Shown: positions 1-36,409 of the stretch, piece after piece
How the letters are laid out: the number at the start of each line of letters is the position of its first letter
How positions within the stretch are numbered: position 1 is the first letter of the stretch
Source of the DNA: Chloroflexota bacterium
GTDB taxonomy: Bacteria; Chloroflexota; Limnocylindria; Limnocylindrales; CSP1-4
Length of the DNA stretch: 36,409 nucleotides
Direction: 5' to 3'
Assembly (NCBI GenBank): GCA_003156975.1
Contig: PMIE01000048.1
Location: 13,408-49,816 of the forward strand
Program-made: the position numbers and the translations under genes
The notes under the pieces: model-generated
The model's database searches: none
Told to the model about the DNA's origin: nothing
The model's input: the letters and a program-made list of their open reading frames with translations, nothing else

Positions 1-30
1 ATCTTCAACCCCAAACTCAGGGACATCTAA
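1..30 (+). CDS. C-terminal end of an upstream CDS, probably ABC transporter permease (truncated by window edge)
   Basis: Frame reads IFNPKLRDI then TAA, ending 4 nt before the ATPase gene; typical end of Opp/Dpp permease by context. Confidence 0.5.
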   Translation: MFNPKLRDI

Positions 31-33
31 CCC

Positions 34-996
34 GTGAGCCTTCAAGTTACGGACCTCCGGGTCTACTACAGAACGCTGGCCGGCGACGTCAAGGCCCTCG
101 ATGGGGCCACCTTCTCAATCGCCGACAAGGAAATCATGGGCCTCGCGGGCGAGTCCGGCTGCGGCAAGTCAACACTTGGCAACAGCCTGATCCGGCTCGA
201 TGGACGCATGAAGTACATCGGCGGCAGTGTCAATCTCGACGGCAATGAGCTGCCCATCTGGGACCAGACGGGCATGAACGAGTTCCGTTTCAAACAAGTC
301 TCGGTGATCCCGCAGTACGCCATGAGCGCGATGAACCCCACTCGCAAGATCGGCAAGATGATCGGCGAACTCGTGGAATCGCGTGGGATCAGCTACGAAG
401 AGATCAAGTCCGAACTCGATCGTCGGGTCGACCTTGTCGGCCTGGACGAGGATGTTCTGAACCGCTACCCGATGGAACTCTCGGGCGGCATGAAGCAGCG
501 CATGGTGATGGTCATCTCAACGTTGCTGGACCCATCGCTGCTGATCGCCGACGAAGTCACGTCCGCCCTTGACGTTTCCACTCAAAGGGCAGTTGCGGAG
601 ACTCTCGTTAGCTTCCGCGACCATGGTTTCGTCAAGAGCATGATCGTCATTACTCACGACGTCTCGATCCTGTACCAGACGGCAGACACGATCCTGATCA
701 TGTACGCGGGCAAACTGGCCGAGAAGGCCCCCACGAAGACCATCATCGAGAAGCCGCTTCACCCCTACACCAGGATGCTGATCTCGTCTCTGCCCGAAGT
801 GGGCGTCCGGTATGAGACGAAGAAGCTCGTCGGAATTCCGGGCAGTCCTCCTTCGCTCTTGAACCCGCCGACGGGCTGCCGCTTCCGAGCGCGCTGCCCG
901 CTTGCGTTCGCCAAGTGCGCGGAAGAACCGCCATTCATCAAGATCGCGAACGACCACGAGGTCGCCTGCTGGAAGGCCACCGGATCAGATGCTTAG
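34..996 (+). CDS. ABC transporter ATP-binding protein, oligopeptide (OppD/DppD) type
   Basis: Walker A GESGCGKS, signature LSGGMKQR, Walker B LLIADEVTSALD, C-terminal GCRFRARCP oligopeptide-ABC extension; GTG start. Confidence 0.93.
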   Translation: MSLQVTDLRVYYRTLAGDVKALDGATFSIADKEIMGLAGESGCGKSTLGNSLIRLDGRMKYIGGSVNLDGNELPIWDQTGMNEFRFKQVSVIPQYAMSAMNPTRKIGKMIGELVESRGISYEEIKSELDRRVDLVGLDEDVLNRYPMELSGGMKQRMVMVISTLLDPSLLIADEVTSALDVSTQRAVAETLVSFRDHGFVKSMIVITHDVSILYQTADTILIMYAGKLAEKAPTKTIIEKPLHPYTRMLISSLPEVGVRYETKKLVGIPGSPPSLLNPPTGCRFRARCPLAFAKCAEEPPFIKIANDHEVACWKATGSDA

Positions 997-1951
997 CCTC
1001 AACAGAGTCTCCAAGTTCTACAAGATCGGCACCTTCGGCGGCAAGGAGCTGGCGGCCGTACGCGACGTCAGCTTCGACGTGAACCGCGGCGAGGTCGTCT
1101 CGCTAATCGGCGAGAGCGGGAGCGGAAAGACGACCATCGGCAAGATGGTGCTGAAGCTGATCGAGATCAGCCGGGGCTCCATCACCTTCGATGGCACGGA
1201 CGTGGCGGGCATCAAGGGTGGGGCCGTGAAGTCCTACTACCGCGAAGTGCAGGGGGTCTTCCAGGACCCATTCAGCTCGTACAACCCCATCTTCAAGGCG
1301 GATCGCGTTTTCACCATGATCCGCAGCGAGTACTACCCGGAAATGTCCCGTTCCGATTGGGACGCCAAGGTCGAGACCGCACTGGCGGGCGTTAGCCTCG
1401 AGCCCGACCAGGTGCTCAACAAGTACCCACATCAGCTCAGCGGCGGCCAATTGCAGCGGCTGCTCGTGGCTCGGGCGCTCTTGCTGGATCTCAAGTTCCT
1501 CGTGGCAGACGAGATCATCAGCATGCTCGACGCCTCCACCAGAATCGACGTCCTGAACCTGTTGGCAGAGTTAAAGGACCGTGGGATGGGGATTCTGTTC
1601 ATCACCCACGACCTCTCACTTGGCAACTACATCAGCCAAAAGACGGTGATCCTTCGGCGCGGGGTCGTCGTAGAAATGGGCGCCACGGACAAGGTGTTTG
1701 GCAATCCAACTCACCCTTACACCAAAGTCCTGATCTCCTCCGTGCCGCAACTCCATAAGAAATGGGCTGAAGTGGAGGCTGAGATCCAGGCTCACGGCGG
1801 AGACCACGATGGCGTGTGCCTCTATCACGAAGCGTATCCGCCGACTGGCCAGGCCGGCGATGGCCCCGGCGATCGCCCAGCGATGGTTAAGGTAGAAGAC
1901 GATCACTTCGTCGGCTGCTTCGATCTCGGCCAGGGGATCTGCAAGGCCTAG
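989..1951 (+). CDS. ABC transporter ATP-binding protein, OppF/DppF type
   Basis: Walker A GESGSGKT, LSGGQLQR, FLVADEIISMLDAS; ATG 989 overlaps the end of the upstream gene (ORF track start 902 is too early). Confidence 0.92.
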   Translation: MLSLNRVSKFYKIGTFGGKELAAVRDVSFDVNRGEVVSLIGESGSGKTTIGKMVLKLIEISRGSITFDGTDVAGIKGGAVKSYYREVQGVFQDPFSSYNPIFKADRVFTMIRSEYYPEMSRSDWDAKVETALAGVSLEPDQVLNKYPHQLSGGQLQRLLVARALLLDLKFLVADEIISMLDASTRIDVLNLLAELKDRGMGILFITHDLSLGNYISQKTVILRRGVVVEMGATDKVFGNPTHPYTKVLISSVPQLHKKWAEVEAEIQAHGGDHDGVCLYHEAYPPTGQAGDGPGDRPAMVKVEDDHFVGCFDLGQGICKA

Positions 1952-1962
1952 TTCGGGACCAA

Positions 1963-2019
1963 GGCCCCAGGGCGTGGAGGATCGGGAGTCATCCCCTCGG
2001 TTCGCTACTGCCCGGGGCC
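1963..2019 (+). terminator. possible stem-loop between ATPase operon and GH94 gene
   Basis: GGCCCCAGGGC (1963-1973) can pair with GCCCGGGGCC (2010-2019) with a 1-nt bulge; no U-tract. Confidence 0.25.
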
Positions 2020-2040
2020 GCGGGTCTACAGTGGGTGGCC

Positions 2041-2059
2041 ACATGCGGCATCCGCATGT
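2041..2059. promoter_or_regulatory. perfect palindrome, candidate operator of the GH94 genes
   Basis: ACATGCGG-CAT-CCGCATGT, 8-bp perfect arms, just upstream of GGGAGGAGC and ATG 2074. Confidence 0.5.
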
Positions 2060-2073
2060 CCGGGAGGAGCTTC

Positions 2074-4524
2074 ATGCGCTACGGCAATTTCGACGATGAG
2101 GCGCGCGAGTACGTCATCACCAGGCCGGACACGCCGCTCCCCTGGATCAACTACCTGGGCAACGAGGCCTACTTCGGGATCATCTCGAACACCGCGGGCG
2201 GCTACTCCTTCTACCGCGACGCGCGCCTTCGCCGCCTGACTCGATACCGCTACAACAACGCACCGCTGGATCTCGGCGGGCGCTACATCTACCTCCGGGA
2301 CGACGACTCGAGCGAGTTCTGGAGCCCGAGCTGGCAGCCGACTCAGCGCGATCTCGAGGACTACAGCTGCCGGCACGGTTTGGGCTACTCGATCATCGGC
2401 TCCCGCTACCGCGGCATTCGGGCCGAAACGTGCTACTTCGTGCCGCTCGGCGAGAACCTGGAGATCTGGCGCGTCCGGGTGACGAACGAGCGCTCCGCCC
2501 CGGCGAAGGTCTCGCTCTTCAGCTCGGTTGAGTTCTGCCTGTGGGAAGCGCTGGAGGACAACACCAACTTCCAGCGCAATTACTCGACCGGCCAGGTGGA
2601 AGTCGAGGACGGGGTCATCTATCACAAGACGGAGTACCGCGAGCGGCGCAACCACTTCGCGTACTTCGCCTGCTCCGAGCCGCTGGCCGGCTGGGAGACG
2701 CAACGCGAGGCGTTCCTGGGGCCCTACCGCGGCTGGGATCGCCCGATCGTGGTAGAGCAGGGCAAGGCGACAGATTCGATGGCTCACGGCTGGCAGCCCA
2801 TGGGCTCTCACCACGTCCGCCTCGAGCTGGCCGCCGGCGAGACGAGGGAAGTCGAATTCGTGCTCGGATACAGCGAGAACCCTGCGGAACGCAAGTTCGA
2901 TCCTCCGGGTTCTCAGCGCATCGACAAGCGGACCGTCAAGCCGGTCATCGCCAGGTACCTGGCGCCCGCGGCCGTGGCCGAGGCTTTCGACGCCCTGCGC
3001 GCCTACTGGACGGATCTACTCGGCACCTTCCAGATCGAGACCGGCAACGAGCACGTCGATCGGATGGTCAACATCTGGAACGCATACCAGTGCATGGTCA
3101 CGTTCAACCTCTCGAGATCGGCCTCGTTGTTCGAGTCCGGCATCGGACGGGGGATGGGCTTCCGCGACTCAAATCAGGACTTGCTCGGCTTCGTCCACAT
3201 GATCCCGGCAAGGGCGAGGGAACGGATCCTGGACATCGCCGCGACACAGCTCCCCACAGGCGGCGCCTACCACCAGTACCAGCCACTGACCAAACGTGGC
3301 AACAACGAGGTTGGATCCGGCTTCAACGACGACCCGGCCTGGCTGGTCCTGGGCGTGGCGGCGTATCTCAAGGAAACCGGAGACACGAGCCTTCTCGACG
3401 AGCTGGTCCCGTACGACAACAAGCCCGGTTCCGAGAAGCCGCTGTACGAGCACCTTGAGCGCTCCATCCAGTACACGCTCGACCGCCTGGGGCCCCACTA
3501 CCTGCCGCTCATCGGGCGGGCCGACTGGAACGACTGCCTGAACCTGAACTGCTTCTCCGAGACGCCGGGTGAGTCGTTCCAGACGACGGAGAACAAGGCC
3601 GGCGGGGTCGCGGAGTCGGTCTTCATCGGCGGCCTGTTCGTCCTGGCGGCCCGGGAGATGGAGGGAATTGCCACCCGTCGGGGCGATGCGGTCGAAGCGG
3701 CCTTGTGCCACGACGTGGCCATCGCCATGACCGGCGCCGTCGAGACGGCCGGTTGGGACGGCGCCTGGTTCCGGCGCGCCTACGACTACTTCGGCAACGT
3801 CGTCGGCTCGGCCCAAAGCGAAGAGGGCCAGATCTTCATAGAGCCGCAGGGCATGTGCATCCTGGCCGGCATCGGCCTCGATGACGGCAAGGCAGTGCAG
3901 GCGCTCGGCTCGGTCCGGGAGAAGCTCGCGACACCGCACGGCATCGTCCTGCAGACCCCGGCCTATACGCACTACTACCTGAATCTGGGGGAGATCTCCA
4001 CATATCCGGAGGGATACAAGGAGAACGCGGGCATCTTCTGCCACACCAACCCGTGGCTGATGATCGCCGAGTCCATGGCCGGCAACGGCGAGGGCGCCCT
4101 GGACTACTACATGCGGATCAACCCTTCCGCGCGCGAGGGGATCTCCGAGATCCACCGCTGCGAGCCCTATGTCTACGCCCAGATGATCGCCGGCAAGGAT
4201 GCGCCGACTCATGGAGAGGCGAAGAACTCCTGGTTGAGCGGCACGGCCGCGTGGAACTTCGTGGCAATCAGCCAGTGGATCCTGGGCATCCGGCCCGAGC
4301 ACGACGGCCTCCGGATAGACCCGGTGCTGCCGGCAGACTGGGGCGAGTTCACGGTCCATCGCCGGTTCCGCGACGCCACGTATCGGATCGTGATCCGAAA
4401 GGCGGCCGGCAAGACCGGTCGCGTGGGCTCTTTGCTTGTGGATGGCCGTGAGATCCAGGGAAACCTCGCCCCGCTCCCGGCTACTCCCGGCAAGACGATC
4501 GAGGTGGAGGCGTTCGTCAGGTGA
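2074..4524 (+). CDS. GH94 glycoside phosphorylase (cellobiose phosphorylase-like)
   Basis: YGNFDDEAREYVITRPDTPLPWINYLGNEAYFGIISNTAGGYSFYRDARLRRLTRYRYN and RADWNDCLNLNC (DWND) motifs; start 2074 preferred over 2035 because of GGGAGGAGC. Confidence 0.9.
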   Translation: MRYGNFDDEAREYVITRPDTPLPWINYLGNEAYFGIISNTAGGYSFYRDARLRRLTRYRYNNAPLDLGGRYIYLRDDDSSEFWSPSWQPTQRDLEDYSCRHGLGYSIIGSRYRGIRAETCYFVPLGENLEIWRVRVTNERSAPAKVSLFSSVEFCLWEALEDNTNFQRNYSTGQVEVEDGVIYHKTEYRERRNHFAYFACSEPLAGWETQREAFLGPYRGWDRPIVVEQGKATDSMAHGWQPMGSHHVRLELAAGETREVEFVLGYSENPAERKFDPPGSQRIDKRTVKPVIARYLAPAAVAEAFDALRAYWTDLLGTFQIETGNEHVDRMVNIWNAYQCMVTFNLSRSASLFESGIGRGMGFRDSNQDLLGFVHMIPARARERILDIAATQLPTGGAYHQYQPLTKRGNNEVGSGFNDDPAWLVLGVAAYLKETGDTSLLDELVPYDNKPGSEKPLYEHLERSIQYTLDRLGPHYLPLIGRADWNDCLNLNCFSETPGESFQTTENKAGGVAESVFIGGLFVLAAREMEGIATRRGDAVEAALCHDVAIAMTGAVETAGWDGAWFRRAYDYFGNVVGSAQSEEGQIFIEPQGMCILAGIGLDDGKAVQALGSVREKLATPHGIVLQTPAYTHYYLNLGEISTYPEGYKENAGIFCHTNPWLMIAESMAGNGEGALDYYMRINPSAREGISEIHRCEPYVYAQMIAGKDAPTHGEAKNSWLSGTAAWNFVAISQWILGIRPEHDGLRIDPVLPADWGEFTVHRRFRDATYRIVIRKAAGKTGRVGSLLVDGREIQGNLAPLPATPGKTIEVEAFVR

Positions 4525-6947
4525 GTGAAGAGGCGGCGGCCATCGGCGTCAACCCATACGGGTACTTCGACGAGGCCGCCCGAGAGTACGTCATCACCAG
4601 GCCGGATACGCCCACGCCCTGGATCAACTACATCGGCGAGGGCCGCTATGGCGGCATCGTCTCCAACACCGGTGGCGGCTATTCGTTCGATCGCGATCCG
4701 CGGAACCGCCGAGTTACCCGCTACCGCTACAACGCCATTCCGGCGGATCAGCCGGGCCGGTATGTCTACCTGCGCGACCAGGAGACCGGTGAGTATTGGA
4801 GCCCCACGTGGCAGCCGGTCCGGCGGGACCTCGATGCCTACGAGTGCCGTCACGGCACGGCGTATACGCGCATTGCCAGTACATATAGAGGGATCGAGGC
4901 GGAGATCACGTACTTCGTCCCGCCCAGCCCCGCCGATGAGCCCGTCCCTTGCGAATTGTGGATTCTGCGTGTTCGCAACACGGGCACGGCCCCACGGCGC
5001 CTGCGCGCCTTCAGCTACGCCGAGTTCAGCTTCTTCGACGCCCACAACGACATGGTCAACCTCGACTGGGCCCAGCACATCGTCTTCAGCTCATGCGAAG
5101 ACGATGTCATTCGAGTCAGGACGAAGTTCAATCCGCTTGTCTACTTCTTCGGATCGAGCGAGAGCCCGGTCGGCTACACCTGCGATCGTGAGGATTTCGT
5201 CGGCCGCAGCCGCGACCTTTCGGACCCGATCGTCGTCGAGACCGGTGAGCCCAGCAACGCCCCGTCCCCACGAGGCAACAGCGTGGGGTCGCTGACTCAT
5301 GAAATGGACCTGGCGCCGGGCGAGGAGCGCCGGATGGTGTACGTCATGGGCGCCACGGAACGACCGGCCGAGATCGCCCGAACCGTTGCTCGTTTCAAGA
5401 ACCCTGCCGAGGTAGACGCGGCATTGGCCGGGCTCCGCGAGGATTGGGATGCCTACCTCTCGCGCTTCACTGTCGAGACGCCGGACGCCGACACGAACGC
5501 AATGCTCAACTTCTGGAACCCGGTCCAGTGCCGGACCACGCTCTACTGGTCCCGATTCGTCTCCGGCTACGAAACCGGCATGGGGCGCGGCATGGGCACG
5601 CGGGACAGCGGCCAGGACACGCTCGGCACGATGCATACCGTTCCGGACCATGCCCGGCGGATGTTGACTCGAATCTGGGAGATGCAGTTCACCGACGGGC
5701 ATACGTGGCACCAGTTCTTCCCGCTCACCGGCGAGGGCGGACCGGGTCTGGCAGCGGAGTACCCGGAGTGGCCGCAATGGTTCTCCGACGATCACCTCTG
5801 GCTGGTCATCGCGGTCTGCGCCTACTTGCGCGAAACCGGCGACTTCGCCTACCTGGACCAGCGCCTGCCCTTCGTGGACGGCGGCGAGGAGACCGTCTGG
5901 GTGCACATCCTGCGGGCGGTCGAGTTCACGCTCGCGAACCTCGGCCCTCACGGTCTGCCCCGATCCGGCTTCTCCGACTGGAACGACACGCTCAACGTCG
6001 ACCACGGCTCCGGCAAAGCGGAGAGCGTCTGGACGGGCACACAGTTCTGCCGGGCGATGCTCGACCTGGCCGACATCTGCCGGCACGCCGATCGCAAGTC
6101 GGAGGCTCTGGCGGGCATCGAGGCCGAGGCGGCAGCAAGGTTCGTGAGGCTGCATGCGGAGATGGCCGCGGCGATCAACGGCTGCGCCTGGGACGGCGCC
6201 TGGTACGCCCGTTCGTTCGATGACGAGGGCTTGCCGATCGGGGTCTCGGGTGCGGCGCACCACGCCATCGACTTGATTCCCCAGAGTTGGTCGGTGATCG
6301 GCGAGGTTGCCACGCGCGAGCGAGGCGAGCAGGCGATGCGATCGGCCGACGAGAAGCTCAATACGAAGTTCGGGCTGGCCCTTCTCTGGCCGCCCTACGA
6401 CGGCTTCGACCCGCGCATTTGCGGCACGTCGACCTTCGTGCCAGGGGCGAAGGAGAACGGCGGGATCTTCTGCCACTCCAACCCGTGGTCCATGGTGGCC
6501 GCCGCGATGCTCGGTTGGGGCGACGAGGCCTACCGCTACTACCGCCAGATCCTGCCCCTCGCCCGGACCGACTCGGACGTATACAAGGTGGAGCCGTACG
6601 TCTACCCGCAGAACATCTGCGGGCCGGCTCACCCATCCTTCGGGATGGCCCGCAACGCCTGGCTCACCGGGGCGGCGGCATGGACCTGCGTCGCCGCCAC
6701 CCAATGGATCCTCGGCATCCGCCCAACCTTCGAGGGGCTGCGCGTGGCCCCGGCAATGCCACTGCACTGGCCCGGCTTCAAGGCCCATCGCGAATTCCGC
6801 GGCACGGCCTACGAGATCTCCGTGAGTCGAGAGGGGCAGGGGAATGGGGTCTCGCTGATGGTCGACGGAGTGGCCGTTCCGGGCGACACGGTGCCGCTGC
6901 CGACGCCCGGGACCGCGGTAGTCCGAGTGGAAGTCGTCCTGCGCTGA
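4521..6947 (+). CDS. GH94 glycoside phosphorylase, second paralog
   Basis: Same N-terminal signature (EAAREYVITRPDTPTPWINYIGEGRYGGIVSNTGGGYSFDRD) and SDWNDTLNVDHG; 4-nt overlap with upstream paralog. Confidence 0.9.
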   Translation: MSEEAAAIGVNPYGYFDEAAREYVITRPDTPTPWINYIGEGRYGGIVSNTGGGYSFDRDPRNRRVTRYRYNAIPADQPGRYVYLRDQETGEYWSPTWQPVRRDLDAYECRHGTAYTRIASTYRGIEAEITYFVPPSPADEPVPCELWILRVRNTGTAPRRLRAFSYAEFSFFDAHNDMVNLDWAQHIVFSSCEDDVIRVRTKFNPLVYFFGSSESPVGYTCDREDFVGRSRDLSDPIVVETGEPSNAPSPRGNSVGSLTHEMDLAPGEERRMVYVMGATERPAEIARTVARFKNPAEVDAALAGLREDWDAYLSRFTVETPDADTNAMLNFWNPVQCRTTLYWSRFVSGYETGMGRGMGTRDSGQDTLGTMHTVPDHARRMLTRIWEMQFTDGHTWHQFFPLTGEGGPGLAAEYPEWPQWFSDDHLWLVIAVCAYLRETGDFAYLDQRLPFVDGGEETVWVHILRAVEFTLANLGPHGLPRSGFSDWNDTLNVDHGSGKAESVWTGTQFCRAMLDLADICRHADRKSEALAGIEAEAAARFVRLHAEMAAAINGCAWDGAWYARSFDDEGLPIGVSGAAHHAIDLIPQSWSVIGEVATRERGEQAMRSADEKLNTKFGLALLWPPYDGFDPRICGTSTFVPGAKENGGIFCHSNPWSMVAAAMLGWGDEAYRYYRQILPLARTDSDVYKVEPYVYPQNICGPAHPSFGMARNAWLTGAAAWTCVAATQWILGIRPTFEGLRVAPAMPLHWPGFKAHREFRGTAYEISVSREGQGNGVSLMVDGVAVPGDTVPLPTPGTAVVRVEVVLR

Positions 6948-7123
6948 CGGCCCGTCGGCACAGGCTCAGGCGCCGCGTTCCGGCAATGGGACACCTTTCG
7001 ACTCGCGCGACCGGGTCGTCAGGGGTTAGAGTGACGAAGTCGCCGCCTGGAGGCTCTCCCGGCGGTCATCCCGTGACCATATCCCGTCCGGCACCGGGCC
7101 GGAAACCGCTGAGGTAGTTCGCG

Positions 7124-7681
7124 GTGTCGACCGGCGTACTGTTGCCTCTTCTCGTCTTCGCGGCTCTGGGTCTGCCCATCTTCGCCCTGCTATGGCGCGT
7201 CTTCGTGGTGGGCGGTGAGCTGCGGCGGGACGCCCAGCATGGCCGCGCGGCGAAGGACCTCGCTCATCGAGCGGACTGGTCCCTGGCCGAGCTCTCGGAG
7301 ATCGTGGACGATATTCGCCGGCACAAGACGGGACCCGAGGCCGGCGCAGCGAGCCTTGCGGCCTCCGAGGAAGCGCTGCGTCGGTACGCTGTGGAAGCCG
7401 AGGCAATCGACAAGCGCGCAACGCATGCCGAGGGCGGGGGCCTGTTGCCCGAGATAGAACGCGCCCAGCGAGCCGTCGAGCTGATCGAATACGGCCGCGG
7501 GCTGATGCTCGATCCACACGCCGACGCCAGCGAGGGCGAGACTTCCGTCAAGCGCGGCTACCTCAACCTATTGCACGCTCGGGAGGCGATCCGCGCCAGG
7601 GGCGCCGAGATCGAAGCCGGCGTGCTCCCGCCCTCCGCCCGGCCGAACACGGACCCACTCGGCCCGAGCCGCAAGCGTTAG
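7124..7681 (+). CDS. hypothetical protein with N-terminal membrane segment
   Basis: 185 aa; hydrophobic N-terminus LLPLLVFAALGLPIFALLWRVFVV then helical, charged region. Confidence 0.6.
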   Translation: MSTGVLLPLLVFAALGLPIFALLWRVFVVGGELRRDAQHGRAAKDLAHRADWSLAELSEIVDDIRRHKTGPEAGAASLAASEEALRRYAVEAEAIDKRATHAEGGGLLPEIERAQRAVELIEYGRGLMLDPHADASEGETSVKRGYLNLLHAREAIRARGAEIEAGVLPPSARPNTDPLGPSRKR

Positions 7682-7783
7682 GGCGGAAGCGGGCGACAGC
7701 ACACCTCGGGCCACGACCGGCCTGCCCGCCCCTCGGTGCTATTCTCGCGGGAGCCGGAGTGGCATTTGTCTGGAGGTCTGTCG

Positions 7784-8257
7784 ATGCGGTGTCCGCGATG
7801 CGGCGAACGGGAGACCCGGGTCGTGGACTCGCGTGACCTGGACGAAGCCAGCATCCGACGCCGCCGCGAATGCGAGACGTGTGGAGCCCGCTTCACGACC
7901 TACGAGCGCATCGAGGCCCCGCGGCTGGTCGTCGTCAAGCGCGATGGCTCTCGAGTTGAGTTCGACCGCGAGAAGCTCGTCTCGGGCTTTCGCAAAGCCC
8001 TGACGCGACGGCCGCTGCCGGAAGATGCCGCAGAGCAGGCCGCGGACCAGATCGAGGCTCAGCTGCGGGCCGGCGGCGCCACCGAGGTGGACTCGTCGGA
8101 GATCGGCAGGATGGCGATGGACAAGCTGCGGACGCTGGATCAGATCGCCTACATTCGTTTCGCCAGCGTGTACCAGAGCTTCGAGGACATCGAGACGCTG
8201 AAGCGGGAGGTCGACAACCTGTACGCCCAGCGCGAAAGCGGAGCCACCGTCAAATGA
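7784..8257 (+). CDS. nrdR: NrdR transcriptional repressor
   Basis: [42 protein letters not shown] zinc ribbon plus ATP-cone; TGGAGG RBS; possible extended -10 TGCTATTCT at 7737-7745. Confidence 0.95.
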
Positions 8258-8862
8258 GCGTTCTCTCAGATCGCGACATAGGGGTCGCCCTGGCCACCGG
8301 CCGGATTCGAGTGGATCCGTACGACCCCGCGGACCTGCAGCCGTCTTCCATCGATCTGCATCTGGACCGAAGCTTCCGCGTCTTCCGCAACAACCGCTAC
8401 CCGTTCATCGACGTCCGCTCCCCGCAGCCGGACCTGACGGAGCTCCTCAACGTCACCGACGACGAGCCGTTCGTTCTGCATCCCGGCGAGTTCGTGCTGG
8501 GCCAGACGATCGAATGGGTGGAGTTGCCGGACGATCTTGTCGCCCGTCTCGAGGGCAAGTCCTCCCTGGGCCGGCTCGGCCTGCTCATCCATTCGACCGC
8601 GGGTTATGTCGATCCCGGCTGGAAGGGCAAGCTCACACTCGAGCTTTCGAACGTCGCCAACTTGCCGATCGCGCTGTACTTTGGGATGAAGATCGGGCAG
8701 ATCAGCTTCTTCGAGATGTCCAGCCCGGTCGATCGGCCGTACGGCTCGGCGGGCCTGGGTTCGAAATACCAGGGCCAGTCAGAGCCGACGGCCTCTGCCT
8801 ACTTCCGGGATTTCGACAGTGGACGCCGCAGTACAGCCGCGCCGGATAGGAGCGCTCGATGA
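8254..8862 (+). CDS. dcd: dCTP deaminase (dUMP-forming/bifunctional-like)
   Basis: [62 protein letters not shown]; closely resembles mycobacterial Dcd. Confidence 0.94.
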
Positions 8863-9722
8863 CAACGATGAACGAGGCCGTCCACTGGTCGGCGGACCTG
8901 GGCGGCGGCACCCGTGTGGCCCTGATCCAGGCCGGCCGGTTCCGTTCCGATGCGGGGGCCCTGCTGGGCGTGGTGCCGCGGATGATGTGGAATTCTCTCG
9001 TCGTGGACGAGATCGATCACGACCATCGAATCCTGCAAGCCCTCAACTGCCTGCTCGTGGAGACGCCGGCGGGGCGAGTTCTGGTCGAGACGGGCATCGG
9101 CGACCGCATCACAGAGAAGGGTCGGGCGATGCGGCAGTACGAGGGGACCTGGATTCTCCCCGCCCTGGAGGCGGCCGGCTTCGCCGCGGACACCGTCGAT
9201 GCGATTGCCCTCAGTCACCTCCACTACGACCACGCGGGCGGCATCCTGAAGTCCGACGGATCGCTGGCCTTCCCGCGCGCCAGGCTGGTTGCTCAGCGGG
9301 CCGAGTGGGAGGTCGCGCACGGATCGAACGCGCGTCTGGTGGCGAGCTACGACCAGCCTGAACTCGCGCTTGTCCGCGACCTTGGTCTTCAGTCCGCGCC
9401 GGAGGGCGAGACCGAGATCCTGCCGGGCGTGTCGGTCTTCCCAACCGGCGGTCATTCGGCCGGCCATCAGGGTGTCCTGGTCCGCGGCGCCGACCGAACG
9501 GTCGCGTTCTTCGGCGACCTCGCGATGAGACCGTGGAACGCGAATCCGAAATGGGTTACGGCGTTCGACGACTTCCCGCTCCACTCGGTGGCCGTCAAGA
9601 CCGAGCTCTTTGCCCGGGCCGCGGCCGACGGTTGGACCGTCGTCCTTTCCCACGAGCCCGTGCATCCCGTAGGCCGCATAACCCGCGACCGCGACCGGTT
9701 CGCGTTCGAGGCGGGCGAGTAG
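8859..9722 (+). CDS. MBL-fold metallo-hydrolase
   Basis: [11 protein letters not shown] motif, downstream [10 protein letters not shown] and GDLA; 4-nt overlap with dcd. Confidence 0.88.
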
Positions 9723-9812
9723 CGGGGGAGTAGCCGAGGAGTAGCCGGCGCGGGCCGGCCAACGAAGGCGCCGAGCCCGCGGAACCCACCCGACGCGGTA
9801 ACATCCCACCGA

Positions 9813-9889
9813 GCCCCCGTAGCTCAGTGGAATAGAGCGCCGCCGTCCTAAGGCGGGCGTCGTCGGTTCGAATCCGGCCGGGGGCGCCA
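9813..9889 (+). tRNA. tRNA-Arg(CCT), CCA encoded
   Basis: GCCCCCG/CGGGGGC acceptor stem, CCGCC-GTCCTAA-GGCGG anticodon arm (CCT), GGTTCGAAT T-loop, GCCA 3' end. Confidence 0.95.
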
Positions 9890-9955
9890 ATTGCCCGCGG
9901 CAGCCCACGAGCCAACGCAGCACCGCGTGAGCCAATGCGCCGGAGTAGGGGATCG

Positions 9956-10009
9956 CCACCGGACGGGTTCCGGCCACCGGGCGTGCCGCGGCCACCGGAC
10001 GCGCCACGT
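9956..10009. repeat. three imperfect 18-bp tandem repeats
   Basis: CCACCGGACGGGTTCCGG / CCACCGGGCGTGCCGCGG / CCACCGGACGCGCCACGT. Confidence 0.7.
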
Positions 10010-10081
10010 TCGCCGGACGAAGGCACTTCCGTCCCAACTGTCGTAGTCTCGGGCTCCAACCAGGGCAGCCGGAGGCGTCCC

Positions 10082-10747
10082 ATGCGCTTCAGATATGCGG
10101 CGACAACCGTAATTCTCTTCGCGGTTGCGATGGCATACCTGGAATCGGCAGTGGTCGTATACCTCCAACGCGCGCTGTCGATCACGCCCGACACGCTGTT
10201 CCCGCTTCAGAGCCAGTCCATGGTCGGCGACCTGGGCGGAATCGAGGTCGGTCGTGAGGTCGCCACGTTGGTAATGCTGGCCGCCGTAGGCTGCCTCGTG
10301 GGCCGCCGCGGGGTGGATCGGCTTGGCTGGACGGCCGTCGCCTTCGGGGTCTGGGACATCCTCTACTACGTGTGGCTGTGGGTCTTTGTGGGATGGCCAC
10401 ATTCACCTGGAACCTGGGACGTGCTGTTCCTGCTGCCGGCTCCGTGGTCCGGGCCGGTCTGGGCGCCGGTCGCCGTGGACGTCGCCCTCGTCCTTGCCGG
10501 ACTCGCGACCGGCCGCGAGGTAATCGCGGGGCACATTCCGCGCGTCACTCCGCTCCGTGGCGCGGGCGCGGCCGCCGGCGGGATCCTCGTGATCGCCGCC
10601 TTTATGGCCAACGCTCCGGCTCTGCTCGACGGTCGGATGCCCGGTTGGTTCCCGTGGCCGCTCTTCGTTGCCGGCATGATCGTGGCCGGCTGGGGCGCAG
10701 CCGCGTCGCTGCGGTCGGGCCGGTTGGCGCCCACCGCTACCGACTGA
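10082..10747 (+). CDS. hypothetical integral membrane protein
   Basis: MRFRYAATTVILFAVAMAYLESAVVVYL..., several predicted TM stretches; ATG 10082 preferred to the ORF start. Confidence 0.65.
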   Translation: MRFRYAATTVILFAVAMAYLESAVVVYLQRALSITPDTLFPLQSQSMVGDLGGIEVGREVATLVMLAAVGCLVGRRGVDRLGWTAVAFGVWDILYYVWLWVFVGWPHSPGTWDVLFLLPAPWSGPVWAPVAVDVALVLAGLATGREVIAGHIPRVTPLRGAGAAAGGILVIAAFMANAPALLDGRMPGWFPWPLFVAGMIVAGWGAAASLRSGRLAPTATD

Positions 10748-11229
10748 CGCCCGCGGCGACCAGGTTCTTTCCTATTGCTCACCACGATTACATAAGGCAA
10801 GCGGCTCGCCCGCAATAGGGCTGCCCGGCGGCAACTCGGCGGCCAGAAACAGTAATCCAGCCAGCGAGCCGGCCAGATTCGGCCCCGAAACGGCCTAGTC
10901 ACGGCCCGGCGCCCTCTCGACCCTGCGGAATCACGGCCGAGCGCCTTCGGTCGCGACGCTTCTTGGCGGCAGGCCTCGCCCAATGTGAATCTGGTGATCA
11001 TTAGGCAAGATCGCGGCCTCGCCGCCTTCACGAGCTTCGACTCGGTTTTGGGCTCGGCCCAGAACGAGCTCAGGCTCGGCCACGCGGCCCAGACCACCGC
11101 AACACCGGCTGTTGGCTGGGCGCAACTCCGTCTTCTCACGGCCGGACCGGCCACGACCGATTCCCACCAGGGGTGTTCTGGAACCGCCGAACCTCGGCTC
11201 GTCGGCCATCGAGCAACCCCGGAGGGACG

Positions 11230-11673
11230 ATGCAACCCGAAATCCGAACGGACTTCAACGACCTCGTCATGCCTCTGCTCGGCCTGGCCGAGTCGATGCT
11301 GGAGTCGGCCGGCGAGTTCCGACCGTTCGGTGCCCGATTGGCGGCCGGAGGGCAGCTGGCGCTCATCGATGTCGCGCCGACACTGGAGGAACCGTCGAAC
11401 CCGCTGATCGTCGACGCCCTCTACGCCACCTTCCGCCTGGAGGCCAGGTCCGGCATGATCCGCGCCTGCGCCGTGTGCTGGGATGCGCTGATCCCGCGCC
11501 AGGAAGGGGGAGGCCTCATGGATGCCATCGCCATCGGTCTCGAGCATCGCGATGCAGACCCCACGATCGTTCTCTGTGGCTATGAGCGTGAACCGACGGG
11601 CGACTATCGGTTCGAGGACCCGGTCACAGCCACCGGCCGCCGCCACGTCTTTGGGCACGTGCTCCTGGCTTGA
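11230..11673 (+). CDS. hypothetical protein
   Basis: MQPEIRTDFNDLVMPLLGLAESMLESAGEF...; GGAGGGACG RBS before ATG 11230. Confidence 0.6.
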   Translation: MQPEIRTDFNDLVMPLLGLAESMLESAGEFRPFGARLAAGGQLALIDVAPTLEEPSNPLIVDALYATFRLEARSGMIRACAVCWDALIPRQEGGGLMDAIAIGLEHRDADPTIVLCGYEREPTGDYRFEDPVTATGRRHVFGHVLLA

Positions 11674-11676
11674 TCG

Positions 11677-12177
11677 TCAGTCGTGGCAGCCCCGGCACCG
11701 TCCCGCGATGGTGACGTGCGATAGGTCGACGGCGAAGCCCAGGTCCGCAGCCAGGGCATCGACGATCACGGCGCCAGTTTCCGGCCGGATCTCCCAGGTT
11801 GCGCCGCAGCCGACGCAGTAGAGATGCCCGTGAACCTGCTCGGGCAGGACGTGGTATTCCTCGCGGCCGTCCGGCCCGTGGCCGTGCGCCACCAGCCCGA
11901 ACTCCTCCAGGACGTCGAGCGTCCGATAGACCGTCGAAGGGGTCGTGGTCTGGTCGCGCTCACGGCAGCGGGCAATCAGATCCGTGGCGGTAACGTGGCC
12001 TTCGTGTTCGCGAAGGACGTCTACCAGCGTCCGCCGCTGCGGTGTCCACCGCAGACCGCTGGCGCGCAACCGGGCGGCGACTCCATCCCATGGATCGGCC
12101 TCCGGCGCGGCCGTGGACTGGCGAGAAGCTGCTCGTGGCACCTGGCGGTCCTGCATAGCTGTCTGATTGTCGCGCAT
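11677..12177 (-). CDS. Fur-family transcriptional regulator (Fur/Zur/Nur class)
   Basis: RLRASGLRWTPQRRTLVDVLREHEGHVTATDLIARCRERDQTTTPSTVYRTLDVLEEFGLV, HGHLYCVGCG, CRGCHD. Confidence 0.92.
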   Translation of the reverse strand: MRDNQTAMQDRQVPRAASRQSTAAPEADPWDGVAARLRASGLRWTPQRRTLVDVLREHEGHVTATDLIARCRERDQTTTPSTVYRTLDVLEEFGLVAHGHGPDGREEYHVLPEQVHGHLYCVGCGATWEIRPETGAVIVDALAADLGFAVDLSHVTIAGRCRGCHD

Positions 12178-12210
12178 TCCTCAGGAGCGTAGACTGCGGC
12201 TTAGCGCAAC

Positions 12211-12222
12211 CTATTGCAATAG
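12211..12222. promoter_or_regulatory. 12-bp perfect palindrome, candidate Fur-family box
   Basis: CTATTGCAATAG in the divergent intergenic region between the Fur-family gene and cbiM. Confidence 0.55.
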
Positions 12223-12258
12223 CGTCTTGTTTCGTCAGGCGGCACAAGGAGGAGTCGG

Positions 12259-14397
12259 ATGCACATTCCGGACGGCTACCTCGCTCCTGCCGTCTCGCTT
12301 GCGCTGGCGCTCCCGACGATCCCGATCTGGGCGGTCGCCACACAGAGGGTCAAGAAGGTCCTCAACAACAGGACCGTGCCGCTGCTCGCCATCTTCTCGG
12401 CACTGAGCTTCACCGTGATGATGTTCAACATCCCCGTGCCGGGGGGCACGACGGCGCATGCTGTGGGGGGCACGCTGATTGCCGTTGTGCTCGGGCCATG
12501 GGCGGCGGCCATCGCGGTTAGTACTGCGCTGGTCTTGCAGGCCCTGTTCTTCGGGGACGGCGGCATCCTGGCGATCTTCGCCAACTGCTTCAACATGGCG
12601 ATTGTCCTGCCGTTCGTCGGCTACGGCACCTACCGCCTCCTTGCCGCAGGCTCGCCCGTGCTCTCGACTCGGCGCGCGGTCGCTGCCGGTATCGGAGCGT
12701 ATGCGGGAATGACCGTCGCCGCGCTTGCGGTGGGCATCGAGCTGGGCCTCGAGCCGGCCTTGTTCTCGCAGAACGGCCACGCGCTCTACAGCCCGTACGG
12801 CCTGAACGAAGCCATTCCCGCGATGGTCCTATCGCACGCACTGGGGGCGTCGATCGTCGAGGGCCTCGTCACGGGCCTCGGCGTGGCCTATCTCCAGCGC
12901 CGCCATCCGGAGTATCTGACGAGTCTGCGCGGCATCTTCGCTCCTGTCTCCGTGGCCGACGGCGACGTCAAGAGGCGCGCATTCTGGCGGCCGGTGGCTG
13001 CAGCGGTGGCAGCCGGCCTGGCGCTTCTTACCGTCGTCGGGCTTGTCGAGGGACGCGGAGATCCCGGCCGCCTCTTCAACGCGAACTGGTCGGCGGTTGA
13101 CTGGCCGGCCGTGGCCACGATGCTGCTCATCACGGCCGTGGTGGGCGCGATCCTAGTGCCGGCCGCTTATCTGCTGCTGCCACGCGCGATAAGACGAATC
13201 GGGGCCGGCTTCGCCGCTCTGGCGGTGATCGCGCCGCTCGGACTCATCGCCCCAGGCTTTGCCTACGGCGAGGGCTCGACGCAGGATGTGCAGGCTGCCT
13301 TCGGGTACGTGCCATCGGGTCTGCGGAGCCTCTCCGGCGTGTTCAGCGCGCCACTATCCGGTTACAACTTGCCGCTGCCTTTCTTCTCGGGCGCAAGCGC
13401 GCCGCTCTGGCATGCCGCGGTGGGTTATGAGATCTCGGGCATCGTCGGCATGCTGGGAGTCGGTGGCGCCGTCTACGCAATCGCACGACTCCTGCGCGAC
13501 TCCGGTTTCACTCCTGAGGCGGCCGAGGATGCGCCGCCCGAGGCGCCTGGCGTCCCAACTCGCGGCGGCCGCATCGGCTGGCTCGAGCAGACGCTCGGCG
13601 GCATAACCGAGAACATCGAACGCGCCGTCTTCACCCAACACCACGCCCGATCTGACGGCTGGCTCCAGAAGCGAGACCCGCGAATCAAGATGGTCGGCGC
13701 ACTGACCGCCATTCTCGCCGCGAGCTTGACCGCCTCGATCCTTGGCCTCGCCCTTCTCTACGGAGCGACCCTGGCCGCGGCTCGAGCGAGCAAGGTTCCG
13801 TTCGGGTTCTTCGTCAAGCGCGTCTGGCTCGGCATCCCGTTCTTCGCGGGCATCGTCGTCCTGCCGGCCATCTTCTTCGTGCCGGGGCCGCGTCTCTTCG
13901 ACCTGGCGATCGGACCGGCACATCTGGCGCCGTCGTGGAACGGCCTCGCCGGGGCGGCCTTGTTCGTCAGCCGTGTCGGCGTGTCGGTCTCGATCGCGAT
14001 CCTTCTTGTCGTGACCACACCGTGGGCCGACGTTCTCAAGAGCCTCCGCGCCTTGAAGGTGCCGCAGGTCTTCGTCCTCGTCCTGTCGATGACATACCGC
14101 TACATATTCCTGTTCCTGCACACCGCCAACGGCATCCTGCTCGCGCGAAAGAGCCGCGTGGTGGGCCGGACGACCGGCGGCGAGCAGCGTCGCTGGATCA
14201 CCGGCACGATGGGCAACCTGATGAGCAGGGCATTCAAGATGAGCAACGACGTCTATGCGGCGATGCTTGCCCGCGGCTTTGGCGGCGAGGTCCGTTCATT
14301 CACCATCTACCGGGTCCGCCCGGCCGACGTTGTGGCGTTGGCCGGTGTCGCCGGAATAGCGGTCGCGGCGGTCTTCGGCGGGAGGGCATTGCCATGA
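12259..14397 (+). CDS. fused CbiM-CbiQ energy-coupling-factor metal transporter protein
   Basis: N-term MHIPDGYLAPAVSLALALP...GGTTAHAVGGTL (CbiM); C-term WLQKRDPRIKMVGALTAILAAS...TYRYIFLFLHTANGILLARKSR...AMLARGF (CbiQ); AAGGAGGAG RBS. Confidence 0.92.
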   Translation: MHIPDGYLAPAVSLALALPTIPIWAVATQRVKKVLNNRTVPLLAIFSALSFTVMMFNIPVPGGTTAHAVGGTLIAVVLGPWAAAIAVSTALVLQALFFGDGGILAIFANCFNMAIVLPFVGYGTYRLLAAGSPVLSTRRAVAAGIGAYAGMTVAALAVGIELGLEPALFSQNGHALYSPYGLNEAIPAMVLSHALGASIVEGLVTGLGVAYLQRRHPEYLTSLRGIFAPVSVADGDVKRRAFWRPVAAAVAAGLALLTVVGLVEGRGDPGRLFNANWSAVDWPAVATMLLITAVVGAILVPAAYLLLPRAIRRIGAGFAALAVIAPLGLIAPGFAYGEGSTQDVQAAFGYVPSGLRSLSGVFSAPLSGYNLPLPFFSGASAPLWHAAVGYEISGIVGMLGVGGAVYAIARLLRDSGFTPEAAEDAPPEAPGVPTRGGRIGWLEQTLGGITENIERAVFTQHHARSDGWLQKRDPRIKMVGALTAILAASLTASILGLALLYGATLAAARASKVPFGFFVKRVWLGIPFFAGIVVLPAIFFVPGPRLFDLAIGPAHLAPSWNGLAGAALFVSRVGVSVSIAILLVVTTPWADVLKSLRALKVPQVFVLVLSMTYRYIFLFLHTANGILLARKSRVVGRTTGGEQRRWITGTMGNLMSRAFKMSNDVYAAMLARGFGGEVRSFTIYRVRPADVVALAGVAGIAVAAVFGGRALP

Positions 14398-15302
14398 CCC
14401 AAGCTGCAGTTCTCAGCGCCGCCGACGTCCTGCCGGTCGGTCCGGGCGAACCGGTATTCGCACTGCGGGGAGTCGGCTACAGGTACGCCGGCCGGCAGCC
14501 CGCCCTCAACGACGTGAACCTGACGATCTGGCCGGGGGAGCGAGTGGTGCTGCTCGGCGCGAACGGCAGCGGCAAGTCCACGCTCCTCAAGCTCCTCGAC
14601 GGCATAGTCGGCCCGACGCAAGGAACCATTCGGGCCCTTGGGCTGGACATCGCCGCGGTCGCTTCAGGCGAAGACGGCTTCCACTTCCATCGAGAAGTAG
14701 GTCTCGTGTTCCAGGATCCTGATATCCAGCTGTTCAGTGCCACCGTTTTGGACGATGTCGCCTTCGGTCCGTTGCAGCTCGGCCTCTCACGAGGTGAAGT
14801 CAAGCAGCGCTGCGACGAGGCGATGGCGGAGATGGGGATCGCCCATCTCGCCGATCGGGCGCCGTTCGAGCTATCCGGCGGCGAGAAGAAGAGAGCGGCG
14901 ATCGCGTCCGTCCTGTCGCTTCGCCCGGACGTCGTACTGCTCGACGAGCCGACGGCATCGTTGGATCCACGGACCAAGTGGGTTCTCGTGGATCTCGTGC
15001 AGCGGCTTGCGGCCGCCGGACGGACCCTCGTCGTTGCCACTCACGAACTGGACATCGTGCCGCTCATCGCGGACCGGGTCGTCGTCCTGAGCGAAGAGGG
15101 GAGAGTGGTCGCCGACGGCGCGCCGGCCGCGATCCTCGCCGACCGGGACTTGCTGGTGCGGGCGAACCTGATCCACGAACACCTCCATGAGCACGGGGTC
15201 GTGGAGCACTCTCACCCCCACGACGACGCGGCGGGCCACCATGACGAAGCGGGCGTGGGCCGCGACGCCCTGAGCGCCGCCGGCGGCGGACGCCTCCAAT
15301 AG
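14394..15302 (+). CDS. cbiO: CbiO-type ECF transporter ATPase with His-rich C-terminus
   Basis: GANGSGKST, VFQDPDIQLFSATVLDDVAFGP, LSGGEKKRAAIA; C-term HEHLHEHGVVEHSHPHDDAAGHHDE; 4-nt overlap with the CbiMQ gene. Confidence 0.92.
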   Translation: MTQAAVLSAADVLPVGPGEPVFALRGVGYRYAGRQPALNDVNLTIWPGERVVLLGANGSGKSTLLKLLDGIVGPTQGTIRALGLDIAAVASGEDGFHFHREVGLVFQDPDIQLFSATVLDDVAFGPLQLGLSRGEVKQRCDEAMAEMGIAHLADRAPFELSGGEKKRAAIASVLSLRPDVVLLDEPTASLDPRTKWVLVDLVQRLAAAGRTLVVATHELDIVPLIADRVVVLSEEGRVVADGAPAAILADRDLLVRANLIHEHLHEHGVVEHSHPHDDAAGHHDEAGVGRDALSAAGGGRLQ

Positions 15303-15343
15303 CCACGAAGGCCTCGGCCGGCCGACCAAACCGCCACGCGCTG

Positions 15344-15402
15344 CGATCGCCGGCCCGAGGCGAGCCAGGCAAGCCTGGCTTGAGGCCGGCCGACGGCGAT
15401 CG
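15344..15402. repeat. nested inverted repeats (possible terminator or structured element)
   Basis: Outer CGATCGCCG (15344-15352) / CGGCGATCG (15394-15402); inner AGCCAGGC-AA-GCCTGGCT (15363-15380). Confidence 0.6.
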
Positions 15403-15480
15403 TACGGCCCCGAGTTGGCGGAGGCCCCCCACACAAGAGGGCGATGCCGGCAAAAGCCAGACACGCCACAATGGACTGCC

Positions 15481-18156
15481 ATGGAGAGCCGTCAGCCCGG
15501 ACAAGCGTCCGGTCCATCGACGCAGGCCGCGAAAAGCGAGGCCGAGGTTGACTCATTTGTCGAGCCCGGCCGGCGGAGCCCCGAGCTTCTCGATAGCGAG
15601 GCGGAGCGATCTGCCCGCCAGCGTCTTTTCGACGAGGTGCTCGCCTCGGTAGAGCTCGTGTTGGTTGCTGATGGGGCGGCTTTCTGGCGCGAGGACGCCG
15701 ACCACTCTCTCGTTCTTACTGCCAGCCGGTCCATCTCGCGCGATGTCCTGGATGCCTTCGACCGCCACGTGACGACGCCGCTGCAGTCGATCATGCAGCG
15801 CTGGCCGGAGAGCCCGATGGTCGCAGTCCCGCTCAACGACCCGACCAACCCGATCGCCGAAGAGATCCGCCAGATAACGGATCGCGAGGAGATCGTGGGA
15901 CTGGCAGGCGTGCCGTGCCGGATTCCAGGCGAGATGCTGGGGATGCTGCTCGTCGTTCACCGCCGGCCGCATCCGTGGACCGTCCGCGACCTCGGCCTGG
16001 CCACCGGACTCGCCGGCCAGCTCGCCACGGCCATGCAGAACGCCCGCCTGTTCGCCTCCGTCAGGTCCCTCGCCAACAGACTCGCCGCGATCCATGAACT
16101 GAGCTTGCGGCTCAACCAGCTCCGCGACGTGGAGGCGATCGGCGAGGCTATCGTGGCCGAGGTCGGCCGGCTGGTCGACTGCGACACGGTTCGCGTCTAC
16201 CGCCTCGATCCTGAGGGCACATTCAGGGCGGTTGCCGCCTCCGGCACCTTCGTAGGCATTGAGTCGCCGCCGCTCGAAGCGCTCGCAAGTGGCCATGCCG
16301 AGACGCTGCCAGGCTGGGTGGCAAAGCGCAACGAGCCCCTCATCATCCCCGACGCCTCGGTCGAGCGGCGCTCGATATTCCGCTCGACGTTTGGACCGGA
16401 GTCCCTGCTGCTCGTGCCGATGTCCTACGGGGACAACGTCCAGGGAGTCCTTGTCGTCTCCAAGAACGGTGTCGGCCAGTATGGGCCGGACGACGAGCAG
16501 GCCCTATCCATCTTCGGCCGGTATGCAGCCCAGGTGATCGTCAACGCCGACAACATCAAGGAGCTCGAGAAGCAGCACGCCCTCCTCGAGCAGCAGGTCG
16601 CCGCAGGCAAGAGGCTCCTGGACCTGAGCGAGCAGCTGGTCTCGACCCTGGACCCTCGCCGCGTGCTTGACCAGATCGCCGAGACGATCGGAACGGTCGT
16701 CCACTACGACCGCCTGACAATCTATACCAGCCAAACCTCAACCGGCGGCATCGAACCGGTACTCTCGAGGACGCGCTCGGATGAAGCAGGGGAGGTCTCG
16801 GAATCCGGCCAGTCTCTGGACGAAGGGCTGACGAGCTGGGTCATCGGCCGAGGTGATGCCGTCTGCGCCAATGACGTGGGTGAGGAGGTTCTGGCGGCGG
16901 GACCGGTGGCCGGCGAGGCGATGTCGGACACGGCCCAGGGCAAGGACGCGCGCGTCTCGCGCAACATCATCGTCGTGCCGTTGCGAGTCCGCGGCGAGGT
17001 GGTCGGCAGCTTGAACCTGACGCGAGTCGGCGGCCCGGAAGCGCACTTCACCGAGAACGAGTTCGAGCTCAGCAAGCTGTTTGCCGGGCAAGCGTCGATC
17101 GCTCTCCAGAATGCCGAGGCTCACGTCAAGGTTTCGACCCGCGCCGACCTGGACGCTCTCACCGGGCTGCGCAACCACGGCACCTTCCAGAGAGATCTGG
17201 CGAACATGATCGAGGCGGGCGATCCCTTCTCCCTGTTGATGATGGACCTCGACTCGTTCAAGGCGTTCAACGACACGTACGGACATCCGGCCGGCGACAC
17301 TCTGCTCGAGACGGTCGCCAGGGCGATTGTCAGTGCCACTCGCCAGAACGATCGCGCCTACCGGTACGGTGGCGACGAGTTCGCTCTGCTTCTCTCCGGG
17401 GCCGCTCGCGCCCACGCCGAGGAAGTTGCAGCTCGAGTTCGGGCAGCGGTTCGGGAAGGCGTGCGCAACTCCTTCGTCGGCACCCTGGGCGTGCAGGTCA
17501 GTGCCTCGATCGGGGCCGCCCATTGGCCTGCCGACGGCCGCGAGCACGGCGCGCTCGTTGAGGTAGCGGACGCCGATCTGTATCGAGCCAAGCGGCAGCG
17601 CAACGAAGGGGTTGCCGCCGCGCAGCCGGCCGCGCCATTGGGGTCTGCCGAGGCTGCACCCGCGACCTGGGTGGATGCCGCCCGCGACCTGATCGCTGCG
17701 ACCACGGCCGAGGCTGCCGCCGCAGCCATGGTGTGCGCAGTCACCACCCTGTGCGACGGATCGGATGCCTTCGTGGCTCTGACCGATGACATCGAGCAGC
17801 TCCTCAGTCCGGCCCTTTCGGCAGTGGTCGTCGGCGGCGCGGATAACCCCAGGCCGGGCGTGAAGCAGGGCATGGTTCAGGTGGCCGCCAGCGGTGCGTT
17901 CCTCGGCAAGTCTCAGTCGATTCGCCACGGCGGCGGCTTGTGGGGACGTGTCTGGCAGGGCGGGACCCTGGTCGTGGAGGACGACGGCAGAGCCATGAGG
18001 ATGGGCGCCCCACTACTGGTCGCAGGTACCGTTGTGGGCATCCTCGGCGTGGCCGAGCCGAGCCGGGCGCAGCGGCTCAACCACTCCAGAGAGGTCGCTC
18101 TGGTAGCAGATCTTGGTTCGGCGGCCCTGCAGAGACTCCTTGGGCTCGAGGTCTGA
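15481..18156 (+). CDS. multi-GAF diguanylate cyclase (GGDEF)
   Basis: Three GAF-like segments, then DALTGLRNHGTFQRDL...FNDTYGHPAGD...RQNDRAYRYGGDEFALLLSG; additional ~180 aa C-terminal GAF-like domain. Confidence 0.88.
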   Translation: MESRQPGQASGPSTQAAKSEAEVDSFVEPGRRSPELLDSEAERSARQRLFDEVLASVELVLVADGAAFWREDADHSLVLTASRSISRDVLDAFDRHVTTPLQSIMQRWPESPMVAVPLNDPTNPIAEEIRQITDREEIVGLAGVPCRIPGEMLGMLLVVHRRPHPWTVRDLGLATGLAGQLATAMQNARLFASVRSLANRLAAIHELSLRLNQLRDVEAIGEAIVAEVGRLVDCDTVRVYRLDPEGTFRAVAASGTFVGIESPPLEALASGHAETLPGWVAKRNEPLIIPDASVERRSIFRSTFGPESLLLVPMSYGDNVQGVLVVSKNGVGQYGPDDEQALSIFGRYAAQVIVNADNIKELEKQHALLEQQVAAGKRLLDLSEQLVSTLDPRRVLDQIAETIGTVVHYDRLTIYTSQTSTGGIEPVLSRTRSDEAGEVSESGQSLDEGLTSWVIGRGDAVCANDVGEEVLAAGPVAGEAMSDTAQGKDARVSRNIIVVPLRVRGEVVGSLNLTRVGGPEAHFTENEFELSKLFAGQASIALQNAEAHVKVSTRADLDALTGLRNHGTFQRDLANMIEAGDPFSLLMMDLDSFKAFNDTYGHPAGDTLLETVARAIVSATRQNDRAYRYGGDEFALLLSGAARAHAEEVAARVRAAVREGVRNSFVGTLGVQVSASIGAAHWPADGREHGALVEVADADLYRAKRQRNEGVAAAQPAAPLGSAEAAPATWVDAARDLIAATTAEAAAAAMVCAVTTLCDGSDAFVALTDDIEQLLSPALSAVVVGGADNPRPGVKQGMVQVAASGAFLGKSQSIRHGGGLWGRVWQGGTLVVEDDGRAMRMGAPLLVAGTVVGILGVAEPSRAQRLNHSREVALVADLGSAALQRLLGLEV

Positions 18157-18202
18157 TCGCCTCGCCACATGGCCCTTCTCGGCGACGCGGCGCCGACACT
18201 CC

Positions 18203-18208
18203 TATACT
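18203..18208 (+). promoter_or_regulatory. putative -10 element TATACT
   Basis: CCTATACTCC, 7 nt upstream of a 16-codon ORF. Confidence 0.4.
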
Positions 18209-18215
18209 CCCCGCC

Positions 18216-18266
18216 ATGCCCCAGCTCTACAGAGTCCAGGTCGAGTCACGTTGGATCGGCCGATGA
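18216..18266 (+). CDS. 16-aa upstream ORF (MPQLYRVQVESRWIGR)
   Basis: ATG 18216 to TGA 18264-18266, overlapping ATG 18263 of the next gene as ATGA. Confidence 0.35.
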   Translation: MPQLYRVQVESRWIGR

Positions 18267-19894
18267 GCCAGTCCCACGCCTACCGCTTCACCGATGCCGC
18301 AAGACGGGATCGGCCGCGCCGGCTCCGTGTCGTCGGTATTGCCGTTCTTCTGACCGTGGCAATCGGCGCCGCCGCCTGGCATCCCCTGATGACTGTCGCC
18401 GCTCACAACAGCGTCACGATTCTCGGGCCGTCGGCCACTTCATTGGACCCTGCAGTTCAGGCCGACGCAGAAAGCGCCCAGGTCGTCTCGCAGCTCTTCG
18501 AGTCGCTGACATTCGTCGACTCGGCGGCCACGGTGCAGCCCGCTCTTGCCGCGTCGTGGGAGATCCAGAATGGCGGAACGCGAGTCGTCTTCCACCTCCG
18601 GTCCGGCCTGGAGTTCTCGGACGGCTCCGCGCTCAAGGCGTCGGATGTGGTGGCGAGCTGGATGCGTGTCCTTTCGCCGGCCAAGCCGAGCCAGCTGGCA
18701 TCGCTCCTGGATGGAGTGACCGGTGCCAAGGCCTACCGCGATGGGACGGGTCCGCAATCGGCAGTCGGGATTCGAGCCAAGACTGACACCGACGTTGAAG
18801 TCGACATGTCCAGCGCAGCCTCTGACTTCCCCGCGATCGTGTCGAGTTCCACCCTGGCCGTCGTGCCCTCCGGCATCGACTCAGACTCGAGTCTCCTGCG
18901 CCCGGGGACCTTCGTGGGCAGCGGCGCCTATGTGCTGAAGGCCCTGACGCTTACGGAAACGACCCTGACCGCGAACTCGCACTACTGGGCGGGCGCGCCG
19001 CCGATCGCCACGGTCCATCTACTCAGCAGCCCCGGCGCAAACGGCAGAGTGCAGGACTTCCAGTCCGGCGACCTGGACTACACGCCGATCGCCGATGGGG
19101 ATGCCACCTGGATCGCCTACGACAAGATCCTCGGGCCCTCGTTGCGCGTTGAACCGTCCCCATCGGTCGAGTACTACGGCTTCAACACGACCAAGGCCCC
19201 ATTCAACGACGTCCACGTCCGCCGGGCCTTTGAGCTCGGCATCGACTGGAAGCGCATTGTCACGCTCATGTCGCCTGCGGGGAGGGTGCCGGCAACCGGC
19301 ATGGTGCCCCTGGGAGTGCCGGGTCACAGCTCCACGGACTACGGGCCGGTCTTCGACCTCGCCTCCGCCAGGTCGGAACTCAGCGCGGCGGGCTTTCCGG
19401 ATGGTGCCGGCTTCCCGAAGGTCATCTTGATCACGACCGGCGGGGACTTCGGCCAGCTCGAAGGGGCGATCGTCCGCCAACTCCATGACAACCTCGGCAT
19501 CGACATCTCCTACAGGGCCGAGGGCTGGGACCTCTACAACTCACTGTTGTTGAGCGACGCGCCGGCGATCTGGGAGATGGATTGGGTCGCCGACTACCCA
19601 GGCGCCAACGACTTCCTCGGTCTGTTGCTTGGATCCGGCCAGCCGAACAATTTCGCCCGTTGGACCAACTCGGACTTCGACTCAGCCATCAAGAGCGCGC
19701 TCTCCAGCACCGATGCGGCTTCGATGCAGAAGGCCTACGACTCGGCCCAGTCGATCGTCAAGGATCAGGCCCCGGTGATCCCCGTCAGCTTCGGCTCGGG
19801 CTACTCCCTGGTGGCAAAGGGCCTGCTCGGGGCGATGCCGAACAGCCAGGGGCTGGTCCGGTACGCCGGAATGTCATGGGCTTCCGGATCATGA
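18263..19894 (+). CDS. ABC transporter substrate-binding protein, oligopeptide (SBP_bac_5) family
   Basis: SLDPAVQADAESAQVVSQLFESLTFVDS...VFHLRSGLEFSDGSALKASDVVASW...EYYGFNTTKAPFNDVHVRRAFELGIDW. Confidence 0.9.
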   Translation: MSQSHAYRFTDAARRDRPRRLRVVGIAVLLTVAIGAAAWHPLMTVAAHNSVTILGPSATSLDPAVQADAESAQVVSQLFESLTFVDSAATVQPALAASWEIQNGGTRVVFHLRSGLEFSDGSALKASDVVASWMRVLSPAKPSQLASLLDGVTGAKAYRDGTGPQSAVGIRAKTDTDVEVDMSSAASDFPAIVSSSTLAVVPSGIDSDSSLLRPGTFVGSGAYVLKALTLTETTLTANSHYWAGAPPIATVHLLSSPGANGRVQDFQSGDLDYTPIADGDATWIAYDKILGPSLRVEPSPSVEYYGFNTTKAPFNDVHVRRAFELGIDWKRIVTLMSPAGRVPATGMVPLGVPGHSSTDYGPVFDLASARSELSAAGFPDGAGFPKVILITTGGDFGQLEGAIVRQLHDNLGIDISYRAEGWDLYNSLLLSDAPAIWEMDWVADYPGANDFLGLLLGSGQPNNFARWTNSDFDSAIKSALSSTDAASMQKAYDSAQSIVKDQAPVIPVSFGSGYSLVAKGLLGAMPNSQGLVRYAGMSWASGS

Positions 19895-21198
19895 GACTGC
19901 GGCTCCTTCATCCGGTGGGTCTGCGCGTCGGCGCCGCCCTTTCGTGCTCGCTCCTGATCGCGATGTGCCTGGCCGGCACGGTGGCCGCAGCGACGGTCAC
20001 ATTCGGCACGCCATCCGCAACCTCGCAATTCGGCCGGGAGATCGTGTTCACGCAGCCGTACGACGGCGCTTCGATCAAGTCGGCAAGCATCCTCATCACT
20101 CTCCCCGACGACCCGGGGCCCACGGTCGCGGCCGTGAGCAACGTTGGGTCCGGTTCACTTACATACGCGATGGACACCTCCAGCGGGGGAGTGGATCCGT
20201 TCGTGCCCGTGGTCGGCCAATTCGAGATCGTCCTCACCGATGGCACGACGCTGGACGGACCGGAAATCAAGGTCACGTATGACGACGATCGTTTCACCTG
20301 GAAGACGAAGATCGGCAAGGTGGTCCGGCTCCACTACATCGACGCCTCGGACTCGTTTGCCCAGCAGATGCTCAGCTACGCGGACACCGGCCTGGCAAAT
20401 GCCGCGGCCCTGTTCGGCGTAAGCGAGACGCAGCCACTTGACTACTACGTCTACCCCAGTCAGTCCGACTTTCAGCAGGGTCTGAACCAGCCGGATACCG
20501 TCGGTGGCACGGTGATCCAATCCGTGCGTATCGGCTACGCAACGGTCGATCCTGGGGACAGGGTCTATGCGGCGCAGGTGATGCCCCACGAGCCCACCCA
20601 CGTCGCATTCTGGGATGCGACGCACAATCCATATCACGAGGCGCCGCGCTGGCTCAACGAGGGTTTCGCGCAGTACGTGTCGCAGGGCTACGACTCCGAT
20701 AGCCGCCAGATCGTGTCGCAGGCGGCCCGGGATGGGACACTCCCTTCGCTGCTCGCCCTCACAGACTACTTTCCGCTCGACTCAGCTCGCATCTACCTCG
20801 CCTACGCGGAGGGATTGGCGGCCGCCGACTTCCTGGTCGCCAAATATAGCCGGGCCGGCGTACTCAAGCTGGTCCAGGCATTCGCCAAGGGCGATACGGA
20901 CGACGAAGCCTTCAAGGCCGCCCTCGGCGTAGACGTGGCAACCTTCGACAAGGCCTTCATGGCCGACAACAACGCCACGCCTACCAAGTACGGTCCTCAG
21001 CCTGAAGGCACGAGTCCCGGCGGCACGTCGGTGGCGCCCGGATCCACACCAACTACGGTCCCCGGCCAGAAGGCGCCGACCAGGTCCGGCAACTCGGCCC
21101 TCTTCCTGCTGGCGGGCATCATGGCTGTCGTCGGTGTCGTACTTCTAGGACTCGCTTTGGCAATGGTCCTGTCATCGCGCCGGCAAGCGGCTCGTTGA
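19891..21198 (+). CDS. secreted, membrane-anchored gluzincin-type metallopeptidase (peptidase MA-like)
   Basis: N-terminal signal, HEPTH (HExxH) followed by RWLNEGFAQYVS, C-terminal TM LFLLAGIMAVVGVVLLGLALAMVL; 4-nt overlap with upstream gene. Confidence 0.8.
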   Translation: MRLRLLHPVGLRVGAALSCSLLIAMCLAGTVAAATVTFGTPSATSQFGREIVFTQPYDGASIKSASILITLPDDPGPTVAAVSNVGSGSLTYAMDTSSGGVDPFVPVVGQFEIVLTDGTTLDGPEIKVTYDDDRFTWKTKIGKVVRLHYIDASDSFAQQMLSYADTGLANAAALFGVSETQPLDYYVYPSQSDFQQGLNQPDTVGGTVIQSVRIGYATVDPGDRVYAAQVMPHEPTHVAFWDATHNPYHEAPRWLNEGFAQYVSQGYDSDSRQIVSQAARDGTLPSLLALTDYFPLDSARIYLAYAEGLAAADFLVAKYSRAGVLKLVQAFAKGDTDDEAFKAALGVDVATFDKAFMADNNATPTKYGPQPEGTSPGGTSVAPGSTPTTVPGQKAPTRSGNSALFLLAGIMAVVGVVLLGLALAMVLSSRRQAAR

Positions 21199-21325
21199 AG
21201 AGTCCGCGTGTTCTAGTGATCGCTCGGCACTCGGGGCCATCGCCCAAAAGCGGAGCCGCGGCTCTGATAGAGTCAGCGGCCGCTATGAGTGTCGCGTCCA
21301 TGTCCTCCCAACTCGGGCCGTCCTA

Positions 21326-21604
21326 GTGCCGCCAGATCAGCCAGGTGTCGTCGAGTTTCGGCTCGGCGACGTGGTGAATCTGAGACGATCCCACCCCTGT
21401 GGGGGTAGGGAATGGCTCATCGACCGCCTCGGCGCAGACCTTGGATTGCGCTGCCGCCAATGCAACCGGCACGTCTTGCTGGACCGCCGCGCCGTCGAGA
21501 GACGCATGACGGGCTTCGTTGAGCGGGGCGATCTGGCAATGAGCCTGGCCGTGGCACCGACGCCACATGACGCCGACAGGTCCGCCACGGGGAGCGATCT
21601 ATGA
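21326..21604 (+). CDS. DUF951-like small protein
   Basis: FRLGDVVNLRRSHPCGGREWLIDRLGADLGLRCRQCNRHVLLDRRAVERRM matches the DUF951 pattern (HPCG..W...R.GAD..L.C..C...V). Confidence 0.75.
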   Translation: MPPDQPGVVEFRLGDVVNLRRSHPCGGREWLIDRLGADLGLRCRQCNRHVLLDRRAVERRMTGFVERGDLAMSLAVAPTPHDADRSATGSDL

Positions 21605-23091
21605 ACCTCACTGTGACGACAAAGCGCGCCCGAAGAGCCAAGTCGCCTGCTCCCGTAGCACCACCTCCGCCGCCCGTGGAGACCGCCGAGGACGAAGGTG
21701 CGCTCGCCGTCCTGCACAACCGCCCCTTCTTGCTTCTGTGGCTTGCTCAGCTATCGACTCAGGTCGGCGGCAACATGGTCATCTACGGCCTGACGATCAT
21801 GATCACGGCCTCGTACAAGTCGAGCAGCGCCGTAAGCGTCCTGCTGCTGAGCTTCTTGCTGCCCGCGATCATCTTCTCGGCGTTGGCCGGGGTCTTTGTC
21901 GATCGAGTCGACAAGAGGCGCCTGCTGGTGGTAACGAACATCATGCGAGGGCTCGCGTTCCTGGCGATCTTCTTCGTCGGGAACAACCTGCTGATGCTGT
22001 ACCTGCTGATGGTCTTCGTCTCGACCGTGACCACATTCTTCGGACCGGCCGAAGCCTCGATGATCCCGTTCCTCGTCCCAAAGAAGCAGCTGCTCGCCGC
22101 GAACGGCCTTTTCACCCTTACCGCGAACATCGCCTTCGCCCTGGGTTTCGCGCTCTTCGGGCCGTTCGTCGTGGCGATCGCCAACGCCGAAATCCTGATC
22201 GTCATAGTTGCCGTGCTCTATTTCGTCGCTGCCGTCTTCTGCTTCGTTCTGCCGTCATCTCCCAAGGCCGCCTCACCTGTGGTTACGCCGGGGCAGACGG
22301 TTGCCGATGCCGAACGCGCCGTCGGGACGATGTTCAGCCAGTTCGCCGAGGGCTTGCGGTACATCCGCGACCACCGCAACGTCGGCTGGTCCCTCACATA
22401 CCTGGGGATCGCAGGAGCCCTCGTTGGGATTCTCGGCGTGATCGGGCCCGGTTTCGCCCAGCACACGCTGGATCTCGGCGAGAAGGACTTCGCCCTGATC
22501 GTCCTGCCGCTCGGGCTCGGGATCGCGATGGGGATCCTGTTCCTGAACTCCTACGGCAGATACCTTCCGCGCCGCCAGACCATCGAGACCGGCATGATCG
22601 CCACCGGCGTGCTCCTGGGGCTGCTGGCCTGCTCGGGGCCGATCTCGCACTTCCTCGAAGCCCGCGCCACGTCCACCGGTCTGGCCGAGGCAAGCCGCGT
22701 GGTTTCCCTCCTGTCTCTGGTCATGGGCATCGCCTTCCTGGTCGGGGCCTGCTATTCGGTTGTCGCCATCTCGGCGCAGACGCAGCTCCAGGAGGAGCTT
22801 CCCGAGGATGTGCGCGGCCGAGTCTTCGGCGTCCTCAACATGCTCGTCTCGATCGCCAGCCTGGCACCGATCATCGTCGTCGGCCCGGTCGCGGACCTTT
22901 TCGGCCGGGAGCCTGTGATCGCGGTTGCGGGCGTGATCATCTGCCTGTCCGGTCTCGCCAGCGTGGTCAGCCATCGGAACCTGCCGCACATTGACGCCAA
23001 CCGCGCCCCGTCGACCCCTAGCGGAGCGCCGGTCGACCCGATGACGGCTGCGATTCCGCCCAGCGACCTCGGTGGCTCGGCGCCCTCCTGA
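21601..23091 (+). CDS. MFS transporter
   Basis: ~12 hydrophobic segments; LLLWLAQLSTQVGGNMVIYGL, FVDRVDKRRLLVVTNIMRG. Confidence 0.88.
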   Translation: MNLTVTTKRARRAKSPAPVAPPPPPVETAEDEGALAVLHNRPFLLLWLAQLSTQVGGNMVIYGLTIMITASYKSSSAVSVLLLSFLLPAIIFSALAGVFVDRVDKRRLLVVTNIMRGLAFLAIFFVGNNLLMLYLLMVFVSTVTTFFGPAEASMIPFLVPKKQLLAANGLFTLTANIAFALGFALFGPFVVAIANAEILIVIVAVLYFVAAVFCFVLPSSPKAASPVVTPGQTVADAERAVGTMFSQFAEGLRYIRDHRNVGWSLTYLGIAGALVGILGVIGPGFAQHTLDLGEKDFALIVLPLGLGIAMGILFLNSYGRYLPRRQTIETGMIATGVLLGLLACSGPISHFLEARATSTGLAEASRVVSLLSLVMGIAFLVGACYSVVAISAQTQLQEELPEDVRGRVFGVLNMLVSIASLAPIIVVGPVADLFGREPVIAVAGVIICLSGLASVVSHRNLPHIDANRAPSTPSGAPVDPMTAAIPPSDLGGSAPS

Positions 23092-24512
23092 TGGCTGACG
23101 CCGACACGGTCGAGTCGGAAGGCGCCGGCAGACAACCTGTCACACCGGACGCCTGGCGAGTCGCGGCCCTCGGGTTGCTGGCCGGTGGTTTCGCCGTGGG
23201 TGTGCTCTCCGGTCACAAGAGGCTGGGAGCGGCCGTGCCACTGATCACGGCCGGAGTCGCGCTCGCCTGCGCGGTCCCCGTCGCCCTGGCTTCCAGGCGG
23301 CCGCCGATTTCGACCGAAGATGCGGCCGACGCACTCGAGGATGCTGCCCAGAAACCGACCTTCAGCGTCGTCGTGGGCGCGCGCGATGAAGGCGTGGTGC
23401 TGCGCCAGCTGGTATCCGATGTGAGCCGCCAGAACTACCGCACCCCCGAGGGCGTCCCGCTCTTCGAACTGATCGTGGTGGACGATCGTTCGACCGACGG
23501 CACGGCCGAGGCCGTGGCGGCTGCCGCCGCCGAGAACGGCATCTCGGCCATCACGCGCGTCGTTCTGCGTCGCGGCGACGATCTCCCGGACGGTAAGGGA
23601 GCTGCGCTCACCGCCGCTCAACCGGAGATCTGCGCCGGAGACATCGTCCTGGTACTGGACGCCGACGCTCGACTCGAGCCGTGGTTCCTGAGCCGTGCCG
23701 CCGGATACTTCGCCGCCGGCGCAAACGCCGTCACTGCTCGCCGCCGCATTCTCGACGCCGAGAGCGGCTGGCTGGCCGGCGCTCAGGCGGATGAGCAAAC
23801 GCTCGACGGCGAGTTGAACCGTGGACGTTGGAGCATGGGCGGTTGCTCGGAGTTTCGCGGCAACGGCATCATGGTCCGACGCGAGCTTCTCGCCGCGGTC
23901 GGGGGCTGGCGGGCGGCGGCGCTCTGCGAGGACATAGATCTGTCCAGCCGGATTGCGGCCGGGGCAGGGGAGCGGGTGGCCTGGGCGCTCGATGCCGAGG
24001 TCTGGGAAGAGCCCGTGCGCACCGTCTCGAGCCTGTGGATGCAGCGGCTGCGCTGGGCCGAAGGGGCGTTCCGACGCGCTTTCGAGCACGGGCCTGCCGT
24101 GGTCAAGAGCCCCGAGCTATCGCTGGCGGCGCGCCTCGATTTCATCACGTACGTTTGCCAGCTGGCGGTTCCACCGGTCGTCGTTGGAGCTGCCGCGGCG
24201 GCGGTAGTGACCGGCCGTCGGCGGAGCTTGCTGTCGATCGTCGCCGGATATCTGGGCATCAGCGCCATGCTCGGTTGGGACGCGCTCCGCTGGGAAGTGC
24301 ATCGGGACGGGCGTCCTCTCGATGCCGGGGAACGGCTCTCGAGAGCCCTGCGCGTTTCCCTGTTCAACGGGCTCTGGTTGCTGGTCGTGCCCCGGGCGCT
24401 CATCGACCTGGCCCTGCGCCGCGGTCCCATCCAGTACGTGAAGATGGACCATGACGGCGGCAGCGACCCGGCCGCCGGCTCCTCCGCAAGGACCTCGCGG
24501 AGCAAGTCCTAG
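23091..24512 (+). CDS. family 2 glycosyltransferase, membrane-associated
   Basis: FSVVVGARDEG, LIVVDDRSTDGTA, VLVLDADARLEP, EDIDLSSRI, QRLRW; C-terminal hydrophobic segments. Confidence 0.9.
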   Translation: MADADTVESEGAGRQPVTPDAWRVAALGLLAGGFAVGVLSGHKRLGAAVPLITAGVALACAVPVALASRRPPISTEDAADALEDAAQKPTFSVVVGARDEGVVLRQLVSDVSRQNYRTPEGVPLFELIVVDDRSTDGTAEAVAAAAAENGISAITRVVLRRGDDLPDGKGAALTAAQPEICAGDIVLVLDADARLEPWFLSRAAGYFAAGANAVTARRRILDAESGWLAGAQADEQTLDGELNRGRWSMGGCSEFRGNGIMVRRELLAAVGGWRAAALCEDIDLSSRIAAGAGERVAWALDAEVWEEPVRTVSSLWMQRLRWAEGAFRRAFEHGPAVVKSPELSLAARLDFITYVCQLAVPPVVVGAAAAAVVTGRRRSLLSIVAGYLGISAMLGWDALRWEVHRDGRPLDAGERLSRALRVSLFNGLWLLVVPRALIDLALRRGPIQYVKMDHDGGSDPAAGSSARTSRSKS

Positions 24513-24539
24513 GCGTCCCTGCCGGTTCCAGGCCCCGCC

Positions 24540-24561
24540 AGATAAGCGGCAGATAAGCGGC
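24540..24561. repeat. 11-bp perfect tandem repeat
   Basis: AGATAAGCGGC AGATAAGCGGC between the GT2 stop and the secreted cassette. Confidence 0.75.
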
Positions 24562-24583
24562 GGTTCGTAAAGTCGACGGATCG

Positions 24584-24740
24584 TGAGCCAGCAAGCCCAT
24601 CGGCAGCCGAACGGTCAGCAGTCCGTGCCTGCTCCTGCCTGGCGGCTCAGAGAGGAGGGCGCCAAAGGGAACAGACGCCAATCGGGGTCAGGGTCGGCAG
24701 CAACCGCCACGCAAGCCCTGCCCAAGGAATGCCAGGCCCG
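24584..24740 (+). ncRNA. possible structured 5' leader / riboswitch-like element
   Basis: TGAGCC (24584-24589)/GGCTCA (24644-24649) closing stem; ordered words GCCGAA, GAGGAGGG, AAAGGGAAC, CCAATC, CGGCAGCAACCGCCACGCAAGC reminiscent of ydaO-type leaders; not verified. Confidence 0.25.
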
Positions 24741-24777
24741 CCGCAAGTCGTCTTCTGCCCGCCTCGAGGGAGGTCCT

Positions 24778-25533
24778 ATGAAACGAGCCAAGACTCTGCT
24801 CGTTTCCGTCTTGCTAGCGGCGTCGACGCTCTGTGCCACGGCACAGGGCTCACTCGCTTACTCCGGCTCGGTGTGGTCCAACTCAGATGGGTTCACCAGC
24901 CGCTGTTTAGGCTTCACGGATACATACCCCAAACAGCTCTACTCGCTCGCACAGACCCAGATGCCAGCCCGCGGCTACAGCCCCGTAAACGGCGCGCTCG
25001 GAGCCTCCTTCACAAGGTCGGCATTTCTGAACCAGGCCGTGGGCAACTGGGCCATATACGTCCACAGTCACGGCGACAACTATCGCGCGACGTCAGGCTC
25101 GGGGATCGACTCGGCCTTCCTGCAGGACCCGGGTCCCACCGCCTGCTCCAACTACAAGGTCGATTCCGTCCGGGCCAGTTCCATCAAAGCGACCACATCG
25201 GGCGGACCCTTCAACCTCGTGATCATGTCGACGTGCCGGCTGGGTTCCAGCTCCAGCACGATGCCGGGCGCATTCCACATCGAGAAGGTCAAGAACAGCA
25301 CCGACCCGGAGTTCTTCCTCGGCTACGTCAACCTCACCTACGACAGCTCGCAACTCCGCTTCGAGAGGGCGTTCTGGAGCTACCTGAACGCCGTCGGGAG
25401 CCCGCTGCGTACGGCCTCTCAGGCCTTCGCGTATGCGTCCGGACTCGGCGGTTACAGCTCGCCGGATACGGCGGATCCGTTCCAGGCGAACTGGTGGGGC
25501 AACCCCGGCTACAACGGAAGGGCGCGGTCATGA
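24778..25533 (+). CDS. secreted protein, possible caspase-like (clan CD) fold
   Basis: Signal peptide MKRAKTLLVSVLLAASTLCATAQGSLA; WAIYVHSHGDNY (His-Gly) and LVIMSTCRLG (S-x-C) followed by FERAFWSYLNAVGSPLRTASQAFAYA; GGGAGGT RBS. Confidence 0.6.
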   Translation: MKRAKTLLVSVLLAASTLCATAQGSLAYSGSVWSNSDGFTSRCLGFTDTYPKQLYSLAQTQMPARGYSPVNGALGASFTRSAFLNQAVGNWAIYVHSHGDNYRATSGSGIDSAFLQDPGPTACSNYKVDSVRASSIKATTSGGPFNLVIMSTCRLGSSSSTMPGAFHIEKVKNSTDPEFFLGYVNLTYDSSQLRFERAFWSYLNAVGSPLRTASQAFAYASGLGGYSSPDTADPFQANWWGNPGYNGRARS

Positions 25534-26480
25534 ACAGGGTGCACGCAACGAAGTCTCTTACGGCGATCAAGGGGCTCCTGGCCGGAACGACGCTGATCGC
25601 AGGTCTCGCTTTCTGCACCGGCCAGCTGGCAGCGGCGAGCCTCGGCAGCGCCCATAACGGCTCGGACGGCCTGGACGCAGGTCCAGCCAGCCGACAGGTG
25701 ACGACCGAAAGCGCGCTCTTCGCCGCGAACCGCCCGGACGTCTTTGCCCGGGCCGGGATCGCACGCGGCGCTCTTGGGTTCCCTGCGGGTTACAGGCGTA
25801 CCGGCCGGCACGTTCACGACGGCATCCAGGGCCTGGACTACGACGAGGTGTCCGAGATCGACTCGGCCGGGCGCCCAATCGCAATGACTCAATTCGCGCC
25901 CGACGGCCGCCTAGTGGATGCGGTTCGGTTCGATTCGCCTCCCAGCGGTCTCGGCAGCGTGTCGAGCGACGCGGCCACAAAGGCCGCCCAGCGCGCCGTG
26001 GCAGGTGCCGGCCTTTCGGTTGTCGGCCCCGCGCTGACCGAAGCCAATCAGACTTTGGGCGGCTGGGACGTGCATTGGGCGAGAGCCCAGGGCAGATACG
26101 CCGTCCGCGGCGACGAAACGCGGGTCCATGTCTGGCAGGACGGACGTATTCAGAGCGTGGCCCAGGTCGAGCACGCGCTGGCGGCGGCGCCGCAGCGGCT
26201 CCTCGCCCAGTCTGACGCCCGAGGCTCCGTCACGCGACAGTGCAACGCCTGGTTCGCCGGAACAGGCTCGAGCTACGCCCTCAAGAGCATGGATCTCGAA
26301 TGGGTCGGACCAAACGCGGCGTTCGACGCCGACAAGCTGACAGCGGCCGCGGCGCCCTACAGGCTTGCATGGGTCGCCAACGTCAATCCATCCGGCCCCG
26401 CGGCGGATTCCGTGCAGCTCATCACGCTCTTTGTCGACGCCGGAAGTGGTGCCGTCATCGGCGGCGACGTGGTCGAGTAG
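25530..26480 (+). CDS. secreted PepSY/FTP-propeptide-like protein
   Basis: Signal peptide; AAQRAVAGAGLSVVGPALTEANQTLGGWDVHWARAQGRYAVRGDETRVHVWQDGRIQSV and RLAWVANVNPS...LFVDAGSGAVIGGDVV; 4-nt overlap with upstream gene. Confidence 0.55.
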   Translation: MNRVHATKSLTAIKGLLAGTTLIAGLAFCTGQLAAASLGSAHNGSDGLDAGPASRQVTTESALFAANRPDVFARAGIARGALGFPAGYRRTGRHVHDGIQGLDYDEVSEIDSAGRPIAMTQFAPDGRLVDAVRFDSPPSGLGSVSSDAATKAAQRAVAGAGLSVVGPALTEANQTLGGWDVHWARAQGRYAVRGDETRVHVWQDGRIQSVAQVEHALAAAPQRLLAQSDARGSVTRQCNAWFAGTGSSYALKSMDLEWVGPNAAFDADKLTAAAAPYRLAWVANVNPSGPAADSVQLITLFVDAGSGAVIGGDVVE

Positions 26481-26506
26481 TTCGATCGCATCGGCCGCAA
26501 CCAAGG

Positions 26507-26537
26507 GCCCGTGGTCGTCACTCAGGCGACCACGGGC
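26507..26537 (+). terminator. 11-bp perfect hairpin, attenuator/terminator-like
   Basis: GCCCGTGGTCG-TCACTCAGG-CGACCACGGGC; no U-tract. Confidence 0.5.
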
Positions 26538-26567
26538 GATCAACGGATACGAAGGGACGGGTTCAGG

Positions 26568-27545
26568 ATGAAGTCAGCGACCAGGATTGCTGCGGCGGTC
26601 TCCGCAGTTGTTCTCTTCACCGCTGGGTGTGCTGCGGGTGCGACCGCGAGGTCATCGGTTTCCCAACCGGTCTCGTCCGGTTTGGGCGCATCGCCCACCC
26701 AACCCAGTTCGCCCCCGGAGGCGTCGCGCCTGATCGTGCTCGCAGATGGAGTGGAGGGCGGGACCGGCCTCTGGTCCCTCGGTGCCGGTGGGCAGTGGGC
26801 GGCCCTCGGGGCGACGCCAAACGCCACGGCCCTTGGCCGGACATCGGATGGCATTGCCGTCGCCTCGGGCCACGACGTTGACATGCGCCCCGCGTCAGAC
26901 CTCACTCACGCCGGACGCCACGCAACTCTGAAGTGGTCCGCCGCCGCTCCGGCGGCGCCTGTGGTCTCGCTCAGCGGCTCGCCGGCCGGCAAGATCGCAC
27001 TCGCCACTGCCGATGAACGCAGCATCAACTACTGGCTTGCGGCAGCAGATGGAACGGTCACGGCAATGGCCTCGGCGCCGACACAATCCTTCACGCCACT
27101 CGTGGCCTGGCTGGATGAGTCGCGCGTCCTCGTCCCCTCCACGGACAATCAGCAGGTCTCCCGGCTTGCGGCCGTGAACGTGGCCACGCATGACGTCAGC
27201 ACTATCAATGCAGTCCTTGGCGTGACGGTCTTCGGCGCGTCGTACAAAGGCCAGTCGGTCGCGGTCGCGACGGAGAAAGGGGTCTACGCCGGGCCAGTCG
27301 CGGCATTGCTCGGCGGGACTCCGCCGCAACAGGTTGCGACCCTCGCAGACACACAAGTCGTCTGGGCGCTATCCACGGACACTGCGGGAACACAGGTCTA
27401 CGTACTGGCCGGAACAGAGGCCGCCGATGGAACCGTGAGCGCCCTCCACGAGCTCGTGTATGCGAAGCAAGGATCGATCTGGGCCAAGCTCCTCGATTCC
27501 CCGGCGCCGTTCACGAAGGCGATCGCCCAGGTGTGCACAAGGTGA
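26568..27545 (+). CDS. lipoprotein, beta-propeller-like hypothetical
   Basis: Lipobox LFTAGC; repeated ~50-aa units of beta pattern (e.g. SGSPAGKIALATADERSINYWLAAADG). Confidence 0.65.
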   Translation: MKSATRIAAAVSAVVLFTAGCAAGATARSSVSQPVSSGLGASPTQPSSPPEASRLIVLADGVEGGTGLWSLGAGGQWAALGATPNATALGRTSDGIAVASGHDVDMRPASDLTHAGRHATLKWSAAAPAAPVVSLSGSPAGKIALATADERSINYWLAAADGTVTAMASAPTQSFTPLVAWLDESRVLVPSTDNQQVSRLAAVNVATHDVSTINAVLGVTVFGASYKGQSVAVATEKGVYAGPVAALLGGTPPQQVATLADTQVVWALSTDTAGTQVYVLAGTEAADGTVSALHELVYAKQGSIWAKLLDSPAPFTKAIAQVCTR

Positions 27546-27602
27546 GCGGGCGCGTCGCAACCCCGTCCCGCTCGTGCCTGTGCTACGATCCGCCGCGCAC
27601 CC

Positions 27603-27642
27603 GGGCGGTTAGCTCAGTTGGTTAGAGCGCATGCTTGACATG
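27603..27642 (+). pseudogene. 5' half of tRNA-Val(GAC), disrupted in the 3' anticodon stem
   Basis: GGGCGGTTAGCTCAGTTGGTTAGAGCGCATGCTTGACATGC then CGTTCGCC instead of stem continuation; no T-arm or acceptor 3' strand follows. Confidence 0.75.
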
Positions 27643-27651
27643 CCGTTCGCC

Positions 27652-27823
27652 CCCAAGCGGTGTAGCCGGACCACTCCCAAGCGTGAAGCCGACGAGCGTC
27701 GACACCCCGATTATTGTGTCATTCGCAGGCGTGAGAGCCCGGATCACGGCCATCCTCGACCAGCGCGGAGCGTAGCCACTCTGCTTGGGAAGTAGCGGCG
27801 TCCGAACGGTATGTCCCAAGCGT
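27652..27823. repeat. CCCAAGCG repeats near the tRNA junction
   Basis: CCCAAGCG at 27652; TCCCAAGCGT at 27675-27684 and 27814-27823; inverted GCTTGGGA at 27783-27790. Confidence 0.6.
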
Positions 27824-27898
27824 TGGAATCGGGACCGAAAAGTGTCCAGTTAGAGTGTCGGAACGAGCTCGGTTTGGGCTGGTCAGGCCGACGCTCAG

Positions 27899-28435
27899 CT
27901 ATCTTGCCCTTTTGTTCGCAAACGGCAGCTTGAGACGAGGCGGCAGGGGTATCTCGGGCGCAACTTCAAGATCGCCCATGTCCACGTAGACGTCGATCTC
28001 GAGACTAGACCCGAGCGCGGCGATGCGTTGCAGCACATCGTGCTTGAAGGAGAAACCCGGATTGCCGTTGTCGGTGTGGTGCCCAATCCAGAGGGCGACC
28101 GACAGAACGCCATCGTCCGACCTCAGTGCGGCGATGGCCTCCGTTCGGTCTCCAATCCGATCAAGGAGATCCATGAGGTGCTCCTCGGCAGAGGCCGTCC
28201 GCTCCGGGCGCGACTCGATGACCCATCCACTGTTCTTGTGCGGGATCCGTCGTGTCACGCCGTTCGACGGATGGGACTCAGACTCCCCGCGCAGCCACCA
28301 TCGATCGGCTGCCAGGCCGATCCGGGCTCCGATGTCGTTCGGGTGCAGTTCGCTGGCGAGAATGACCAGACTGGCTCCTGAATCGGTCCGCGCGGGCTGG
28401 TATGTTCGGTCCTCGTCCATCAGAAACAGTGGCAT
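27899..28435 (-). CDS. DUF4279-like protein
   Basis: SGASLVILASELHPNDIGARIGLAADRWWLRGES...GWVIESRPERTASAEEHLMDLLDRI...GFSFKHDVLQRIAALGSSLEIDVYVD; start could be 28420. Confidence 0.6.
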   Translation of the reverse strand: MPLFLMDEDRTYQPARTDSGASLVILASELHPNDIGARIGLAADRWWLRGESESHPSNGVTRRIPHKNSGWVIESRPERTASAEEHLMDLLDRIGDRTEAIAALRSDDGVLSVALWIGHHTDNGNPGFSFKHDVLQRIAALGSSLEIDVYVDMGDLEVAPEIPLPPRLKLPFANKRAR

Positions 28436-28575
28436 GACTGCATGATCCAGGCTTGCCGAGGACAACGCAAGTCGGCAGCGTCCCTGACGTCGGCGTGCTC
28501 CTAGGCCGTAGGATCAACCGGCCAGTTCGTGCAAGGTGCAAATTTCGAAGGCCGACAGCACGGTACGGTGGAGAG

Positions 28576-29010
28576 ATGCTTCCGAAGACGGTCCGAGACT
28601 TCGAAACCAACCTCGACGCCTTGGCCGTTTCGGCGACCTGGGCTCAATCTCACCGCTTTTCTCTGATCGGGACGGCCGCCGATGGGACGCGGCAGTACGT
28701 GAATGACGAGATCGACGTTGACTTCGACCGGCTCTGGTACGCCGGGTTTCCCCTCGCGCGGACCCTCTTCTTCGGTCTCGCGAAACGTATCAAGACCTAC
28801 CGCTTCGTCAGCATTCAGCAGGCTGGCTCAAGCGTGCATTTCGAGACATGGCTCCAGTTCGGCCGAGGTTACCGACGTCTCACTTTGCACACGCTCCCGC
28901 CGACGATGGGGCTGGAAGGGGGAGGACTCAGGCAGAAGTTGGAGCGGTGGGAGACTCGGGGGCGAGTCAATCCGCTGCTCGTTGATCTAGGCCAGCCTGT
29001 CATTCGCTAG
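28576..29010 (+). CDS. hypothetical protein
   Basis: MLPKTVRDFETNLDALAVSATWAQSHRFSLIGTAADGTRQYVNDEIDVDFDRLWYAGFPLARTLFFG...; not recognised. Confidence 0.55.
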   Translation: MLPKTVRDFETNLDALAVSATWAQSHRFSLIGTAADGTRQYVNDEIDVDFDRLWYAGFPLARTLFFGLAKRIKTYRFVSIQQAGSSVHFETWLQFGRGYRRLTLHTLPPTMGLEGGGLRQKLERWETRGRVNPLLVDLGQPVIR

Positions 29011-29114
29011 CTCAGACCACGATCTTCTTCTCGCCATGGGTGATCACGTAACACGGGGTGTTCAGTCTTGATCCAAAGCCGCAGAGACCAATTGACACAG
29101 AGGGAGGGAGCCTG

Positions 29115-29867
29115 ATGGGCCGTACCTGTTTCGTGATCATGCCAATCGGTGATCAGCGGATCGGCGAGGTCACCGTCACTGCCGGCGAACTACGCCAGAG
29201 GTATGCGGACCTGATCAAGGAAGCTCTGCTGAAAGCAGACCCTGATCTGGAAGTGGTCCGTGCCGACGATGTAGCTCTGCCTGGCTCGATTAGCTCCGAC
29301 ATCTTGGCCAGACTGATGCACTCGGATCTGGTGGTCGCGGACGTGACCTACCCCAACGCGAACGTCTTCTACGAACTTGGCCTTAGGCACGCGTGCCGGT
29401 CCGGGACCATCATCATCCGTGACAAGACCGCACCCGCTATCCCGTTTGATATCGCCCATCTCAGGCACATTGAGTACGAGAATAGCCCGACCGGCTTGAA
29501 GCGGCTAGCCGCCGATTTTGGTCAGTGGATAAGCGCTATCGAGGAGAATCCGAATCGTCCGGACAGCCAGTTTCTCGAGCTTGCGAAGCTCACTGGATAC
29601 CGGTTCCCCGATTTCGGTAGCCAGGAGCGGGCGGTCGAGTCGGCTCAGGGAGAGATGATCGACGCCCTATTCCATTCTCCGGAGCTGCTGGAGCTCATGG
29701 CTCGCCAGCCGGCTGGCCAACCAGTCGACAACCTGGAGTTAATGCGGGCGATGTCAGCGAATCCGGACGCCTCGTCGACCCTGCTTAAGGCCATGGTCAA
29801 GTCCGGACAGGTGTCGTTGACTCCGACCGAAACGGGCAACAGGGCAACGCGACGCCGGAGGAAGTAG
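29115..29867 (+). CDS. TIR-like / nucleoside 2-deoxyribosyltransferase-like protein
   Basis: CFVIMPIGDQ, ISSDILARLMHSDLVVADVTYPNANVFYELGLRHA, PFDIAHLRHIEYE; GAGGGAGCC RBS. Confidence 0.75.
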   Translation: MGRTCFVIMPIGDQRIGEVTVTAGELRQRYADLIKEALLKADPDLEVVRADDVALPGSISSDILARLMHSDLVVADVTYPNANVFYELGLRHACRSGTIIIRDKTAPAIPFDIAHLRHIEYENSPTGLKRLAADFGQWISAIEENPNRPDSQFLELAKLTGYRFPDFGSQERAVESAQGEMIDALFHSPELLELMARQPAGQPVDNLELMRAMSANPDASSTLLKAMVKSGQVSLTPTETGNRATRRRRK

Positions 29868-29896
29868 TTCTCAGGCTGACTGCCGCACGCCGCTTC

Positions 29897-31312
29897 CTAC
29901 GTGCCACCAACTGCCATTTGATCCAGCACCTCCCGCGCCATCGTCGAGGCAGCCTCGTCTTGACGATTCGCGAGAGATCGCACGAGCCAGATGAGCGCCG
30001 GGCGCATGTTGGGATCGGCCGCCAGGTAACGGTGGATGAAGTGCAGGCCGAGGCGCTGCTCGTTCGGCTCGTCGCTGCGGCACAACATGTCTGCGGACTC
30101 CTCGAGGTGGTGCCACTCGTGGCGCTCCGCGAGCAGCGATGCCGCCTTGAGGGCTTGTCGGACCGTGCGATATCGCGCGGTGATGAGCACTGCGAGTTCG
30201 ATGCTGGTCATGTATTCGAGGTCGAACGCGGGGATGGCCTCGGATGGCGACGGGGAAGACTCCAGAGATGGCGCTTCGAGCTCTTCGATTGATGTCGCCT
30301 GGGTCTCGATGGCCGCCGGCTCAGCGGCCTCCTCGACGACCGAATCGATGACGGCGGCCACGGGAACCGGCTCGGTACGCTCGCGCTCCACGCCGTACCA
30401 GAGCGGATCTATATCCTCGCGCCCGCCATTCGCCAGGAGGCTGATCCAGGCCGCCGAGCCAACCTCGTACTCGCTCCGCCGTGCCTTCGGATCCGTCGCG
30501 ATCCCGCGAAGTGGACGCGGCTCATCGTTCGCACCGATCGCCAGTACCTCGGCATCTCCGCCCCGATCGGACACGTCGTCGATCGCGACGCCCCAGCAAC
30601 GGCCGGATAGCATCACGTCCTTCATCGGTCCAGCGATCTGGCGGAGGCGGGCGAGTCGTTCGGGGCTATTGGCGACCCAGAGCAGATGCCAGCCGACGCG
30701 GTGGTCTTCGAAGAGCTTGGCGTAGGCGCGGAGGCGATCCCGAATGACCGGCGGCCGTTCGGTCGACTCATCGACTTCGACGAGGATGAAGGCCGAAGCC
30801 TCGCCGGTATCGATGACGACGAGGTGGTCGGGTTTGACGCCCCAGTCGTATCCGGGGATGAGCCACTCGGGCCACCAGAGTTGGACGAGCCCGGGATTGT
30901 GCTGGACCAGCGAGGCGACGAACTCCACGCCGTCGAGCGAGTGACGGGTAGCGATCAGGCCAGGTGATCGATAGGCGTTGAGGTGAATGCGGCGTCGTCC
31001 GGATGAGCTGAGGCGATAGGCAAGGGGAATCCCGCCACGGTCAGGTGGGAGGGATTCTCTGATGACGAGGTTGTCGAGATAGAGCCTGCGTGTTCGTCGG
31101 AGTGCGGTGCGGAGGGATGGATAGACAAGGGATGCGAGTTGGCTAGCGGTGCAGACACGGGCATATTCGAGGAGGCGAAGGCAGGCACGGTCGGAGACCG
31201 AGAGCAGGCTGACGTCTACTCGCGTACGAACAACATGAGCGAGAGAAGAAGGACGGTAGCTCATGTAAGTTGCATCCATTCGGCCGACCGATTGAGCGTG
31301 AAATCGCGACAT
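29897..31312 (-). CDS. replication-relaxation family protein (winged-helix N-terminus)
   Basis: LSVSDRACLRLLEYARVCTASQLASLVYPSLRTALRRTRRLYLDNLVIRE...GVKPDHLVVIDTGEASAFILVEVDESTERPPVIRDRLRAYAKLFE; start may be an internal Met. Confidence 0.75.
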   Translation of the reverse strand: MSRFHAQSVGRMDATYMSYRPSSLAHVVRTRVDVSLLSVSDRACLRLLEYARVCTASQLASLVYPSLRTALRRTRRLYLDNLVIRESLPPDRGGIPLAYRLSSSGRRRIHLNAYRSPGLIATRHSLDGVEFVASLVQHNPGLVQLWWPEWLIPGYDWGVKPDHLVVIDTGEASAFILVEVDESTERPPVIRDRLRAYAKLFEDHRVGWHLLWVANSPERLARLRQIAGPMKDVMLSGRCWGVAIDDVSDRGGDAEVLAIGANDEPRPLRGIATDPKARRSEYEVGSAAWISLLANGGREDIDPLWYGVERERTEPVPVAAVIDSVVEEAAEPAAIETQATSIEELEAPSLESSPSPSEAIPAFDLEYMTSIELAVLITARYRTVRQALKAASLLAERHEWHHLEESADMLCRSDEPNEQRLGLHFIHRYLAADPNMRPALIWLVRSLANRQDEAASTMAREVLDQMAVGGT

Positions 31313-31489
31313 TGGGTTGTCGTGGGTCGACCCCGTCCAACGACGGTCTGATGCAGCGTCCGGCGCCGGATTTGCGGGCTGCTGGCGACCGACCGGCGGC
31401 GGGCACGCCGGAGCCCGCTCGGCTTCGAGCTGACCGAGCGGTATGGGAGGGCGCTTCCGGTCGTTGGGGGACGCATCCTCGGGATCGAG

Positions 31490-31774
31490 CTAGACCAGGT
31501 CGCCATGCCGGGGCCGCGGTCGTCGCGCACGCGTTGCTCGCGCCCGGGCGGACAGATAGGCGAGGCGAGCGAAGTGGGCTGCTCGGGCATGCGCCGCACG
31601 CCGAGCGCGCTCTTCGGGTTCGAGCAGACCGTCGGGATCGACCTCTCGGTCGAACGACGACCAGAACGCCTGCCTGGCGGCCTTGGTCGTCTCGCGAGGG
31701 TCGTGGGTCGCGTGGAGTCGATGTGCACCGATCCTTCCGCGAAGGGCCCGACTGGCCCGTTCGGCCTCGTCCAT
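31490..31774 (-). CDS. small conserved-looking hypothetical protein
   Basis: MDEAERASRALRGRIGAHRLHATHDPRETTKAARQAFWSSFDREVDPDGLLEPEERARRAAHARAAHFARLAYLSARARATRA, resembles small actinobacterial proteins. Confidence 0.6.
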   Translation of the reverse strand: MDEAERASRALRGRIGAHRLHATHDPRETTKAARQAFWSSFDREVDPDGLLEPEERARRAAHARAAHFARLAYLSARARATRARRPRPRHGDLV

Positions 31775-31915
31775 TTGATGGTTCCTTGTCCTTATCGATT
31801 CCAATGCCCGGCGGTTCGACGGTCGCTCCAGCCCTGCTGGGTCAGCAAGCGTTCCTGCGGTCGCCGAGCTTGTCCTGTCTCGCTTCGCCGTTCTGCCCGA
31901 GCCGCGCGTGGGGCC

Positions 31916-31949
31916 GGGTCAGAAGGCGTCGCGAGAAACGATCTGACCC
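31916..31949. repeat. inverted repeat
   Basis: GGGTCAGA (31916-31923) / TCTGACCC (31942-31949), 18-nt loop. Confidence 0.5.
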
Positions 31950-31982
31950 TACGCCCTCAACAGCTGGTTTGCAAGCATATTG

Positions 31983-32038
31983 CGTACGATATGGCGTACA
32001 TGTCGCACCTTGTGGGCCGTTGTACGCTGATTCGTACA
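31983..32038. promoter_or_regulatory. two TGTACG-N6-CGTACA type operators
   Basis: CGTACG-ATATGG-CGTACA (31983-32000) and TGTACG-CTGATT-CGTACA (32021-32038), centres 38 bp apart. Confidence 0.6.
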
Positions 32039-32085
32039 CATTGGGTGCGGCGAGTCCCAAGACTCGGATCTCCGGGGAGAAGGTC

Positions 32086-32688
32086 ATGACCGTCAGCGGT
32101 GTATTGCAGGCCATGGGGATGCGCGAGCTACGCACCAACCTTCGCGCAGTGGTCGAGCGGGTGGAAGCCGGTGCTCCTGTCGTCTGCCTGAAGGATGGCC
32201 AGCCGATCGCGGTCATGCTCGCTCACGAGGAGGCCGAGCACTGGCGCAAGGTCGAGGACTCGCTCGCGACGCTCCACGCGATGAACATCTACCCCGAAGT
32301 CCTGAACGATCCCTCGGAGCTTGCGGATCTGGCCTCCCTTATCCCTCCCGATCTCACCACCATCCGAAGGCTCACATCGGGGCCGCGTGCGATCTTGTCA
32401 CCGCTTCGGACAAAGGGCGTCTCCGATGCCCGGGCCGCGTTTGCGACTCTGATCGAAGAGGTCGCCCAGGGCAGGGTCCGGACGATCGTCCATCGCGGTC
32501 ATCTGGCGGTCGCAATCATCCCGGCACAGGAGTACGACCGCCTTCGCGCCCTCAACCGGGCGGTCAGCTGGTTCCGCGGCGCCGGCCTGGACCTGGCTAC
32601 CGCGACGGAGCAACAGGTCATCGACTTCGTTCGCTCACGGCGTGAAGGCCTCGAGGAAACCAGCGGGACGCCACGGGCTGCAGGATGA
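32086..32688 (+). CDS. Phd/YefM-type antitoxin with two tandem antitoxin domains
   Basis: MGMRELRTNLRAVVERVEAGAPVVCLKDGQPIAVMLAHEEAEHW and VSDARAAFATLIEEVAQGRVRTIVHRGHLAVAIIPAQEYDRLRAL; ATG 32086 (ORF track start too early). Confidence 0.75.
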   Translation: MTVSGVLQAMGMRELRTNLRAVVERVEAGAPVVCLKDGQPIAVMLAHEEAEHWRKVEDSLATLHAMNIYPEVLNDPSELADLASLIPPDLTTIRRLTSGPRAILSPLRTKGVSDARAAFATLIEEVAQGRVRTIVHRGHLAVAIIPAQEYDRLRALNRAVSWFRGAGLDLATATEQQVIDFVRSRREGLEETSGTPRAAG

Positions 32689-32691
32689 GAT

Positions 32692-33411
32692 CTATGGTTC
32701 GCTGAGGCGGCTCAGGGCGATAATCCCGTCGGCGGCGCCCGCGATTCCTCGCCATGCTTCATTGGTCGGGTCAATCAGAGCCCGATGAGCGCGCAGGTAG
32801 CCGCGCTCCTTGGCCGTGAGTTCGGCCCGCATCTCGTCGATGTTTGACACGAGCACCAGCAGTCGGGCGAGGTCCCGCCGATGCTTCGCCAATGAACTGC
32901 TCGACGCAGCCCTGGCCTTGATTACGAGCGCGCCTGCCAGCGTCGGCACCGGAAGTTTGAACAGATCGCCGAGGACGTCGATCGACACCTCGCGCCGGCG
33001 GTGCAGCGCTTGCGTACCTCCGACGGTCTCAAGGGTCGTGCCTGGGGGCGAAGTGGTCAGGTCGGCCCGCGGCCCGAGGTTCTCTGGCGCGAGCACGTCC
33101 ACGACGTCGTTGCCTCGGACGAAGCGGTAGCTGAGGCCGTCGTTCGTCAGCTTTGCCGTGAACCCGACCGACTCCAGCCGCCGAGCGGCCTCTTGGGTTG
33201 CGCCGGTAAGCGCTCGGACGTCCATGAGCGCGTCGACGTCCCGAGTCGCGCGCCCCGTTCGGCCTCCGTGCTCGCGTTCGAGAAGCGTGACCATTTGGCC
33301 GCCGATCAGGACCCATGGCAACCCTGCGAGGAGATCGGCGATCTCGTGCGTGACCCGCCAGAGCCGCTCGTCTGCATCGTCGCCGGGGACAATGACGATT
33401 GGGCGCTCCAT
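32692..33411 (-). CDS. nucleotidyltransferase, AbiEii/MenT-like toxin candidate
   Basis: WVLIGGQMVTLLEREHGGRTGRATRDVDALMDV (GG...DxD NTase signature); TGATG overlap with upstream HTH gene. Confidence 0.7.
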   Translation of the reverse strand: MERPIVIVPGDDADERLWRVTHEIADLLAGLPWVLIGGQMVTLLEREHGGRTGRATRDVDALMDVRALTGATQEAARRLESVGFTAKLTNDGLSYRFVRGNDVVDVLAPENLGPRADLTTSPPGTTLETVGGTQALHRRREVSIDVLGDLFKLPVPTLAGALVIKARAASSSSLAKHRRDLARLLVLVSNIDEMRAELTAKERGYLRAHRALIDPTNEAWRGIAGAADGIIALSRLSEP

Positions 33412-34091
33412 CAGCGCTGATACCGATCGAACAGGTGCCCCGCAGCTTCCTGGGAACGCGGGTCGACATCGTCGGCCAGGTCGATGGCTACGACCGAGGC
33501 GGGCGCAAACTGGCGAGCGGGCCAGTCGGGCGTGAGCGCGGGCGTCGTGCGTAGCGTGAGGTTGGGCTGCTGGCCCTCGAGCAGCTTGTACTTGTCGACC
33601 AGGGCATCAAGGCGTGCTTTCGTGAGGTACGCGTCGAACTCGTCGGCCGGCACCAGATCGAGGCCAACGTCTCGCGCGGCTGACACTCCCGTGCGCATCA
33701 GTCCCAGGTCGCGCCGGATTGACGCGAGGTCCGATGGGTGGGCGCGGAATTGCCGGCGTTGGGCGCGTGTCACCAGCCGCGGACGCAACGAGGCGAGCTC
33801 GTGGTGAGCGATGAAGGTCCGGAGCTTCGCGCGGGACACCGGGTCGAGCCAGGAAGCGTCGAGGCCGTCGAGTAGGAAAAGCAGACCCCACGCTCGCTGT
33901 GGCGAGAAGCGGCGACCCTCCAGGGTTCCCAGCTGTGCTCGGCGATCTACGCTCGCTGCGTCTATCAGCAGAACGCGTCCGAGGTGCCGAGCGACGAGCT
34001 CTCCGGACGCGATCAGCGTCCGCACCCGTCCGGCCGTCACTCCGAGTCGAGCGGCGGCTTCAGGGACCGACAGAGTCCTTTCCTCAACCAT
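33411..34091 (-). CDS. excisionase/MerR-type HTH protein, putative antitoxin
   Basis: TLSVPEAAARLGVTAGRVRTLIASGELVARHLGRVLLIDAASVDR HTH_17-like N-terminus; coupled to the NTase gene. Confidence 0.7.
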   Translation of the reverse strand: MVEERTLSVPEAAARLGVTAGRVRTLIASGELVARHLGRVLLIDAASVDRRAQLGTLEGRRFSPQRAWGLLFLLDGLDASWLDPVSRAKLRTFIAHHELASLRPRLVTRAQRRQFRAHPSDLASIRRDLGLMRTGVSAARDVGLDLVPADEFDAYLTKARLDALVDKYKLLEGQQPNLTLRTTPALTPDWPARQFAPASVVAIDLADDVDPRSQEAAGHLFDRYQR

Positions 34092-34192
34092 GGTGATAAC
34101 AGCATAGTTGAGGTAACTGCCACGTCAAGCAGCCAAGTTCGGAAGCGTCGAAATGGGCCTTCTGAACCGAAGCCGATCGCTATCCTGACGAC

Positions 34193-35098
34193 GTGATCGG
34201 CTCGCGCGACATCGAGATCAGACGGGCCGTGTTCGACTGGCTTACTGAGCAGCGCCAGGAACACGGCGAGGCGTTGTCGCGCGTATCTCTCGAGTCGTTC
34301 TCGCTGGAAGGCAAGCGGATCCCGTTGGTGGGTCCGCAGGGGATCTGGAAACCCGCCGTCTGCGAGCTGCCGCTATCGATTACGACCATCGTCCGCGGAC
34401 CATACGCCGATGCTTTCGACGAGCGGACAGGGCACCTCTCCTACGCGTACCGAGGCACCGATCCAGGTCACAAGGACAACGTCGGCCTGCGGACGGCGCA
34501 CGCCGAGCGCGTGCCGCTTGTCTACTTCCATTCGGTGGAACCCGGTTCCTACGTCGCTGTGTACCCGGCGTTCGTGGTGGGCGATGACCCGTCCGCCCTC
34601 AGGTTCGCGGTCCAGGTGGACGACATCTCGGCTGCTTACGCGAACGCGACCAACCAGGTTGCCGACGGCGGCGCGGAGGCGCGGCGCGAGTATGTGACGC
34701 GGGTAGTGCGCCAGAGGCTTCACCAGCAGCTGTTCCGCGAGCGGGTCTTGCGCGCGTACCAGGAGAGATGCGCACTTTGCAGCCTGCGACACCAGGAACT
34801 ACTCGATGCGGCCCACATCACGCCGGACAGCCACCCTGAAGGCGAGCCGGTGGTGAGCAACGGTGTGGCGCTCTGCAAGCTGCACCACGCCGCGTTCGAC
34901 CGCCTCTTCTTCGCGGTCCGTCCGGACTATGTGATCGAGGTCAAGCCGTCGATCCTCGCCGAGCACGACGGCCCGATGCTTGTCGTGGGCTTGCAGCAGA
35001 TACATGGCACGCTGCTTCTCCTGCCGCGCCGCCCGTCCGATCGACCGGACCCCAGGAGACTCGAGCAACGCTACGCCGACTTCCTGCGGGCTGGCTGA
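34193..35098 (+). CDS. HNH endonuclease with N-terminal PUA/SRA-like region (type IV restriction-like)
   Basis: CALCSLRHQELLDAAHITPDSHPEGEPVVSNGVALCKLHHAAFDRLFF (HNH); N-term IPLVGPQGIWKPAVCELPLSITTIVRGPYADAFDE...GHLSYAYRGTDPGHKDNVGLR...VPLVYFHSVEPGSYVAVYPAFVVGDD. Confidence 0.8.
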   Translation: MIGSRDIEIRRAVFDWLTEQRQEHGEALSRVSLESFSLEGKRIPLVGPQGIWKPAVCELPLSITTIVRGPYADAFDERTGHLSYAYRGTDPGHKDNVGLRTAHAERVPLVYFHSVEPGSYVAVYPAFVVGDDPSALRFAVQVDDISAAYANATNQVADGGAEARREYVTRVVRQRLHQQLFRERVLRAYQERCALCSLRHQELLDAAHITPDSHPEGEPVVSNGVALCKLHHAAFDRLFFAVRPDYVIEVKPSILAEHDGPMLVVGLQQIHGTLLLLPRRPSDRPDPRRLEQRYADFLRAG

Positions 35099-35263
35099 GT
35101 GCGACGGTGAGGCCTGACCTGATTTCTTGTACTCCTGCATGGCCCACAGGGGACCTGAACGTCAGGCTCGTGTCAGATCGCCGACATCGTGCTCCCCTGC
35201 GGTGCTGCAATACTGGGCCGCGCTCTCCGGCGACACCGACTGGGCGCTAGTTGAGGGGCTGCG

Positions 35264-36409
35264 ATGACGTCCATGAGTCGCATCACGAGTCGAGCTGTTT
35301 CTATCGGTTTGGTGGCGATGACCGTGGCCGCCTGTAGCGCATCCGCACCTCCTCCCAGCGTGGCCAAGGGCACGGCGGCTGCAAGCCCGACAGCTTTCGT
35401 GACCGCGATCCCGAGCCCGACCGAGATCATGACCGCGGCTGCGAGCCCGACTGGGACCGCCGCCTTGCCTCTGACCCCGGCACCGTCTGGCTCCTGGGTC
35501 GGGCGTTTCGTCGCCACTGGGTCAATGACGACCCCGCGTCACTCCCATACAGCTGTCCGGCTAGCGGATGGCCGAGTTCTTATCCTAGGGGGCTCGAGCG
35601 GGCAAGCTGATACCGACGCCGAATTGCCTAACTGCGAGGTCTACGACCCACGAACCGGCTCCTTTGCAGCGACCGGAACTCTGAGTCATACGAGCTACAA
35701 ATACCGGACCTATCTCCTACCAAACGGCCGAGTCCTCGTCGCCGATGCGCACGATTTGGACTTTATCGTTGACGAGGAATATGACCCGGCGACTGGCCGG
35801 TTCCTTGCGGTTCAGCCCTTTGCCATCTCTGGTGGGTCAGCGGTCTCCGCGCTCAGCGACGGTCGTCTCCTGATCATGGGTGGCGTAACCAAGGCGCCGA
35901 ACTATTCGTTCCTCGCCACGGCCATCATCTACGATCCGGCCACGGGGCGAAGCACAAGAACCGGATCAATGCATACGCCCAGAAGCGGCGCAGACGCGAT
36001 TCTGCTCAAGGATGGACGGGTCCTGGTGATGGGCGGTCCTGACCCGTCGGCCGAGGTGTACGACCCAGCGACCGGAACGTTCAGCGAAACGGGGTCGATG
36101 GGGCAAATGAGGGCCCTCGAGAGCATCGTCCTGCTGCAAGACGGCCGCGTCCTGCTCGCTGGAGGCCTCTTGGGCTCGGGCTGGAGCCAGAATGCCGCGG
36201 ATGCGGAAATCTACGATCCAGGGACGGGAAGGTTCATTCCAACCGGTTCGATGTCGTTGGCTCGGGACAACGCTCAGGCTACCCTGTTGGCTGATGGCAG
36301 AGTGCTCGTGCTTGCCGGTGCGCTGGACCGAGCGGGCCTCGCCTATGGGGAAGTGTACGATCCCAGAGCCGGCACTTTTAGCAGAACGAGCCCGCTCGGC
36401 ACGACCCGC
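35264..36409 (+). CDS. kelch-repeat lipoprotein (3' end beyond window)
   Basis: Lipobox MTVAAC; repeats TAVRLADGRVLILGG...CEVYDPRTGSFAATGTL; open to window end, absent from the ORF track because no stop is present. Confidence 0.82.
   Translation, partial: MTSMSRITSRAVSIGLVAMTVAACSASAPPPSVAKGTAAASPTAFVTAIPSPTEIMTAAASPTGTAALPLTPAPSGSWVGRFVATGSMTTPRHSHTAVRLADGRVLILGGSSGQADTDAELPNCEVYDPRTGSFAATGTLSHTSYKYRTYLLPNGRVLVADAHDLDFIVDEEYDPATGRFLAVQPFAISGGSAVSALSDGRLLIMGGVTKAPNYSFLATAIIYDPATGRSTRTGSMHTPRSGADAILLKDGRVLVMGGPDPSAEVYDPATGTFSETGSMGQMRALESIVLLQDGRVLLAGGLLGSGWSQNAADAEIYDPGTGRFIPTGSMSLARDNAQATLLADGRVLVLAGALDRAGLAYGEVYDPRAGTFSRTSPLGTTR

Follow-up and report, generated by a model that had tools for sequence, protein, structure and literature searches.

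In the clan CD fold, as reviewed in PMC4357240, the six strands and five helices follow the order found in caspases, with a His-Gly pair after strand beta3 and a cysteine after strand beta4. Among secreted bacterial proteins of this fold, gingipain R of family C25 (RgpB; 1cvr, 4ief) carries the His-Gly...Cys core, and its mature form is inhibited, with a Ki of 12 nM, by its propeptide (about 200 aa) supplied as a separate protein (PMC3677877). Propeptides of another kind, made of FTP and PepSY units, are those of M4 and M36 metalloproteases (3nqz, 3nqy, 4k90), and the PepSY motifs of M4 propeptides act as intramolecular inhibitors (PMC4282423). PepSY repeats are also found in stand-alone exported lipoproteins without a catalytic domain, such as YpeB and SspA. 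PepSY proteins can regulate non-peptidases, as in the cases of YycI and of YpeB, whose target SleB is encoded by a gene of its own (PMC4282423). According to the passages of PMC4282423 and PMC5842191 that cite Yeats et al. (2004), PepSY and FTP domains have long been proposed as general extracellular peptidase regulators.

The two genes described here, A and B, share features with each of these systems. Like gingipain R, A is predicted to be a secreted caspase-fold protein with a His-Gly...Cys core, but it consists of one domain only (about 220 aa), has no prodomain, and its partner is encoded by a separate gene. In Foldseek this partner, B, matched M4/M36 propeptides, its sole credible structural matches, and not the prodomain of RgpB. 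Unlike them, B carries no protease domain, contains an additional third unit and is linked to a single protease candidate, a putative cysteine peptidase of another fold. By structure, the CHAT protein SAVED-CHAT (8tl0) ranks with the best matches of A, and weak CHAT profile matches are found after the cysteine; however, the 8tl0 filament protein is larger and multidomain, whereas A is stand-alone and exported. Finally, B resembles YpeB and SspA in being exported and in containing PepSY repeats without a catalytic domain and, in our reading, it would regulate a separately encoded partner as YpeB regulates SleB (PMC4282423); it differs from both in its obligate pairing with a caspase-fold gene and in its extra FTP-like unit. 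The new point is this combination of a propeptide-like gene with a caspase-fold gene, and nothing relevant joining caspases and PepSY domains was found in the open-access literature.

Gene pair A-B and its taxonomic range

The locus lies in a stretch of 36,409 nucleotides from the metagenome-assembled genome of a Chloroflexota bacterium of the order Limnocylindrales, hereafter the window, whose numbering is used below. The genes concerned are the following.

24778-25533, plus strand: gene A, from ATG at 24778 to TGA at 25533, 251 aa; exported caspase-fold (clan CD-like) putative cysteine peptidase.
25530-26480, plus strand: gene B, from ATG at 25530 to TAG at 26480, 316 aa; exported FTP/PepSY propeptide-like protein.
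26568-27545, plus strand: gene C, from ATG at 26568 to TGA at 27545, 325 aa; predicted lipoprotein.

The first-pass annotation had described three consecutive genes with export signals, the first two overlapping by 4 nt. We find the same organisation: A and B have signal peptides, C has a lipobox (FTAGC, Cys codon at 26628-26630), and the overlap consists of an ATGA common to A and B, through which B is, to judge from the sequence, translationally coupled to A. GC at third codon positions is 0.75-0.82 in the frames of A, B and C, and the differences from the relative L041 are concentrated at third positions (for A, 66, 44 and 106 at codon positions 1, 2 and 3), which together indicate that all three genes are coding. 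Furthermore, A is carried by 42 of 101 related genomes and its dyad residues fall in invariant columns (see below); it is thus not a chance reading frame.

A and B form an obligate pair. B directly follows A on the same strand, with a gap of -13 to +62 nt, at all 36 loci that are not cut by a contig end. B is present in 44 of the 101 genomes; the mismatches with A correspond to contig ends (G052, G064 and G073) or to a partial paralog (G057), and the duplicated copies of G062 carry both genes. The pair is also retained in streamlined freshwater genomes of 1.1 Mb, which argues for a useful function. Gene C, in contrast, is confined to 11 loci of the window's genus (L041-L051, at about +1.7 kb) and matches no Pfam family. 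The conserved unit is therefore composed of two genes, A and B, and a role of C as conserved functional partner is not supported, its occurrence being limited to this genus. The three-gene cassette was rejected as the unit on the same ground.

Both families of the order that are represented among the 101 genomes contain A, and no homolog was found outside Limnocylindrales among 301 genomes drawn from Chloroflexota. When 84,980 species genomes were scanned with a strict pattern for the core motif of A, 38 loci were retrieved, all in Chloroflexota MAGs as titled, including one Candidatus Limnocylindrales and several Candidatus Aquidulcis. Within the searches made, A-B is known only in Limnocylindrales, which are soil and freshwater Chloroflexota; relatives beyond the order may exist.

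Predicted fold and conserved residues of A

Single-sequence searches of Pfam, NCBIfam and PDB gave nothing meaningful for A or B. A was modelled with AlphaFold2 from the family alignment (pLDDT 89.4, pTM 0.86). The model contains six strands (30-34, 70-74, 92-96, 147-151, 179-183 and 237-241) and five helices (50-64, 80-87, 133-140, 189-203 and 213-223), in the order b1 a1 b2 a2 b3 [hairpin] a3 b4 b5 a4 a5 b6, where the small hairpin between beta3 and alpha3, another feature of clan CD, is formed by strands 99-103 and 110-115. This order, as read from the secondary structure of the model and supported by Foldseek, is that of clan CD. The main features of the protein are listed below.

24778-24858, plus strand: signal peptide, residues 1-27, starting with MKRAKTLLVSVLLAAST, predicted cut SLA|YS.
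25069-25074, plus strand: His98-Gly99, directly following strand beta3 (92-96); predicted catalytic His with its Gly.
25135-25146, plus strand: loop after the L3 hairpin, holding the invariant Cys123.
25228-25236, plus strand: Ser151-Thr152-Cys153, closing strand beta4 (147-151); predicted nucleophile.
25360-25446, plus strand: FERAFWSYL...AFAYA, residues 195-223, in helices alpha4 (189-203) and alpha5 (213-223).

The segments HSHGD, LVIMSTCRLG and FERAFWSYLN...AFAYA quoted by the first-pass annotation are all found in A, and the clan CD core order His-Gly...S-x-C that it had read in them agrees with the caspase/haemoglobinase fold of the model, in which the dyad residues are rightly placed. 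In the model, HSHGD comes straight after strand 92-96, with MSTC at the end of 147-151. The annotation had named as refuting evidence a predicted structure lacking the caspase-like alpha/beta sandwich, or a His and a Cys that are distant and not conserved among homologs; A withstood this test as to fold and conservation. The first strand (30-34) comes almost at once after the predicted signal-peptide cut, so that A has no pro-region of its own.

When the model was compared with PDB, Foldseek matched it to DdvA, SAVED-CHAT, caspases, gingipain R and separase, with probabilities of 0.93-1.00 among the matches listed. E-values were 1.1e-4 for SAVED-CHAT 8tl0, 1.2e-4 for caspase-9 (2ar9), 3.3e-4 for caspase-1 and 1.2e-3 for gingipain R (1cvr, TMq 0.55). 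Profile searches do not place A in a family. Peptidase_C25 (PF01364) is weakly matched, in the right region, by 4 of 26 relatives of A (best E 0.00091), one scored relative reaching 16.6 bits, below the cut-off of 23, and A of the window has no PF01364 match; the PF01364 search of the window's own genome was uninformative, as no control matched. Alignment of A with Chloroflexota C25 by hhalign was not significant (E 0.06), the Cys half alone being aligned. Similarly, A of the window has no CHAT (PF12770) match, the best E in the family being 0.0028, in 3 of 36 members and for the segment after the cysteine; segment 195-223 aligns with a stretch of CHAT 8tl0 with an E of 0.18. On this evidence, A has the predicted clan CD fold and dyad positions, yet it is a member of none of the listed families.

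Conservation points to the same site. His98, Gly99, Asp100, Cys123, Ser151 and Cys153 are invariant in the 36-member alignment, as are F195, E196 and W200, and His98, Gly99, Ser151 and Cys153 are found in 40 of 40 sequences of a second set that partly overlaps the first. Only 20 columns of the 36-sequence alignment are invariant, and the chance that the three nominated residues His98, Gly99 and Cys153 would all fall in such columns is about 6e-4 (over about 223 mature residues). Members go down to about 33% identity and no homolog was seen without these three residues. As every member seen keeps His98, Gly99, Ser151 and Cys153, the site is retained and not decaying. The residue two positions before the predicted catalytic cysteine is the invariant Ser151, neither acidic nor basic, and the S1 specificity of A is therefore not predictable. 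Cys43 is conserved in more than 90% of the members of the same alignment and a Cys43-Cys123 disulfide is possible. A CxxC tail (e.g. TCPSCV or CQNCV) is present at the C-terminus of many A homologs (L052-L062, L066, L068, L045 and L046); the window protein has no such tail.

Some caspase-fold proteins are not peptidases, and A could be a non-proteolytic sensor or scaffold of this fold, B being its binding partner. The lowest Foldseek E-value of A, obtained with the transmembrane anti-sigma factor DdvA (8rw5/8rot), would go in this direction, but the TM-score of this match is only 0.41. Moreover, pseudoenzymes usually lose catalytic residues in some members, whereas the invariance of His98, Gly99 and Cys153 extends over 36-40 sequences. 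We consider this reading distinctly improbable and favour a catalytic role for A.

Gene B and its candidate client

The AlphaFold2 model of B (pLDDT 87.0, pTM 0.77), whose N-terminus is disordered, is composed of three alpha+beta units in the order FTP-PepSY-PepSY.

25701-25928, plus strand: unit 1, residues 58-133, FTP-like in the model, strand-helix-four strands.
25965-26168, plus strand: unit 2, residues 146-213, PepSY-like in the model.
26208-26474, plus strand: unit 3, residues 227-315, PepSY-like in the model, with the terminal conserved VDAGSGAVIGGD.

Residues W281, D303, A304, G307, G311, G312 and D313 are conserved in unit 3; by sequence, the DAG.G ending and the Trp of B agree with the sparse signature that PMC5842191 gives for PepSY. 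The units of strand-helix-strands and the FTP-PepSY order are those of the propeptide fold, and only 3nqz_A, 4k90_B and 3nqy_A are matched by Foldseek with a probability of 1.00 (TM about 0.5 by target), the remaining matches listed being below 0.5. By length and entry, these are propeptide chains, of vibriolysin MCP-02 (M4) for 3nqz_A and 3nqy_A and of Aspergillus fungalysin (M36) for 4k90_B. At the profile level, FTP (PF07504) is weakly matched in the B family by 4 of 32 members (best E 0.0062) and PepSY (PF03413) by 1 member (0.008), and B of the window itself matches neither of these two Pfam families. The PepSY/FTP likeness proposed at first is thus weak by sequence and borne out by structure, and the two halves then described are in fact three units.

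A clear lipobox is present in B at 15 of 36 loci, which comprise all those of the second family and one further branch; regex matches in L044 and L045, which belong to the window's genus, were judged not real and left out. No lipobox was found at the N-terminus of A in 36 loci. One possibility is that A is a caspase-fold surface enzyme and B a localisation or adaptor protein, i.e., a membrane tether or a substrate-presenting factor, like YpeB for SleB. The lipoprotein forms of B agree with such a role, as does the fact that stand-alone PepSY proteins localise or regulate non-protease partners (PMC4282423). However, the structures nearest to B belong to genuine propeptides of secreted proteases and, in the window's genus, B resembles a soluble secreted protein, so that tethering is not its common function. 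We thus hold an adaptor role to be unlikely, and a propeptide-like role of B is preferred.

Diverged B-like PepSY proteins are encoded elsewhere in the same genomes (L120-L128), some of them with lipoboxes; no A-like gene is found beside these paralogs.

As the fold of B is that of M4/M36 propeptides, B might act in trans as propeptide for a metalloprotease whose gene lies elsewhere, A being a mere operon neighbour. Among the 101 genomes searched with Pfam, Peptidase_M4_C was found in 3 (G027, G043 and G055) and M36 in 2 (G032 and G091), and all of these are without the pair. No genome carrying A-B has an M4 or M36 peptidase, the negative being weaker for M36, whose control set was silent though the profile scored two relatives. 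In addition, B is found without A only at contig ends, the PepSY paralogs located elsewhere being more distant. An M4/M36 client was rejected on these grounds, and the corresponding reading keeps only the faintest probability. A is accordingly the only encoded candidate client of B; the lack of a metalloprotease client, the caspase-fold neighbour without prodomain and the strict co-inheritance of the two genes make it the obvious one.

Genomic surroundings and the proposed two-protein module

The surroundings of A-B differ between the window's genus and other genera, although the pair itself stays intact. In the window's genus it is preceded by an MFS transporter and a glycosyltransferase. Outside this genus, it is divergent from an adjoining btuF-btuC-btuD-like operon at 15 of the 20 loci for which 2 kb or more of upstream sequence is available, and in 6 of 7 related loci searched a cobalamin riboswitch lies in the gap upstream of A, on the importer strand.

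L063 7760-7906, minus strand: cobalamin riboswitch between A and the btuFCD-like operon.
L058 7362-7505, minus strand: cobalamin riboswitch, same location.
L065 5309-5456, minus strand: cobalamin riboswitch, same location.
L068 7701-7856, minus strand: cobalamin riboswitch, same location.
L054 6950-7093, minus strand: cobalamin riboswitch, same location.
L057 7598-7770, minus strand: cobalamin riboswitch, same location.

This neighbourhood would be in line with a part of A-B in corrinoid (vitamin B12) acquisition, A freeing or processing a cofactor-bearing protein for the adjoining BtuFCD importer. However, the riboswitch points away from A, and the unrelated PGM, NTP transferase and GcvT neighbours of A-B in other genera are as conserved as btuFCD, so that the link with btuFCD may reflect inherited gene order. 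Furthermore, the window's genus keeps the pair, with full-length FecCD/BtuC in only 3 of its 21 genomes and no AdoCbl riboswitch match. As the pair is thus retained without riboswitch and btuFCD, B12 uptake was down-weighted and we regard it as very improbable.

Other features of the window were observed around the locus. The cut-off 5' half of a tRNA (gggcggttagctcagttggttagagcgcatgcttgacatgc) lies right after gene C, at 27603-27643, and beyond it are genes for DUF4279, a TIR-like protein, Replic_Relax and Phd/YefM, so the region past gene C has the appearance of an integrated element with a tRNA gene as its insertion site. A 269-aa protein encoded at 29058-29867 matches a TIR effector in PADLOC (8.2e-10) and nothing in Pfam-A at 0.01; it lies within the putative element and is a candidate for a TIR-like protein with a defence or nucleotide-hydrolase role. 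A and B themselves have no PADLOC defence match. At 12259-14397, CbiM and CbiQ are fused in one 712-aa frame, which is followed by a CbiO-like ATPase.

All these results lead us to propose, with a probability of roughly 0.6, that A-B is a secreted clan CD cysteine peptidase together with its separately encoded propeptide-like inhibitor or chaperone. A would be a minimal single-domain peptidase with a His98/Cys153 dyad and no prodomain, exported by its signal peptide. B would be a propeptide equivalent, translated and exported along with A and built, like M4/M36 propeptides, on the FTP-PepSY architecture, with one extra PepSY unit. It could bind A outside the membrane, aid its folding and block its activity for as long as B itself is neither removed nor degraded, and the lipoprotein forms of B would also hold A at the membrane. 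The freed A would then cleave, or transpeptidate, proteins at or beyond the cell surface. Catalysis by A, its binding to B, the inhibition or chaperoning and the nature of the substrate are what we infer from the predicted folds and the pairing, and the functional claim, already put forward in the first-pass annotation, has good circumstantial support.

The more general proposition, that a detached FTP-PepSY propeptide fold serves as trans-acting inhibitor or foldase of a caspase-fold cysteine peptidase belonging to a new clan CD family, stands in our view at even odds. The role of stand-alone PepSY proteins is directly testable here, as the only linked client is encoded in the same operon. 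If true, the proposition would add to clan CD an uncharacterised family with a very compact caspase fold. It would also mean that a protease with no relationship to their metalloprotease clients can come under the control of PepSY/FTP domains, and that the same safety catch may serve unrelated catalytic types of protease.
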